Source: Sphingomonas sp. Leaf34 | GTDB lineage: Bacteria; Pseudomonadota; Alphaproteobacteria; Sphingomonadales; Sphingomonadaceae | DNA length: 64,000 bases | Assembly (NCBI RefSeq): GCF_001421805.1 | Contig: NZ_LMLC01000003.1 | Coordinates: 496,236-560,235 of the forward strand | Direction of reading: 5' to 3' | In this document: one piece after another, positions 1-64,000 of the stretch | Layout: each line of letters begins with the position of its first letter | Position numbering within the stretch: the first letter of the stretch is position 1 | The notes under the pieces: generated by a model | Told to the model about the DNA's origin: nothing | Databases searched by the model: none | Seen by the model: only the letters and a program-made list of their open reading frames with translations | Translations under genes and position numbers: made by a program

Positions 1-2
1 CG

Positions 3-149
3 AACCTCACGCTGCTGCGCTTCGACATCGACAGCGCAGAACTGTGGGAGACGGACATCTCGATCGGTGGTCGCCTGAAGATGCTGTTCGGCGGCACGAT
101 CCGTCCGGACGAGTCGAGCAGCCACGCGGTCGTCGACTCGGTCGCATAA
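3..149 (+). CDS. C-terminal end of a general stress protein, pyridoxamine 5'-phosphate oxidase-like family (partial)
   Basis: Only the last 48 codons are inside the window; the gene runs in from the left edge and stops with TAA at 147-149. The visible tail contains LLRFDIDSAELWE followed by a short stretch around KMLFGG. This resembles the C-terminus of the general stress protein 26 type (split-barrel flavin/pyridoxamine-phosphate-binding fold), where an 'AE-W' motif is followed by a KxLxG helix. That assignment is by recalled family pattern, not alignment. A strong hairpin follows directly, so this is the end of the transcript. Confidence 0.5.
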   Translation, partial: NLTLLRFDIDSAELWETDISIGGRLKMLFGGTIRPDESSSHAVVDSVA

Positions 150-158
150 GCTACCGGT

Positions 159-184
159 GGGCAGCCCCGCGATCGGGGCTGCCC
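159..184. terminator. Bidirectional terminator hairpin
   Basis: A perfect 10-bp stem (GGGCAGCCCC with its complement GGGGCTGCCC) closes a 6-nt loop. It sits in the short gap between two convergent genes, so it probably terminates both. No long T tract follows on either side. Confidence 0.7.
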
Positions 185-191
185 ATAGCCG

Positions 192-1424
192 TCACCCGTT
201 CGCGGTGATGAACTCTTCGACAACGGGCGCGATCTTGTCGCGCCAGCGCGAACCGTTGAAGATGCCGTAATGCCCTGCGCCCTCCGCGATCAAATAGCGC
301 TTCTTCGCATCCGGCAACGCCGTCGCCAGCGTCAGCGCAGCCTTGGTCTGGCCCAGGCCTGAAATATCGTCGCGCTCCCCCTCGATGGCCAGCAGCCCGA
401 TATCGGTGATCGCCGCCGGATCCACGAGCCGTCCACGATGCGTCAGGATCCCGCGCGGCAGTGCGTGGGTCTGGAAGACCACATCGATCGTCTGGAGATA
501 GAATTCCGCGGTCATGTCGCAGACCGAGCGATATTCCTCATAGAAATCCTGGCTCTGCGACGCGCTCGCATCGTCGCCTTGGACGAGATGCTTATACATC
601 TCCCAATGCGAGACCATGTGGTTGCCCAAATTCATCGACATGAACCCGGCAAGCTGCAGGAACCCGGGATAGACCTTGCGCCCCGCACCCGGATAATTGC
701 CCGGTACCGTCGCGATCACATTCTGCTCAAACCAGGCATGCGGCCGTTCGGTCGCCAGCGTGTTGACCGCGGTCGGCGCTTCGCGCGTGTCAACGGGACC
801 GCCCATCATCGTCAGCGTCTTGGGCCGGCACGGATTCTTGTCCGCGCTCATCAGCGCCGCCGCGGCATAACAGGGTACCGACGGCTGGCAGACCGCGAGC
901 ATGTGCGTCCCGCCCTGCCCCTCGTTCGCGCCGATCTGCTCGAGAAACGCGATCAAATAATCGACATAATCGTCGAGATCGAAGCGGCCCGCCGACAACG
1001 GCACGCTGCGCGCATCGCGCCAGTCGGTGATGTAGACGTCCGCGAACGGGAGCATCCGCTCGACCGTCCCGCGCAGCAGCGTGGCGTAATGGCCCGACAT
1101 CGGCGCGACGATCAGCAGCTTGGGGCCGCCCTCGACGCCGTCCCGCACGAACCGCTTCAGCTGGCCGAAATCCTTCCGCAGCACGATCTCCTCGCGCACC
1201 GCGACCTCACGCCCGTCGATGACCGTCCGGTCAAGCCCAAACGCCGGCTTTCCGCGAGTCGCATTCGCGTGTGCGAACACCTCCAGCGCCGATCCGATCA
1301 CCGCCCCGCCCCCTAAATAGGCGAATGGGTTTGCCGGATTGTTGAGCATTTCCGCGCCGAAACTCGCCAGTTTGCTGGCACCTGACATCATCGACCGTTG
1401 GAATTCGTAAGCATCGTAGAGCAT
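192..1424 (-). CDS. phaZ: Intracellular polyhydroxyalkanoate depolymerase (PhaZ)
   Basis: A 410-residue protein of the intracellular PHB depolymerase family, which breaks down stored polyhydroxybutyrate granules in the cytoplasm. The N-terminus MLYDAYEFQR is typical. The lipase-like box uses cysteine (LAVCQPSVP, Cys179), as in the Ralstonia PhaZ1 type, with a later Asp (GERDDISG) and His (GAGHYGIF) completing the triad. The start is placed at 1424 because GAAGGA lies just upstream; the open frame extends 24 codons further without support. The gene stands alone, divergent from the ABC exporter. Confidence 0.9.
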   Translation of the reverse strand: MLYDAYEFQRSMMSGASKLASFGAEMLNNPANPFAYLGGGAVIGSALEVFAHANATRGKPAFGLDRTVIDGREVAVREEIVLRKDFGQLKRFVRDGVEGGPKLLIVAPMSGHYATLLRGTVERMLPFADVYITDWRDARSVPLSAGRFDLDDYVDYLIAFLEQIGANEGQGGTHMLAVCQPSVPCYAAAALMSADKNPCRPKTLTMMGGPVDTREAPTAVNTLATERPHAWFEQNVIATVPGNYPGAGRKVYPGFLQLAGFMSMNLGNHMVSHWEMYKHLVQGDDASASQSQDFYEEYRSVCDMTAEFYLQTIDVVFQTHALPRGILTHRGRLVDPAAITDIGLLAIEGERDDISGLGQTKAALTLATALPDAKKRYLIAEGAGHYGIFNGSRWRDKIAPVVEEFITANG

Positions 1425-1587
1425 GCGGTATCCTTCGCCTTTATATAGGCTATAACGGTCGTAACGCAAAAGCGCCGCAGCGCAACGCGCGATCATTACC
1501 TATCGCGTCAGGCCGAACTGTCTCCACGGCCACCGCGCACGGTGGTTGTCGTTGAGCGGCACCCCCACGGCTGCTAGGCGGTGCCGC

Positions 1588-3363
1588 ATGGCCAAGCCGA
1601 ACCCCGAAGAGAAGACGTCCCGCCGGATCGGCGATCTCGCAATGGTATGGCGCCACGCCGCCAACTATCCGCGCCAGATCGCGTTTGCCGGCCTCGCGCT
1701 GATGACCACGTCCGCGGCGACGATCGGCATACCCTATGGCTTCAAGCGCGTGATCGATCGCGGCTTCGGCCCTGGCGCCAGCGGATCGGTCGGCACGTCG
1801 TTCCACTATCTGCTGATGATCGTCGTCGTGCTCGCACTGGCGACCGCGGTGCGCTTCTATTACGTCTCGTGGCTCGGCGAACGCGTCGTCGCGGACATTC
1901 GCACCACCGTGCAGCGCCACCTGCTTCGCCTGACGCCGCGCTTCTTCGAGGAGAATCGCCCGTCCGAAATCGCCTCGCGGCTCACTTCGGATACCGCGCT
2001 GATCGAACAGGTCGTCGGCAGCACCGTGTCGATCGCGCTGCGCAACACCTTCACCGGGATCGGCGGGCTGATCTATCTGTTCGCGATCTCGCCGAAGCTC
2101 GCCGGCATGCTGATGATCGGCATCCCGCTGATCATCCTGCCGATCGCACTGCTCGGCAAACGCGTGCGCAATTACTCGCGCACCTCGCAGGACCGAGTCG
2201 CCGATGTCGGCTCGATCGCGACCGAGACGCTCGGCGCGATGAAGGTCGTGCAGGCGTTCGGCCAGGAGGACCGCGAGGCGATCCGCTTCGCCGATGCGGT
2301 CGGCGCGACCTTCGCGGCGGCGCGCGCGCGCATCCTGCTGCGCGCGGTGATGACCGCGATCGTCATCGGGCTGGTCTTCGGATCGATCACGCTGGTCCTG
2401 TGGGAGGGCGCGATCGACGTCGCCGCCGGACGGATCAGCGGCGGCGCGATCGCCGCGTTCGTTCTTACCGGCGGGATCGTCGCAGGCGCGTTCGGCGCGC
2501 TGACCGAGGTGTATGGCGACCTGTTGCGCGGTGCCGGCGCCGCCGGGCGACTGTCCGAACTGCTGCGCGAGACGCCCGAGATCGCCGCCCCCGCCACCCC
2601 GGTCGCGCTCCCGCTGCCGCCGCGCGGCGCGCTCGCGTTCGAGAACGTCCAGTTCCATTACCCGACCCGCCGCGACGTCGCCGCGCTCAACGGCTTCTCG
2701 CTCGACATCAAGCCGGGCGAGACGGTCGCGGTCGTCGGTCCCTCGGGCGCAGGCAAGACGACGTTGTTTCAGCTCGTCCAGCGCTTCTACGATCCCGATG
2801 CGGGCCGCGTGACGCTCGACGGCGTCGACCTGCGCGACGCCGATCCCGCCGCAGTGCGCGCGCGGATCGCGATGGTCCCGCAGGAGACGATCATCTTCGG
2901 CGCGTCCGCGCGCGACAATCTGCGCTACGGCGACTGGACCGCGACCGACGACCAGCTCTGGGCCGCCGCCGAGGCCGCCAACGCGGCCGAATTCCTGCGC
3001 AAGCTGCCCGAGGGGCTCGACACGTTCCTCGGCGAGGGCGGCGCGCGGCTGTCGGGCGGGCAGCGCCAGCGCGTGACAATCGCGCGCGCGCTGCTCCGCG
3101 ATGCGCCGATCCTGCTGCTCGACGAGGCGACCAGCGCGCTCGACGCCGAAAGCGAGCGGCTGGTGCAGGAGGCGCTCGAGCGGCTGATGGCGAACCGCAC
3201 CACGCTCGTCATCGCACACCGCCTCGCCACGGTGCGCGCGGCGGAGCGGATCATCGTGATGAGCGACGGGCAGATCGTCGAGGAGGGCTCGCACGGCGCG
3301 CTGATGACCAACAGCGGCCTCTACGCGCGGCTCGCCAGCCTCCAGTTCAACGAGGCGGCTTAG
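1588..3363 (+). CDS. ABC exporter, fused transmembrane and ATPase domains (MsbA-like)
   Basis: A 591-residue half-transporter. Residues about 20-320 form the six-helix type I exporter domain; residues about 350-590 form the nucleotide-binding domain with Walker A (GPSGAGKTT, near 385), signature LSGGQRQR (near 488), Walker B (ILLLDEATS, near 508) and the H-loop (IAHRLAT). Such homodimeric exporters move lipids or drugs across the inner membrane; the substrate cannot be told from sequence. The start at ATG 1588 (MAKPNPEE) is preferred over an in-frame start at 1546. The 3' end overlaps the convergent TfoX-like gene by 17 nt. Confidence 0.88.
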   Translation: MAKPNPEEKTSRRIGDLAMVWRHAANYPRQIAFAGLALMTTSAATIGIPYGFKRVIDRGFGPGASGSVGTSFHYLLMIVVVLALATAVRFYYVSWLGERVVADIRTTVQRHLLRLTPRFFEENRPSEIASRLTSDTALIEQVVGSTVSIALRNTFTGIGGLIYLFAISPKLAGMLMIGIPLIILPIALLGKRVRNYSRTSQDRVADVGSIATETLGAMKVVQAFGQEDREAIRFADAVGATFAAARARILLRAVMTAIVIGLVFGSITLVLWEGAIDVAAGRISGGAIAAFVLTGGIVAGAFGALTEVYGDLLRGAGAAGRLSELLRETPEIAAPATPVALPLPPRGALAFENVQFHYPTRRDVAALNGFSLDIKPGETVAVVGPSGAGKTTLFQLVQRFYDPDAGRVTLDGVDLRDADPAAVRARIAMVPQETIIFGASARDNLRYGDWTATDDQLWAAAEAANAAEFLRKLPEGLDTFLGEGGARLSGGQRQRVTIARALLRDAPILLLDEATSALDAESERLVQEALERLMANRTTLVIAHRLATVRAAERIIVMSDGQIVEEGSHGALMTNSGLYARLASLQFNEAA

Positions 3364-3682
3364 CCTTTTTGGGTTTTGGCAGCGGCAGTTCCGCGGTCGA
3401 GATACGGACGAGTTCGGCAAGCCAGTCGGCGTCGTCCCAGCGATCGGCGTCGACCAGCAGGCAGGGTTTCGCGCCCGGATAGGGCGCCCCCTCGTCGATC
3501 GCGCCTGCGAACGCACGGCCGCCGGGGGTCGGCTTCACGAACAGCTGGTCGTCGCAGATCAACGCCACCATCCTGCCGTCGCAATAGACGCCAAATTCGC
3601 CGAACATCGGCTTTGCCGAGACGTCGCCCGCTGCTGCGAGCTGCTCGACGATGAACGCGACGGTTTTGCGATCGGAGGCCAT
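3347..3682 (-). CDS. TfoX/Sxy N-terminal domain protein
   Basis: A 111-residue protein with the TfoX_N pattern: an early KPMFGEFGVYCDGRMVA block and a middle LFVKPT...G stretch. In gamma-proteobacteria TfoX/Sxy activates competence genes, but short stand-alone homologues like this one are common in Alphaproteobacteria with unknown roles. The last residues are Lys/Pro-rich (PKPKKAKPP). It converges on and overlaps the ABC exporter by 17 nt. Confidence 0.8.
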   Translation of the reverse strand: MASDRKTVAFIVEQLAAAGDVSAKPMFGEFGVYCDGRMVALICDDQLFVKPTPGGRAFAGAIDEGAPYPGAKPCLLVDADRWDDADWLAELVRISTAELPLPKPKKAKPPR

Positions 3683-3782
3683 TTAGCGATGCTCGCAGAT
3701 CGACGCAGCCTTGGCGAGTCACTGTGTTTCTCTTGCGATGCCACGAGCAGGAGCGCAGAACCGGCGCAAACAGGAGGCGGAT

Positions 3783-4940
3783 ATGCGCGATTTCGACATC
3801 GTCATCTATGGCGCGACGGGCTTTACCGGTCGGCTGGTCGCCGAATATCTGACTCAGACCTATCCGAGCGGTGTCCGCTGGGCGATGGCGGGCCGGTCGC
3901 TGGCGAAGTTGCAGGAGGTGCGCGATCTGATCGGTGCGCCCGCCGACACGCCGCTCGTCACCGCCGATTCGGACGATCCCGCCAGCCTGCGCGCGATGGC
4001 GGAGCGCGCCACCGTCGTGATCTCCACCGTCGGCCCGTACCAACTCTATGGCAGCGCACTCGTCGCCGCGTGCGCCGCGACCGGCACCGGCTATGTCGAT
4101 CTGTGCGGCGAGCCCGCCTGGATGCGCCACATGATCGACGCGCATGAGGGCGAGGCGACGCGCACCGGTGCGCGGATCGTCTTCTCGTGCGGATTCGACA
4201 GCATCCCGTTCGATCTCGGCGTGCTGACGTTGCAGGACGCGGCAAAAGCCAAATACGGCATCCCCGCGCCCCGCGTGAAAGGTCGCGTGCGGACAATGCA
4301 GGGGACGTTCTCGGGCGGCACCGCGGCCAGCCTCAAGGCGACGCTCGCCGCCGCCGCGCGCGATCCCGGCATCGTCAAGCTGCTGACCAGCCCGTTCGCG
4401 CTGACCCCGGGCTTCCAGGGGCCGCACCAGCCGACCGGGCTTCTCCCCGAATATGACACGACGCTCTCGGCCTGGGTCGCGCCGTTCGTGATGGCACCGA
4501 TCAATACCAAGAACGTCCACCGCACCAACTTCCTGCTCGGCGAGGCGTATGGCGCGGACTTCGTCTATGACGAGATGATGGTCGCAGGGCTGGGCGACAT
4601 GGGCAAGATGGCCGCGGAGGCGATCGCCAAGTTCAATCCGTTCGCGGGCGACAAGGGGCCGAAGCCGGGCGAGGGTCCGTCGAAAGAAGAGCGCGACGCC
4701 GGCCATTACGACCTGTTGTTCGTCGGCATCATGCCCGATGGCGCACGGATCGACGCGGTCGTCACCGGCGATCGCGATCCCGGTTACGGTTCGACCAGCA
4801 AGATGATCGCAGAGGCCGCCTTGTGCCTCGCCCAGGACGTGAGCGGCGACGGCGGCATATGGACACCGGGCGCGCTGATGGGGACGGTTCTGCGCGACCG
4901 GCTGGTGGCGAAAGCGGGGCTGACGTTCACCGTCGGCTGA
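3783..4940 (+). CDS. Saccharopine dehydrogenase-like NAD(P)-binding oxidoreductase (trans-acting enoyl reductase type)
   Basis: A 385-residue protein starting MRDFDIVIYGATGFTGRL, a Rossmann GxxGxxG-type nucleotide site of the saccharopine dehydrogenase family. Members of this subgroup in bacteria include trans-acting enoyl reductases and uncharacterised membrane-associated reductases; the real substrate is unknown. The start at 3783 is set by AGGAGG a few bases upstream, 24 codons inside the longest open frame. It converges on rnr with a 4-nt gap and no visible terminator. Confidence 0.8.
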   Translation: MRDFDIVIYGATGFTGRLVAEYLTQTYPSGVRWAMAGRSLAKLQEVRDLIGAPADTPLVTADSDDPASLRAMAERATVVISTVGPYQLYGSALVAACAATGTGYVDLCGEPAWMRHMIDAHEGEATRTGARIVFSCGFDSIPFDLGVLTLQDAAKAKYGIPAPRVKGRVRTMQGTFSGGTAASLKATLAAAARDPGIVKLLTSPFALTPGFQGPHQPTGLLPEYDTTLSAWVAPFVMAPINTKNVHRTNFLLGEAYGADFVYDEMMVAGLGDMGKMAAEAIAKFNPFAGDKGPKPGEGPSKEERDAGHYDLLFVGIMPDGARIDAVVTGDRDPGYGSTSKMIAEAALCLAQDVSGDGGIWTPGALMGTVLRDRLVAKAGLTFTVG

Positions 4941-4944
4941 CGCT

Positions 4945-7164
4945 CTACCGCCGCTTTCCCTGGTGGCGGATGTTCATGGGCCGACCGCGGTGCTTAATCT
5001 GGCGGACCGGCTTGCGCCCGTCACGCGGCGGCGGAGCAGCCCCCTTCCCCTCGGGCATCTCGAAGCGCAGCGCCCCCGATACCGGGTTCGCCTCCGCGAG
5101 CCGCAGTTCCAGTGCCTGCCCCTGCGCGAACACGTCGCCGCTATGCTCGCCGGTCAGCGTGCGTGCGCCCTCGTCGAAGCGGAAGTACTCGCCGCCCAGA
5201 TCGCGCACCGGCATCAGCCCGTCGCCGCCAATCCCCTCGACCGTCGCGAAGAAGCCGAAATTGGTCACGCCGGTGATGCGCACATCCATCACCTGCCCGA
5301 CCCGCTCCGACAGGAACGCCGCGACATAGCGATCGGTGGTATCGCGCTCGGCCTCCATCGCGCGGCGCTCGAGCCGGCTGATGATCTCGCCGACCGACTC
5401 CATGTTGGCCGCGTCGTCTGCCGGCAACCCGCCCTCGCCTAGCCCGTAGGCGGACACCAGCGAGCGGTGCACGAGCAGATCCGCATACCGCCGGATCGGC
5501 GAGGTGAAGTGCGCGTAACTGCCAAGGCTGAGCCCGAAATGCCCATGATTGCCCGGCGCATAATAGGCCTGTGTCTGCGTACGGAGGATCTGCTCCATCA
5601 CCTGCGGCCGGAAGTCGGCATCGCCGATCCGCTCGATGATGTGGTTGAACGTCGCCGGGCGGACGACCTGCCCCAGCGCGAACGGCACGTCGAACGTGTC
5701 GAGATACTCCTTCAGCGCCATCAGCTTCTCGCGGCTCGGCGGCTCGTGGATGCGATACATCACCGGCGCCTTCTTCGCCTCGAGCGCCTTGGCGGCGGCG
5801 ACGTTGGCGGCGATCATGTAGTCCTCGATCAGCCGGTGCGCGTCGAGCCGTTCGCGCGGCGAAACCGACATGATCCGCCCCTGCTCGTCGAGCACTACCC
5901 GGCGCTCGGGCAGATCGAGATCGAGCGGCGCCCGCGCATCGCGCGCCTTGGCGAGCGACTGCCAGCATGCCCAGAGGGGACGCAGCACGGATTCGGTCAG
6001 ATCGAGGTCGAGCGTACCGTCGATCGCCGCCTGCGCCTCTTCATAGGCCAGGTTCGCCGCGATCCGCACCACCGCGCGCGTGAAGCGCCACGACTTGAGC
6101 GATCCATCCTTGCCGATCCGCAAATGGCAGGCCAGTGCCGCGCGATCCGCGCCTTCCTTCAGCGAACACACCTCCGCCGACAGGATCTCGGGCAGCATCG
6201 GCACGACCCGGTCGGGGAAATACACCGAGTTCCCGCGCCGCCGCGCCTCGCGATCGACCTCCGATTTCGGCCGCACGTAGAAGCTGACATCGGCGATCGC
6301 GACGATCGCCTTCCAGCCGCCCGCATTGGCGGGATCGTCGTCCGCCTCCGCCCACACCGCATCGTCGTGATCGCGCGCATCCTCGGGATCGATCGCGACG
6401 ATCGGCACGTCGCGCAAATCCTCGCGCCCCTCGCCCAGCGGCAGCTTGGACACCCGCTCCGCCTCGTCGAGCGCCTCCTGCGCAAACACGTCGGGGATGC
6501 CCAGCTTGTGGATCGCGATCAGCGAGAAGCTGCGCGCCGCAAACGGATCACCCAGTTTCGAGACGACGCGCGCGGCGATCTTCGGCGGCTTGCCCGCGAG
6601 TTCGGCCAGCACCAGATCACCCGGCGCCGCACCGCCCGCATCCGCGACCGCGAACTCACGCCGCTCGCGCTTGTCGACCCCCGTCAGCCACAGCCGCCCC
6701 CCGTCTTCACGCAGCACGCCCAATACCTGTTCGGACGCCGGTGCGAGCACCTTCATCGGATGCGCGATCCAGCCGTTCCCGGCCTCCTCGGTGCGCGCCA
6801 GGATCCGTTCGCCAACGCCCAGCGCCCCCCGCTTGCGTTCGCGCACGCGGAGCCGCGGCGGGGGCACGCCTTCAGCCTCCCACCGCTCGGGCACCGCCCA
6901 GACGTTGCCGCCATCGTCTACATCGACGATTCGCAACACCGTGACCTTCGGCACGCCGCCCATCTTGTGGAACGCGCGACCGGGGGCGCTGTCGATCAGC
7001 CCCTCGTCGGCCATGTCTTTCAACAGCGCCTTCAGCCCGATCTTGTCCTGAGCGCTGAGCCCGAAGCCCTTGGCGATCTCGCGTTTACCCGCGGGCACGT
7101 CGGAGGTGGCGATGAAGTCGAGGATCTGCTCGCGCGTCGGAAGACCGGCTTTTGGTTTGTACAT
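4945..7164 (-). CDS. rnr: Ribonuclease R, 3'-5' exoribonuclease
   Basis: A 739-residue RNase II/R family enzyme that degrades structured RNA processively from the 3' end. An N-terminal winged-helix/cold-shock region is followed by the RNB catalytic domain with the metal-binding aspartates in DPEDARDHDD (residues 259-268), the YAHFTSPIRRYADL motif and a C-terminal S1 domain. The basic tail (RQIKHRGRP) is usual for RNase R. Length fits sphingomonad homologues. The gene runs opposite to its neighbours and appears monocistronic. Confidence 0.95.
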   Translation of the reverse strand: MYKPKAGLPTREQILDFIATSDVPAGKREIAKGFGLSAQDKIGLKALLKDMADEGLIDSAPGRAFHKMGGVPKVTVLRIVDVDDGGNVWAVPERWEAEGVPPPRLRVRERKRGALGVGERILARTEEAGNGWIAHPMKVLAPASEQVLGVLREDGGRLWLTGVDKRERREFAVADAGGAAPGDLVLAELAGKPPKIAARVVSKLGDPFAARSFSLIAIHKLGIPDVFAQEALDEAERVSKLPLGEGREDLRDVPIVAIDPEDARDHDDAVWAEADDDPANAGGWKAIVAIADVSFYVRPKSEVDREARRRGNSVYFPDRVVPMLPEILSAEVCSLKEGADRAALACHLRIGKDGSLKSWRFTRAVVRIAANLAYEEAQAAIDGTLDLDLTESVLRPLWACWQSLAKARDARAPLDLDLPERRVVLDEQGRIMSVSPRERLDAHRLIEDYMIAANVAAAKALEAKKAPVMYRIHEPPSREKLMALKEYLDTFDVPFALGQVVRPATFNHIIERIGDADFRPQVMEQILRTQTQAYYAPGNHGHFGLSLGSYAHFTSPIRRYADLLVHRSLVSAYGLGEGGLPADDAANMESVGEIISRLERRAMEAERDTTDRYVAAFLSERVGQVMDVRITGVTNFGFFATVEGIGGDGLMPVRDLGGEYFRFDEGARTLTGEHSGDVFAQGQALELRLAEANPVSGALRFEMPEGKGAAPPPRDGRKPVRQIKHRGRPMNIRHQGKRR

Positions 7165-7240
7165 GGATCAGAGATAGGGAGCCATCCGGTTCCCGTCACC
7201 TGTTCGATCACGTAGAAACCCAAGGATTTGGCATAGTATC

Positions 7241-7251
7241 TACTCGGACAT
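7241..7251 (-). promoter_or_regulatory. Possible FadR/GntR-type operator half-match upstream of the GntR gene
   Basis: On the minus strand this reads ATGTCCGAGTA, 9 of 11 positions identical to TTGTCCGACTA found at 9521-9531. It lies about 80 nt upstream of the GntR regulator, where autoregulation would be expected. It departs from the FadR-type consensus TNGTNNNACNA at two positions, so this is weak. Confidence 0.3.
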
Positions 7252-7331
7252 ATCAGCGTACCTCGGGGCGGTGATGTTTGCCGTTTCGCCAGCCGAGATC
7301 GGCTGGTACGCAGGTCTACAGGAGTGCAATC

Positions 7332-8096
7332 ATGACCAAGACCATCGCAGAACCAACGGCGCCCGCATCGACCCCGGTTGCAACGCCGCGGGTGCCGCGC
7401 GGGACGGGGCGGCGGCTTCATGGCGCGATCGCGCATAAGTTGGGCACCGCAATCCTAGCGGGCGACTATCCGCCGGGCGACGTCCTGCCGGGTGAGGTCG
7501 CATTCTCCGAGACGCTCGACGTGTCGCGCAGTGCGTATCGCGAAGCGGTGCAGGTGCTGACCGCGAAGGGGCTGGTCGAGAGCAGGCCGAAGGCGGGGAC
7601 GCGCGTCCTGCCGCGCAACCGGTGGAACCTGCTGGACCCCGACGTGCTGGCCTGGGCGTTTGCCGGCGAGCCCGATATCGCCTTCGTCCGCGGTTTGTTC
7701 GAGCTGCGCGCGATCGTCGAGCCCGCCGCCGCCGCGCTCGCCGCGGAACGCCGCGAACGCAGCGACCTGAAGATCATGAAGGATGCGCTCGCGGCGATGC
7801 GGCGTCACACGCTTGCCACCGAAACCGGCCGCGCCGCCGATCGCGAATTTCACGACGCGGTGCTGACCGCGACGCGCAACGACGCGTTGATCGTCCTGAG
7901 CGCGAGCATCGGTGCTGCGGTCAGTTGGACCACGCAATTCAAGCAGCGGGCGCGGGCCCTGCCCCGCAATCCGATCCCCGATCACGTCCTGGTCTATGAC
8001 GCGATCGCGGCGGGGGATGCCGCGGCGGCCAGCGCAGCGATGCGAACGCTGGTCGATCTGGCGCTGGAGGATACCAAGCTGGCGATGGAGCGCTGA
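7332..8096 (+). CDS. GntR-family transcriptional regulator, FadR subfamily
   Basis: A 254-residue regulator. Residues about 25-95 form the winged helix (LGTAILAGDYPPGDVLPGE, then LDVSRSAYREAVQVL), and residues about 115-240 form the all-helical FCD ligand-binding domain with characteristic Asp/His positions. FCD regulators sense sugar acids or fatty-acid derivatives. Its place beside a sugar transporter, mutarotase and xylonate dehydratase suggests it senses a pentonate or a keto-deoxy acid and controls these genes; that is inference. The start ATG 7332 has AGGAG upstream. Confidence 0.88.
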   Translation: MTKTIAEPTAPASTPVATPRVPRGTGRRLHGAIAHKLGTAILAGDYPPGDVLPGEVAFSETLDVSRSAYREAVQVLTAKGLVESRPKAGTRVLPRNRWNLLDPDVLAWAFAGEPDIAFVRGLFELRAIVEPAAAALAAERRERSDLKIMKDALAAMRRHTLATETGRAADREFHDAVLTATRNDALIVLSASIGAAVSWTTQFKQRARALPRNPIPDHVLVYDAIAAGDAAAASAAMRTLVDLALEDTKLAMER

Positions 8097-8121
8097 ACCG
8101 CACCCCATCGCCCTGCAAGTC

Positions 8122-9447
8122 TCAGTGGACCGTGACGGGATCGGGCAACGCGTCGGTGACCTTCGACCCCCACACTGCGTAGAACAGCACGTACAGTTCG
8201 CATGCCGCGGTCAGCAGGAACGAGGTCTGCAGCCCGTAGGTATCGGCGAGCCAACCCTGAACGATCACCAGCGCACCGCCGGCGATCGCCATGATCAGCA
8301 GCCCGGACCCCTCCTCGGTCAGCGGTCCGAGCCCGCGGATGCCGAGCGTGAAGATCGTCGGGAACATGATCGAGTGAAACAGACCGACAGAGATCAGCGC
8401 CCACATCGCAACATGCCCCGTCGTGAACGTCGCGATCAGCATCACGACGAACGCGCCGATGCTTGCCCCGGCCAGCACGCGCTCGGCAGGAATCGTCCGC
8501 ATCGCGACGCTGCCGAGCAGCCGGCCGACCATCATCCCGCCCCACAGGATGAACAGGTAATGCGACGCCTGTTCGTGCGTCAGATTACCGATCTGCGGCT
8601 GGCTGACGAAGTTGATGAACAGATTGGCAACACCAATCTCGGCAATCAGGTAGATGAATATCGCCGGGATGCCGAACACGAGGTTGCGGTGCGACCAGAG
8701 CGAGAGCCCCTTGCGATCAGCCTTGGCCGAGCGCTGCGTCGCCGAGCCCATCGCCGGCAGCGGGAAGCGCGCGATGACGATGGCCAGCACGACCAGCACG
8801 CCCGCGACGATCAGATACGGCAACACCACCGACTGCGCGTCTGCGAGTCGCTCGGCCGGCGTCAACACCGCAGTGGACCCGGCAACCGCGGTGCCCGAGG
8901 TCGAGCGCCCGAGGATCAGATACCCGCCGAACAGCGGCGCGAGCGTCGCACCCGCCGAGTTGAAGGCCTGCACCAGATTGAGCCGCGACGACGCGGTCTC
9001 GGGCGGCCCGACGACGGCGACATAGGGGTTGGCGGCGACCTGCAGCAACGTGATCCCGCTCGCGATCACGAACAGGGCGACCAGCGTGACGCCGTAGGAC
9101 GGCAACCGCGCGGCTGGCACCATCATCAGCGCACCGACCGCCATCAGGCCCAGCCCGAACACCATCGCGCGCTGATAGCCGACCCGCTCGATCAGCTTGG
9201 CCGATGGGATCGAGGCGAAGAAATAGGCGATGAACCAGACGCTCTCGATCAGCGTGGTCTGCGTATAGCTGAGGTCGAACACGCTGCGTAAGTGCGGCAG
9301 CAACGTGTTGTTGATGACGGTGATGAAGCCCCACATGAAGAACAGGCTGGCCAGCAGCGTGAGCGCGGACCGATAGCTCGGTGCCCCGCCCGTCGTGGAA
9401 GGAGCCCCCGCTCCGACAGCATGTTGGGTCTGTATCGGCATTGCCAT
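8122..9447 (-). CDS. Sugar:H+ symporter, glucose/galactose-fucose (FucP/GluP) MFS family
   Basis: A 441-residue protein with 12 predicted membrane segments. FFMWGFITVINNTLLPHL and the later QVAANPYVAV are hallmarks of the FucP/GluP subfamily, which imports fucose, glucose, galactose or related sugars with protons. In this locus xylose, arabinose or a xylo-oligosaccharide is a plausible substrate (inference). ATG 9447 is chosen because GGAGGA lies 10 nt upstream; the frame is open 22 codons further. Divergent from galM with a shared 147-nt promoter region containing a candidate GntR site. Confidence 0.85.
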   Translation of the reverse strand: MAMPIQTQHAVGAGAPSTTGGAPSYRSALTLLASLFFMWGFITVINNTLLPHLRSVFDLSYTQTTLIESVWFIAYFFASIPSAKLIERVGYQRAMVFGLGLMAVGALMMVPAARLPSYGVTLVALFVIASGITLLQVAANPYVAVVGPPETASSRLNLVQAFNSAGATLAPLFGGYLILGRSTSGTAVAGSTAVLTPAERLADAQSVVLPYLIVAGVLVVLAIVIARFPLPAMGSATQRSAKADRKGLSLWSHRNLVFGIPAIFIYLIAEIGVANLFINFVSQPQIGNLTHEQASHYLFILWGGMMVGRLLGSVAMRTIPAERVLAGASIGAFVVMLIATFTTGHVAMWALISVGLFHSIMFPTIFTLGIRGLGPLTEEGSGLLIMAIAGGALVIVQGWLADTYGLQTSFLLTAACELYVLFYAVWGSKVTDALPDPVTVH

Positions 9448-9520
9448 AGTCGCTCTATCCTCCACGCCATGTCGGTGACTGATCAACAGACTTTTTCCGC
9501 ATGGCTTGCCCAAATTTCTG

Positions 9521-9531
9521 TTGTCCGACTA
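9521..9531 (+). promoter_or_regulatory. Candidate FadR-type operator between the sugar transporter and galM-xylD
   Basis: TTGTCCGACTA fits the FadR/GntR operator pattern TNGTNNNACNA exactly. It lies in the divergent promoter region between the FucP-type transporter and galM, next to an AT-rich ACTATATAG that could be a -10 element. The FCD regulator encoded at 7332 is the likely binder, which is inference from pattern and position. Confidence 0.45.
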
Positions 9532-9594
9532 TATAGCCCCACAAGGCGCGTCAACGGCGTCAACGGCGTCAAGCGATTAAGGACGGGAAGCGGA

Positions 9595-10740
9595 ATGCGC
9601 GCAATCAGAAACTCGGGGATCATCGTGGCAACCTTGCTGGCTGCGCTGTCGGCGCATACTGCCGATGCGGCGGAGGCGAAGCGCGCGCCCGCCGGAACGT
9701 TGAAGGACGGCACCGCGATCGAGGCGATCACGCTCAGCAACGCGCACGGCGTCACCGCGCGTATCCTGTCCTATGGCGCAACGCTGCAATCGCTGATGGG
9801 CCCCGACCGCGCCGGCAAGATCGCCGATGTCATGCTCGGCTATGACGACCTCGCCTCCTATGTCGACCATCCGAACTTCTTCGGCGTGACGGTCGGTCGC
9901 TATGCCAACCGGATCGCGGGCGGTCGCTTCACGCTCGATGGCAAGGCGTATCAGCTGCCGCTGAACGACAAGACGAACTCGCTCCACGGCGGCGGCCAGG
10001 GCTTCGACAAGACCGCGTGGAAGGTCATGTCTGTCAAAAGCGGCCCGATCGCAACGCTCGTGCTCGGGCATCGTAGCCCAGACGGCGACGCCGGCTATCC
10101 CGGCAACCTCGATGTCACCGTGACCTACACGCTCGACGAAGCCGGCAATCTCGGCATCGCCTTCGATGCGAAGACCGACAAGCCGACCGTGGTCAACATG
10201 ACCAATCATGCAATCTTCGATCTCGCCGGCGAAGGCTCGGTGGGCGGCATTTACGGCCACCGCCTGACGATTCCCGCCAAGGCGATCACGCCGGTCGACG
10301 ACAAGCTGATTCCGACCGGCGCGTTGCAACCCGTCGATGGGACCGTGTTTGACTTCCGCAAGGGTAGAATCGTCGGCGAGGGCATCCGCGACGGCCGCGA
10401 CCAGCAGATCCGTTATGGCCAGGGCTATGATCATAACTTCGCGCTCGACAAGGGCCTGACCGCCACGCCCGAGCTGGCCGCGCGACTGGAGGATCCGACC
10501 TCGGGTCGCGTGCTCGAAGTGCTGACGACCGAGCCCGGCGTGCAATTCTACACGGGCAATTTCCTCGACGGCACGTATATCGGCAAGCAGAGCCATCTGT
10601 ACCGGATGGGCGACGGCATCGCGCTGGAGCCGCAAAAATTCCCGGACTCGCCGAACAAGCCCAACTTCGTCTCCGCGCGCGTCGATCCCGGCAAGCCCTA
10701 TCATCATGCGATGATCTACCGCCTTTCCGTCGCCCGCTGA
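9595..10740 (+). CDS. galM: Aldose 1-epimerase (mutarotase), exported
   Basis: A 381-residue GalM-family enzyme that interconverts alpha and beta anomers of sugars. An N-terminal signal peptide ending around AHTADA points to a periplasmic location. Family motifs include [16 protein letters not shown], the catalytic-His block [12 protein letters not shown] and the Glu-containing [10 protein letters not shown] near the C-terminus. It is first of a two-gene operon with the xylonate dehydratase 28 nt downstream, so supplying the beta-pyranose for xylose dehydrogenase is a likely job. ATG 9595 follows GGGAAG. Confidence 0.9.
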
Positions 10741-10768
10741 CCCCACCGCTCCCCCCAGGAACTTCCCG

Positions 10769-12571
10769 ATGACCGACATGCCAAAACTCCCCCAGCCGCT
10801 CCGAAGCCGCGCGTGGTTCGACAACCCCGAGAATATCGACATGACCGCGCTCTATCTCGAGCGCTATCTGAACTTCGGGCTTAGCCTCGAGGAACTGCGC
10901 TCGGGCAAGCCGATCATCGGCATCGCGCAGACCGGCAGCGACCTGAGCCCCTGCAATCGCCACCATCTCGTGCTCGCCGAACGCCTGCGCGAAGGCATCC
11001 GCGAAGCAGGCGGCATCGCGCTCGAATTCCCGGTCCACCCGATCCAGGAAACCGGCAAGCGCCCGACCGCCGGGCTCGACCGCAACCTCGCCTATCTGGC
11101 GTTGGTCGAGGTGCTCTACGGCTATCCGCTCGACGGCGTCGTGCTGACGATCGGCTGCGACAAGACGACGCCCGCCTGCCTGATGGCGGCGGCGACCGTG
11201 AACATCCCGGCGATCGCGCTGTCGGTGGGGCCGATGCTCAACGGCTGGCACAAGGGCGAGCGGACCGGCTCTGGTACGATCGTGTGGAAGGCGCGCGAGT
11301 TGCTCGCGACCGGCGCGATCGACGATGAGGGCTTCATCAAGCTCGTCGCCTCGTCGGCCCCCTCGACCGGCTATTGCAACACGATGGGCACCGCGACGAC
11401 GATGAACAGCCTAGCCGAAGCGCTCGGCATGCAGCTGCCCGGATCGGCCGCGATTCCCGCGCCGTACCGCGACCGCCAGGAGGTCGCGTACAAGACCGGC
11501 AAGCGCATCGTCGAGATGGTCGCCGAGGATCTGAAGCCGTCGGACATTCTGACCAAGGAGGCGTTCCACAACGCGATCGTCGTCAATTCGGCGATCGGCG
11601 GTTCGACCAATGCACCGATCCACCTTTCGGCGATCGCGCGCCACATCGGCGTCGAGCTGCCGATCGACGACTGGCAGACCCACGGCCACAAGGTGCCGCT
11701 GATGGTCAACCTGCAGCCGGCCGGCGAATATCTCGGTGAGGATTATTACCACGCCGGCGGCGTCCCCGCGGTGGTCGGTGAACTGATCAAGCAGGGCCTG
11801 ATCCACGAAGACGCGATGACCGCGAACGGCAAGTCGATCGGCGACAATTGCCGGACCGCGACGATCGAGGACGAGCGCGTGATTCGCCCGTTCGCGACGC
11901 CGCTGAAGGAAGACGCGGGCTTCATCGTCCTGCGCGGCAACCTGTTCGACAGCGCGATCATGAAGACCAGCGTGATCTCTCCCGAGTTCCGCGAACGCTA
12001 TCTGTCGAATCCCGCCGACCCCGAGGCGTTCGAGGGCCCTGCGGTCGTGTTCGATGGTCCGGAAGATTACCACCACCGGATCGACGACCCCTCGCTCGGG
12101 ATCACCACCGACACGTTGCTGTTCATGCGCGGCGCCGGTCCGATCGGCTATCCGGGTGCCGCTGAGGTCGTCAACATGCGCCCGCCGGCATATCTGATCC
12201 GCGAAGGCGTCCACGCACTCCCCTGCATCGGTGACGGCCGCCAGTCGGGGACATCGGGTTCGCCCTCGATCCTCAACGCGTCGCCCGAAGCCGCCGCGAT
12301 GGGCGGGCTCGCGCTGATCCGTACCGGCGACCGTGTCCGCATCGATCTCGGCCAGGGCAGCGCCAATGTGCTGATCTCCGATGACGATCTCGCGGAGCGC
12401 CGTCGTGCACTGACTGAAGCGGGTGGCTATGCCTATCCACGCTCACAGACGCCTTGGCAGGAAATCCAGCGGGCGACCGTCGGCCAGATGGAAACCGGCG
12501 CGATCCTGGAGGGTGCCGAGAAATACCAGCGCATCGCCCAGACGATGGGGCTGCCGCGCGACAACCACTAA
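10769..12571 (+). CDS. xylD: D-xylonate (pentonate) dehydratase, IlvD/Edd family
   Basis: A 600-residue IlvD/Edd dehydratase converting D-xylonate to 2-keto-3-deoxy-D-xylonate. The [2Fe-2S] ligands expected for pentonate dehydratases are present: Cys62 (SPCNRHH), Cys130 (GCDKTTP) and Cys203 (TGYCNTMG), spaced like C60/C128/C201 of the Caulobacter enzyme. The C-terminal domain has the [15 protein letters not shown] motif. It follows galM closely in the same operon. L-arabinonate could also be a substrate, since these enzymes are promiscuous. A truncated paralogue lies at 24809-25534. Confidence 0.88.
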
Positions 12572-12610
12572 CCGCAAACGGCGTACGGATCGCGATGTCA
12601 GCATACTGCC

Positions 12611-13676
12611 ATGACTCAATCCGTACTCCGCGCCTTGGCGGCCCTTTGCGCGCTGATGCTCACGACGAGCGTCGGCGCGCAGACCGCCAGTTTCGAAGAC
12701 TTCAGCTATGACGGTCGGTCGCAGGAGCGCGTCGCCGCAGGGCCCAATGCATACCGCAATCCGATCCTGGCGGGCTATTATCCCGATCCGTCGATTGCCC
12801 GACTCGGCAACGACTATTATCTCGGCAATTTCAGCTTCACGCATTTCCCCGGGCTGCCGATCTTCCGGTCGACCGATCTGGTGAATTGGCCACAGATCGG
12901 TAACGCAACATCGCGGCCGAGCCAGCTCGTTTTGGCGGGACGCGCCGTGTCGCAAGGCGTCTTCGCACCCGACGTCTCGTGGCACGCCGACGTGTTCTAA
13001 ATCGTCAACACCTGCGTCTCGTGCCAACGCAATTTCGTGTTTCCCGCGAAGGACCCGGCCGGGCCGTGGTCAGAGGCGATCTGGTTGCCGTTCGAGGGTA
13101 TCGACCCATCGCTCTATTGGGAGGGCGGCAAGGCCTGTATCGTCAACAACCGCGCGCCGAACGAGCCGCCGCGCTATGACGGGCTCCGCGCGATCTGGGT
13201 GCAGGAATATGACTGGCGCGCGGGCAGGATGGTCGGGCCGAGCACGCAGATCGTCAATGGCGGCGTCGACCTGGCGACCAAACCGGTCTGGATCGAAGGG
13301 CCGCATCTGCTCCGCCACGACGAGTATGCTATCTGATCGCAGCCGAGGGTGGCACCGGCGACAATCATTCCGAGGTCGTGTTTCGATCGAAGCGCCTGAC
13401 CGGCCCGTTCATACCCTATCCGCACAACCCGATCCTGACGCACCGCGGTCTGCGCCTGGATCGCCCCAACCCAATAACGTCCGCGGGTCACGTTCAGTTC
13501 GTCCAGACCCAGAGCAGCGAATGGTGGGCGACGTTTCTCGCAACGCGCCCCTATGCGCCGAACGCTATGCGATCGGCCGCGAGACCTTCCTGTTGCCGGT
13601 AACGTGGTCCGATGGCTAGCCGCATATCCTCGCGCCGAATACGCCGATCCCGTTCACCGCGCCGAGGCGGATTTAT
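12611..13676 (+). pseudogene. GH43 beta-xylosidase/arabinofuranosidase, broken by two stops, two frameshifts and 3' truncation
   Basis: Reading across frames gives a recognisable GH43 enzyme: signal peptide to about residue 24, then NPILAGYYPDPSIARLGNDY (catalytic Asp region), WIEGPHLL (acid Glu region) and NPITSAGHVQFVQT. The frame is cut by TAA 12998-13000, where a Tyr codon would fit between F and IVNTCVSC. A 1-nt loss follows codon 13325-13327, where the frame resumes at 13330 (YLIAAEGGTGDNH). A second 1-nt loss is at 13564-13565, resuming at 13566 (YAIGRETFLLPVTW). TAG 13617-13619 stands where Trp is expected. The C-terminal beta-sandwich is missing because the opposite-strand esterase begins. 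No functional product is expected. Confidence 0.9.
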
Positions 13677-14759
13677 TCAGCGGTCAAAGACGAGATGCTG
13701 GCTGAAGAACGGAACCACGTGATCCTGAAAGCGCAGCGCGACGTTGCTGGTATGCGTGCCCGGGTAGATCGTGAAGTTGTTGGCGATGCCGTAGCGATCG
13801 AGCGCCGCATGCAGTCTTGCAGCATCGTCCTTTAGATCATCCTTGTCGCCGACATCGATCGCGATCGCGCGGTAGCGGCGCAGATTGCCGACATATTGAT
13901 CCAGCATCGCGAGCGGCGCGTTCGCGGCCCAGCGTGCGAGCACGTCAGGCTGCACGACACCGTTCTTGATCGGCAGGTCGAGGAATAGCGGCGGCGCGGC
14001 CGGATCGGGCGACCATGCCGCCGCGCTCGCCAGTTGCGCGCGTGTTCCCCAAGACAGCGTGGCAGCATCGCCCGCCGATCGCAGCGCGCGCACGCTGTCT
14101 TCGATCGCCGGGTCGAGCGCCTTGGCATCGCGCGGCGACAGGCAGCAGGGGCTCATCATGTAGAGCGCCCCAAACATATCAGCATGTTTTAGCCCGATGC
14201 GCGTGGTGCCATACCCCCCCATCGAATGCCCGGCGAGTCCGCGGCTCTCGCGCCGCGCGATTGTCCGATAATGCGCGTCGATATACGCGATCAGATCGCG
14301 CGCGACGAACGTCTCGAAATCGCCGGTCGTGACCGAACTGGAATACATCGATCCGTTGTGCACCGTCTTCGCATCGGGCAGCACCAGAATCATCGGCCGC
14401 GCACCCTTGGCGAATGCGCCTTCGACGGTCTGCGGGACATGGATCTCGCCGATCCACTGTGCCGCGCCTATCGAATAGCCATGCAGCGCATAGACCACCG
14501 GATAGCGCCGCTTGCGATCCGCGGCATAGCCGGGTGGCAGGATTACGATCACGTCACGGTCGGCTGCATTGCCTTCAAGATTACCTACGATCGAGGCGCC
14601 ATGGACTTTGATCCGTTCGATCGTAACGAGCTTGGCCCCAACCACCGCCGGCGTCGCGTTGGTGTCGACCTGGGCGACGGAAGGATTGGTCGCAAGCGCG
14701 ACGCCGACGAGGACCGCCGTCATCGTCGAACGACGGAATCCTGTCTTGGGCAAGGTCAT
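13677..14759 (-). CDS. Exported esterase of the esterase D / feruloyl-acetylxylan esterase type
   Basis: A 360-residue alpha/beta hydrolase (putative esterase family) with a signal peptide ending near NPSVAQ. The nucleophile elbow is GHSMGGYG, and the oxyanion region YALHGYSIGAAQW is present; the C-terminal His lies in YPGTHTSN. In a xylan locus it probably removes acetyl or feruloyl groups from xylan (inference; substrate not readable from sequence). ATG 14759 has AGGAGGGG upstream. A LacI-type operator lies 28 nt upstream of the start. Its 3' end abuts the remnant of the GH43 pseudogene. Confidence 0.8.
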   Translation of the reverse strand: MTLPKTGFRRSTMTAVLVGVALATNPSVAQVDTNATPAVVGAKLVTIERIKVHGASIVGNLEGNAADRDVIVILPPGYAADRKRRYPVVYALHGYSIGAAQWIGEIHVPQTVEGAFAKGARPMILVLPDAKTVHNGSMYSSSVTTGDFETFVARDLIAYIDAHYRTIARRESRGLAGHSMGGYGTTRIGLKHADMFGALYMMSPCCLSPRDAKALDPAIEDSVRALRSAGDAATLSWGTRAQLASAAAWSPDPAAPPLFLDLPIKNGVVQPDVLARWAANAPLAMLDQYVGNLRRYRAIAIDVGDKDDLKDDAARLHAALDRYGIANNFTIYPGTHTSNVALRFQDHVVPFFSQHLVFDR

Positions 14760-14786
14760 CGATCCCCTCCTGTTCTGATTTGATCT

Positions 14787-14800
14787 TGATATCGCTATCA
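14787..14800. promoter_or_regulatory. LacI-type operator upstream of the esterase
   Basis: TGATATCGCTATCA has 5-bp palindromic arms (TGATA/TATCA) around a central CG, the classic LacI-family layout. The same motif recurs at 20107, 25585 and 26914, each before a xylan/xylose gene. Confidence 0.7.
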
Positions 14801-15029
14801 CCGATGCGGTGCCTATGAGAGTCTTAATCCCGGTATTTCGTCATCTCGGCCAGGGTCGGATCCGCATCGTGATAAAGGTCTTGCCGGTTTGCCTGGTCAG
14901 GCTATACCGGACGATGTGAGCGATACCATGGCTACTCGGGCCCTGTCGGTTCGGTGTGATAAATGGTGCGCGCGACGACTTCCCGGCCCCGGCAAGGACC
15001 GGTTCGGGAGGAAGGAGAGTTGAGCGGTG

Positions 15030-15371
15030 ATGGGGTACCAATTCGCATATAGTCCTGAGTCGGAGCGAGCGTTTCCGCGCGCGATCCGCGCCCTCGCATC
15101 GAGCCGGATGACGAACGCGCGCGCGGGCCCGGCGCAGCCGCAGACCAAGCCACAATCCATCCCGCGACCCGCCGCGGTTTCGACCATCACGACGATCGGC
15201 GACGTCCTGCTGCACGGCCGCCCGGTGACGCTCGAGGCGAAAACCAAGCATTTCCCCGGTCTGCTGGGTCCGGTCCGGTACTCTCGGCGGGCGAAGCGCC
15301 CGCTGGCGGATGTGCCGCATTACCGCGACCTGCTGCGCAAGATCGCCGAGCGTGGTCCGTCGACACGATGA
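15030..15371 (+). CDS. Small hypothetical protein, translationally coupled to the SASA esterase
   Basis: A 113-residue reading frame that I do not recognise. Support for it being real comes from a strong purine-rich SD (GGGAGGAAGGAGAG ending about 10 nt before ATG 15030), GC-rich third positions, and an ATGA overlap of its stop with the start of the next gene. It has no signal peptide or membrane segment; the protein is basic and Pro/Arg-rich in the middle. It could instead be a remnant of an older gene. The 270 nt before it (14760-15029) hold the operator at 14787 and nothing else I can identify. Confidence 0.4.
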   Translation: MGYQFAYSPESERAFPRAIRALASSRMTNARAGPAQPQTKPQSIPRPAAVSTITTIGDVLLHGRPVTLEAKTKHFPGLLGPVRYSRRAKRPLADVPHYRDLLRKIAERGPSTR

Positions 15372-17356
15372 CTCTCTTGCACCGAAGCGGCAATCGCATG
15401 AGAAACCGACCGTCGACCCTTGTCTCCGCCGCCGCACTGGGGCTCACCACAGCGTTGGGCGGCCCGGCTGGAGCGGCCGATCCTACCGGCCCACGCCTCG
15501 ACGGGCTGATCGGTGATCATGCCGTGCTGCAACGTGGTCAGCCGATCGTCGTGCGCGGCGCCAGTGGACCAGGACAGCCGGTCACGCTCCGGCTCGCAGG
15601 GCGCAGCACGACGGTGACAGCCGATCGCCAGGGTCGGTTCGAGACGCGTCTGCCCGCACTCCCAGCGGGCGGGCCGTACGACCTGACTCTCACGGCCGCT
15701 GGCGGTACGACGACGGTGCGCGACCTGCTGATCGGCGACGTGTTCCTGTGTTCGGGGCAGAGCAATATGGAGCTTCCGGTCAACGCCGCGCAGGATCTCA
15801 TCCCCGACGCGCATCCCCCGCTCGACGATCACCTGCGTCTCGTGACGATCGCCAAGACGAGCAGCGAGACGCCGTTGCCGCGGTTCGCGACGATGCCGCA
15901 ATGGGCGGTGGCGGGACCGGACACGGTACCCGCTTTCTCCGCGGCCTGTTTCTACATGGTGCAGGCCTTGCGCCGCAGCGAGGGTGTGCCGATCGGTGCG
16001 ATCCACGCGAGCTGGGGCGGCTCGCGGATCAGCGCGTGGATGGACGACGCGGCCTTGCGATCCGCCGGGATGGCGCGCGAGGCGGCGCTGCTCTCGCGAC
16101 ACGCCAGGGACCCGGTGGTCGCGGAGCGCGGCGCTTCGACGATCTGGGAGGAGTGGTGGCGGCGTGGCACCGGCGACGTGGCGGGTCGCGAACCGTGGCA
16201 GCCCGACGCCGCGCTCGACTGGAAGCCCGTGCCGAAGATGGCCAATTTCGAGCTTTGGGGCGTCGCCGCGCTCGCCGACTATCACGGCATGATCTGGTAT
16301 CAGCGCGTCATCACGCTGACCGAGGCGCAGGCGCGCGGCGCGGCGACTCTGGCGATCGGCGTCGTCGACGATGCGGACCGCACCTGGATCAACGGGATCG
16401 GCGTCGGCGGCACCAGCAACGCGGCCCGCGCCCGCGTCTATGCGTTGCCCGCGGGTGCGCTGAAACCGGGGCGCAATGTCATCACCGTCAACGACGACGA
16501 CGTCTATGCCTATGGCGGGATGACCGGCCCGGCGGACACGATGAAGCTGACGCTGGCGGATGGGACGCCTATGCCGATCGGCGACGGCTGGCGTTACGCG
16601 GTCGCCAAACGCGTGCAGGGCAATGCACCGCGCTCGCCCTGGGACGACATCAACGGCGCGGGGACGCTGTATAACGGCATGATCGCGCCGCTCGGATCGA
16701 CCGCGCTCGCAGGGATTGCCTGGTGTCAGGGCGAGTCCGACACCGGCCTGCCTGGATACGAGACGCGACTCGCGGCGATGACCCACGGCTGGCGCGAGCA
16801 ATTCGGACAGGCGACAATCCCGCTCGCGGTCGCGCAGCTCGCCAATTACGGCAAGCCGCCGATCGCGCCGGGCGAGAGTGGCTGGGCCGACGTCCGCGAG
16901 GCGCAGCGCCTGATGGCGGCGCGCGATGGTCATGCCGGTGTCGCGGTGACGGTCGATCTTGGCGATCCGCTCGATATTCATCCGGGCGAGAAGCATGCCG
17001 TTGGACAGCGTCTCGCGCGTGTCATCCGCCCGCTCGCCTATGCCGGCCGCAAGCCGATGGGTCCGAGTATCGCCACCGCGTCGCGCACTGATGACGGCGT
17101 GGCGCTGCGCTTCGCCGGGGTGACGGGATCGCTCCATGCGCAGGCGTCGCGCATCGCGATCGGCTTCGAACTCTGCGGTCCAACGGCCGGCAGTTGCCGC
17201 TACGCGAACGGCCTGGTCCAGGGCGACCGGGTGACGCTCGCGCCCGATGGCTGGCCTGTGGTCCGCGTCCGCTATGCCTGGGCGGACAGCCCGGTCGTCA
17301 ATCTCGTCGACGACGCGCAACTGCCGGTCGGACCATTCGAAATCCCGCTTCCCTGA
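15368..17356 (+). CDS. Sialate O-acetylesterase-family (SASA) exported esterase
   Basis: A 662-residue exported protein. The SASA/GDSL-like hydrolase core begins with CSGQSNMELP (Ser nucleophile) and ends with the Asp-His pair in DPLDIHPGEKH. Between them (about residues 270-400) lies a jelly-roll, galactose-binding-like insert (DADRTWINGIGVGGT, LKPGRNVITV), as in many family members. In xylan loci such proteins act as acetylxylan esterases, the likely role here. The start at 15368 gives an ATGA overlap with the upstream small gene; ATG 15398 would give a more standard signal peptide. A GH3 enzyme follows 22 nt downstream. Confidence 0.85.
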   Translation: MTLLHRSGNRMRNRPSTLVSAAALGLTTALGGPAGAADPTGPRLDGLIGDHAVLQRGQPIVVRGASGPGQPVTLRLAGRSTTVTADRQGRFETRLPALPAGGPYDLTLTAAGGTTTVRDLLIGDVFLCSGQSNMELPVNAAQDLIPDAHPPLDDHLRLVTIAKTSSETPLPRFATMPQWAVAGPDTVPAFSAACFYMVQALRRSEGVPIGAIHASWGGSRISAWMDDAALRSAGMAREAALLSRHARDPVVAERGASTIWEEWWRRGTGDVAGREPWQPDAALDWKPVPKMANFELWGVAALADYHGMIWYQRVITLTEAQARGAATLAIGVVDDADRTWINGIGVGGTSNAARARVYALPAGALKPGRNVITVNDDDVYAYGGMTGPADTMKLTLADGTPMPIGDGWRYAVAKRVQGNAPRSPWDDINGAGTLYNGMIAPLGSTALAGIAWCQGESDTGLPGYETRLAAMTHGWREQFGQATIPLAVAQLANYGKPPIAPGESGWADVREAQRLMAARDGHAGVAVTVDLGDPLDIHPGEKHAVGQRLARVIRPLAYAGRKPMGPSIATASRTDDGVALRFAGVTGSLHAQASRIAIGFELCGPTAGSCRYANGLVQGDRVTLAPDGWPVVRVRYAWADSPVVNLVDDAQLPVGPFEIPLP

Positions 17357-17378
17357 CGTTAGACGATGGAGAAACGCC

Positions 17379-20051
17379 ATGCGTGCATATCCAATTTCTT
17401 GGCGCGGTGGCGTGGTTGTGGCAGCGACCCTGGCGGCGACCGGGCAGATTTGCGCGCAGGCTCCTGCCCCGGCGATCGCGTCGAATGCGGTCGACCCCGA
17501 CGCGTATCGCGCCGCAGCGGCTTTGGTCGCGCGGCTAACGATCGACGAGAAGATCGCGCAGTTGCTCAATGTGGCCCCAGCGATTCCCCGCCTTGGCATT
17601 CCGGCCTATAACTGGTGGACCGAGTCGCTTCACGGCGCGCTCGGCCCTGTCCCAACCACCAATTTCCCCGAGCCAATCGGACTCGCCGCAAGCTTCGACG
17701 CGCCGTTGCTGAAGACCGTGGCCGGCGCGATCAGCACCGAGGTGCGGGCGCTCCACACGCTCGGTCGCGCCACGGGGCGTCTCGGCAAGATCGGCACCGG
17801 GCTCGACACCTGGTCCCCCAACATCAACCTCTTCCGCGATCCGCGTTGGGGGCGTGGCCAGGAAACCTATGGCGAGGACCCGTATCTGACCGCCACCCTC
17901 GGCGTGGCGTTTATCCAAGGCATGCAGGGGCCCAACCCGGCCTCGCCCGACGTAATCGCCACGCCTAAGCATTTTGCCGTGCATAGCGGTCCTGAATCGA
18001 CGCGGCACAGCGCCGACGTGATCGTCTCGCTGCACGATCTCGAGGACAGCTATCTGCCCGCGTTCCGCGCCGCGATCGTAGATGGCAGGGCGGGCTCGAT
18101 CATGTGCGCGTACAACCGCGTCAACGGCCAGCCAGCCTGTGGCAGTACAATGCTGTTGAAGGACCATTTGCGCGGCGCATGGGGGTTCCGCGGCTATGTG
18201 GTGTCCGATTGCGATGCGGTCGTCGATATCTCCGAGCATCACAAATACGCACCGGACCCGGCGGCAGGTGTCGCAGTCGCGCTGAAGGCGGGCGTCGACA
18301 ACGAGTGTAACGGCGCGACGCTGTCGGGAACGCCGAATCTCGGCGCGCGCTACAGGGAGGCACTGACCCGCGGACTGATCGTGCATGCCGATATCGATCG
18401 CGCACTGATTCGCCTGTTTTCCGCCCGCTATCGCAACGGCGATCTCGTGCGCGGCATCGTGGCGCGCACGCCGACCCCCGTCACCCGGATCGAGACCGCG
18501 GCGCACCGCGCGCTGGCACAGCGCATGGCGGCGGAAAGTTTGGTGTTGCTCAAGAACGACGGCGTCCTGCCGCTAAAGCCGGGCGCGCGGATCGCGCTGA
18601 TCGGTCCGCTCGCGGATGCGACGCGCGTGCTGCGCGGCAATTATTCGTCGCCGCAGAGCGCCCCGCCAATCTCGGTCGATGCGGGCTTGCGGCAGGTGAT
18701 GGTGGCGGGAGGCCGGGTGACGCTGATCCCGTTCACGGCGTCGATCACCGATGGCGATCCGGTCCCCGACACGGCCTTCGTCACCCCCGACGGCAGACCG
18801 GGTCTGCATACCGACTATTTCAACGCGCGCGCTGCGGCGGGCGGAGATCCGAACAAGGCGACCTATGCCACCACGGCGATCGCGACGCACATCGAGCGCA
18901 ACGTTCGGTCCGGTGCCGCGCAACTGCGCACCGTCGGCGAGCGGCACAAGATCGTCTGGACGGGTGCGCTGGTCGCCCCCGAGACCGGCACATACCGGAT
19001 CGCGCTGACCGGGGTGACGGGCGCGATCACGCTCGACAATAATCGCAGCATCGCCGCCAATACCGCATCGCGCTGGGCCGAACCGCTCCACCTGAGCGAC
19101 GTGGACCTGGTCAAGGGCGCGCGGTATCCGCTGCGGCTCGAGGCGGAGTCGAGCGGATCGGGTCTTCCCGGCGTCGTCTGGAAACGCATCACCAGGACGC
19201 CCGAACGCGATCTGGCGGCCGGGATCGCCGACGCCGACGTGGTGATCGCGGTGGTGGGATTGACCTCCGATCTCGAAGGCGAGGAAATGCCCGTCAAGGT
19301 CGACGGATTCGCGGGCGGCGATCGCAGGTCGCTATCGCTGCCCGCCGACCAGATAGCGCTCCTCGAACAGGCAAAGCGCACGGGCAAGCCGCTGATCGTC
19401 GTCGCCATGAACGGCAGCGCGATCGATCTGCGCTGGGCCAAGGCCAATGCTGCGGCGATCGTCGAGGCCTGGTATCCCGGACAGTCGGGTGGGCTCGCGG
19501 TCGCCGAGACGCTGATGGGCACAATCAATCCGGCCGGGCGGCTCCCCGTCACCTTCTACGGCGACGTCGCGGCGCTGCCCGCGTTCGACGATTACGCGAT
19601 GACCGGCCGCACCTATCGCTATTATACGGGGACGCCGGTCTTTCCGTTCGGTCACGGGCTCAGCTACACATCGTTCGACTACGCCCCGTTGCGCCTGACG
19701 CCCGCAGCCATCGGTGCCGAGTATGGGCTGCGCGCCACGACCACGGTCCGCAATACCGGCAAGCGCGCGGGCGACGAGGTGGTCCAGTTGTATCTAAACT
19801 TCCCCGATACGCCTGGCGTACCCCGGATCGCCTTGCGCGGGTATCGCCGGATCACGCTCGCGCCGGGCGAAAGCAAGGCGGTGACATTCGCCCTGTCGCC
19901 GCGCGACCTGAGCAGCGTGACGCCCGACGGCGTGCGCCAGGTCGTGGCTGGGCAATACCGGGTGAGTGTCGGCGCGGGCCAGCCCGGAACCGGCGTCCCC
20001 ACCCGCTCGGCTAATTTCACCACCGCATCGACGATCGCGCTGCCGCGATGA
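17379..20051 (+). CDS. Glycoside hydrolase family 3 beta-xylosidase/beta-glucosidase with PA14 insert
   Basis: An 890-residue exported GH3 enzyme. A signal peptide precedes the (beta/alpha)8 domain with ESLHGA, the YGEDPYLT block and the nucleophile region GYVVSDCDAV. The second alpha/beta domain carries LVLLKNDGVLPL and is interrupted by a PA14 domain (about residues 470-600). A C-terminal fibronectin III-like domain (NTGKRAGDEVVQLY) ends the protein. This architecture fits periplasmic cleavage of xylo-oligosaccharides. ATG 17379 has GGAGA upstream; the longer open frame into the previous gene is not used. Confidence 0.88.
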   Translation: MRAYPISWRGGVVVAATLAATGQICAQAPAPAIASNAVDPDAYRAAAALVARLTIDEKIAQLLNVAPAIPRLGIPAYNWWTESLHGALGPVPTTNFPEPIGLAASFDAPLLKTVAGAISTEVRALHTLGRATGRLGKIGTGLDTWSPNINLFRDPRWGRGQETYGEDPYLTATLGVAFIQGMQGPNPASPDVIATPKHFAVHSGPESTRHSADVIVSLHDLEDSYLPAFRAAIVDGRAGSIMCAYNRVNGQPACGSTMLLKDHLRGAWGFRGYVVSDCDAVVDISEHHKYAPDPAAGVAVALKAGVDNECNGATLSGTPNLGARYREALTRGLIVHADIDRALIRLFSARYRNGDLVRGIVARTPTPVTRIETAAHRALAQRMAAESLVLLKNDGVLPLKPGARIALIGPLADATRVLRGNYSSPQSAPPISVDAGLRQVMVAGGRVTLIPFTASITDGDPVPDTAFVTPDGRPGLHTDYFNARAAAGGDPNKATYATTAIATHIERNVRSGAAQLRTVGERHKIVWTGALVAPETGTYRIALTGVTGAITLDNNRSIAANTASRWAEPLHLSDVDLVKGARYPLRLEAESSGSGLPGVVWKRITRTPERDLAAGIADADVVIAVVGLTSDLEGEEMPVKVDGFAGGDRRSLSLPADQIALLEQAKRTGKPLIVVAMNGSAIDLRWAKANAAAIVEAWYPGQSGGLAVAETLMGTINPAGRLPVTFYGDVAALPAFDDYAMTGRTYRYYTGTPVFPFGHGLSYTSFDYAPLRLTPAAIGAEYGLRATTTVRNTGKRAGDEVVQLYLNFPDTPGVPRIALRGYRRITLAPGESKAVTFALSPRDLSSVTPDGVRQVVAGQYRVSVGAGQPGTGVPTRSANFTTASTIALPR

Positions 20052-20106
20052 CGCTGCTTGCCCCACATCGGTTACTGGCTTGCAAAGCCGGGAGGGACAT
20101 CGCTAA

Positions 20107-20120
20107 TGATACCGCTACCG
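20107..20120. promoter_or_regulatory. LacI-type operator upstream of xylX
   Basis: TGATACCGCTACCG matches TGRTANCGCTAY shared with the sites at 14787, 25585 and 26914. It lies 131 nt upstream of the xylX start, in the gap after the GH3 gene, so the xylX operon probably has its own regulated promoter. Confidence 0.6.
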
Positions 20121-20250
20121 CGTATGGGCCGCGGAGTTGGGGTTCGGGCGACGCAGGTCGCGCGACCGTCGCCCGCTATGCACAGGTCGATCATTATCCC
20201 GATCCCATCCCTCCCCCAATGACCGATACAGACTCGCCGGAGACGTTGCC

Positions 20251-21393
20251 GTGACATTCGCTTTCGATACCCTCGACGCCCTTGGACCCGATTGGCGTGA
20301 GGGGCGCTGGATCGGTCGGATCGACCGCGGCGAAGGCCCTACCCCCGTGATCATTGCCGACGGCATCGTGTTCGACATGAGCAGGGTCGCGCCGACGGTG
20401 GCCGAACTCGTCGCGCGCGACCTGCTGGACGCCGATGCGGGCGAAGCGATCGGCGACCTTGATACGCTTGGATTGTCGGTCGAGGACCTGCCACGACTGC
20501 TCAGCCCGATCGACGTTCAGTGCGTCAAGGCAGCGGGCGTCACCTTCGCGGTGTCCGCGCTGGAGCGCGTTATCGAGGAGCAGGCGCGTGGCGACGCCGG
20601 TGCCGCAGCCGCGGTCCGTGGCCGACTTGAGGAGCGGATCGGCGGCGGGCTCGCACGCGTCGTGCCCGGCACGCCCGAAGCGGCGGCGTTGAAGACCGCG
20701 CTGATCGAGGAGGGGCTCTGGTCGCAATATCTCGAGGTGGCGATCGGCCCCGATGCGGAGATCTTCACCAAGGCGCCATCGCTGTCGACGGTCGGCTGGG
20801 GTGCGCAAATCGGTGTGCGATCGGACTCGACCTGGAACAATCCCGAGCCCGAAATCGTGCTGCTGGTCGCCCCCGATGGCCGCGCGGTCGGCGCGACGAT
20901 CGGCAACGACGTCAATCTGCGCGATTTCGAGGGGCGCTCGGCACTGCTGCTCGGCAAGGCGAAGGACAATAACGCGTCCTGCTCACTCGGCGCGTTCGTC
21001 CGGCTGTTTGACGAACGCTTCACGATCGATCACGTCCGCGCCGCCGAAGTCGCGCTGCGGATCGAAGGGACCGACGGCTATGTGCTCGATGGCGCGAGTT
21101 CGATGAGCCAGATCAGCCGCGACCCTGAGGAGCTGGTGCGTCAGGCGCTAAGCGAGCATCAATATCCTGATGGCTTTGTGCTGTTCCTCGGCACGTTGTT
21201 CGCGCCGACCAAGGATCGTGACGATGCCGGTCGCGGCTTCACGCACAAGCCTGGCGACACCGTTTCGATCGCCACGCCGGGGCTCGGCCGGTTGGTCAAT
21301 ACCGTTACCACCTCGAAAGCCGCACCGCCCTGGGAATTCGGGCTGGTCGCACTGATGCGCAACCTGGCCGCACGCGGGCTGTTGTCGGCATGA
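20251..21393 (+). CDS. xylX: 2-keto-3-deoxy-D-xylonate (pentonate) dehydratase, fumarylacetoacetate hydrolase family
   Basis: A 380-residue FAH-superfamily protein closely resembling Caulobacter XylX, which dehydrates 2-keto-3-deoxyxylonate to alpha-ketoglutarate semialdehyde. Recognisable blocks are the metal-ligand NNPEPEIV (Glu199/Glu201), GNDVNLRDFEGRSALLLGKA and YPDGFVLFLGTLFAPTKDRD. The start is GTG 20251 with GGAG upstream; no ATG fits. Its stop overlaps the start of the dehydrogenase (ATGA), so xylX, the dehydrogenase and the lactonase form one coupled operon. Confidence 0.85.
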   Translation: MTFAFDTLDALGPDWREGRWIGRIDRGEGPTPVIIADGIVFDMSRVAPTVAELVARDLLDADAGEAIGDLDTLGLSVEDLPRLLSPIDVQCVKAAGVTFAVSALERVIEEQARGDAGAAAAVRGRLEERIGGGLARVVPGTPEAAALKTALIEEGLWSQYLEVAIGPDAEIFTKAPSLSTVGWGAQIGVRSDSTWNNPEPEIVLLVAPDGRAVGATIGNDVNLRDFEGRSALLLGKAKDNNASCSLGAFVRLFDERFTIDHVRAAEVALRIEGTDGYVLDGASSMSQISRDPEELVRQALSEHQYPDGFVLFLGTLFAPTKDRDDAGRGFTHKPGDTVSIATPGLGRLVNTVTTSKAAPPWEFGLVALMRNLAARGLLSA

Positions 21394-22196
21394 TCTATCC
21401 GAAGAACGACGTGCTGCAGAAAACCGCCGGCCGCCACGAAGGCGCCGTCTATCCCTCGCTCCGCAACAAGCGCGTGATCGTCACCGGCGGCGGATCGGGC
21501 ATCGGCGCGGGCCTTGTCGAGGCGTTCGTCGCGCAGGGCGCGAAGGTCGCATTCGTCGACGTCGCACGCGCCGACAGCCTCGCTTTGGTCGAACGGCTGA
21601 GCGGAGGTGCGGATCATGCGCCGAGCTTTCATCCGCTCGATCTGACCGATCTCGACGCGCTGAAGGCTACGTTCACCGCGATGATCGACCAGCTTGATGG
21701 CGTCGACATCCTGCTCAACAATGCCGCCAATGACGATCGCCACACCGTGGATGAGGTCACCGCGGACTATTGGGACCAGCGGATGAATGTGAACCTGCGC
21801 CACGTGTTCTTCGCAGCACAGGCGGTGGTGCCGTCGATGAAGGCTGCGGGTGGGGGTGCGATCGTCAATTTCGGGTCGATCAGCTGGCATCTCGCGCTCA
21901 AGGAACTGATCCTCTACCAGACGGCGAAGGCCGCGATCGAGGGGATGACGCGCAGCCTCGCGCGCGATCTCGGCCGCGACAATATCCGCGTCAACGCGAT
22001 CGTGCCGGGCAATGTCCAGACCCCCCGCCAGGAAAAATGGTACACCCCCGAGGGCGAGGCGGAGATCGTCGAGGCGCAATGCCTGGACGGTCGCATCCAG
22101 CCGTCCGATATAGCCGCGATGGCGCTGTTTCTTGCGTCGGACGATGCGCGTATGTGCACCGGACACAATTATTGGGTGGATGCAGGATGGCGGTAA
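21390..22196 (+). CDS. D-xylose 1-dehydrogenase (NAD-dependent, SDR family; Caulobacter XylB type)
   Basis: A 268-residue short-chain dehydrogenase oxidising D-xylose to xylonolactone. It carries TGGGSGIG (residues 32-39), NNAAND, the catalytic Ser in FGSISW, Tyr176/Lys180 (YQTAK) and the C-terminal CTGHNYWVDAGWR. The blocks QEKWYTPEGEA and FLASDDA match what I recall of Caulobacter XylB very closely. In Caulobacter nomenclature this is xylB; I leave the symbol blank to avoid confusion with xylulokinase at 28139. It overlaps xylX by 4 nt and the lactonase by 10 nt. Confidence 0.9.
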   Translation: MIYPKNDVLQKTAGRHEGAVYPSLRNKRVIVTGGGSGIGAGLVEAFVAQGAKVAFVDVARADSLALVERLSGGADHAPSFHPLDLTDLDALKATFTAMIDQLDGVDILLNNAANDDRHTVDEVTADYWDQRMNVNLRHVFFAAQAVVPSMKAAGGGAIVNFGSISWHLALKELILYQTAKAAIEGMTRSLARDLGRDNIRVNAIVPGNVQTPRQEKWYTPEGEAEIVEAQCLDGRIQPSDIAAMALFLASDDARMCTGHNYWVDAGWR

Positions 22197-23092
22197 ACGG
22201 CGAGGTCGACAGTGGCGTGGAACGCGTCCTGGGTGTCGGTGCGGTGCTCGGCGAAGGGCCAGTGTGGCTCGACGATGCGCTGTGGTTCGTCGATATCAAA
22301 CAGCATCATGTTCACCGCTTCGATCCCGCGACCGGCAATCACCGTACGTGGACCGCACCGGCGCAGGTCGGCTGGGTCCAGCCGATGGCGGATGGCGGTA
22401 TGCTCGCGGGGCTGCAGACCGGGCTTTATCGGTTCGATCCGGCCGATGGCAGCTTCGCGCATTTGCACGTCGTCGAGCCAGACGCGCCCGGCAACCGTCT
22501 GAACGATTCGACCGTCGATGGGGCGGGACGGCTATGGTTCGGATCGATGGACGATGGCGAGAGCGCGACAACGGGCCTCATCTATCGCGCGGATGCGGCC
22601 GGCGTTGCGCCGGTGGTCGACGGGATCGCCATCACCAACGGCCCCGCGGTGTCGCCCGACGGAACGACGCTGTATCATTGCGACACGCTGGCCGGCACGA
22701 TCCACGCCTGCACGATCGGCGAGGACGGCAGCCTGGCCGACACACGCATCTTCGCGGCGGTCGACGTCGCGACGCAGGGCTATCCCGACGGACCGATCGT
22801 CGATGCCGAGGGGTATGTCTGGGTGTCCTTCTATGGCGGCTGGTGCGTGCGGCGCTATGCGCCCGATGGCGAACAGGTCGCCGAGATCCGCCTGCCCGTC
22901 TCCAACGTCACCAAGATCGCGATTGGCGGCCCCGGTGGCCGTACCGCCTATGCGACGACGGCCGCCAAGGGGCTGTCGGACGAACACCGCGCGCTCCAGC
23001 CTTATGCAGGCGACGTGTTCGCGTTCGATGCGGGAGTGGCCGGCCAGCCGGCGCACCGGATCGCGACGATAGCGGGCCGCCGTATCGCCTGA
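22187..23092 (+). CDS. xylC: D-xylonolactonase, SMP-30/gluconolactonase family
   Basis: A 301-residue SMP-30-type beta-propeller lactonase hydrolysing xylonolactone to xylonate. The metal-binding Glu is in LGEGPVW (Glu23), with further signature blocks NDSTVDGAGRLWFGSMDD, TNGPAVSPDGTTLYHCDT and YPDGPIVDAEGYVW. The start ATG 22187 lies inside the end of the dehydrogenase gene, giving a 10-nt overlap. It is last in the xylX operon and is followed by a strong terminator. Confidence 0.88.
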   Translation: MAVNGEVDSGVERVLGVGAVLGEGPVWLDDALWFVDIKQHHVHRFDPATGNHRTWTAPAQVGWVQPMADGGMLAGLQTGLYRFDPADGSFAHLHVVEPDAPGNRLNDSTVDGAGRLWFGSMDDGESATTGLIYRADAAGVAPVVDGIAITNGPAVSPDGTTLYHCDTLAGTIHACTIGEDGSLADTRIFAAVDVATQGYPDGPIVDAEGYVWVSFYGGWCVRRYAPDGEQVAEIRLPVSNVTKIAIGGPGGRTAYATTAAKGLSDEHRALQPYAGDVFAFDAGVAGQPAHRIATIAGRRIA

Positions 23093-23114
23093 CCGGCGCG
23101 GCGCCGTCGAACAC

Positions 23115-23152
23115 AAAAAGGGCACCGCGGATCGATCCGCGGTGCCCTTTTT
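23115..23152. terminator. Strong bidirectional terminator after xylC
   Basis: An A5 tract, an 11-bp GC-rich stem (GGGCACCGCGG and its complement), a small ATCGAT loop and a T5 tract make a symmetrical intrinsic terminator. It serves the xylX operon on the plus strand and could serve the convergent transporter operon on the minus strand. Confidence 0.9.
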
Positions 23153-23170
23153 CGTTTGGCTCTGTGTGAT

Positions 23171-23290
23171 CCCCCCCGCCAGGGGGGAGCTGGCACCGAA
23201 GGTGACGGAGGGGGCGGAGACCGCACGGCGGTTGTCCTTCCCCCCTCCGTCTGGCAAACGCCAGCCCCCTCCCCTTTGCGACGGAGGGGC
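23171..23290. repeat. Intergenic palindromic repeat, family A copy 1
   Basis: A stretch of about 120 nt with inverted C-rich/G-rich blocks (CCCCCCCGCCAGGGGGGAG, GACGGAGGGGG, CCCCTCCGTCTGGCAAACG). Related copies lie at 41619-41747 and 52311-52435, always between genes, with a half copy at 30914-30937. It has no coding content. Confidence 0.75.
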
Positions 23291-23295
23291 GACGA

Positions 23296-24738
23296 TCAGC
23301 CGGTCATGTCCTCGAGTTCGCGACCGCGCGTTTCGTTGACCAGCGCCTTCACGAAGAAGAACGAGATCGCGGCGAAGAACGCGTAGCCGGCATAGGTCAC
23401 CGCCAGGCCCGGCGACAGCGCAAGCGCGGGGAAGCTGACCGAGATGGCGGCGTTGGCGATCCACTGCGCGAAGCCCGACACCGCCAGACCGGATCCGCGG
23501 ATCTGGTTCGGGAACATCTCGCCGAGCATCACCCACATGACCGGGCCCCAGCTCGCGTTGAAGAAGATGACATACAGGTTGGCCGCGACCAGCGCGATCA
23601 TGCCGTTATGGCCCGGCAGCGACACCGCGCCGTCCGCCCCCGTCACCGCGGTCGAGAACGCATAGGCGACCACCGCCAGCGTGACGGCCATGCCCGCCGA
23701 GCCGACCAGCAGCAGCGGCTTGCGACCGATCCGGTCGACGGTCGCGATCGTGAACAGGCAGGCCGCAATCGACAGGACGCCCGACAGGATGTTGATCTGC
23801 AGCGCATTGTCTTCGGTGAAGCCGACCGCTTCCCACAGCACGGCGCCGTAATAGAAGACGACGTTGATGCCGACGAGCTGCTGGAACACGGCGAGGCCGA
23901 TGCCGGCCCACAGGATCGGCCGGATCTTGCCCGTGGTCTTGTCGACCAGGTCGCTGAGCTTGGGCTTGTGATGATCGGCGGCGAGCGAATTGCGGATCTC
24001 GACGACCTTGCGGTCCGCCTCGGCAGTGCCGAACAGCCGCGTGAGCACGACATGCGCCTCGGCTTCGCGGCCCTTGGCGACCAGGAAGCGCGGGCTTTCC
24101 GGGATCACGAGCAGCGCGAGGAAATAGATCGCGGCCGGGATCGCCTGCAGCCAGAACATCCAGCGCCAGGCGGGATAGCCGAGCCAGAAATCGGCAGTCG
24201 AGCCGCCGGCATAGCGCGCGAGCGCGAAGTTGGCGACGAACGCACCGGTCAGGCCGGAGATGATCATGACCTGCTGGACGCTCGACAGGCGGCCGCGGAT
24301 CGAGGCCGGCGTGACCTCCGAGATATAGACCGGCGAGATGACGCTGGCCGCGCCGACGCCCAGGCCGCCGATGATGCGCGCGAAGATGAAGATCCCCGAT
24401 CCGGTCGCAGCCCCGGCCAGCAACGCGCTGAACAGGAACAGGCCGGCGGCGAGCATCATGACGTTGCGACGGCCGATCGCGTCGGCCAACCGTCCGGCGC
24501 CGAACGCACCGACCGCCGAGCCGACGAGGATTGCGCCGACGTTGACGCCGATCCCGAGCCGACCGAGACCAAAGGCGGCTTCGAGACCCTTTTGCGTGCC
24601 GTTGATGACACCCGAATCATAGCCGAACATGAACCCGCCGATCGTCGCCACTGCGACGATCGCGGCGATGAAGCCATGGTTTACCGCGGCGTTCCCCTGT
24701 AATCCCGCTCCCGGATCTCCACTGTGCATGTTCGACAT
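23296..24738 (-). CDS. Sugar porter family MFS transporter, probable D-xylose:H+ symporter
   Basis: A 480-residue sugar porter with 12 membrane segments. Signatures are FGYDSGVINGTQ near helix 1, GRRNVMML after helix 2, PVYISEVTPASIRGRL, PESPRFLV at the end of helix 6, QQLVGINVVFYYG in helix 7 and WVMLGEMFPNQIRGSG in helix 10. The XylE type is the best guess given the locus. It starts at ATG 24738 with AGGAG upstream, 70 nt after the truncated dehydratase, and probably shares that gene's LacI-controlled promoter at 25585. Confidence 0.87.
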   Translation of the reverse strand: MSNMHSGDPGAGLQGNAAVNHGFIAAIVAVATIGGFMFGYDSGVINGTQKGLEAAFGLGRLGIGVNVGAILVGSAVGAFGAGRLADAIGRRNVMMLAAGLFLFSALLAGAATGSGIFIFARIIGGLGVGAASVISPVYISEVTPASIRGRLSSVQQVMIISGLTGAFVANFALARYAGGSTADFWLGYPAWRWMFWLQAIPAAIYFLALLVIPESPRFLVAKGREAEAHVVLTRLFGTAEADRKVVEIRNSLAADHHKPKLSDLVDKTTGKIRPILWAGIGLAVFQQLVGINVVFYYGAVLWEAVGFTEDNALQINILSGVLSIAACLFTIATVDRIGRKPLLLVGSAGMAVTLAVVAYAFSTAVTGADGAVSLPGHNGMIALVAANLYVIFFNASWGPVMWVMLGEMFPNQIRGSGLAVSGFAQWIANAAISVSFPALALSPGLAVTYAGYAFFAAISFFFVKALVNETRGRELEDMTG

Positions 24739-24808
24739 GTTATTCCTCTCCTGTGCGCCGACCGTTGCGGCCTAGTGTCGTCTGTCTTGGTTTTGGTATT
24801 CGAAGCGG

Positions 24809-25534
24809 TCAGTGATTATGCCGCGGGGTGAGCGCCGCGATGCCGCGGTATTTGACCGCGAAGTCGAGCACCGCGCCATCGGCGAGCTGCCCGGTCTTTT
24901 CCCGGTACAGCTCCTCCCACGGCGTATTGCTCGGCGGTATCGGCGGCGCCGATTCGCCGCGCCGCCGTGCGATCTCGTCCGCGTCGACCAGCGCGTCGCA
25001 CCGCCCCGCCTTGAGGTCGATGCGGATGATGTCGCCGGTCCGCAGCCAGGACAGGCCGCCGCCGACCGCGTTCTGCGGGCTGGCGTTCAGGATCGACGGG
25101 CTGTCCGACGTGCCCGACTGACGCCCGTCGCCGAGCGTGGGCAGGGTCATGATGCCGCGCTGGATCAGATGATCGGGCGGCTGCATGTTGACGACCTCGG
25201 CCGAGCCGGGCCAGCCAATCGGCCCAGCCCCGCGGATGACGAGCAACCAATCCTCGTCAATGTCGAGCGCGGGATCGTTGATCCGGTGACGATAATCGTC
25301 CGCCCCTTCGAACACGATCGCGCTCGTTTCGAACACGTCCTCGGCGCCGGCGCGCTCCAGATAGCGCGCGCGGAACGCCGGCGAGATCACGCTGGTCTTC
25401 ACGATCGCGACGTCGAACAATTTGCCCGTGAGCACGAGGAAGCCCGCCTGTTCATTGAGCGGCGTGTCGTAGGCGCGCGCGGGGTCCGCGAACCAGTCCC
25501 GCGATCGGAAGGGCCGAACCGGTTGCCGTTGCAC
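24809..25534 (-). pseudogene. Truncated IlvD/Edd pentonate dehydratase with an in-frame internal deletion
   Basis: A 241-codon open frame. Residues 1-21 (VRPFRSRDWFADPARA) match the extreme N-terminus of pentonate dehydratases, but residue 22 onward (YDTPLNEQAGFLV...) matches the start of the C-terminal half. Against the 600-residue paralogue at 10769, about 355 codons are gone in frame. The lost part holds all three [2Fe-2S] cysteines and the Mg2+ site, so no dehydratase activity is possible. The promoter side (GTG start at 25534, GGGAGAG, operator at 25585) and the C-terminal domain including [14 protein letters not shown] look intact. It heads the transporter operon. Confidence 0.85.
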
Positions 25535-25584
25535 GCAAAACTCTCCCGTTGGCCCATCGCCGATCCGTCGACGTACGGTATTTC

Positions 25585-25598
25585 TGGTATCGCTACCA
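25585..25598. promoter_or_regulatory. LacI-type operator upstream of the truncated dehydratase/transporter operon
   Basis: TGGTATCGCTACCA has perfect 5-bp arms (TGGTA/TACCA) around a central CG. It is the most symmetrical of the four copies. It lies 50 nt upstream of the GTG start at 25534 and about 70 nt downstream of the end of the LacI gene. Confidence 0.75.
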
Positions 25599-25668
25599 TC
25601 TTCGGTGCCGACGTCAAGCGCGCTGCGGCATCGTCGAGCATCAGTTTATCGTGCTTTGCGGGCGCGGA

Positions 25669-26754
25669 TCACGCTTGATCCGCGCGCGGCCGCCGCCGCG
25701 GTGCGGCGTCCGACTGGCGACGGATCAGCGTGTAGTCGAGCAATCGGTGGCGATCGGCGATTCCGATTCCGGCCGGGCGACGGATGGCGCCGACGAGCAT
25801 CTCCACCGCGATTCGCGCCATGTCCGCAATCGGCTGGTAGACCGTCGTCAGTTCGGGCCAGATCGCGGTCGACATGATGGTGTCGTCGAACCCGCACACG
25901 GTGAGGTCGCCCGGCACGTCGAGCCCGCGGCGATGCGCGACCGCGACGGTGGCGGCAGCCATGTCGTCGTTGGACGAGAAAATGGCGGTCGGCGGCTCGG
26001 GGAGCGCGAGCAGTGCCTCGGCGGCGTCGAGCCCCGACCGGTAGGTGTAGAGCCCGGGCTGGATCAGCGTCTCGTCGACCGCGATCCCTGCTTCCTGCAA
26101 CGCGGCGCCATAGCCTTCGAGGCGACGCGCGCTGGCCGACAAGTTCGGGTTGCCCATGATGAAGCCGATCCGGCGATGGCCGAGCGCCATGATGTGGCGG
26201 GTCATCGTCAGCGCCGCCTCGCGGTCGTCGATGCGGACCGCCAGGACATCGTCGGACGGCCGGCCGCTGGCGACCGACACCGTCGGGATCCGCGCCTCGG
26301 CAAGCAGGTCGAGGATCGCCTCGGCCTCGCACAGCGGCGGCGGCAGGACGATGCCGTCGATCCCGCCCGCGATCAGATGCCGCGTGACCTCTAGCTCATG
26401 CTCGCCGAGGTCGCATTTCTCGACGATGATCTGGACATCGCTGCGCGCCGCCTGATCGAGGCTGCCGAGCAGGAATTCGCTGAGAAAGCCCGCGCTCGGG
26501 TTGCTGTAGAGCAGGCCGATCCGAGTCTGCCCCGCCCCGGCCAGGCTGCGCGCGGCGGGGTTGGGCGCATAGTTCAGCGCGGTGATCGCGGCGTTCACCG
26601 CGTCGCGCGTGACCGGACGGACGTTGCTTTCGCCGTTGATGACACGCGACACCGTCATCGGCGAGACGCCGGCGCGTCGCGCGACGTCGCTGATCGTGGG
26701 TGCGCCGCCCGCGCGACGCGACGGCCTGATCGCCGGAGGGGAAGTGGTTTCCAT
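25669..26754 (-). CDS. LacI-family transcriptional regulator of the xylan/xylose locus
   Basis: A 361-residue regulator. The N-terminal helix-turn-helix and hinge are clear (TISDVARRAGVSPMTVSRV then NYAPNPAARSLAG); residues about 75-345 form the periplasmic-binding-protein-like effector domain. Four LacI-type operators occur before xylan and xylose genes in this window, so it probably represses them until xylose, xylobiose or a related sugar binds. No good SD is seen before ATG 26754. It is transcribed toward, but probably separately from, the dehydratase/transporter operon. Confidence 0.88.
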   Translation of the reverse strand: METTSPPAIRPSRRAGGAPTISDVARRAGVSPMTVSRVINGESNVRPVTRDAVNAAITALNYAPNPAARSLAGAGQTRIGLLYSNPSAGFLSEFLLGSLDQAARSDVQIIVEKCDLGEHELEVTRHLIAGGIDGIVLPPPLCEAEAILDLLAEARIPTVSVASGRPSDDVLAVRIDDREAALTMTRHIMALGHRRIGFIMGNPNLSASARRLEGYGAALQEAGIAVDETLIQPGLYTYRSGLDAAEALLALPEPPTAIFSSNDDMAAATVAVAHRRGLDVPGDLTVCGFDDTIMSTAIWPELTTVYQPIADMARIAVEMLVGAIRRPAGIGIADRHRLLDYTLIRRQSDAAPRRRPRADQA

Positions 26755-26913
26755 CGGGCGTAGCGTTAGCGCAACCGCTCGTCGCAGGAAATGGCCGTCG
26801 ACGTTCGACCGTCTTCGAACTGCGGCGTCCGGGGTGCCCGGTGCATAGGTACGGCGGCGACGGGCGACGGCGCGCCCCTCAAAGTCCGCTTGCCCGACCT
26901 GAGCGGCTTGTTA

Positions 26914-26927
26914 TGGTAGCGCTATTT
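26914..26927. promoter_or_regulatory. LacI-type operator upstream of the GH43-xylB-xylA operon
   Basis: TGGTAGCGCTATTT keeps the left arm and centre of the shared operator (TGGTANCGCTA) with a degenerate right end. It lies 77 nt before the GH43 start, in the 236-nt divergent gap from the lacI gene, so it could also autoregulate the regulator. Confidence 0.6.
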
Positions 26928-26990
26928 CCGTGACAAGGCGGAGGGCAGATCTCGCAGAGGATCGCTCACATTAGGAAGGATCGAACGGTC

Positions 26991-28139
26991 ATGCAGATTC
27001 GTCTACCCGCTCTCGTCATGGGCCTGCCGCTGATACTCGGCGGCAGCGTTGCATTGGCACAGACCGCCGCGCCCACCGCCCCGTCGGCGTCGAAAACTGC
27101 GTCGGGCACCGCCAAGAGCGACCCGCGCAGCCCCGATGGCAAGCGCTATCTGTCGCAGCCGCTGGTCAGCAGCATCTATACCGCCGATCCGTCGGCGCAC
27201 GTCTTCAACGGCAAGATCTACGTCTACCCGAGCCATGACATCGATGCGGGAATCGGCGACGACGATCTCGGCAACCAATATGCGATGCGCGACTACCGCG
27301 TCCTGAGCATGGACCGCATCGGCGGCCCGGTGAAGGTCAATGGCGTCGCGGTCGACGTGAAGGATGTGCCCTGGGCGTCGAAGCAGATGTGGGCGCCCGA
27401 TGCAGCCTACAAGAACGGGACGTATTTCCTGTACTTCCCGGTCCGCGACAAGATGCTCGACAAGAACGGCCTCGGCACGTTCCGGATCGGCGTCGCCACG
27501 TCGAAAAGCCCGACCGGACCGTTCAAGGCCGATCCAAAGCCAATCGCGGGCAGCTTCTCGATGGATCCGGCGGTGTTCACCGACGCGACCGGCGCCAGCT
27601 ACATGTATTTCGGCGGTATCTGGGGCGGCCAGCTCCAGCGCTGGAAGGACGGCAAGTTCGACGCCAACGGCTCGGACACCGACCTCGGCAAGGACGACCA
27701 GCCCGCGCTGTCGGGCAAGATCGCCAAGCTCAACCCCGACATGAAGAGTTTTGCCGAGACGCCGCGCGACGTCCAGATCCTCGACGAGGCCGGCAAGCCC
27801 GTCCTCGGTGGCGACCATGAGAAGCGCTTCTTCGAGGCGTCCTGGGTCTTCAAGCGCGGCGGCACATATTACTATACCTACTCGACCGGCGACACGCACT
27901 TCCTGAACTATGCGACCGGCGACAACCCCTATGGTCCGTTCACCTATAAGGGCCATATCCTGAAGCCGGTGCAGGGCTGGACGAGCCACCATTCGATCGT
28001 CGAGTGGAACAAGAAATGGTGGCTGTTCTATGCGGACACGCAGCTGAGCAACAAGAACCACCTGCGCAACGTCAAGGTGACCGAACTGAAGTTCGCACCC
28101 GACGGCTCGATCCCGACCATCGATCCGTTCGTCAACTGA
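26991..28139 (+). CDS. Exported glycoside hydrolase family 43 (xylosidase/arabinofuranosidase)
   Basis: A 382-residue GH43 enzyme with a signal peptide ending near VALAQ. The five-bladed propeller carries the catalytic triad: base Asp66 (YTADPSAHVF), the pKa-modulating Asp in SMDPAVF and the acid Glu in FFEASWVF (near residue 280). There is no C-terminal accessory domain, so it is a single-domain exo-enzyme. First gene of an operon: its TGA overlaps the ATG of xylB (TGATG), coupling extracytoplasmic cleavage to xylose catabolism. Confidence 0.9.
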   Translation: MQIRLPALVMGLPLILGGSVALAQTAAPTAPSASKTASGTAKSDPRSPDGKRYLSQPLVSSIYTADPSAHVFNGKIYVYPSHDIDAGIGDDDLGNQYAMRDYRVLSMDRIGGPVKVNGVAVDVKDVPWASKQMWAPDAAYKNGTYFLYFPVRDKMLDKNGLGTFRIGVATSKSPTGPFKADPKPIAGSFSMDPAVFTDATGASYMYFGGIWGGQLQRWKDGKFDANGSDTDLGKDDQPALSGKIAKLNPDMKSFAETPRDVQILDEAGKPVLGGDHEKRFFEASWVFKRGGTYYYTYSTGDTHFLNYATGDNPYGPFTYKGHILKPVQGWTSHHSIVEWNKKWWLFYADTQLSNKNHLRNVKVTELKFAPDGSIPTIDPFVN

Positions 28140-29584
28140 TGTTCCTCGGAATCGATATCGGCACCTCGGGTGTCAAGGCCGTGGTGCTCGACACGCATGG
28201 CAGCGTGGTGGGCCAGGGCACGGCCGCGCTGACCGTGCAGCGGCCGCACCCGCTCTGGTCCGAACAAGATCCCGACGCATGGTGGCAGGCGACCACCGCC
28301 GCGGTGCAGGCGATCGACCCGAGTGTCCGCCGTTCGGTGCGGGGCGTCGGCCTCGCGGGCCAGATGCACGGCGCGACGATACTGGATGCCGACGACCGTC
28401 CGCTGCGCCCGGCGATCCTGTGGAACGATGGCCGCAGCTTCGCGCAATGCGCGGCGCTGGAGCGCGCCGTTCCCGATCTCCGCACGATCTCGGGTAACAT
28501 CGCGATGCCCGGCTTCACCGCGCCGAAACTGCTCTGGGTGCGCGAGCATGAGCCCGACGTCTTCGCGAAGATCGCCACCGTGCTGCTGCCAAAGGACTAT
28601 GTCCGGCTGCTGATGACCGGCGACAAGGCATCGGACCTTTCGGACAGTGCCGGCACGCTGTGGCTCGACGTCGGAGGCCGCTGCTGGAGCGACGAGATAT
28701 TGGCCGCCTGCGGACTGACGCAGGCGCAGATGCCGACCTTGTTCGAGGGATCGCAGATCGCGGGCACGCTGACCGCATACGTCGCTGCGCTCTGGGGCAT
28801 GCCCCAGGTTGCGGTCGCAGCGGGCGGCGGCGACAATGCAGCGGGCGCGGTCGGTGTGGGTGTCGTCAAGGACGGCGACGCGCTGCTGTCGCTCGGCACG
28901 TCGGGGGTGATCTTCGTCGCGACCAGCGACTTCCGCCCCAACCCTGATCGCGCGGTCCATGCCTTCTGCCACGCGCTGCCGGGGCTGTGGCACCAGATGT
29001 CGGTGCACCTGTCGGCTGCGTCCTGCATCGACTGGGTCGCGCGGATCACTGGTGCCGCCGGCGCCGCCGACCTGTTCGCGCGCGCCGAAGCTGCCGGCCC
29101 CGCGTGTGGCCCCGAACTCTTCCTCCCCTATCTGTCGGGCGAGCGCACGCCGCACAACGACCCCGAAGTTCGCGGCGCATTCCTCCTCCTCGACAACGAC
29201 ACCGACGCCGGCCGCCTGTCGCAGGCGGTGCTGGAGGGCGTGGCGTTCGCGCTCGCTGACGGTCTCGATGTCCTGCGCGAAGCGGGCACCGTCGTCGAAC
29301 GGCTCGCGGTCATCGGCGGCGGCGCGCGCTCCCGCTACTGGGGCGAAGTGATCGCGGCGACGATGGAGGTCGAACTCGTCTATCTCCAGGGCGGCGAAGT
29401 CGGCCCCGCGCTAGGCGCCGCACGGCTGGCCCAGCTCGCCGTCGATGGTGGCGACCCCGCCGACATCTGCGTCGCGCCCCCCGTCTCGCACAGCATCATC
29501 CCCGACCCTGCCCTCGTCTCGGCGCTCGCCGAGAAAAAGGCCGCGTTCCGCCAGGCCTATTCCCGCATCACGCCAAAATCGTAG
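28139..29584 (+). CDS. xylB: Xylulokinase
   Basis: A 481-residue FGGY-family kinase phosphorylating D-xylulose to xylulose 5-phosphate. It begins [16 protein letters not shown] (phosphate-binding loop), has [13 protein letters not shown] and LWNDGR typical of xylulokinase, the catalytic Asp region [11 protein letters not shown] and the C-terminal [11 protein letters not shown]. The start overlaps the upstream GH43 stop by one base; xylA follows after 8 nt. Confidence 0.93.
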
Positions 29585-29592
29585 GAATCCCG

Positions 29593-30900
<1,308 letters not shown>

Positions 30901-30913
30901 CCCGGCGTCGGCT

Positions 30914-30937
30914 GTCCTCCCCCCGGCGGGGGAGGAT
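30914..30937. terminator. C/G hairpin after xylA, half copy of repeat family A
   Basis: TCCTCCCCCCGGC is followed by its near complement GGGGGAGGA, forming a short GC-rich hairpin 15 nt after the xylA stop, between convergent genes. The sequence matches the outer arm of repeat family A, so a repeat fragment probably serves as terminator. Confidence 0.5.
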
Positions 30938-30949
30938 TGCAGCGCCACA

Positions 30950-31966
30950 CTATCGGCTGGCGGTATCTACCACTGCCGATTGCGGGGCAGCGCGCCGTTC
31001 GATCCGATATTGCGCGACGATGCCGATGTGATCCGACAGCATCGAACCATCGGCGCGGCGGCCGAACGGTGCGGCCAGCGCGATGGGCGTGATCGCGATC
31101 GTTGGCGAGGCGCGATACATCAGCCAGTCCTTCGCCCGGCCGAGCGATTCTGCCATCGCCAGCGGCTGGGCGACCGGACAGGCCGGTGCGGTGCTGCACG
31201 TGACGGCGGCGGCCTGAAGCAGGTCGCTCCCGCCGAACATCCGCAGATCGAAATGCGCACGCCGGGCCAGGTCGCGACCGACGTTGAAATCGCCCGCGAC
31301 GAGCACCGGCCGATCACCCGCCCCCAGGGCGGCGATGAAGTTCGAAAGCAGATCGAGCTGCCGGCGATAGGCATAGATTGCCCGCGTATTTGCGGCGCCC
31401 GATGCGCCGTTCGAATTGAGATGCGTGTCGATTACCAGGATCGGTGTGGCGATCCCGGGCACCGCGATCAGCGCCGCCAGCGCGCCTTTGTTGGCGAGGC
31501 AGTCATATCCGGCGCACACCGGGTACGCCATGCGTCGCACCGCAACGATCGGATAGTCGGAGAAGATCGCCAAGCCGCTGTCGACATGCTTGCCGAGCCG
31601 CTCGCCGACCAGCCTGCTGCCATCCGCGACGAACCCGCCATCACCCGGCGCGCGGGCGCCATCCGCATCCTCGGCCGGGCCGAACGCGACATAGCGATAT
31701 CCCGCAGTCCGGCCGATCGCCTTGGCCTCGGGGACGAACGCCTCCTGAACCGCGACGATGCCGGGCTGGACATGCCGGTCGCGCATGATCTTCAACTGGT
31801 CGCCAATCGCCTGCAACGCGGACGAGCGGTCCTCGACGATCGGCCAGGGCAGGCCGTGCACGTTATACGTCATCAGCGTGACGGCGCGTGCGGCGGGGGT
31901 GGCGGCAGGCGAAACGGTCGCCAGCATCGTTGCGGCCACGACAAGCGCCGTGAGATACCGAAGCAT
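30950..31966 (-). CDS. Exported endonuclease/exonuclease/phosphatase-family hydrolase (sphingomyelinase C-like)
   Basis: A 338-residue protein with an N-terminal signal peptide and the EEP fold: LMTYNVHGLP, the metal-binding Glu in IVAVQEAF, IDTHLNSNG, VLVAGDFNVG and the terminal SDHIGIVA (catalytic His). The family includes DNases, phospholipases and sphingomyelinase C. Export and the overall pattern suggest a phosphodiesterase acting outside the cytoplasm; the substrate is unknown. It stands apart from its neighbours, convergent with xylA. Confidence 0.8.
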   Translation of the reverse strand: MLRYLTALVVAATMLATVSPAATPAARAVTLMTYNVHGLPWPIVEDRSSALQAIGDQLKIMRDRHVQPGIVAVQEAFVPEAKAIGRTAGYRYVAFGPAEDADGARAPGDGGFVADGSRLVGERLGKHVDSGLAIFSDYPIVAVRRMAYPVCAGYDCLANKGALAALIAVPGIATPILVIDTHLNSNGASGAANTRAIYAYRRQLDLLSNFIAALGAGDRPVLVAGDFNVGRDLARRAHFDLRMFGGSDLLQAAAVTCSTAPACPVAQPLAMAESLGRAKDWLMYRASPTIAITPIALAAPFGRRADGSMLSDHIGIVAQYRIERRAAPQSAVVDTASR

Positions 31967-32005
31967 GATATCGTCCTATGCGAAGCAGGTAGAAAAAAGG
32001 CGCGG

Positions 32006-32512
32006 CTACCGCTTGATCGGGGCGAACGAGAACAGCCCGCTGCGATAGTTCATCACGACATGCGTCGTCGTCAGGCCGTCATGGACGACGACCGTCGCCT
32101 GATCGGCGTGCGGCTTCGAATGCCCCAGCCTCGGGTTGCTCGCAAAACCGATGCCGTCGTGCAGCAGGCTGAAACCGTGACCGCCGTCGCGCGCATGGAC
32201 GACGCTCAGCGCATAGGCGCCCGGCGCAGGAACGCGCAGGCACAGCGACACGATTCCCGCCGCCGGCACGGTCACAACTGCGCGCCGGAACACCTTGCCC
32301 TGCCCGATCAGCACATTGTCGTCGGCAAGGAAATCGCCGTCCTTCGCCGGATAGAGTTCGGCGCGGAGCACGCCGACACGGTCCTTCAGTCCGTCCACGT
32401 CGACGATCAACGCCGGCCCCTGCTCGTGCGGACGGCAGCGCGCTTCGGCGGTACCGAGCGCCGGGGTCGAGGGCGGCGTCACCGCGAGGGTCAACAGGGC
32501 AAGCAGGATCAC
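32006..32512 (-). CDS. Exported DUF2141 protein
   Basis: A 168-residue protein with a short signal peptide and the DUF2141 pattern (VLRAELYPAKDGDFLADD, then CLRVPAPGAYALSVVHARDG and ending GIGFASNPRLGHSKP). Function is unknown. The start is GTG 32512, whose GTGA overlaps the TGA of the upstream membrane-protein gene, so the two are co-translated. Confidence 0.75.
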   Translation of the reverse strand: MILLALLTLAVTPPSTPALGTAEARCRPHEQGPALIVDVDGLKDRVGVLRAELYPAKDGDFLADDNVLIGQGKVFRRAVVTVPAAGIVSLCLRVPAPGAYALSVVHARDGGHGFSLLHDGIGFASNPRLGHSKPHADQATVVVHDGLTTTHVVMNYRSGLFSFAPIKR

Positions 32513-33444
32513 GTGGTACGCTCCATGGTCACGAGTTCGACGGCGGTCAGCACGGCGCCGAGCAGCAGATGAGTGATGAGCCAGAGCCCGGCGATCATCG
32601 TCAGCACCGCGGTCACGTCCGAGGTCCGCCCGACGGTGAACGCCACCAGCCCGGCGAACACGATGTCCTTGTTGGGCAACAGCGGCAGGCGCGACACCAG
32701 CAGGCGCAGGGTGGCCAACGCCAGCCACCAGGCGAGCGGCGCGGCGGGCATCACCACTGCCCACAGCACCGCGGCGAACAGCGTGGTTGCGACGATCCGG
32801 ACGACGTGAATGACCGCGATCCGGCGCAGTTCGTGCCGCGGCAACGTCAGCAGCGTCTTGCGGAGAACGAGCGTGACGAGCGACGGGATCGCCATGCTGG
32901 CCGCCGATAGCGTCATCACCTTGGCATCCGTGCCCAGATGCAGCGCGCCGAGCGTCGGCCAGCTGACCAGCGCGAGCGCGAGCGTGCAGACATTGGCGAC
33001 CACCGCCGACAGGATCGCGACGTCCTTGATCGCGCCGAACGGCGTCCCGACCATCGTCGCGTGTTTGCGGGCCCAGCCATAGAAATACAGCTCGCCCGAA
33101 TAGCCAAGGACGATCTCGTTGCTGATCCGCTTGCGCAGCAGCGCCAGGATCCCGTTCGGCGGCAACTGCCACAACCGGCGATAGATTACCCATTCGCTGA
33201 ACGGCGTGACCAGATAGCCGAGCGCGAAGATCGTCCAGAACAGCGGCGAGCGCGGCACCATGCGCAGCATCTCGCGAACGTCGATCCCGCGCAGTTGCCA
33301 CAAGGCGGCGATCAGGATCGCGGCGGACAGCACGGGTGCGAGCCAGCGGCCGAGGACATTCTTGCGCACGATCGTCGGCGTCAGCGGCGGCAGATGTACG
33401 CGCGCCAGCGGCGGCAGTCCCAGCGGTATCGGCCTGTCGCTCAT
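32509..33444 (-). CDS. Multi-pass membrane protein, weakly like lysylphosphatidylglycerol-synthase membrane domains
   Basis: A 311-residue integral membrane protein with about eight hydrophobic segments. It has no catalytic motif I can name. The order of helices with a YSGELYFYGW stretch and a late SRLPLLPNKDIVFAG loop is loosely reminiscent of the LPG synthase/UPF0104 membrane domain, but I would not rely on it. ATG 33444 has AAGGAGAG upstream. It is divergent from the DUF2334 deacetylase/glycosyltransferase operon and coupled to the DUF2141 gene. Confidence 0.65.
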   Translation of the reverse strand: MSDRPIPLGLPPLARVHLPPLTPTIVRKNVLGRWLAPVLSAAILIAALWQLRGIDVREMLRMVPRSPLFWTIFALGYLVTPFSEWVIYRRLWQLPPNGILALLRKRISNEIVLGYSGELYFYGWARKHATMVGTPFGAIKDVAILSAVVANVCTLALALVSWPTLGALHLGTDAKVMTLSAASMAIPSLVTLVLRKTLLTLPRHELRRIAVIHVVRIVATTLFAAVLWAVVMPAAPLAWWLALATLRLLVSRLPLLPNKDIVFAGLVAFTVGRTSDVTAVLTMIAGLWLITHLLLGAVLTAVELVTMERTT

Positions 33445-33662
33445 GCGTCTCTCCTTCGAACGATACGGGGTTCGGGACATCTTGCCGATCGCACGTCGGC
33501 GGGATGGGAGACGGGCAGGCAAACCGTGATCATGGCCGAACGACGCCGCCGTTTGCGGCTGGCCCCAGCCGCTGCTGTCGCTGCGGTGAAATAAATTTTT
33601 GGCAAGGAGGGGGCAGGACTGCGGACGCGGATCCGCCGTGCCGTCCCGTCGACAGTGTTGCC

Positions 33663-34496
33663 ATGACGAACGAGAGCGAGAATATCGTGCAGACCGACAG
33701 TGCCGATCGGGCGTCGTTACGGGCGCCCCCTGCCGACAGGCGATTGATCGTATCGATCCACGACGTGTCGCCCACATTCGCGTTGCCGATCGCTATGCTT
33801 GCCGAGCGGATCGCGACGATCCTGGGCGGGCCACGGTTCGCAATGCTCGTGGTGCCCGATCACTGGGGCAGCGCGCGGATCGATCAGTCCCCCGCGTTCG
33901 TCCGGCGGCTGCGCGACTGGGCGGATGCGGGCGTCGAGATGTTTCTTCACGGCTGGTACCATCGCGACACGAGTGCGCATCGCGTCGGTGCCAGCGCGTT
34001 GAAGGCACGCTACATGACCGCTGGCGAAGGCGAGTTTCTCGGGCTCGACGCGGGCGAGGCGGAACGCCGCATGCGCGCCGGTCGCGATATGGTCGAACAG
34101 GCCATCGGCCGCCCCGTCGCCGGATTCATCGCCCCCGCCTGGCTCTATGGTCCGGGCGCGCATGCCGCGCTGAAAGCCTGCGACTTCGCGCTGGCCGAGA
34201 ATCATGTCCGCGTCTGGCAGCCGCGGACCGGCGCGATCGTTGCGCGCGGTCCGGTCGTGACCTGGGCCAGCCGCTCGCCCGCGCGCACCGCCAGTTCGCT
34301 CGCTGTCGCCGCCGCCGCACGCATGTTGCCCGACTGGATGCCGACGATGCGCGTCGCGGTGCATCCCGGCGACGTCACCAAGTCGTCGCTGCTGACCAGC
34401 ATCGACCGCACGCTTCGCACGCTCGCCGAACGCCGTACCGTGTCGCGCTATGCCGAACTGGTCTCCGAGCAGGTCCCGTTGGCGGTGGCAGCATGA
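33663..34496 (+). CDS. Polysaccharide deacetylase-like protein (DUF2334)
   Basis: A 277-residue protein of the DUF2334 branch of polysaccharide deacetylases. It carries VSIHDVSPTFA (catalytic/metal Asp), MFLHGWYHRD (metal His pair) and a FIAPAWLYG block. There is no signal peptide, so it probably works in the cytoplasm on a glycolipid or nucleotide-linked glycan. Its stop overlaps the glycosyltransferase start (ATGA). Joint action with that enzyme on a lipid-linked sugar is a reasonable inference. Confidence 0.8.
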   Translation: MTNESENIVQTDSADRASLRAPPADRRLIVSIHDVSPTFALPIAMLAERIATILGGPRFAMLVVPDHWGSARIDQSPAFVRRLRDWADAGVEMFLHGWYHRDTSAHRVGASALKARYMTAGEGEFLGLDAGEAERRMRAGRDMVEQAIGRPVAGFIAPAWLYGPGAHAALKACDFALAENHVRVWQPRTGAIVARGPVVTWASRSPARTASSLAVAAAARMLPDWMPTMRVAVHPGDVTKSSLLTSIDRTLRTLAERRTVSRYAELVSEQVPLAVAA

Positions 34497-35686
34497 AGAT
34501 CGTCGACGTCTGCGCGTTCTACACGCCGACTGGCGGCGGGGTGCGGACCTATATCGATCGCAAGCTGGTCGCGCTCGCCGACCGCGGTCACGAGATCGTC
34601 GTGATCGCGCCGGGCGAAGAGGATCGCGAGGAACGGCGCGGGCCCAATGCGCGCGTGCGCTGGCAGCGCTCGCCACGCTTTCCGCTCGACCGGTCCTATC
34701 GCTATTTCGCCGATCGCGACGCGCTCCACGCCATGCTCGACGAAGAGGATGCGGATGTCGTCGAGGTGTCGTCGCCGTGGCGCAGTGCGTCGATGGTCGC
34801 GGACTGGCGGACGCGGTCGGGATCGCGCGCGCGGCTCTCGCTGATCGCGCATGCCGACCCATTATCCGCTTATGCCTATCGCTGGTTCGGCAACGTCGCG
34901 TCGACGCACGCGATCGATCGTGCGTTCGACTGGTACTGGCGCCATCTGCGGCGGCTCGACGCGCAGTTCGATCATATTGTCAGCGCGAGCGAAAGCCTGA
35001 CGCAGCGGCTGCGCGAGGGCGGTCTGCGGAAAGTGACGACCGATCCGATGGGCGTCGAGCCGGGCCAGTTCTCGCCACGACTGCGCGATCCCACGCTGCG
35101 CCGCGAGATGCTCGCGCTGTGCGGACTTGGCGAGGATGCACTGCTGTTGATCGGCGTCGGGCGCCATGCACCCGAGAAACGCTGGGACATGGTCGCGCAG
35201 GCCGCAGCGATCGCCGGCACGCAGGCGCCGGTCGGGTTGCTGATCATCGGCGGTGGCTCTCGCCAGCGGCGCGTGATCGAGGCGATCGGCGACAATCCAC
35301 ACGTCCGCCTGCTCGAGCCGGTCCGCGATCGCGGCGCGGTGGCGCGGCTGATGGCCAGCGCCGACGCGCTGATCCATGGTTGCGAGGCGGAGACATTCTG
35401 CTTCGTTGCCGCAGAGGCGATCGCGTCGGGGTTGACGCTGATCGCACCCGACCGGGGCGGCGCGGCCGATCTCGCCTGCGCAAACGATGGCGCGCTGTAT
35501 CGCTCGGGGGATGCGCAGGACGCGGCCGAGGCGATCCTCGCCGTGGCTCGCACGATCACGGCCTCCGTGCAGCGCCGCCGCCCGGTCCGAACGATGGACG
35601 ATCATTTCGACGCGCTGCTCGCGCTCTACGGCGCCGCACCCGCGATCGATCACACCCGACGGTATCAGCAAGGAACGGGACGATGA
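34493..35686 (+). CDS. Glycosyltransferase family 4-type enzyme (GT-B fold)
   Basis: A 397-residue GT-B glycosyltransferase. The N-terminal domain starts MKIVDVCAFYTPTGGGVRTY (acceptor-side glycine-rich loop). The C-terminal domain has LIGVGRHAPEKRWDM and the donor-binding HGCEAETFCFVAAEAIASG with the E-x7-E pattern of GT4 enzymes. Donor and acceptor are unknown. It overlaps both neighbours by 4 nt (ATGA), so it is the middle of a tightly coupled three-gene operon. Confidence 0.87.
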   Translation: MKIVDVCAFYTPTGGGVRTYIDRKLVALADRGHEIVVIAPGEEDREERRGPNARVRWQRSPRFPLDRSYRYFADRDALHAMLDEEDADVVEVSSPWRSASMVADWRTRSGSRARLSLIAHADPLSAYAYRWFGNVASTHAIDRAFDWYWRHLRRLDAQFDHIVSASESLTQRLREGGLRKVTTDPMGVEPGQFSPRLRDPTLRREMLALCGLGEDALLLIGVGRHAPEKRWDMVAQAAAIAGTQAPVGLLIIGGGSRQRRVIEAIGDNPHVRLLEPVRDRGAVARLMASADALIHGCEAETFCFVAAEAIASGLTLIAPDRGGAADLACANDGALYRSGDAQDAAEAILAVARTITASVQRRRPVRTMDDHFDALLALYGAAPAIDHTRRYQQGTGR

Positions 35687-35919
35687 CCGCGATCGCGCCA
35701 CAGCTTTTCATCGCAGACGAAACGCCGCGCTTCGTCACACCAATCGTGCGCGCGACGCGGAGCGAGCAGGACGATTTGCTCGACCTACCGCAGACGGTGG
35801 CGGCGTCGCCATGGCGTGCGCCGCTCTTCTACCTTTCGTTCGTGGCGGGCGCGGTGCTGCTCGTCGCAATCGCGATCGTCCTGACCTGGCGAATGGTCAC
35901 CGGGTTGCGCCAAGCCTGA
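35683..35919 (+). CDS. Small single-pass membrane protein
   Basis: A 78-residue protein with a soluble N-terminal half and one strong transmembrane helix near the C-terminus (LFYLSFVAGAVLLVAIAIVL). It is not a recognised family. It starts with an ATGA overlap from the glycosyltransferase, so it is almost certainly real. It might anchor the glycosyltransferase or deacetylase at the membrane (inference). Confidence 0.7.
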   Translation: MTAIAPQLFIADETPRFVTPIVRATRSEQDDLLDLPQTVAASPWRAPLFYLSFVAGAVLLVAIAIVLTWRMVTGLRQA

Positions 35920-36037
35920 CCGGCGCCGACATTTCGGGGGCGACTTCCGATCGGTCAACGGGCAAGACCCGCATGATGACGTTCGGAGCCATGCCGTAGC
36001 CGACACGGACCCTCTTCGGCCCGCCGGTCTGTCGGCG

Positions 36038-36529
36038 GTGCTTGCGGCGCATCGCCTGCAGCTCGTCCGGTTCTTCACCGGGCGGACGGGCAGCGTCGCG
36101 GACGCCGAAGACGTCGTGCAGGAGATCTGGCTGCACATCGCCGAACCTATCGCGGGTCCGATTGCCAATCCGGTGGCCTATCTTCACCGGATCGGTATGA
36201 ACATCGTCCTCGACCGCGTCCGCGCGAACGGCCGGCGGGTGCGCCGCGACAGCGGCTATGTCGATGCGACGACGACCATCATGGGCGGTGCCGAGGCGGT
36301 CGACGACGCACCGTCCGCGTTCGATGCAGTCGCCGGACGCCAGCGGATCGCGCAACTCGCCGCCGCGCTCGCCGGTCCGCCCGAAGGCGCGATGCGCGTG
36401 TTTCGCCGCCACAAGATCGACGGCCTGTCGCACGCCGAGGTGGCCGCCGAGTTCGGCATCAGCCGTAGCGCGGTCGAAAAGCATGTCGCGGTCGCGCTGC
36501 GCCATCTCAGAAAGGCGCTAAATGATTGA
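36038..36529 (+). CDS. ECF sigma factor, FecI type
   Basis: A 163-residue sigma-70 family ECF protein. Region 2 reads FTGRTGSVADAEDVVQEIWL, and region 4 ends EVAAEFGISRSAVEKHVAVALRHLRKAL. It directs transcription of the nearby receptor in FecI/FecR systems. The start is uncertain: GTG 36038 is used since no ATG or SD fits, and the frame stays open upstream. An anti-sigma/FecR gene follows after 84 nt. Confidence 0.87.
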   Translation: MLAAHRLQLVRFFTGRTGSVADAEDVVQEIWLHIAEPIAGPIANPVAYLHRIGMNIVLDRVRANGRRVRRDSGYVDATTTIMGGAEAVDDAPSAFDAVAGRQRIAQLAAALAGPPEGAMRVFRRHKIDGLSHAEVAAEFGISRSAVEKHVAVALRHLRKALND

Positions 36530-36613
36530 GTTTAGCGCCGGACTGCGGTGGGCTGCCCGTGGTGGCGTCTATCAGGCGAGCGGGGGGCATCCGCTCGGAA
36601 CGAGGGTGCCGTG

Positions 36614-37594
36614 ATGGATGCAACGACCCAGGATCCGATCGACGCGGCGGCCGCCTGGCACGCGCGGATCGATGCGCCCGACATGGACTGGGCGCGCTTC
36701 GGCGACTGGCTCGCCGCCGATCCGTCGCACCGCGCTGCCTACGACTCGGTCGCGCTACTCGATGCAGAGATCGGCGCGGCGGCCCCGGCGATCGCCGCTG
36801 TGCTCCCGGCAAACGACGACCGCCTCGCCGACCGACCTCCTGTCGCGCGTTCGTCCCGCTGGCGCTGGATGGCGGGCGGTACCGGCGGTGCCCTCGCTGC
36901 GGGTCTGGCATTGCTCTTCGTCATGTCGCCCGTCGCGAATACCGGGGATCGCGCCGTGCTTTATGCCACCAACGCCGGTGACACGCGCGCAATCACGCTG
37001 GCCGATGGCAGTGCGATGCGGCTCGATCGCGGCTCGCGCGTGTCGGTGTCGGGCGGCACGACCCCATTGATCGAGATCGCGGACGGCGCGGCCAGCTTCT
37101 CCGTGCGTCACGATCCATCGCGCACGGTGATCGTTCGCGCCGGCGGCTATGACATCCAGGACATCGGCACGCGCTTTGCCGTCGTCAATGCGCAGGGGCG
37201 AATCTCGGTAGCGGTCGCCGAGGGCAGCGTCCGTGTTTCGCCGCATGTCGACGACGGCAGCCCGCCGACCACCCTGACCGCGGGCCAGCGGATCGACATC
37301 GACCCCGCCGTCGGGATCGCCGAGCGGCGCACTGTCTTACCGGCCTCGGTGGCGGACTGGAGCGACGGCCGCCTCGATTATGACGGCGCGCCGTTGACGC
37401 TGGTTGTCGCCGACATATCGCGGTATGCCCGCGCCCCGCTGGTGGTCGATCCGTCCGCCGCCGAACTGGTTTTTTCCGGGGTTTTGACGATTGGCGACGG
37501 CTCGCGGCTTCTCGATCAGCTTCGTGCGGTACTGCCGCTGCGCCTGCGTCGCGCTGACGGCGTCGTCCATATCGAGCGCATCGGTTCACGCTGA
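36614..37594 (+). CDS. FecR-family anti-sigma factor / transmembrane signal transducer
   Basis: A 326-residue FecR protein. The cytoplasmic N-terminus has the DUF4880-type block (AAAWHARIDAPDMDWARFGDWLAADPSHRAAYD), followed by one membrane helix (GGALAAGLALLFVMSPV) and the periplasmic FecR domain (TLADGSAMRLDRGSRVSV, then IQDIGTRFAVV and VAEGSVRVS). It holds the ECF sigma factor inactive until the receptor signals. Its 3' end overlaps the receptor gene by about 70 nt. Confidence 0.9.
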   Translation: MDATTQDPIDAAAAWHARIDAPDMDWARFGDWLAADPSHRAAYDSVALLDAEIGAAAPAIAAVLPANDDRLADRPPVARSSRWRWMAGGTGGALAAGLALLFVMSPVANTGDRAVLYATNAGDTRAITLADGSAMRLDRGSRVSVSGGTTPLIEIADGAASFSVRHDPSRTVIVRAGGYDIQDIGTRFAVVNAQGRISVAVAEGSVRVSPHVDDGSPPTTLTAGQRIDIDPAVGIAERRTVLPASVADWSDGRLDYDGAPLTLVVADISRYARAPLVVDPSAAELVFSGVLTIGDGSRLLDQLRAVLPLRLRRADGVVHIERIGSR

Positions 37595-39842
37595 GCCCCC
37601 GCGCGGCAACCCCGCGCGCATCGTCCTTCCCGCCGGATCGCTGCGGATCGCGCTCGACGCGCTCGCCCGCCAGACCGGCATCTCGATCGGCATGGCCGGC
37701 GCACTACCCGATACGCCGCCCCGGAAGACAACGCGCGCCAGCAATGTTGCGCAGGCGCTGAAGCGATTGCTCGCGGGAACGCATCTGCGCGCGGTCCAAA
37801 TCGATGTAGCAACCTGGCGGATCGAACCGCTGCCCCGTCGGCCGGACTCCCCGCATGCCGTCGCACCGCCGATCACCGAAGGTGGCGATATCATCGTCAC
37901 CGCCAGCAAGCGCGACGAACGGCTATCGGACCTGCCCGCGTCGATCAGCATCCTCGGCGGCCCGTCGCTCGACCGGCTCGCCGGCAAGCGTGGCCTAGTC
38001 GATCTGCTCGCGACCACCGACGGCGCGTTTTCGACCAATCTCGGCCCCGGCCGTGATCGCGTATTCCTGCGCGGTGTCGCCGACAGCGCATTCAATGGCA
38101 CCAGCCAGTCGCTCGTCAGCCTGTATCTGGACGACGCGCGGATAGGCTATTCCTCGCCCGATCCCGATCTGCGGATGGTCGACATCGACCGCGTCGAGAT
38201 CCTTCGCGGACCGCAGGGTACGCTGTACGGCACCGGCGCGCTTGGCGGCGTGATTCGCATCGTCACCACCGCGCCCGAGCTCGACGACGTTTCCGGCAGC
38301 GTCGCGGGCGAAGCGACCGGCATCAACAACGGCGCGTTCGGGGGCGCGCTCGACGCGACGCTCAACCTGCCGATCGTCACCGGGACGCTCGCCCTACGCG
38401 CGTCGGGCTGGACCGAGACGATGCCCGGTTGGATCGATGACACCGGCCGAGACAAGAGTGATGTCAACCGAACCACCCGCAGTGGCGCTCGCGCCGCACT
38501 GCGCTGGGCGATCGGCAAGGGCTGGAGCGCGACCGCGAGCGCTGTCGCGCAATCTATAGAGGGGCGCGACAGCCAGTACGCGACCAAGGGGCTCGCGCGC
38601 GCGACCGCTCTTGCCGAACCGCAGGCCAATGACTTCGTGTCGGGCTCGCTCGATGTACACGGCCCGATCGGCAGCCTCGACGCGCAGTCGACCACCTCGG
38701 TCGTCTCGCATGAATTCGGCAGCACCTACGATGCCAGCATTCTGGCGGGGGCACTCGGGACGGCCGCGCCCGTTGCCTATGTCGAGGATCGGGCGATCCG
38801 GCTCCTGACTCAGGAGGTCCGGCTCAGCGACCCGACGGCGCGCCACCCCTGGATCGTCGGCGCGTCGATCCTGCATGCGACCACGCGCCGCAAAGGCCGC
38901 TTCGAAACGGATGCGACCCGCGCAATCGCACGCGACGACAAGGAAGCGGTGTTCGAGGCGGCGATGTTCGCGGAGGGCACGCAGCGACTGTCGTCCGCGC
39001 TCGACCTGAAGATCGGCCTGCGCGGCTTCCTGACGGTGAACGACATCGAGCAGCAGGGCCCCGACGAGCAGAGCACCACCAAGCTGGGCATCACCCCGAG
39101 CGGTACGCTCAGCTGGCATCGTGACGATGCCGGGATGGTCTGGCTGCGTTATGCCAGCGCCATTCGCCCGGCTGGTGTCACGCGCGCGACGATCAGCAAC
39201 GAACGGCGCATCCCCGGCGACGAATTGCAGAGCATCGAACTCGGCTGGCGTATCCGCGGGCTGGACGATCGGCTGAGTCTCAGCGGGGCGATCTTTGGAT
39301 CTGTCTGGGAGCATCTTCGCAGCGACGTGGTCGGCTCGGATGGGTTGTTCGGAACGGTCGATGCGGGGGACGCGACGAACTACGGCGTCGAGTTTGGCGG
39401 GCGGTTCGACGCAGAGCCCTATATGATCGACTTCGGTACCACGATCCAGCGTGCGCGGCTCACCTCGCCTGCGACGGAGCGTACTGAGCAGGTCGATCGC
39501 CGCTTGCCGGTCGTCCCCGATTATTCGGCGCGGCTGAGTGTCACGCGGCGGTTCGCGCTGAACGCGATGCCCGCGCGCGGGTATGTGACGGTGCGTTATA
39601 TCGGCCAGACTCGACTGAGCTTCGATCCGCTGCTCGATCGTCCCGCGGGCGATTACGCGACTTTCGGCGCGGGCGCGACACTCGACGATGGTGCGCGCCA
39701 CTGGTCGGTCACGGTCGACAATCTGCTCGACGAACGCGGCAACAGCTTCGGCTTCGGCAACCCCTTTACGCTGGCGACCACCACGCAGACCGTCCCGATC
39801 CGTCCGCGCTCGATCACGCTCAGGCTGGCGATCGGGCTCTGA
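37524..39842 (+). CDS. TonB-dependent outer-membrane receptor with STN signalling domain
   Basis: A TonB-dependent transducer of about 772 residues. A signal peptide ends near ASVHA. The STN signalling domain follows at about residues 32-95 (LRIALDALARQTGISIGM), then a TonB box-like IIVTASKR, the plug (RVEILRGPQGTLYGTGALGG) and a 22-strand barrel. The STN domain means it talks to the FecR protein next door. The cargo could be a siderophore or an oligosaccharide. The start is uncertain: GTG 37524 gives the cleanest signal peptide, TTG 37491 is possible. Either way it overlaps fecR. Confidence 0.87.
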   Translation: MRYCRCACVALTASSISSASVHAEPPRGNPARIVLPAGSLRIALDALARQTGISIGMAGALPDTPPRKTTRASNVAQALKRLLAGTHLRAVQIDVATWRIEPLPRRPDSPHAVAPPITEGGDIIVTASKRDERLSDLPASISILGGPSLDRLAGKRGLVDLLATTDGAFSTNLGPGRDRVFLRGVADSAFNGTSQSLVSLYLDDARIGYSSPDPDLRMVDIDRVEILRGPQGTLYGTGALGGVIRIVTTAPELDDVSGSVAGEATGINNGAFGGALDATLNLPIVTGTLALRASGWTETMPGWIDDTGRDKSDVNRTTRSGARAALRWAIGKGWSATASAVAQSIEGRDSQYATKGLARATALAEPQANDFVSGSLDVHGPIGSLDAQSTTSVVSHEFGSTYDASILAGALGTAAPVAYVEDRAIRLLTQEVRLSDPTARHPWIVGASILHATTRRKGRFETDATRAIARDDKEAVFEAAMFAEGTQRLSSALDLKIGLRGFLTVNDIEQQGPDEQSTTKLGITPSGTLSWHRDDAGMVWLRYASAIRPAGVTRATISNERRIPGDELQSIELGWRIRGLDDRLSLSGAIFGSVWEHLRSDVVGSDGLFGTVDAGDATNYGVEFGGRFDAEPYMIDFGTTIQRARLTSPATERTEQVDRRLPVVPDYSARLSVTRRFALNAMPARGYVTVRYIGQTRLSFDPLLDRPAGDYATFGAGATLDDGARHWSVTVDNLLDERGNSFGFGNPFTLATTTQTVPIRPRSITLRLAIGL

Positions 39843-39862
39843 TCAACGCCGTAAAGCGGGGA

Positions 39863-41530
39863 TTAATACCCCAGCGCATGCGCCAGCGTCAGCAGCAGCC
39901 AGTACAGCCCGCCCGACAGCAGCATCGCCACCGGCAGCGTCATCACCCACGCCAACGCCATGTTCATGACCGTCCGGCGCTGCAACCCGGCGCCGTTGGC
40001 GACGCTCGCGCCCGCGACGCCCGACGACAGGATGTGCGTGGTCGACACCGGCATCCCGAAATTCACCGCCAGCAGGATCGTCGACGCCGCGACCAGCTCG
40101 GCCGACGCCCCCATCCCATAGGTCAGATGCGTCTTGCCGATCCGCTCGCCCACCGTGACGACGATCCGCTTCCACCCGACCATCGTCCCCAGCCCCAGCG
40201 CCAGCGCGACGGTCACCTTCACCCAGGTCGGGATGTAGCGCGTGCCCTGTTCGAGCCCGCTATTGTAGCTCTTGAGCGTCGTGATCTCCTGCGCGGTGAA
40301 GCGGCTCTGCGCGGACGTGTCGGCGGCGATCAGCTTGGTCGTGTCGAGCACGAGGTACATGTCGTTACGCAGGTTCGGCGTCGCCGCGGCGGGCACTTTG
40401 CCCAGCGACCCATAGCCCGCGATCCGGCTCGACACGTCGTTCGACAGAGTGGCCAACGCGCCATAGATGACCGGATCCGAAACCTGCTTGGTCTTCAAGG
40501 CCTGCGTCACCTGCGCGCGCGCCTCACCGACGCCGGCGGGCGCGCCATTGGCGTGCGCGCGGTAGGCGGCCGACGCCGCCTGCGCGGTCTGCACGAACGC
40601 CGGCGTCGCGCTCTCGGGCATCGTCCGGTTAAGCGCATAGGCGGTCGGCGCGCAGCCGATCAGGATGAGCATGATCAGCCCCATCCCCTTCTGCCCGTCA
40701 TTGCTGCCATGCGCGAAGCTGACCGCGGTGCACGTGCCGATCAGCAGCGCGCGGATGCCGCGCGGCGGCGGCGTCTGGCCTTCGGGCGCCTCGTACAGCG
40801 CCTTGTCGCGCAGGAACCGCTTCATCACGAGCAGCAGCAGGAGTGCACCGACGAAGCCGACGATCGGGCTGAACGCGAGCGCGGACAGCACTTTCCAGAC
40901 CTGCGCCATGTCGACGCCCGACGTCCCGTCTGCGCCGCCGCGGATGAGCTGGTTGGCAAGGCCGACGCCGAGGATCGAGCCGATCAGCGCATGGCTCGAC
41001 GAATTCGGCAGACCGACCGCCCAGGTCGCGAGGTTCCACACGATCGCCGCGAGCAGCAGCGCGAAGATCATCGCGAACCCGCCGACGCTGCCGACGTTGA
41101 GGATCAGGTCGACCGGCAACAGCGTGACGATCGAATACGCCACCGCGCCCGACGACAGCATCACGCCAAGGAAGTTGAAGAACCCCGACCACACGACTGC
41201 GAGCGGCGCGGGCATCGAATGCGTGTAGATGACGGTCGCCACCGCGTTGGCGGTATCGTGGAAGCCGTTCACGAACTCGAACCCGAGCGCGATCAACAGC
41301 GCGAGCGCGAGGAACGCGAACGCGCCGCCCGCGAGACTCTCGCCGACCTGCGCGGTGTCGAACGCGATGCTGAACCCGGCATAGGCAAGCCCGCCGATCA
41401 GCACCGCGAGGAAGATCCACCGCCCCGCCGGATGCAGCGCGTGATCGAGCTTGGGACCGGTACGCGGCGCCGCGTCGCTGGCGCTCGAATCAGCCGTCAG
41501 CGCGTCGCGTGCAAATGTGGATGTAACCAT
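39863..41530 (-). CDS. pit: Low-affinity inorganic phosphate transporter, Pit family
   Basis: A 555-residue Pit-type Na+/H+-phosphate symporter. Both family repeats are present: GFEFVNGFHDTANAVATVIYT with NSSSHALIG, and FAHGSNDGQKGMG with the C-terminal GMPVSTTHILSSG. A large loop of about 150 residues (near 370-440) is inserted before the last helices. The start is ATG 41530. A near-perfect PHO box lies just upstream, so PhoB probably controls it. It converges with the TonB receptor gene. Confidence 0.92.
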   Translation of the reverse strand: MVTSTFARDALTADSSASDAAPRTGPKLDHALHPAGRWIFLAVLIGGLAYAGFSIAFDTAQVGESLAGGAFAFLALALLIALGFEFVNGFHDTANAVATVIYTHSMPAPLAVVWSGFFNFLGVMLSSGAVAYSIVTLLPVDLILNVGSVGGFAMIFALLLAAIVWNLATWAVGLPNSSSHALIGSILGVGLANQLIRGGADGTSGVDMAQVWKVLSALAFSPIVGFVGALLLLLVMKRFLRDKALYEAPEGQTPPPRGIRALLIGTCTAVSFAHGSNDGQKGMGLIMLILIGCAPTAYALNRTMPESATPAFVQTAQAASAAYRAHANGAPAGVGEARAQVTQALKTKQVSDPVIYGALATLSNDVSSRIAGYGSLGKVPAAATPNLRNDMYLVLDTTKLIAADTSAQSRFTAQEITTLKSYNSGLEQGTRYIPTWVKVTVALALGLGTMVGWKRIVVTVGERIGKTHLTYGMGASAELVAASTILLAVNFGMPVSTTHILSSGVAGASVANGAGLQRRTVMNMALAWVMTLPVAMLLSGGLYWLLLTLAHALGY

Positions 41531-41552
41531 GGAGTCGCAGTCGGCCCTTACG

Positions 41553-41570
41553 ATGACAATCTTATGACAG
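41553..41570 (-). promoter_or_regulatory. PHO box in front of pit
   Basis: Reading the minus strand: CTGTCAT-AAGA-TTGTCAT, two 7-bp direct repeats separated by 4 nt, as in the PhoB binding consensus. It ends 22 nt before the pit start codon. A possible promoter (TTGATC, 17 nt, TGTCAT) overlaps the box, which would fit repression by PhoB rather than activation; this last point is inference. Confidence 0.8.
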
Positions 41571-41618
41571 ATGTAGATCAAGCGACGATTAGGCCTGATT
41601 TGGGACGCCCCCATAACG

Positions 41619-41747
41619 ATCCTTCCCCGCCAGGGGGAGGTGGCGCCGAAGGCGACGGAGGGGGCGGACACGCAACCGAGGTTCCGCTCCCCTCCCCCTC
41701 CGTCTGGCAAGCGCCAGCCACCTCCCCCTTGCGGGGGAGGATCGGTC
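41619..41747. repeat. Intergenic palindromic repeat, family A copy 2
   Basis: Inverted blocks ATCCTTCCCCGCCAGGGGG at the left and CTTGCGGGGGAGGATCGG at the right, with internal GACGGAGGGGG / CCCCTCCGTC. The layout is that of the copies at 23171 and 52311. It lies between pit and the UrcA gene. Confidence 0.75.
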
Positions 41748-41777
41748 CACGCCGATGTCCTGGACTAGCGCGACAGA

Positions 41778-42107
41778 TCAGCGCGTCCCGTTGATGCTGG
41801 CGAGCAGCGTGCCGTCGCGACGAAGGACGGCCGCCATCTTGACGCTCGCATCGGCGGTCATCTCCTGGCGGCAGCGATGCGCGTCGGCGAACGCATCGAG
41901 ACCGCTCCAGTGCGGCTCACACGCCCTGGCGATCGCCGATTGCAGCCGGCGCTGGAACAGCGTCCGCCCCGCGGCGCTCGTCAGGTCGAGCCCCGCGTGC
42001 GAGACGCGCACGGACACGGGCTCACGCACGGAACTGGCCGATGCGGCCGTCGAGAACAGGCACGCGCCGACGATCGCCGCCGAAGCGACGCTGATGAAAA
42101 TCTTCAT
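41778..42107 (-). CDS. UrcA family exported protein
   Basis: A 109-residue protein with a signal peptide (MKIFISVASAAIVGACLF... ending near ASAS) and the UrcA pattern: VSHAGLDLTSAAGRTLFQRRLQSAIARAC with two conserved Cys (second in DAHRCRQE). UrcA proteins are common in sphingomonads and Caulobacter; function unknown. ATG 42107 is chosen because AGGA lies 8 nt upstream; an ATG at 42122 is possible. Confidence 0.82.
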   Translation of the reverse strand: MKIFISVASAAIVGACLFSTAASASSVREPVSVRVSHAGLDLTSAAGRTLFQRRLQSAIARACEPHWSGLDAFADAHRCRQEMTADASVKMAAVLRRDGTLLASINGTR

Positions 42108-42316
42108 GATGATGGTCCTCATATGGTCCTGCGGTCCGCAGGCATCGGCCTGCGGGCGACGGCGCTTGCGCATCGGGACGCCATTCTGAATGCGGCATCT
42201 CCGACGACGAACCACGTCGCTGCGCAGTCCCTAGTCGCGGTTCGTTACGCCCACGCGACGGTTCGGCGACGTTTCAAAGGTTGCCCCACCGCGCCCCGTT
42301 CCCTACCTGTTCATGG

Positions 42317-44608
42317 GTGAACCAGATCGTCCAAACGTCCGCGCCGCAAGCCGAGCCTCCCTATCTTCGTGGCCTCAATCCGCCGCAGCGCGAGGCGGTG
42401 CTGACGACAGACGGCCCCGTCCTGATCATCGCCGGCGCGGGCACCGGCAAGACCGCGGCGCTGACCGCGCGACTCGCACACCTGATCTTCACCAAGAAGG
42501 CATGGCCGTCGGAAATCCTGAGCGTCACCTTCACCAACAAGGCCGCGCGCGAGATGCGCGAGCGGGTCGGCCGACTCGTCGGTGATGCGGTCGAGGGGAT
42601 GCCGTGGCTCGGCACCTTCCACGCGATCGCCGCCAAGATGCTGCGCCGCCACGCCGAACTCGTCGGGCTGCAATCCAATTTCACGATCCTCGACACCGAC
42701 GACCAGCTGCGGCTGCTCAAGCAGCTCATCCTCGCCGCAGACATCGACGAGAAGCGCTTCCCGACGCGCAGCCTCGCCGGGCTGATTGACCAGTGGAAGA
42801 ACAAGGGCCTCGTCCCCGCCGATATCGATGCGGGCGAGAGCGAGCGCTACGCCAACGGCCGCGGCGGCGAGCTCTACGAGCAATATCAGACCCGGCTGCG
42901 CGCGCTCAACGCCTGCGATTTCGGCGACCTGCTGCTGCACATGCTCGTCATCCTGAAGACGCACCGCGACGTGCTGGCGCAGTATCAGCAGCGCTTCAAA
43001 TACATCATGGTCGACGAGTATCAGGACACCAACTCGTCGCAATATCTCTGGCTGCGGCTGCTCGCGCAGGAGCGCAAGAACATCGCCTGCGTCGGCGACG
43101 ACGACCAGTCGATCTATTCGTGGCGCGGTGCGCAGGTCGAGAACATCCTGAAGTTCGAACGCGACTTTCCGGGCGCCAAGGTCATCCGCCTCGAACAGAA
43201 TTACCGCAGCACGCCGCACATCCTCGGCGCGGCATCGGGCGTGATCGCCAACAATGGCGGCCGCCTCGGCAAGCAGCTGTGGACCGAGCTCGACGTCGGC
43301 GAGAAGGTGAAGGTCGTCGGTGTCTGGGACGGCCCCGAGGAAGCGCGCCGCGTCGGCGAGGAGATCGACAGCGTCCGCCGCTCGGGCAAATCCTTGGACG
43401 AGGTCGCGATCCTGGTCCGCGCGCAGCACCAGACGCGCGAGTTCGAGGATCGCTTCATCGCGATCGGCATGCCGTACAAGATCGTCGGCGGCTTCCGCTT
43501 CTACGAACGCGCCGAGATCCGCGACGCGCTGGCCTACCTCCGCGTCGTCAACCAGCCCGCGGACGACCTCGCCTTCGAACGCATCGTCAACGTCCCCAAG
43601 CGCGGCCTCGGCGACAAGGCGGTCGCACGCATCCACCAGCTCGCGCGCGCCACCGGTACGCCGCTCACGACGGCCGCCGCCCGCATCCTCGACACCGACG
43701 AGCTGACCGGGGCTGCAAAGAAATCGCTCGGCCGCCTCGTCGGCGACATCGCGCGCTGGCGCGACATGGCCACCACCCTGCCGCACGCCGAACTCGCGCG
43801 CCAATTGCTCGACGAGAGCGGCTACACCGCGATGTACCAGGCCGAGAAATCGGTCGAGGCGACCGGCCGCCTCGAGAATCTGAGCGAACTCGTCCGCGCG
43901 ATGGAGGAATATGATTCGCTCGGCGCGTTCCTCGAGCACGTCTCGCTGGTCATGGACAATGAGGGCGGCGCGCAGGATCCGCAGGTCACGATCATGACGA
44001 TCCACGCCGCCAAGGGCCTCGAATACGACACCGTCTTCTGCGTCGGCTGGGAAGAAGGGCTGTTCCCGTCGCAGCGTTCATTGGACGAGGGCGGCGTGAA
44101 GAGCCTCGAGGAGGAACGCCGCCTCGCCTATGTCGCGATCACGCGTGCGCGGCGGCTGGCCGTCATCCTCCACGCCGCCAATCGCCGCATCTACGGCCAG
44201 TGGAATTCGTCGATCCCCTCGCGCTTCGTCGCCGAACTCCCCGCCGAGCACACCGATACCGAGACGACGATGTCCGGCGGCGCGAGCCTGTGGCAGGCGA
44301 ACTGGTCCGACCGCGCCGACCCGTTCGCCGACGTCGCCCGCGGCACCGGCCGCGGCCCCGGCTGGCAGCGCGCAGCCACGCCCGGCGGCGGCTTCTCCAC
44401 CAAGCCCGCGCGCGTGGTCGAAAGCCGCGCGAGCGCGATCAGCCTCGGCAATAAGGGCCGCGACGACCTGTCGCTCGGCATGCGCGTGTTCCACCAGAAG
44501 TTCGGTTACGGCAGCATCGCCGAGATCGAAGGCAACAAGCTGGAGATCGACTTCGAACAATCTGGCCGCAAGCGCGTGATGGACAGCTTCGTGACACTGA
44601 CGCCGTAG
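42317..44608 (+). CDS. UvrD/PcrA-type ATP-dependent DNA helicase
   Basis: A 763-residue SF1A helicase moving 3'-5' on DNA in repair and replication restart. Motif I is AGAGTGKTA (residues 39-47), motif Ia TFTNKAAREM, motif II VDEYQDTN, motif III GDDDQSIYSWRGA, motif IV LEQNYRST, motif V TIHAAKGLEYD and motif VI VAITRAR. A C-terminal Tudor-like PcrA domain (MRVFHQKFGYGSIAEIEGNKLEI) is present. GTG 42317 is preferred over the TTG at 42281. Confidence 0.93.
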   Translation: MNQIVQTSAPQAEPPYLRGLNPPQREAVLTTDGPVLIIAGAGTGKTAALTARLAHLIFTKKAWPSEILSVTFTNKAAREMRERVGRLVGDAVEGMPWLGTFHAIAAKMLRRHAELVGLQSNFTILDTDDQLRLLKQLILAADIDEKRFPTRSLAGLIDQWKNKGLVPADIDAGESERYANGRGGELYEQYQTRLRALNACDFGDLLLHMLVILKTHRDVLAQYQQRFKYIMVDEYQDTNSSQYLWLRLLAQERKNIACVGDDDQSIYSWRGAQVENILKFERDFPGAKVIRLEQNYRSTPHILGAASGVIANNGGRLGKQLWTELDVGEKVKVVGVWDGPEEARRVGEEIDSVRRSGKSLDEVAILVRAQHQTREFEDRFIAIGMPYKIVGGFRFYERAEIRDALAYLRVVNQPADDLAFERIVNVPKRGLGDKAVARIHQLARATGTPLTTAAARILDTDELTGAAKKSLGRLVGDIARWRDMATTLPHAELARQLLDESGYTAMYQAEKSVEATGRLENLSELVRAMEEYDSLGAFLEHVSLVMDNEGGAQDPQVTIMTIHAAKGLEYDTVFCVGWEEGLFPSQRSLDEGGVKSLEEERRLAYVAITRARRLAVILHAANRRIYGQWNSSIPSRFVAELPAEHTDTETTMSGGASLWQANWSDRADPFADVARGTGRGPGWQRAATPGGGFSTKPARVVESRASAISLGNKGRDDLSLGMRVFHQKFGYGSIAEIEGNKLEIDFEQSGRKRVMDSFVTLTP

Positions 44609-44653
44609 GGCCGCGGGTCGGCGAACCTGTACGCCAGCCGACAATCGCGTTCA

Positions 44654-44678
44654 GGAACCATGTCTTTCGATAGCCGTA
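44654..44678 (+). promoter_or_regulatory. Possible EcfG-type (general stress) promoter
   Basis: GGAAC, 16 nt, CGTA: close to the alphaproteobacterial EcfG consensus GGAAC-N16/17-CGTT with one mismatch. It lies 42 nt upstream of the small exported protein at 44720. Confidence 0.4.
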
Positions 44679-44719
44679 TCAGCGGGGCAGCCCGATCTTC
44701 GGGTTCGAGAGGACGTCCC

Positions 44720-45019
44720 ATGAAGTTTACGCACATCATCGCCGCAGGACTCGCCTTCGCGACCCTCGGCCTCGGCGCCGCCGCTCCGGCCGAAGCGCAG
44801 CGTGATCGTGGTTACAGCCAGCATGACAATGGTCCCCGTGCCGATCATCGCGGCGACCACCGTTACGACCGGCGTGATTTCCGCGGCAACGGTCATCGTG
44901 GCGATCGCCATGACGACCGACGCTATCGCGGTCGCGGCAACGATCGCCGCAACTGGAACAACAATCGCCGCTGCCGCACCGAGTGGCGCCATCATCGCCG
45001 CGTGCAGATCTGCCGCTGA
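44720..45019 (+). CDS. Small exported Arg/His/Asp-rich protein
   Basis: A 99-residue protein. A clear signal peptide (MKFTHIIAAGLAFATLGLG..., cleavage near AEA/QRD) is followed by a low-complexity mature part rich in Arg, His, Asp, Asn and Gly, with two Cys in the last 25 residues (RRCRTEW, VQICR). Function is unknown; the composition suggests an unstructured periplasmic, possibly metal-binding or envelope-stress protein. ATG 44720 is the start that gives the signal peptide. Confidence 0.75.
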   Translation: MKFTHIIAAGLAFATLGLGAAAPAEAQRDRGYSQHDNGPRADHRGDHRYDRRDFRGNGHRGDRHDDRRYRGRGNDRRNWNNNRRCRTEWRHHRRVQICR

Positions 45020-45099
45020 GATAGACCGTTGATAGAGGGCGGGCAGCAGTCGCATACTGCCACCTGCCCTCGTCGTGACACTCTAGAAGGATCCGGATC

Positions 45100-45645
45100 A
45101 TGAAGCGTTTTCTCGGCACGGCTGCGATGATCGCCGCCACCTGCCTGTCGGTCGCCACCCCAGCCGTCGCACAGAGCAGTGCCGACGATGCGCGCTTCGC
45201 CGCCGCCCAGGCGCGGCTCGACAGCGAATTGCAGATTTTCCGTACAGAATTCGATCGCTACCAGTCGGTGCGCGGCAATCGCGGCGGCTATGCACCCCAG
45301 GGCGGGTATCGCCAGGCGCCCGACCGCGGCTATCAGGAAGCCTATCCCGACGAGCGCGACGAAGGCAATTACGACCCGTCGCGCTATTACCGCGCAGGGC
45401 CGAACTATCAGGAGCGCACGCTGGCGACCAACGACCGCGTCTATGCGGGGCAGGATGGCCGCTATTACTGCAAGCGCAACGACGGCACGACCGGGCTGAT
45501 CATCGGTGCGGCCGGCGGCGGTATCCTCGGCAACGTGATCGATGGCGGCCGTTCGCGGATCGTCGGGTCGCTGCTGGGCGCGGCCGCGGGTGGCCTTGCC
45601 GGGCGCGCGGTGGAACAGAGCAACAGCCAGGTCCGCTGCCGCTGA
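45100..45645 (+). CDS. Exported glycine-zipper 2TM domain protein
   Basis: A 181-residue protein with a signal peptide ending near AVAQ, a charged coiled segment (residues 28-60), a Tyr/Gly/Arg-rich linker and a C-terminal glycine zipper (TGLIIGAAGGGILGNVIDGG then GSLLGAAAGGLAGRAV). This domain is found in envelope stress and outer-membrane-associated proteins. Cys residues bracket the zipper (YYCKRND, QVRCR). A hairpin terminator follows. Confidence 0.82.
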   Translation: MKRFLGTAAMIAATCLSVATPAVAQSSADDARFAAAQARLDSELQIFRTEFDRYQSVRGNRGGYAPQGGYRQAPDRGYQEAYPDERDEGNYDPSRYYRAGPNYQERTLATNDRVYAGQDGRYYCKRNDGTTGLIIGAAGGGILGNVIDGGRSRIVGSLLGAAAGGLAGRAVEQSNSQVRCR

Positions 45646-45652
45646 TCGAAAT

Positions 45653-45685
45653 GCCGTCATCCTGGATCAGATCCAGGATGACGGC
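45653..45685. terminator. Perfect inverted repeat between convergent genes
   Basis: Two 16-nt arms (GCCGTCATCCTGGATC and its complement) flank a single central A. It separates the glycine-zipper gene from the prolyl oligopeptidase, so it can act on both transcripts. The GTCATCCTG core recurs in the inverted repeat at 56291. Confidence 0.65.
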
Positions 45686-45691
45686 GAAAGC

Positions 45692-47821
45692 CTACTTCGC
45701 CGGCCCGACCAGCTTCTGCGTGAAATAGGTCATCTGCAGCGCCTGTATCCGCGCCCCCTGCGCGATATCAGCATCGCCCGAATGCCCACCCGCGGTATCC
45801 TCATAGAACAGATATGGCAGCCCATATTCCTTCAGCCGTGCAGCAAACTTGCGCGCATGCTGCGGCCCGACGCGGTCGTCCTTGGTCGTCGTCCAGATAT
45901 AGGGCTCCGGATAAGCGACGCCCTTCTTGATGTTCTGATAGGGCGAGATCTTTTCGAGGAACGCCTTCTCCTCGGGCACCGTCACCGATCCATATTCGTC
46001 GACCCATGACGCGCCGGCCGCGATCCCCTCGTACCGGATCATGTCGAGCAGCGGCACCTGGATCGTCACCGCCTTCCACATATCGGGATGCTGGTTGAAC
46101 TCGACGCCCATCAGCAGCCCGCCATTCGACCCGCCATAGATGCCGAGCTTGGCCGGGCTCGTCAGCTTGCGCGCGAACAGGTCCTTGGCGACCGCGGCGA
46201 AGTCGTCATAGATCACCTGCCGCTTCGTCTTGCGCCCCGCGTCGTGCCACTTCGGCCCGAATTCGCCGCCGCCGCGGATGTTGGCGAGCACGTAGCTGCC
46301 GCCGCGTTCCAGCCACAGCTTGCCGGTGCTCCCCGAATAGCTCGGCGTCATCGACACCTCGAAGCCGCCATACGCGGTCATGATCGTCGGCGTGGTCCCG
46401 TCGAGCGTGATGCCCTTCTTGTGGACCACGAAATACGGCACCTTCGTCCCGTCGGTCGAGGTCGCCTCGAACTGCTCGACCACGTCGTTCGACGCATCGA
46501 ACTTCGGCGGCAGCGTCTTGATCGGCTTGGGTGCAGCGCCGGAGCCCGCATCGAGCGCATAGAGCGAGGTCGGCGTCAGGAACCCCGTCACTGTCAGATA
46601 CGCGTCGTCGCTACGATCGGTCGTGCTCGCGACGTCGATCGAGGCGTTGTCGGGCAACGCGATCGGCTTGGCGGTCCAGCCCCCTGCCCCGTGCGTATAC
46701 ACCGACGCGCGGCCGCGGACATTGTCGGACACCACCAGCAGCAGCTTCGACTTCGTCAGCCCCATGCCATCGACCGACTGACGCGGGCTCGGCGCGAACA
46801 CGATCGTCGGGTTGATCGTCCCCTTTTCAACCTCGGCAAGCGGTGCCGATGCAATCGCGCCCTCGGGAATCTTGCCCCAGGGGTCGCTCGTCGAGAAAAT
46901 CACCTGACCGTCGATCATCCCCGCCGGGAACGTCCGGTCGGGCAAGTCGAGCGGTCGCGCACCGGCGGGCGTCCACACCAGCTTGTCCGCCCCGAAAAAG
47001 GTTTTGCGGCGCTGGATCACGATCAGGCGGTTGCCCTTCTCGTCCGTTAGCACGTTCGCCGCCGTACCGCCCTGGTCGGTCGCAGCACCACGATACACCT
47101 CGGTCGCAGCGCTGAGCGGCTGCCCACGCTTCAGCTGCTTCATCACGAACGCATAACCCGACTGCGTCGTCGTCCCCGCCCCCCAGTCGCGCGCGACCAG
47201 CAGCGTATCCTTGTCGACCCAGGTCGCATCCTGCTTCGACTTGGGCAAGTTGAACCCATTGGCGACGAATGCGCCGGTCTGCAGATCGAACTCGCGATAG
47301 GTCACCGCGTCCTCGCCGCCCTCCGACAGCGCGACCAGGCACAGCCGCTGCTCGGGCTCGAGACAGGTCGCCCCCTTCCACACCCACTGCTTGCCCTCGG
47401 TCTTGCCGAGCGCATCGAGATCGAGCGCGGTCGTCCAGTGCGGCGTGGCCGACGCATAGTCCGCCGCGCTGGTCCAGCGCCACAACCCGTGCGGATGATC
47501 GGCATCCCGCCAGAAATTGTAGATCCGCCCGAACATCTGGTTGGGCATCGGGATGCGATCCTTCGCCGACGCGATCGCAAGCGCCTCGGCATAAAAGGTC
47601 TTGTAACGCGGATCGTTCTGGAGCCGCGGGAGCGTCTTCGCATTCTCCGCCTCGACCCAGGCAAGCGGCTTGGCGCCGTCCTTGTCCTCGAGCCAGATAT
47701 AGGGGTCGGCGGCGGTGTTCGTCTGTGTCATGGGTGCGACTTGGGCGAGCGTGGTGCCGCTCGCAAGGCCGGCGCCCCCGCTGAGTATTGTCGCCGCCAG
47801 CATCGAAGCCAGAACCCGCAT
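45692..47821 (-). CDS. Exported prolyl oligopeptidase family serine peptidase (S9)
   Basis: A 709-residue S9 peptidase cleaving short peptides, often after proline. A signal peptide (MRVLASMLAATILSGGAGLA) is followed by a seven-bladed propeller (residues about 60-420) and the alpha/beta hydrolase domain with the nucleophile in GIYGGSNGGLL, the Asp near KDDRVGPQHA and His in AGGHSGD. ATG 47821 is preceded by GGAGA; a GTG directly before it is an alternative. Likely periplasmic. Confidence 0.9.
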   Translation of the reverse strand: MRVLASMLAATILSGGAGLASGTTLAQVAPMTQTNTAADPYIWLEDKDGAKPLAWVEAENAKTLPRLQNDPRYKTFYAEALAIASAKDRIPMPNQMFGRIYNFWRDADHPHGLWRWTSAADYASATPHWTTALDLDALGKTEGKQWVWKGATCLEPEQRLCLVALSEGGEDAVTYREFDLQTGAFVANGFNLPKSKQDATWVDKDTLLVARDWGAGTTTQSGYAFVMKQLKRGQPLSAATEVYRGAATDQGGTAANVLTDEKGNRLIVIQRRKTFFGADKLVWTPAGARPLDLPDRTFPAGMIDGQVIFSTSDPWGKIPEGAIASAPLAEVEKGTINPTIVFAPSPRQSVDGMGLTKSKLLLVVSDNVRGRASVYTHGAGGWTAKPIALPDNASIDVASTTDRSDDAYLTVTGFLTPTSLYALDAGSGAAPKPIKTLPPKFDASNDVVEQFEATSTDGTKVPYFVVHKKGITLDGTTPTIMTAYGGFEVSMTPSYSGSTGKLWLERGGSYVLANIRGGGEFGPKWHDAGRKTKRQVIYDDFAAVAKDLFARKLTSPAKLGIYGGSNGGLLMGVEFNQHPDMWKAVTIQVPLLDMIRYEGIAAGASWVDEYGSVTVPEEKAFLEKISPYQNIKKGVAYPEPYIWTTTKDDRVGPQHARKFAARLKEYGLPYLFYEDTAGGHSGDADIAQGARIQALQMTYFTQKLVGPAK

Positions 47822-47879
47822 CACCGTATCTCCCTGATTTGCTTGGCGCGCTACATGCCGGGGTCTATCGCTGTCCGCA

Positions 47880-49295
47880 ATGCAACCGGACCAGATATCG
47901 GCCGCCGACGGCCTGCCCAAGCCGCGCCGCTTCATCGCCATCGCCGCGATCTCGGCGGGCACTGCGCTGACGATCATCGACGGGGGCATCGCCACCGTCG
48001 CGCTGCCGACGATCGCCCGCGACCTGAATGTCGGCAGCAGCGCGGTCGTCACCGTTGTCACGGTCTACCAGCTGATCCTGGCGATGGCGCTGCTCCCCTT
48101 CTCCGGGCTTGGCGGGCGGATCGGGCTGAAGCGCATGTATCAATATGGCCAGCTGATCTTCACGCTCGCCACCCTGCTCTGTTTCTTCGCCAAGAGCCTG
48201 CCCTTCCTGCTCGTCGTCCGCGCCGCGCAGGCGCTGGGCGCGGCGGCGGCGCTCAGCGTCTCGTCGGCACTGATCCGGTCGATCTATCCGGCCAAGCAGC
48301 TCGGCCGCGGGCTCGGCATCAACGGCGTCGTCGTCTCCAGTTCGGCCGCGCTCGCGCCGACCATCGGCGGGCTCGTGCTGGCGATCGCACCCTGGCCGTG
48401 GGTGTTCGCCAGCGCGGTGCCGTTCGCGCTGCTGAGCCTCGCGCTCGGCCGCGCGCTGCCCGAGCCGTGCAGGCAGGATGCACCGTTCGACGTGCTCGGC
48501 GCAGTGATGTGCGCGGCGATGATCGGGCTCGTCATCGGCGGCGCGGAGAGCGCAGTACACGGCGACAGCCCGATCGTCTCCGCTGCGATCGTCCTCACCG
48601 GCGTCGCGATCGGCTGGGTGTTCGTCCGGCGCGAGCGCGGCGAGGCCAGTCCGATCCTGCCGATCGACCTGCTCGCGCGGCCGGTGCTCGCGCTGTCGGC
48701 GATCGGCGCGTACACCGCGTTCATCGCGCAGATGACGTTGCTGCTGTCGACGCCGTTCCGACTGACGCACGCGTACGGCTTCAGCGCGGCGGAGGTCGGT
48801 GCGGCGATCGCACCGTGGCCGCTGGCGAACATGGTCGTGGCGCCGCTGTCGGGATGGTTGTCGGATCGCTATCCGGCGGGGCTGCTCGGCGGGATCGGGA
48901 TGGGCGTGTCGATCTGCGCGTTGCTGCTGCTCGCGTTCATGCCCGCGGATCCGGGCTATTTCGATATCGCGTGGCGGATGGCGCTGTGCGGATCGGGGTT
49001 CGGGATGTTCATGGCGCCGAACGCGCGGCTGATCATCGGCTCGGCCCCCCGCGAACGCGCGGCGGCGGCGGGCGGTCTGGTCTCGACGGTGCGACTGGTG
49101 GGGCAGACGACGGGCGCGACGCTGGTGGCGGCGCTGCTGGCGATGGGCGTGGGCGCGGGCACGACTCCGCCGCTGGTGGCCGCAGGCCTCGCGCTGGTTG
49201 CCGGCCTCTGCAGCCTCAGCCGCCTCCGCCCCTCGATCCGCAACCCGCCGACCGAGGAGACGCAGGACGTGCAACCCGCGCAACAGACGCGGTAG
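47880..49295 (+). CDS. MFS multidrug exporter, DHA2 (14-helix) type
   Basis: A 471-residue MFS protein with about 14 hydrophobic segments. Motifs fit the DHA2 drug:H+ antiporters: LTIIDGGIATVALPTIARDL in helix 1, LGGRIGLKRMY after helix 2 and GINGVVVSSSAALAPTIGG in helix 5 (motif C-like). The substrate is unknown. It is transcribed away from the prolyl oligopeptidase with a 58-nt gap. Confidence 0.85.
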   Translation: MQPDQISAADGLPKPRRFIAIAAISAGTALTIIDGGIATVALPTIARDLNVGSSAVVTVVTVYQLILAMALLPFSGLGGRIGLKRMYQYGQLIFTLATLLCFFAKSLPFLLVVRAAQALGAAAALSVSSALIRSIYPAKQLGRGLGINGVVVSSSAALAPTIGGLVLAIAPWPWVFASAVPFALLSLALGRALPEPCRQDAPFDVLGAVMCAAMIGLVIGGAESAVHGDSPIVSAAIVLTGVAIGWVFVRRERGEASPILPIDLLARPVLALSAIGAYTAFIAQMTLLLSTPFRLTHAYGFSAAEVGAAIAPWPLANMVVAPLSGWLSDRYPAGLLGGIGMGVSICALLLLAFMPADPGYFDIAWRMALCGSGFGMFMAPNARLIIGSAPRERAAAAGGLVSTVRLVGQTTGATLVAALLAMGVGAGTTPPLVAAGLALVAGLCSLSRLRPSIRNPPTEETQDVQPAQQTR

Positions 49296-49300
49296 CGCTG

Positions 49301-49404
49301 CTCCCTCTCCCCTCCGGGGAGAGGGTCGGGGTGAGGATCTGCCAAGCGATGCCGCGCCCGGAACAGCCCCTCACCCAAGCTCTCTCCCCATAGGGGAAAG
49401 GGAG
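49301..49404. repeat. Intergenic palindromic repeat, family B
   Basis: The left arm CTCTCCCCTCCGGGGAGAG and the right arm CTCTCTCCCCATAGGGGAAA are each hairpins, and the element is roughly inverted overall (GGGTCGGGGTGAGG versus CCCTCACCC). With the family C element it fills the 315-nt gene-free gap 49296-49610. Confidence 0.65.
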
Positions 49405-49466
49405 CAAAAGAACGGTCGACCGCGAAGTTGGGTGCACACGCCTTGGCCTGAAGCGGCCTTACCAAA

Positions 49467-49574
49467 CCACCCCGGCGAAGGCCGGGGCCTAATTGGGGGA
49501 CGGTGATAACGGAGCGCCGTCCCTCGCTACTGCGACCTTTCCAACTGGGCCCCGGCCTTCGCCGGGGTGGTGGT
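49467..49574. repeat. Intergenic palindromic repeat, family C
   Basis: ACCCCGGCGAAGGCCGGGGC near 49469 is repeated in inverse as GCCCCGGCCTTCGCCGGGGT near 49549, with roughly 60 nt between. Each arm can also fold on itself. It has no coding content. Confidence 0.7.
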
Positions 49575-49610
49575 TCGTGGGAGCGTCAGGACCCTCTCAT
49601 CCCCCTCCCC

Positions 49611-51353
49611 TCAGAACGCCGCCTTCGCGGTCGCCTCCCCCATCATCGCCGCGCGGACCAGCGGGATCGGCGGACCACCATAGCTCAGCAACTGGTCGTG
49701 GAACGCCTTCCACGCCTTCCGCCCACCCCGGCTCGCGGTCCAGTCGGCGCGCAGCTTGCGGATCATCAGCTTGCCCATCGTATAGTTCAGATACGCCGGA
49801 TCATACGTACCGCGCGCCGCCTGCTGCCGGGCATTGCCCTCGTCCTGATAGCAGTCGTCGACGAACATCCGGAACGACTGCTCCTGCGTCATTCCCCTGG
49901 CATGCATGCGGATCGCCGACAGATAGCGGCAATCGCGCAGCAACGCATTCGATATCTGCCCCACATGAGTCTCCGCGTCACCGCTATTGAGCCCCGCCTC
50001 CCACATCATCTCCTCGGCATAATGCGCCCAGCCTTCGGCAAACGCATAGCCGACGAACAGCCGCCCGAAGAGCGACGGCGAGCGGTTGGCGTGGAGGAAC
50101 TGGACGAAATGCCCCGGCATGACCTCGTGCACCGAGGTGAACAGCAGGTCGTTCTTGCCGGGCACGAACGCGTTCTGCACCGCCTTGGTCCAGCTCGGAT
50201 CGGGCGGCGAGATATAGTAGATCGACGGCACGCCCGTCTCGAACGGCCCCGGCGGATCGATATACGCCGAATTCTGCCGGTTATAGGGCGGCGATTCCTC
50301 GACCAGCGCCTCCTCGGTCCCCGGGATCGTCAGCAGATCGTGATCGACCACGAACTTGCGCAAGCTCGGGATCTGCCGCCGCGCCTCCGCCACCGGGCCA
50401 CCAACGGGCTTGTTCGCGTTCATCTTGTCCATGCACGCGAGGATCGTCTGTCCCTTGGCGAACACGCCGCACGCCTGCGCCAGCGCCGCCTGGTTGCGCT
50501 TCAGATCGGCGACGCCCGCCGCCTCGAGCTGGTCGAGCGGCGTATCCACGCCCTCGGTCATCGCGACCATCCGCGCGAACGTGTCGGCCCCCAGTGCGAA
50601 ATCCTGCGTCGCGGTCGCCCGCTGGCCCTCGGTCCACGTACCCAGATCGCGCATCGCCTTCGACGCCGCCTGCGCCGCATCCGTGAGCTGCTTCTGCGCC
50701 GCGGCATCCTTGACGCTCGCAAACGCCTTCACCGCGTCGCCCGCATAATAGTCCGCAAAGCCGTTGAACGCCGCCGCACCATAGTTGACGAAGCTCAGCG
50801 GCATCGGCGTCTTGAGGTTCAACTTGATGTTGCCCGTCGCCGCGGGGATCTTCTGCAGGAACGCAGTCAGCGCCTTCATCCGGGTCGGCGCATCGGCATA
50901 GTTGCGCGCGATATAGACGTTCGGATCGAGCCCCGCGCCGACATACCATGCCGGGTTGCGATGCGGCTGATCCGCGTCTTCCAGCCAGAACAGCTTGCCC
51001 TTGGCGACCTGCACCAGATAGTCGCGCTCGAACGCCTCGCTCGGCTTCAGGTCCTTGAACGCCCCCGCCTTGTCGATTGCAGTGTGCAGGAAGTCGGCCT
51101 GCCGCTTCAACCCCGCAGCACTCCAGTCGCCGAGCCCGCCGTCATAGTCGTGCTTGCCCTGATAGACCGCATTGGCCGGATCGATCTTGAACCAGCCGTC
51201 GATAAAGCCATCGCGGAACCCGGCCCAATCGCTGGCCGCGGTCGGCGTCGGTGCAGGTGCCACGGCCTGCGTATTCGACGTGGTCTGTGCGGGCCCACAC
51301 GCGCTGAGCGCAAGTACGGCGCCTAGCGCCGTCGTCAGAAGTCCGATCCGCAT
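49611..51353 (-). CDS. DUF885 lipoprotein, putative metallopeptidase-like
   Basis: A 580-residue DUF885 protein. The N-terminus has a lipobox (LALSAC, Cys at about 19), so it is a membrane-anchored lipoprotein. The middle and C-terminal parts are helical, with the HEVMPGHF motif (an HExxxxH-like zinc site) and AEGWAHYAEEMM, both typical of DUF885. Activity is not established for most members; a zinc peptidase or carboxypeptidase is likely. ATG 51353 follows GGAGACAGG; the longer open frame to 52439 is not used. Confidence 0.85.
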   Translation of the reverse strand: MRIGLLTTALGAVLALSACGPAQTTSNTQAVAPAPTPTAASDWAGFRDGFIDGWFKIDPANAVYQGKHDYDGGLGDWSAAGLKRQADFLHTAIDKAGAFKDLKPSEAFERDYLVQVAKGKLFWLEDADQPHRNPAWYVGAGLDPNVYIARNYADAPTRMKALTAFLQKIPAATGNIKLNLKTPMPLSFVNYGAAAFNGFADYYAGDAVKAFASVKDAAAQKQLTDAAQAASKAMRDLGTWTEGQRATATQDFALGADTFARMVAMTEGVDTPLDQLEAAGVADLKRNQAALAQACGVFAKGQTILACMDKMNANKPVGGPVAEARRQIPSLRKFVVDHDLLTIPGTEEALVEESPPYNRQNSAYIDPPGPFETGVPSIYYISPPDPSWTKAVQNAFVPGKNDLLFTSVHEVMPGHFVQFLHANRSPSLFGRLFVGYAFAEGWAHYAEEMMWEAGLNSGDAETHVGQISNALLRDCRYLSAIRMHARGMTQEQSFRMFVDDCYQDEGNARQQAARGTYDPAYLNYTMGKLMIRKLRADWTASRGGRKAWKAFHDQLLSYGGPPIPLVRAAMMGEATAKAAF

Positions 51354-51479
51354 CCTGTCTCCAATTCCGATTCGTCCGGCGCCATGCTGCCAGCCGACGC
51401 CTCGGTACGCCAGCGTGCGGAACGGCCCACGCGGTGAGCCGTTGAGCGTGCATCTGCTTTCAACAGACCGGAGACCCCC

Positions 51480-52304
51480 ATGCCCTATATAAAAACCCGT
51501 GACGGTACAGATATTTACGTCAAGGATTGGGGCACCGGACGTCCGGTCATCCTGACGCATGGCTGGCCGCTCAACGCGGATAGCTGGGACGCGCAGGCGA
51601 TGGCGCTCGCGCAGGCCGGCTTCCGCGCGATCGCGTATGACCGCCGCGGGTTCGGCCGCTCGGGCCAGCCCTGGAGCGGTTACGACTATGACACGCTCAC
51701 CGACGATCTCGCCGACGTGATGGAAGCCACCGGTGCCAACACCGACGCGACGATCGTCGCCTTCTCGATGGGCGGCGGCGAGATCGCGCGCTACATGAGC
51801 CGCTACGACGGCAAGGGCGTGGTCGCCGCGGGGCTGATCTCGTCGGTCGTGCCGTACATGCTCAAGACCGACGATAATCCCGATGGCGTCGACGAAGAGA
51901 CGCTCGCGGGAATCGGCGCGGGTATCGAGGACGATCGCCCGGCATTCTTCAAGACCTTCCTCCAGCAATTCCTCGGCGTCGGATTCATCACCTCGCCGGT
52001 CAGCGACGAGGTCGTCGACTGGGCCTGGGGCCTGGCGATGCAGGCAGGGCTCCATCCGACGCTGCGGTGTGCGGAGGCATTCGGCCACACCGACTTCCGC
52101 GGCGACCTGGCGGCGTTCCGCGTCCCGACGCTGGTCGTCCACGGCACGAGCGACAAGACCGTGCCGATCGACGCCACGGGCCGCGCCGCCGCGAAGGGTA
52201 TCGCGGGCTCGCAACTCGTCGAATATGACGGCGCGCCGCACGGCCTGACGATCACCGAAAGCGACCGCTTCACGAACGACCTGCTGACGTTCCTGGGCCG
52301 GTAA
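51480..52304 (+). CDS. Alpha/beta hydrolase, cofactor-free haloperoxidase-like
   Basis: A 274-residue alpha/beta hydrolase of the non-haem chloroperoxidase/esterase type. It has LTHGWPLNADSWD (oxyanion HGxP), the nucleophile in AFSMGGGE, Asp in GTSDKTVP and His in APHGLTITE. Such enzymes are esterases or perhydrolases; the physiological substrate is unknown. No signal peptide. GGAGA precedes the ATG. Confidence 0.88.
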   Translation: MPYIKTRDGTDIYVKDWGTGRPVILTHGWPLNADSWDAQAMALAQAGFRAIAYDRRGFGRSGQPWSGYDYDTLTDDLADVMEATGANTDATIVAFSMGGGEIARYMSRYDGKGVVAAGLISSVVPYMLKTDDNPDGVDEETLAGIGAGIEDDRPAFFKTFLQQFLGVGFITSPVSDEVVDWAWGLAMQAGLHPTLRCAEAFGHTDFRGDLAAFRVPTLVVHGTSDKTVPIDATGRAAAKGIAGSQLVEYDGAPHGLTITESDRFTNDLLTFLGR

Positions 52305-52310
52305 GCACTC

Positions 52311-52435
52311 GATCCTCCCCCGCAAGGGGGAGGTGGCAGGCTCTCGCCTGACGGAGGGGGAGGAACGCGAAACGCCTTTTCCGTGTCCTCCCCCTCCGTC
52401 ACCTTCGGCGACACCTCCCCCTGGCTGGGGAGGAT
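52311..52435. repeat. Intergenic palindromic repeat, family A copy 3
   Basis: ATCCTCCCCCGCAAGGGGG at the left is mirrored by CCCCTGGCTGGGGAGGAT at the right, with internal GACGGAGGGGG / CCCCTCCGTC. It sits between convergent genes and may also act as terminator. Confidence 0.75.
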
Positions 52436-52444
52436 GCAAAGAGA

Positions 52445-52771
52445 TTAGTTCCCCAAAGGAACGATCACCTCGTCGGGATGCGCGACGTTCAGCTCCTTGC
52501 GGACCATCTCGTCGACCATATCGGGGTTCGCGTGATCAGGGTTGAGCAACGCAACCCGGTTCTTCAAAACCTCACGCTTGCGATCGAGCGCGGCATAGTC
52601 CTGCTCACGCTTCGCAAGCTGGCGCTTGTAATCGCCATAGGCGAACATCCCGTTCGGGCCGAGCACGGCATACGCGCCGAAAAAGGCCATCAGCGTCAGC
52701 CCCAGCGCAGGCCAGGCGGCCTTGCGCATCGTCTTCCGCAGCTTGCTGGTCTTCGTCGTCACGCGTGCCAT
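52445..52771 (-). CDS. ftsB: Septum formation initiator FtsB/DivIC family
   Basis: A 108-residue bitopic membrane protein: a short basic cytoplasmic tail, one membrane helix (WPALGLTLMAFFGAYAVLG), a coiled coil (QLAKREQDYAALDRKREVLKN) and the end motif with DMVDEMVRKEL. It fits FtsB, part of the FtsQLB divisome complex. It lies directly downstream of enolase in the same direction (25-nt gap), the eno-ftsB order common in Proteobacteria. Confidence 0.9.
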   Translation of the reverse strand: MARVTTKTSKLRKTMRKAAWPALGLTLMAFFGAYAVLGPNGMFAYGDYKRQLAKREQDYAALDRKREVLKNRVALLNPDHANPDMVDEMVRKELNVAHPDEVIVPLGN

Positions 52772-52796
52772 GTCGTCCTCCGCGGGAATGAGAGTA

Positions 52797-54089
<1,293 letters not shown>

Positions 54090-54208
54090 CTACAAATCCC
54101 GGGGGGGGTCGTTCGCGCTGCCTCTATCGCCTCGCGCCATTCCGGGCAATCGCGCGACTGCCCCGGCGACTGACCCGCAACAGTGTCGTGCATTAGCGCG
54201 GCGATCCG

Positions 54209-54233
54209 GGAACCGCACTTCGATGGCGGTGTT
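54209..54233 (+). promoter_or_regulatory. EcfG-type general stress promoter
   Basis: GGAAC, 17 nt, GTT (GGAAC-N16-TGTT): one mismatch to the alphaproteobacterial EcfG consensus GGAAC-N16/17-CGTT. It is 31 nt upstream of the YqjD-like gene, a plausible stress gene. Confidence 0.55.
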
Positions 54234-54263
54234 GAGGGCGTAACAATTCTGAAAGGGACCGTC

Positions 54264-54758
54264 ATGGCCGACTCCAGCGTAAACGATACCGTCAACGACC
54301 TGAAAACGACCACGACCCAGGTCGGCAACGAGCTCGCCACGACCGTCGACACCGAAGCCAGCAATCTGTCGGGCAAGACCGCCGATGCCAAGCAGGCGAT
54401 CAAGGACGGCGCGAGCAAATATGGCGCGCAGGCCGCCGACAAGGCGCGCACCTTCGCCGAGGACGGCAAGGCCCGCGCGAGCGGCGCGCTGGAGCAGATC
54501 GCACAGCTGCTGACCGACGCCGCCGGCCAAGTCGACGAGAAGCTCGGGTCGCAATATGGCGGCTATGCGCGCAACGCGGCCGACAGCGTGTCCGGCTTTG
54601 CCGACCAGGTGAAGGCCAAGGATATTGACGAGCTTTTCGACGACGCGCGCGAACTCGTCCGCAAGTCGCCCGCCATCGCGGTCGGCGCTGCCGCCGCCGT
54701 CGGGTTCGTTGTCGCGCGACTGGTGCAGTCGGGCGTCGACGCCAACCCGAAGGGCTGA
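54264..54758 (+). CDS. YqjD/ElaB-like (DUF883-type) stress membrane protein
   Basis: A 164-residue protein: a long amphipathic, Ala/Asp/Lys-rich helical region with repeated Asp-Ala-Lys pattern, then a C-terminal hydrophobic segment (SPAIAVGAAAAVGFVVARLV). This layout is that of YqjD/ElaB, inner-membrane proteins that in E. coli bind ribosomes in stationary phase. It is followed by a YqjE-like gene as in the E. coli yqjD-yqjE operon, which supports the assignment. ATG 54264 follows AAGGGA. Confidence 0.7.
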   Translation: MADSSVNDTVNDLKTTTTQVGNELATTVDTEASNLSGKTADAKQAIKDGASKYGAQAADKARTFAEDGKARASGALEQIAQLLTDAAGQVDEKLGSQYGGYARNAADSVSGFADQVKAKDIDELFDDARELVRKSPAIAVGAAAAVGFVVARLVQSGVDANPKG

Positions 54759-54762
54759 GGCC

Positions 54763-55128
54763 TTGACCAAGCCGATCCTGTCCGAGCCGGCGACGATCGC
54801 CGGTGAGGACGAGAGCCTGTCCACGATCGTCAGCCGCCTGGCGAGCGAAACGCGCAGCCTCGCGACTGCGGAAGTGGCAGTCTACAAGGCGAAGTTCGGC
54901 GAGACGGCGAGCGCCTACAAGTCGGCGGCGATGTTCTTCGCCGTCGCCGGCGTGCTGGCGCTGGCCGCGCTGATCGCACTGCTGGTCGGTGCGATCTTGA
55001 CGCTGGCAACCGTGATGGGGCCTGGATGGTCGACCGCAATCGTCGTCGTGGCGGTGCTGGCATTCGCCGGCATCCTCGCGATGATCGGCAAGTCGAAGCT
55101 TCAGACCAAGAGCGAGCCCGTATCATGA
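54763..55128 (+). CDS. YqjE-like phage holin family (PF07332-type) membrane protein
   Basis: A 121-residue protein with an amphipathic N-terminus (LSTIVSRLASETRSLATAEVAVYKAKF) and two membrane helices (AMFFAVAGVLALAALIALLVGAI... and AIVVVAVLAFAGILAMIG). Despite the family name these are chromosomal YqjE-type proteins, not prophage holins. The start is TTG 54763, since no ATG fits and the gap to the previous stop is tiny. It overlaps the next gene by ATGA. Confidence 0.78.
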   Translation: MTKPILSEPATIAGEDESLSTIVSRLASETRSLATAEVAVYKAKFGETASAYKSAAMFFAVAGVLALAALIALLVGAILTLATVMGPGWSTAIVVVAVLAFAGILAMIGKSKLQTKSEPVS

Positions 55129-55397
55129 CATCCGCCAAAGTCGCCGCCGCAGAGATCGAGTCCGCCCTTGCCCGCCAGCGCGTCATGATGACGCTCGGGC
55201 AGTTGCAGGATCGGCTCAATCCCCGGAAGCTCGCGCTCAACGCCAGCCGCGACGTTGCCGAAGTCGGTACCGCTGCGCTGAACGCAAGCGTCGAAACGGT
55301 GCGGCGCAATCCCGGCCCGACCGCGGGCTTTGCCGCGGTCGCCGGGCTGTTCCTCGCCCGTCACCGGATCGTCGGCCTGTTTCGCCGCGGCCGCTGA
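55125..55397 (+). CDS. DUF3618 membrane-associated protein
   Basis: A 90-residue protein with the DUF3618-like start (AAAEIESALARQRVMMTLGQLQDRLNPRKL) and a weak hydrophobic end (PTAGFAAVAGLFLARHRIVGLF). It is third in the coupled YqjD/YqjE-like operon, starting inside the previous stop. Function unknown; probably part of the same membrane complex. Confidence 0.75.
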   Translation: MTSAKVAAAEIESALARQRVMMTLGQLQDRLNPRKLALNASRDVAEVGTAALNASVETVRRNPGPTAGFAAVAGLFLARHRIVGLFRRGR

Positions 55398-55466
55398 AAG
55401 CCTTGAAACCATGAAGTCCCGGCTCACATTTAGAGACGAGCAGCTTGCCATTAGAAGGACCGTTCC

Positions 55467-55934
55467 ATGACCGACGCAAAGACCGCCATTCACGATACCG
55501 AAAACCGCGTCCGCGACGGTCTCGACACCGTACGCGAGACCGCATCGAAGGTGTATCACGACGCCGGCGACAAGGCCTCCGAGGTCCTCGAAGTTTCGCG
55601 CGAGAAGACCAAGCGCGTCGTCAACACGCTCGAATCCAACCCGCTCGGCCTCCTCGTCGGCGGTCTTGCCGTCGGCGCGATCGCCGGCGCGCTCATCCCG
55701 CGTTCGGCGCGTGAAAAGGAACTGCTCGCCCCCGTCGGCAAGCGTCTGAGCGAGACCGTTGTCGCGGCGACCGCCGCTGCCAAGGCTGCCGGCCAGTCGG
55801 AACTCGGCGAGCTCGGCCTGACCAAGGACAATGCACGCGGTCAGGCACGCGGGCTGCTCGACGGTATCGTCAAGGCGCTCAGCACGGCGGGTACCGCAGG
55901 TGCGAAGGCCGTTTCGCAGAAGCCGGCCGTCTAA
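55467..55934 (+). CDS. Hypothetical stress-type membrane protein with glycine-rich helix
   Basis: A 155-residue protein. The N-terminal half is a charged helix (RVRDGLDTVRETASKVYHDA), followed by one glycine-rich membrane segment (NPLGLLVGGLAVGAIAGALI) and an Ala-rich tail. Not a named family to my knowledge, but its layout resembles its neighbours at 54264-55397. AGAAGGA lies upstream of ATG 55467. It is likely a fourth member of the stress cluster. Confidence 0.7.
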   Translation: MTDAKTAIHDTENRVRDGLDTVRETASKVYHDAGDKASEVLEVSREKTKRVVNTLESNPLGLLVGGLAVGAIAGALIPRSAREKELLAPVGKRLSETVVAATAAAKAAGQSELGELGLTKDNARGQARGLLDGIVKALSTAGTAGAKAVSQKPAV

Positions 55935-56013
55935 AAGACACCGGCAAAGGGTTCAAAGCGCGGGTCGAACACGCTAGGGCACCTGCAACCTCCCTCCCAA
56001 GGACAAGCAGCGC

Positions 56014-56244
56014 ATGAGCAAGCTCCACCTCGTATTCGGCGGCCGCGTCAGCGACCCGCGCACCCTGGATTTCAACGATTTGAGCAAGATCGAATTCGTC
56101 GGCGTATTCCCCGACTATGCCAGCGCCGAAAAGGCCTGGCGTGCTGCAGCGCAGCGCACGGTCGATGATGCCGAGATGAAGTTCGTGGTCGTGCACCTGC
56201 ACCGGATGCTCGAGCCGACGCTGCCGGGCCAGACCGCAGCGTAA
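56014..56244 (+). CDS. DUF4170 family small protein
   Basis: A 76-residue soluble protein with the DUF4170 pattern: KLHLVFGGRVSDP, then FVGVFPDYASAEKAWRAAAQRTVDDAEMKFVVVHLHRML. It is widespread in Alphaproteobacteria and of unknown function. It stands alone, followed by a long inverted repeat. Confidence 0.8.
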   Translation: MSKLHLVFGGRVSDPRTLDFNDLSKIEFVGVFPDYASAEKAWRAAAQRTVDDAEMKFVVVHLHRMLEPTLPGQTAA

Positions 56245-56290
56245 ATGATCCGCGTCGTGCGACCGACGCATACGCAACCATCCCCCCTCG

Positions 56291-56372
56291 CGTCATCCTG
56301 ACGAAAGTCAGGACCCAGAGCCAAGAGCGGCATCGCCTGTAATCCCGGGTCCTGACTTTCGTCAGGATGACG
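56291..56372. repeat. 82-nt inverted repeat with perfect 26-nt arms
   Basis: Left arm 56291-56316 (CGTCATCCTGACGAAAGTCA...) and right arm 56347-56372 are exact reverse complements over 26 nt; the 30-nt spacer holds no gene. Each arm also contains a smaller palindrome around CTGACGAAAGTCAG. It lies between convergent genes and can serve as terminator. The outer GTCATCCTG motif is shared with the hairpin at 45653. Confidence 0.85.
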
Positions 56373-56419
56373 TGAGCACTGGGGCCGACGGCCGTGCTTA
56401 AACGACCGCGAACTGCCCC

Positions 56420-57070
56420 TCAAGCCTGCCGGTAACGCCACAGCAACAGCGGTCGTGCGAGCACCAGCCCAGCCAGGAACCCGCCAATATGCGCGCCGAT
56501 CGCGATCGGCCCGCTCGCGCCGACGGACGCGCCAAACCCGGCCAGCCCCATCAGCAACTGGATCCCGATCCAGGCCGCCGCGAGCCAGACGACATGCACG
56601 ACGCCAGCCGGCACCGGCCCGATTGCCTTGGCGCGACGCTCGCCATAGAGCAGCGCGTACGCGCCAACGACCGCCGAGATCGCGCCACTGGCCCCGATCA
56701 TCGGCGAAACGGACTCAGGCCCAAACGCCCAGTGCCCCGCCGCCGCCGCATACGCGCCAAGCACATACAGCACCACCAACCCGACAGCCCCTAACGCCCG
56801 CTCGACGAACTGCCCGCAATAGACCAGCATCACGAGGTTCAGCGCGATGTGCGCCCAGCCGCCATGGATCAACGTCGCGGTCAACGGCGTCGCCCAGGCG
56901 GGGATCACGAACATATGGTCGCTCGGAATACCGAGCTCGGTCGTCCGCAGCGGAATGAACCCGGCGTTCACCGCCCAATAGGGCAGCGACCCGCTCAGCA
57001 CCAGAAATCCCGAGACGATGACCGTCACGATCGTGATGATCGCCGTCGCCCGCGTCTCGAAAAACGTCAT
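56420..57070 (-). CDS. Rhomboid-family intramembrane serine protease
   Basis: A 216-residue protein with about six membrane helices. It has HGGWAHIALNLVML (conserved HxxxN), the catalytic Ser in IGASGAIS and the His in IGAHIGGFLAGL. Rhomboids cleave membrane-spanning helices. Ten nt-scale spacing (4 nt) after greA in the same direction indicates a shared transcript. Confidence 0.9.
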   Translation of the reverse strand: MTFFETRATAIITIVTVIVSGFLVLSGSLPYWAVNAGFIPLRTTELGIPSDHMFVIPAWATPLTATLIHGGWAHIALNLVMLVYCGQFVERALGAVGLVVLYVLGAYAAAAGHWAFGPESVSPMIGASGAISAVVGAYALLYGERRAKAIGPVPAGVVHVVWLAAAWIGIQLLMGLAGFGASVGASGPIAIGAHIGGFLAGLVLARPLLLWRYRQA

Positions 57071-57074
57071 GGGT

Positions 57075-57551
57075 TCAGATGAACTCGATCTTGGAGACGA
57101 CGTAGTAACGCTCGCCGGCGGGCACCGTGACCTCGACCTCTTCGTCGAGCTTGCGCCCGATCAACCCGCGACCCAGCGGCGAGTTGTACGAGATACGGCC
57201 CGTCTTGGCGTTCGCTTCGGTCTGGCCGACGATCTGGTACTTGATCGGCTTGTCGTTCTCGTCGAGCAGCGTCACCGTTGCGCCGAACACGACCTTGTCG
57301 CCCGACAGGTCCTTCGGATCGATGATCTGCGCACGGGACAGCTTGTCCTCGATGTCGGAGATCGATGCCTCGACCTGCCCCTGGCGCTCCTTGGCCGCAT
57401 GATATTCCGCGTTCTCGCTCAGGTCGCCATGCGCGCGCGCCTCTTCGATCGCGTCGACGATCGTCGGACGTTCGGCCTTCAGGCGCTTGAGATCCGCGGT
57501 CAGCGTCTCATAGCCTTCCTGAAGCATCGGCATCTTTTCGACGGTCGCCAT
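57075..57551 (-). CDS. greA: Transcription elongation factor GreA
   Basis: A 158-residue GreA. The N-terminal coiled coil carries the acidic tip ([20 protein letters not shown]), and the C-terminal FKBP-like domain reads [27 protein letters not shown]. It rescues backtracked RNA polymerase by stimulating transcript cleavage. Start at ATG 57551 (MATVEKMPM). It lies 75 nt downstream of carB in the same direction, part of carA-orf-carB-greA-rhomboid. Confidence 0.97.
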
Positions 57552-57626
57552 TATCTCGTCCCCAAATCCATTTCCCCGCGCGGGGCCCTGTACCAGCCCC
57601 GCCCACACATCACGCTCATGTCGGGA

Positions 57627-60959
<3,333 letters not shown>

Positions 60960-60960
60960 C

Positions 60961-61368
60961 TTATTTTCTACCGAGAGCGATGATTGAGATAATTAGGGCG
61001 GCGATGGAAGTCAGCGTTGCAAGGACAGTTGCTACTGCGCTGACGGCGTTCCAATTTACGAGCTTTAAGCGACCACGTAATCGCGAAGCCTCGCGTGTCT
61101 CCAAGATAGATTTCGTCCGGATTTTCGCCTTGTCGCTAGGCGTAAAGTGATAGCGCACAAGATTATCGGATGTCTCCTCGATGACCCGTCCATAACCCCC
61201 CGCCTGCCAAAGTTTCAGCAGCTTACCGAGGTCGGCCACCGACAAATTCTGAGCAGCCTCCATTCGGGCGACATCGATAGTCATTCTTCCGTCACGCTGT
61301 GCCTCGCCAACGAGCTGAACAAGGAGGTCCTCCCTCCGTCGTTCCGCTAAAGAGCGAAGCCGGTTCAC
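60961..61368 (-). CDS. Unknown small membrane protein encoded between carA and carB
   Basis: A 135-residue protein I do not recognise. The N-terminal 95 residues look soluble and mixed helical ([20 protein letters not shown], then a winged-helix-like [19 protein letters not shown]). The C-terminus is one hydrophobic helix ([20 protein letters not shown]). GTG 61368 overlaps the carA stop by one base (TAGTG), and its TAA is one base from the carB ATG, so it is fully coupled within the operon. GC is about 54% by hand count, visibly below its neighbours, suggesting recent acquisition. Confidence 0.7.
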
Positions 61369-62639
61369 TAGGCGAGCATCCCCACGAACCGCTCGAACAG
61401 GTACAGACTATCCTGCGGCCCTGGGCTCGCCTCAGGATGATACTGCACCGAAAACGCCGGCTTGTCGGTCAGCTCCAGCCCCGCATTCGACCCGTCGAAC
61501 AGCGATACATGAGTCTCGCGGACGTTCGCCGGCAGGCTGTCGCGCTCGACCGCGAAGCCGTGGTTCATGCTGGTGATCTCGACCGCGCCGTCGCTGAGCC
61601 GCTTGACCGGATGGTTGGCGCCGCGGTGGCCCTGGAACATCTTGGTCGTGGTCGCGCCGACCGCGAGGCCGAGCAGCTGGTGGCCGAGGCAGATGCCGAA
61701 CAGCGGCTTGCCCGTCTCGAGCAGCTCGCGGATCACCGGTACCGCGTATTCGCCGGTCGCGGCGGGATCGCCGGGGCCGTTCGACAGGAAGATGCCGTCG
61801 GGATTGAGCGCCATCACCTGCTCGAAGCTGGCGGTGGCGGGCACGACGGACACCTTCGCGCCCGCCGCGACGAGGTTGCGGAAGATGTTGCGCTTCGAGC
61901 CGTAGTCGATCGCGACGACATGGGGTCTCTCGACTTCGCTCGAGACGAACGGCTGGGGGGACGTTTCCGATTGGAGAGCGAGGCCATCACCCCCCTCCCC
62001 GTTCGTCTCGAGCGAAGTCGAGAGACCGCTCTCCCCATACCCAAACCCAAGCCGCCACGTGCCGCCGGGGCCCTTGTCGCCCCAGCCATAATGCATCTCG
62101 GTCGACACATCCTTGGCGAGGTCCATGCCCTCCAGCCCCGGCCAGCCCTGCGCCATCGCCAGCAGCGCAGCCACGTCGAACTCGCCGCTCGCCGAATGCG
62201 CGATCACGCCGTTGGGCGCGCCCGCCACCCGGATCCGCCGCGTCAGCGCGCGCGTGTCGATCCCCGACAGGCCGATCCGCGCATGCCGCTTCATCCAGCC
62301 ATCGAGTCCCTCGACGGCGCGGAAGCTCGACGGCTCCGTCACGTCCTCGCGGACGATGATGCCCAGAGCGTGCGGGTCGTCCGCCTCGATATCGTCGGGG
62401 TTCGCGCCGACGTTGCCGATATGCGGGAAGGTGAAGCAGATCATCTGCCCGGCGAAGGACGGATCGGTCAGCACCTCCTGATAGCCGGTCATCGCGGTGT
62501 GGAAACACACTTCGCCGACCGCCTGGCCTTCCGCGCCGAACCCGCGCCCCCAGATCACGTCGCCATTGGCGAGCACGAGCACGCCGGTGGCGCCCGCGGG
62601 CTTTGCCGAAGACATGGGTGTAGGCTGGGCGTCGGCCAT
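61368..62639 (-). CDS. carA: Carbamoyl-phosphate synthase, small (glutaminase) subunit, with repeat-derived insert
   Basis: A CarA of about 423 residues supplying ammonia from glutamine to CarB. The class I glutaminase domain has the Cys nucleophile in LFGICLGHQ (near residue 317) and the His/Glu pair in VQYHPEASPGP. The N-terminal domain (VLVLANGDVIWGRGFGAEG, FTAMTGYQEVLTDPS-type block) is normal. About 35 extra residues (near 204-239) lie between GFGYG and HVVAIDYGSKRN; they are encoded by a palindromic element. ATG 62639 is used; GTG 62651 is possible. Confidence 0.95.
   Translation of the reverse strand: MADAQPTPMSSAKPAGATGVLVLANGDVIWGRGFGAEGQAVGEVCFHTAMTGYQEVLTDPSFAGQMICFTFPHIGNVGANPDDIEADDPHALGIIVREDVTEPSSFRAVEGLDGWMKRHARIGLSGIDTRALTRRIRVAGAPNGVIAHSASGEFDVAALLAMAQGWPGLEGMDLAKDVSTEMHYGWGDKGPGGTWRLGFGYGESGLSTSLETNGEGGDGLALQSETSPQPFVSSEVERPHVVAIDYGSKRNIFRNLVAAGAKVSVVPATASFEQVMALNPDGIFLSNGPGDPAATGEYAVPVIRELLETGKPLFGICLGHQLLGLAVGATTTKMFQGHRGANHPVKRLSDGAVEITSMNHGFAVERDSLPANVRETHVSLFDGSNAGLELTDKPAFSVQYHPEASPGPQDSLYLFERFVGMLA
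61924..62027. repeat. 104-nt palindromic element inside the carA coding region
   Basis: Arms 61924-61952 and 61999-62027 are exact reverse complements over 29 nt (core CTCTCGACTTCGCTCGAGAC), with a 46-nt spacer. Translated in the carA frame the arms give LSTSLETNG and PFVSSEVERP, peptides I have seen as recurrent insertions in sphingomonad proteins. The frame is kept across it. Confidence 0.85.
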
Positions 62640-62779
62640 CAGGCTGGGCACTCTCTTTACGTTGACGATGTCGCTAAGTGGTGTCCGCTAAGGCCGGCGT
62701 GCCGCAGCGTCAATCTGTTAAACGGGCGGCGGACGCGCTATCCCGTCGGGCTATCCCGAACCGCCTGAAAGACCAGTAC

Positions 62780-63232
62780 ATGATTCGCGACGACATCAAG
62801 GCTGCGCAGCTGACCGCCATGAAGGCCGGCGACAAGCAGAGCCGCAACGCTATCTCGTTGATCCAGGCCGCGATCAAGAACCGCGACATCGAAGCGCGCA
62901 CCGGCAAGGCCCCCGAGAGCGACGACGCGCTGGTCGTCGAGGTGCTCCAGAAGATGGTCAAGCAGCGCCGCGAGTCGATCGAGATGTTTTCGAACGGCGG
63001 CCGCCAGGAGCTCGCCGACGCGGAGTCGGCCGAGGTCGCCGTGATCGAACGCTTCCTCCCCGCGCAGCTGAGCGAGGCGGAGACGACCGCGGCGATCCTC
63101 AAGATCAAGGACGAACTCGGCGCGACCGGCATGAAGGACATGGGCCGCGTGATGGCCGAACTGAAGGCGCGCCACGCGAGCGAGCTCGACATGAGCAAGG
63201 CGAGCGGGCTGGTGAAGGCCGCGCTCTCGTAA
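62780..63232 (+). CDS. GatB/YqeY domain protein
   Basis: A 150-residue YqeY protein (MIRDDIKAAQLTAMKAGDK..., KQRRESIEMFSNGGRQELADAE, then IERFLPAQLSEAE and the tail MGRVMAELKAR). The domain is the tRNA-binding tail found in GatB. Stand-alone versions may act in tRNA quality control. ATG 62780 is chosen over the open upstream frame. It diverges from carA and precedes dnaG with one gene between, a common sphingomonad order. Confidence 0.9.
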   Translation: MIRDDIKAAQLTAMKAGDKQSRNAISLIQAAIKNRDIEARTGKAPESDDALVVEVLQKMVKQRRESIEMFSNGGRQELADAESAEVAVIERFLPAQLSEAETTAAILKIKDELGATGMKDMGRVMAELKARHASELDMSKASGLVKAALS

Positions 63233-63237
63233 CTTCT

Positions 63238-63275
63238 GCTCCCCTCCCGCTCGCGGGAGGGGTCGGGGGAGGGCA
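63238..63275. repeat. Palindromic repeat, family D copy 1
   Basis: CCCCTCCCGCTCGCGGGAGG forms a hairpin and is followed by GGTCGGGGGAGGGC. The same unit recurs at 63690-63720. It lies just after the YqeY stop and may act as terminator. Confidence 0.65.
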
Positions 63276-63297
63276 GCGCCACAAAGGAGACGGAGCA

Positions 63298-63765
63298 TTG
63301 GAACAACGCACCCGCATCCGAGCCCTCCGCGCCACCCCCACCCGCGCCGAAAGCGCGCTATGGCAACACCTCGCCGCGCGCCGGACGTCCGGCGTCAGGT
63401 TCAACCGCCAGGTCCCGATCGGCCCGTTCATCTGCGACTTCGTAGCGCGCGGGCCCCGGCTCGTGATAGAGATCGACGGCGGTCTGCATGGCTGGCAATC
63501 CGACGACGATGCACGCCGGACGCGCTTCATCGAACAACAAGGCTACCGCGTGATCCGGTTCTGGAACAACGACGTACTGGAGCGGACGGAGGGCGTGGTG
63601 GCCGAGATCACGCGCGCGCTCGCGGAACGCCCCTCCCCTAACCCCTCCCGCAAGCGGGAGGGGAATTCGGTCGAACCTCTTCTACTCCCCTCCCGCTCGC
63701 GGGAGGGGTCGGGGGAGGGCATGGCCGCACACGCCACGCCGGAAAAAGCCACCCCATGGCGCTAA
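63298..63765 (+). CDS. DUF559 endonuclease-like protein with repeat-derived C-terminus
   Basis: A 155-residue protein. Residues 1-110 are a DUF559 (Vsr/restriction-endonuclease-like) domain: LRATPTRAESALWQHL, FNRQVPIGPFICDFVA, LVIEIDGGLHG (catalytic Asp/Glu) and GYRVIRFWNNDVL. The remaining residues (about 111-141, PSPNPSRKREG... LPSRSREGSGEG) are translation of the repeat at 63630-63720. The start is TTG 63298 with AAGGAG upstream. The stop overlaps dnaG by 10 nt. Cellular role unknown. Confidence 0.82.
   Translation: MEQRTRIRALRATPTRAESALWQHLAARRTSGVRFNRQVPIGPFICDFVARGPRLVIEIDGGLHGWQSDDDARRTRFIEQQGYRVIRFWNNDVLERTEGVVAEITRALAERPSPNPSRKREGNSVEPLLLPSRSREGSGEGMAAHATPEKATPWR
63630..63720. repeat. 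Palindromic repeat, family D copy 2, translated inside the DUF559 gene
   Basis: Two hairpins, CCCTCCCGCAAGCGGGAGGG and CCCCTCCCGCTCGCGGGAGG, are joined by 25-30 nt, followed by GGTCGGGGGAGGGC as at 63238. It supplies the C-terminal codons of the DUF559 protein. Confidence 0.7.
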
Positions 63766-64000
63766 CCCCACAATTCCTCGACGAACTCCGCGCCCGCACC
63801 TCGCTCAGCGCCCTCGTCGGCAAGACCACCAAGCTCACCAAGGCCGGGCGCGAGCACAAGGGCTGCTGCCCGTTCCACAACGAGAAGACGCCGTCCTTCT
63901 ACGTCAACGACGACAAGGGCTTCTACCACTGCTTCGGCTGCTCAGCCCATGGCGACGCGATCAAGTGGATGACCGACCAGCGCGGCCTCCCCTTCATGGA
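63756..64000 (+). CDS. dnaG: DNA primase DnaG (5' part, runs off the window)
   Basis: The first 81 codons of DnaG, which makes RNA primers for replication. The CHC2 zinc-binding module is clear: GCCPFHNEKTPSF and YHCFGCSAHGDAIKW, with Cys38, His41, Cys59 and Cys62 as likely ligands. It starts at ATG 63756, 10 nt before the DUF559 stop. The catalytic TOPRIM domain is outside the window. Confidence 0.95.
   Translation, partial: MALTPQFLDELRARTSLSALVGKTTKLTKAGREHKGCCPFHNEKTPSFYVNDDKGFYHCFGCSAHGDAIKWMTDQRGLPFM

Follow-up and report, generated by a model that had tools for sequence, protein, structure and literature searches.

A conserved sphingomonad gene module that may decorate a membrane lipid with a cationic amino sugar

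Described systems and the genes of the window

In Pseudomonas, GpgS and GpgD are described as making glucosaminyl-phosphatidylglycerol (PMC12713373), and the gpgSDF genes of Pseudomonas aeruginosa combine a GT4 glycosyltransferase, a deacetylase and a predicted flippase in one set. By its description, hexSDF of Clostridioides difficile has the same parts, a synthase, a deacetylase and an MprF-like flippase, which lead to an amino-sugar glycolipid (PMC10128005). In Caulobacter, an alphaproteobacterium that has serine palmitoyltransferase (Spt), Sgt1 and Sgt2 are described as glycosylating ceramide in steps (PMC6445935). A 2024 paper refers to the flippase or transporter for bacterial sphingolipids as not identified (PMC11087976), and a 2026 paper states that several glycosyltransferases of the sphingolipid glycan remain to be found (PMC13028669). 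The genes described here are concrete candidates for both of these gaps.

The window is a stretch of 64,000 nucleotides from Sphingomonas sp. Leaf34. It contains five genes in two divergent units, joined by three four-base overlaps, exactly as the original prediction had placed them. On the plus strand, the gene for a DUF2334 deacetylase (P0003; 33663..34496; Pfam DUF2334 69.3 bits, cut-off 26) shares ATGA at 34493-34496 with that for a GT4 glycosyltransferase carrying Pfam GT4 domains (P0004; 34493..35686), which in turn shares ATGA at 35683-35686 with the gene for a fast-evolving, 78-residue single-pass membrane protein (35683..35919). On the minus strand, the gene for a multi-pass membrane protein, here called MEM (P0002; 32509..33444), shares GTGA at 32509-32512 with the gene for a DUF2141 protein that has a GTG start (32006..32512; PF09912 38.9 bits, cut-off 24.4). 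The promoters presumably lie in the intergenic stretch between the two units (33445..33662); a scan of positions 31900-36700 found no sigma-70 consensus site, and terminator and Rfam scans returned nothing useful.

Judged by sequence, the nearest characterised families are, by a wide margin, GpgS for the GT4 and GpgD for the deacetylase. The GT4 scored 169.1 bits against NF053787 (GpgS; curated cut-off 480), with the next family at 49.8, and the deacetylase scored 135.2 bits against NF053788 (GpgD; curated cut-off 280). As both scores are far below the cut-offs, we rejected the assignment of P0004 as GpgS and of P0003 as GpgD in the curated-family sense. The two enzymes are 25-32% identical to GpgS and GpgD, and the catalytic residues are common to both systems: E300-x7-E308 of the GT4 is invariant and shared with GpgS (12 rows aligned), and the HD, HGxxH and HPxD residues of the deacetylase are invariant with GpgD-type proteins (15 rows aligned). 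The proteins probably act as a glycosyltransferase and a deacetylase, respectively. An earlier statement that four of the five proteins are without a known role is too strong now, because these two are distant relatives of characterised enzymes. The GT4 forms its own clade in a tree built by a quick search from 49 rows of our choosing, which drew a long-branch warning and included one gene (G010) twice. Many relatives of the deacetylase begin about 20 residues later, and a PDB sequence search with this protein found no match.

MEM matched no Pfam or NCBIfam family up to E 1. Its structure model is confident (pLDDT 88.3, pTM 0.84) and matches six MprF entries with Z scores of 15.7-17.5 over 271-278 residues, the next match being at 6.3. 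In this predicted model the order of the helices (TM1-2-3a-3b-4-5-6-7a-7b-8) equals that described for MprF flippase subdomain 1 (PMC8131360). MEM differs from MprF in that it stands alone, with neither subdomain 2 nor a synthase domain, and the two are 10-13% identical. The MprF-family Pfam model, which we take to be the one named LPG_synthase_TM, had no match in P0002 or in any of 51 MEM members, and Foldseek with the MEM model gave no match at E <= 0.001. MEM was also not recognisable as GpgF by sequence; hhalign returned a probability of 0.1 from 84 MEM rows and 7 GpgF rows, the shallow GpgF set limiting this test. The predicted fold suggests that MEM is a putative lipid flippase.

The DUF2141 protein is probably exported. 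Its model shows a beta-rich domain after a hydrophobic N-terminus (pLDDT 87.9), and comparison with the PDB gave a best Z of only 7.5, from matches to common beta-sandwich folds.

Conservation of the module and its probable link to sphingolipids

Related loci were gathered with the deacetylase, and the best 80 of 187 (L002-L081) were compared, so counts over them are conditional on that gene. Deacetylase, MEM, DUF2141 and GT4 genes were all present together in 57 of the 63 loci with full flanks, a count that excludes 17 of the 80 loci for short flanks and uses nearness thresholds of our choice; when short flanks are included, the figure is 67 of all 80. Near the deacetylase, MEM was found in 61, the GT4 in 62 and DUF2141 in 57 of the 63. 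This co-occurrence exceeds chance, and the genes keep company well outside this strain, as the original prediction had implied. Gene orientation varies: the units are divergent in Sphingomonas and collinear elsewhere, and the deacetylase is convergent in S. parapaucimobilis. The GT4 and MEM are also paired outside the order (L125, L154).

Other combinations exist. Some GT4-MEM sets have no deacetylase nearby, among them the second copy carried by the genome from which the window comes. At L068 and L079, the stretch holds a deacetylase-GT4 pair but no MEM, and some MEM relatives adjoin other glycosyltransferases (L126, L127, L155, L156, L158). In some relatives, the neighbour of copy B weakly resembles PMT (E 0.0016, below the cut-off). 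Eight plasmid records had a MEM match; among the five that were opened, that of S. koreensis carries MEM but, in the part covered, which starts 2 kb ahead of MEM, none of the other module genes. The 78-residue protein can be recognised by sequence in the nearest loci only (9 of L002-L081). A small membrane-spanning open reading frame lies 3' of the GT4 in 20/20 of loci L002-L021, in 0/3 of L022, L068 and L079, and in 4/49 collinear loci.

The window's own genome has Spt (G000:C5:62056-63237; 591.8 bits, cut-off 500), and the module does not lie near it. Spt was found in all 18 MEM-positive genomes tested (8/8 and 10/10), drawn from six families; the test covered neither the MEM-family genomes G002, G018, G020 and G023 nor the genomes of L002-L081. 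In the first group, 8/8 MEM-positive genomes had Spt, versus 42/289 in the sample. As nearly all sphingomonads may be Spt-positive, this co-occurrence rests on the six families. In one of them (f12), the MEM-positive genome G334 has Spt and two others (G060, G158) have neither MEM nor Spt. Among Spt-positive genomes, a P0004-type GT4 was present in 2/2 with MEM and 0/10 without it. In L125, from a distant genus, no more than about 12 kb separates the GT4, MEM and DUF2141 genes from Spt, and genes for an acyl-AMP ligase, a reductase and LptF lie between or beside Spt and the module genes.

A model for the module and its alternatives

We propose that the module is a synthase-deacetylase-flippase set of the GpgSDF/HexSDF kind, because GpgS and GpgD are the nearest families and the MEM model matches MprF subdomain 1. 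We consider it rather probable that such a set attaches a cationic amino sugar to a membrane lipid, most likely glucuronosyl-ceramide. At the cytoplasmic face, the GT4 would transfer to the lipid an N-acetylhexosamine, probably GlcNAc with UDP-GlcNAc as donor, the DUF2334 enzyme would remove the acetyl group from the sugar, and the MprF-like MEM would bring the lipid to the periplasmic leaflet. The DUF2141 protein may be a helper at the periplasmic side, and the 78-residue protein may also have a part. With glucuronosyl-ceramide as acceptor, the product would be the glucosamine-bearing part of GSL-3/-4. The GpgS/GpgD kinship, the MprF fold and the DUF2141 model favour the prior view of a small glycolipid modification system, in which enzymes that transfer and deacetylate a sugar are joined by a flippase-like protein and an exported partner.

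Among the three targets suggested earlier (glycosphingolipids, hopanoids and polysaccharides), glycosphingolipids are best supported by the Spt co-occurrence and the L125 cluster. The sphingomonad surface has glycosphingolipid in place of LPS, and GSL-3/-4 of Sphingomonas contain glucosamine. Glucosamine is likewise listed among the sugars of Sphingomonas glycosphingolipids (PMC6445935). Our searches found neither genes for the GSL-3/-4 glucosamine step nor a sphingolipid flippase. If the model is true, the module closes a recognised gap in the biology of bacterial sphingolipids, and one design of sugar transfer, deacetylation and flipping has been fitted to a phospholipid, a glycerol glycolipid and a sphingolipid.

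Several points count against this model. The enzymes fall below the GpgS and GpgD cut-offs, MEM has neither a sequence link to GpgF nor a Foldseek match at E <= 0.001, the module lies apart from spt in the window's genome, and the other gene combinations described above occur. In addition, the final step of ceramide synthesis in Caulobacter is described as periplasmic (PMC11087976), which is hard to reconcile with a cytoplasmic sugar transfer. The module differs from gpgSDF in gene order and in the addition of DUF2141 and the Spt link. Compared by description, hexSDF differs in that it yields a glycerol glycolipid of a Gram-positive bacterium with a synthase annotated as another type (PMC10128005), and Sgt1/Sgt2 in that they add first a hexuronic acid, then a hexose, no deacetylase being part of that description (PMC6445935).

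Our initial first choice was glucosaminyl-phosphatidylglycerol, which we set aside after the L125 cluster and the Spt co-occurrence came to light. On that account, the module would be a diverged gpgSDF operon acting on phosphatidylglycerol, and the sphingolipid link would reflect the shared ancestry of the hosts. The nearest families and the identical three-gene logic (PMC12713373) speak for it; the low enzyme scores and the dissimilarity of MEM to GpgF speak against it. Moreover, none of the 7 genomes that exceed the GpgD cut-off, of 299 sampled, is an alphaproteobacterium. Spt was found in 18/18 MEM-positive genomes but in 0/8 with GpgD-type matches, although the latter, one of which (G279) is below the GpgD cut-off, all come from other classes and taxonomy alone could explain the difference. 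We regard this account as unlikely, and favour a glycosphingolipid acceptor over phosphatidylglycerol because of Spt in the MEM-positive genomes and the sphingolipid cluster in L125.

It is less likely still that the same three steps serve another envelope target, such as a hopanoid, a glycosyl-diacylglycerol or a lipid-linked saccharide of a surface polysaccharide. Acceptors do vary, since HexSDF acts on a glycerol glycolipid (PMC10128005). A second glycosyltransferase (GT-B) is present in 43/80 loci, and a squalene-hopene cyclase gene in L125 weakly favours this possibility; however, the genes seen next to the module in the window include none for polysaccharide polymerisation or export, and the deacetylase matches DUF2334, whereas the hopanoid enzyme HpnK presumably belongs to another family. 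Finally, the opposite strands of the two units and the origin of most loci in one order could mean that they are neighbours with no common pathway, two operons merely sharing a promoter region. We think this very improbable, as the genes have been kept together through rearrangement and the GT4 and MEM also meet outside the order.

Conserved neighbours of the module

The original prediction of a compact five-gene module holds as to co-occurrence but not as to extent, for the conserved neighbourhood is wider. An ECF sigma factor (36038..36529, plus strand; TIGR02937 60.9 bits, cut-off 42.9; 38/80 loci), a FecR-type regulator (36617..37594, open frame from 36548, plus strand; PF04773 60.3 bits; 38/80) and a TonB-dependent receptor of uncertain start (37593..39842, open frame from 37491, plus strand; PF07715 plug 52.6 bits; 39/80) form a conserved neighbour of the module. 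The N-terminus of the receptor weakly matches that of FecA (E 5.9e-5). More tentatively, and with some doubt, we suggest that the module is a counterpart of lipid A amine modification, in which glucosamine would be added to GlcA-ceramide to give GSL-3/-4, MEM would found a family of MprF-fold sphingolipid flippases, and the receptor-FecR-sigma set would induce the module on an extracellular signal.

We rejected xylA, xylB and the gene at 26991-28139 as module members (0/80 loci). A count of 0/80 was likewise obtained for the transporter gene at 39863-41710; it does not amount to a test, since the flanks that were fetched do not reach that far. On the other side of the module, an endonuclease/exonuclease/phosphatase-family protein with a hydrophobic N-terminus (30950..31966, minus strand; PF03372 40.9 bits) is present in 22/80 loci and has PDB matches to sphingomyelinase C (E 2.2e-6).

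The gene set and its conservation

The original prediction described five genes, and all five were found in place; they share three overlaps, a single GTGA and a pair of ATGA. On the reverse strand, the GTGA overlap joins genes for a DUF2141 protein (32006-32512) and a multi-pass membrane protein, P0002 or MEM (32509-33444). On the forward strand, the ATGA overlaps join a DUF2334 deacetylase (33663-34496), a GT4-type sugar transferase, P0004 (34493-35686), and a 78-amino-acid protein (35683-35919). The G+C content of this module lies inside the window's own range.

A deacetylase search of species genomes yielded 187 relatives, and the best 80 were retained. The relatives carry mostly sphingomonad names; some are named merely Pseudomonadota or Proteobacteria, and one Actinobacteria. 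Companion genes were located near the deacetylase with profiles made from the window proteins. Among the 63 loci with full flanks, MEM was found in 61, GT4 in 62, DUF2141 in 57 and all four together in 57. The commonest order was collinear, deacetylase-GT-B-MEM-DUF2141-GT4 (24/63), where GT-B is a further gene of GT4 type; the divergent order of the window occurred in 19 loci and a collinear order lacking GT-B in eight. The collinear set is also present on the plasmid records Sphingobium yanoikuyae pTB1 and N. pentaromativorans pLA3. A plasmid record of S. parapaucimobilis holds MEM-DUF2141-GT4 with a convergent deacetylase, and one of S. koreensis holds a MEM relative alone, the other module genes being absent from the stretch examined. 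Diverged MEM relatives at four loci (L126, L127, L155 and L158; families f106 and f5) adjoin another GT4 group, and neither a P0004-type GT4 nor the deacetylase lies near them.

A putative synthase, deacetylase and flippase set

The module is very probably a synthase-deacetylase-flippase set. The sole NCBIfam match of the deacetylase was NF053788 (GlcNAc-PG deacetylase; 135.2 bits, cut-off 280), and GT4 matched NF053787 (N-acetylglucosaminyl-PG synthase) at 169.1 bits (cut-off 480), with the runner-up family at 49.8. Compared with gpg proteins from genomes above the GpgD cut-off, the deacetylase showed 25-28% identity with HD, HGxxH and HPxD invariant, and GT4 showed 30-32% identity with E-x7-E invariant. 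As described in Pseudomonas, GlcNAc-PG requires gpgS, its conversion to GlcN-PG requires gpgD, and gpgF encodes a predicted flippase; the same report compares the gpgSDF operon to hexSDF of C. difficile (PMC12713373). The hexSDF system is reported to deacetylate an N-acetylhexosyl glycolipid, and its HexF protein to resemble the flippase domain of MprF (PMC10128005).

P0002 itself matched nothing in Pfam or NCBIfam, and no Pfam family matched more than one of 51 MEM members (best E 0.019). A profile comparison of MEM with GpgF gave no sequence link. The AlphaFold model of P0002 is confident (pLDDT 88.3, pTM 0.84). Two MprF structures ranked first in Foldseek (E 9e-3 and 1.2e-2, probability 1.00), with nothing at E <= 0.001. 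With VIA-align, in which helical models may score Z ~14 from common arrangement, six MprF entries aligned over 271-278 residues (10-13% identity) with Z 15.7-17.5, and the next row scored 6.3. Because one family tops the list with a gap beneath it, the match appears to be true. The model helices (30-51; 67-92; 98-111 + 116-128; 136-160; 174-194; 203-231; 237-251 + 259-271; 276-310) follow the order reported for MprF subdomain 1, namely TM1, 2, 3a, 3b, 4-6, 7a, 7b, 8 (PMC8131360). Both half-helix pairs hold invariant charged residues (K105, R126, R252, K259 and D260). We propose a module of the GpgSDF/HexSDF kind whose putative flippase family is missing from Pfam.

The lipid acceptor

The nearest sequences point to PG as the acceptor, whereas genome context points to a sphingolipid. 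MEM was found in eight of 289 alphaproteobacterial genomes, and all eight fall among the 42 with serine palmitoyltransferase (Spt) above cut-off. In a sample of 299 Pseudomonadota, 12 genomes were MEM-positive, every one Alphaproteobacteria and nine of them new; these nine and G027 were all Spt-positive (10/10). By contrast, Spt occurred in 0/8 genomes with GpgD-type hits (seven above cut-off), a difference that could be taxonomy alone because these eight are from other classes. The 18 MEM-positive, Spt-positive genomes spread over six families (f1, f4, f5, f12, f106 and f171), and within f12 one genome (G334) has both MEM and Spt while two (G060, G158) have neither. Among Spt-positive genomes, a P0004-type GT4 was present in 2/2 with MEM and 0/10 without, and the module-type deacetylase occurred in four of the 299 genomes, each MEM-positive. 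At locus L125 (family f171), a P0004-type GT4, MEM and DUF2141 lie ~12 kb or less from Spt. The same region contains a fatty acyl-AMP ligase gene along with LptF and a reductase-like gene, and farther upstream come squalene-hopene cyclase and a hydroxylase-like gene. GT4, MEM and LptF are also grouped at L154 and L115. Glucosamine is reported among the sugars of Sphingomonas glycosphingolipids (GSLs) (PMC6445935).

Against a sphingolipid acceptor, the window's genome has no spt close to the module, and some module copies have no deacetylase. Moreover, the final step of ceramide synthesis in Caulobacter is described as periplasmic (PMC11087976), so that cytoplasmic sugar addition would need a detour. 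Since Spt-positive relatives without MEM occur (G126, G167), the module is dispensable for sphingolipids as such, as would fit strains making GSL-1 only. On balance, we lean towards the full statement, a synthase-deacetylase-flippase set acting on a sphingolipid acceptor. Our searches of an open-access library gave no paper that describes the module or names genes for a sphingolipid flippase or for adding glucosamine to sphingomonad GSLs. A 2026 report describes Novosphingobium with hexuronic-acid GSLs and Sgt1/Sgt2 homologues (PMC13318209), and a separate paper places DUF2141, there given no known function, beside crtG in Sphingomonadales (PMC5989583).

The second copy and neighbouring genes

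On contig C5, the window's genome carries another GT4-DUF2141-MEM set (L111:9818-13641); a GT-B runs divergently from it, and no deacetylase lies within 20 kb. It is flanked by UbiG on one side and by AI-2E transporter and signal peptidase I genes on the other, the same site as in S. parapaucimobilis. In the GT4 tree, the P0004 family forms a single clade (SH-aLRT 99, stem 1.92 changes per column), separate from GpgS and two further GT4 groups. The deacetylase is adjacent in 24/24 rows of the window's P0004 subclade and in 4/13 rows of the subclade holding this second copy, a contrast partly built in because most rows of the former were gathered via the deacetylase. Two more DUF2141 genes (L107, L108) lie beyond both modules.

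After the module, the window encodes an ECF sigma factor, FecR and a TonB receptor (36038-39842). Relatives of the three occur close to the module in 38, 38 and 39 of the 80 best loci, respectively, lying downstream of it in divergent loci and upstream in collinear ones. Among the remaining loci of the collection, outside these 80, sigma and FecR genes occur only in L148, itself module-bearing. A phosphatase-family protein with a hydrophobic N-terminus (30950-31966) is encoded near the module in 22/80 loci. Proteins of solved structure related to it include sphingomyelinase C and beta-hemolysin (E 2.2e-6 to 8.3e-4), the similarity to sphingomyelinase C being weak, and its S. yanoikuyae relative weakly matches a sphingomyelin phosphodiesterase model (27.1 bits, cut-off 248.2). 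Upstream of the module lie xylA, xylB and one more sugar-use gene (26991-30900), for which no relatives were found across the 80 loci.

At L149:12447-13880, a large protein that lacks annotation and weakly resembles PMT_2, perhaps a periplasmic glycosyltransferase, adjoins a module of the second-copy type; it has relatives in L113, L114 and L128. Elsewhere in the window's genome, a reductase, Spt and two LptF/LptG-like genes lie in a single stretch (L153:7627-14749), perhaps a transport system for sphingolipid.
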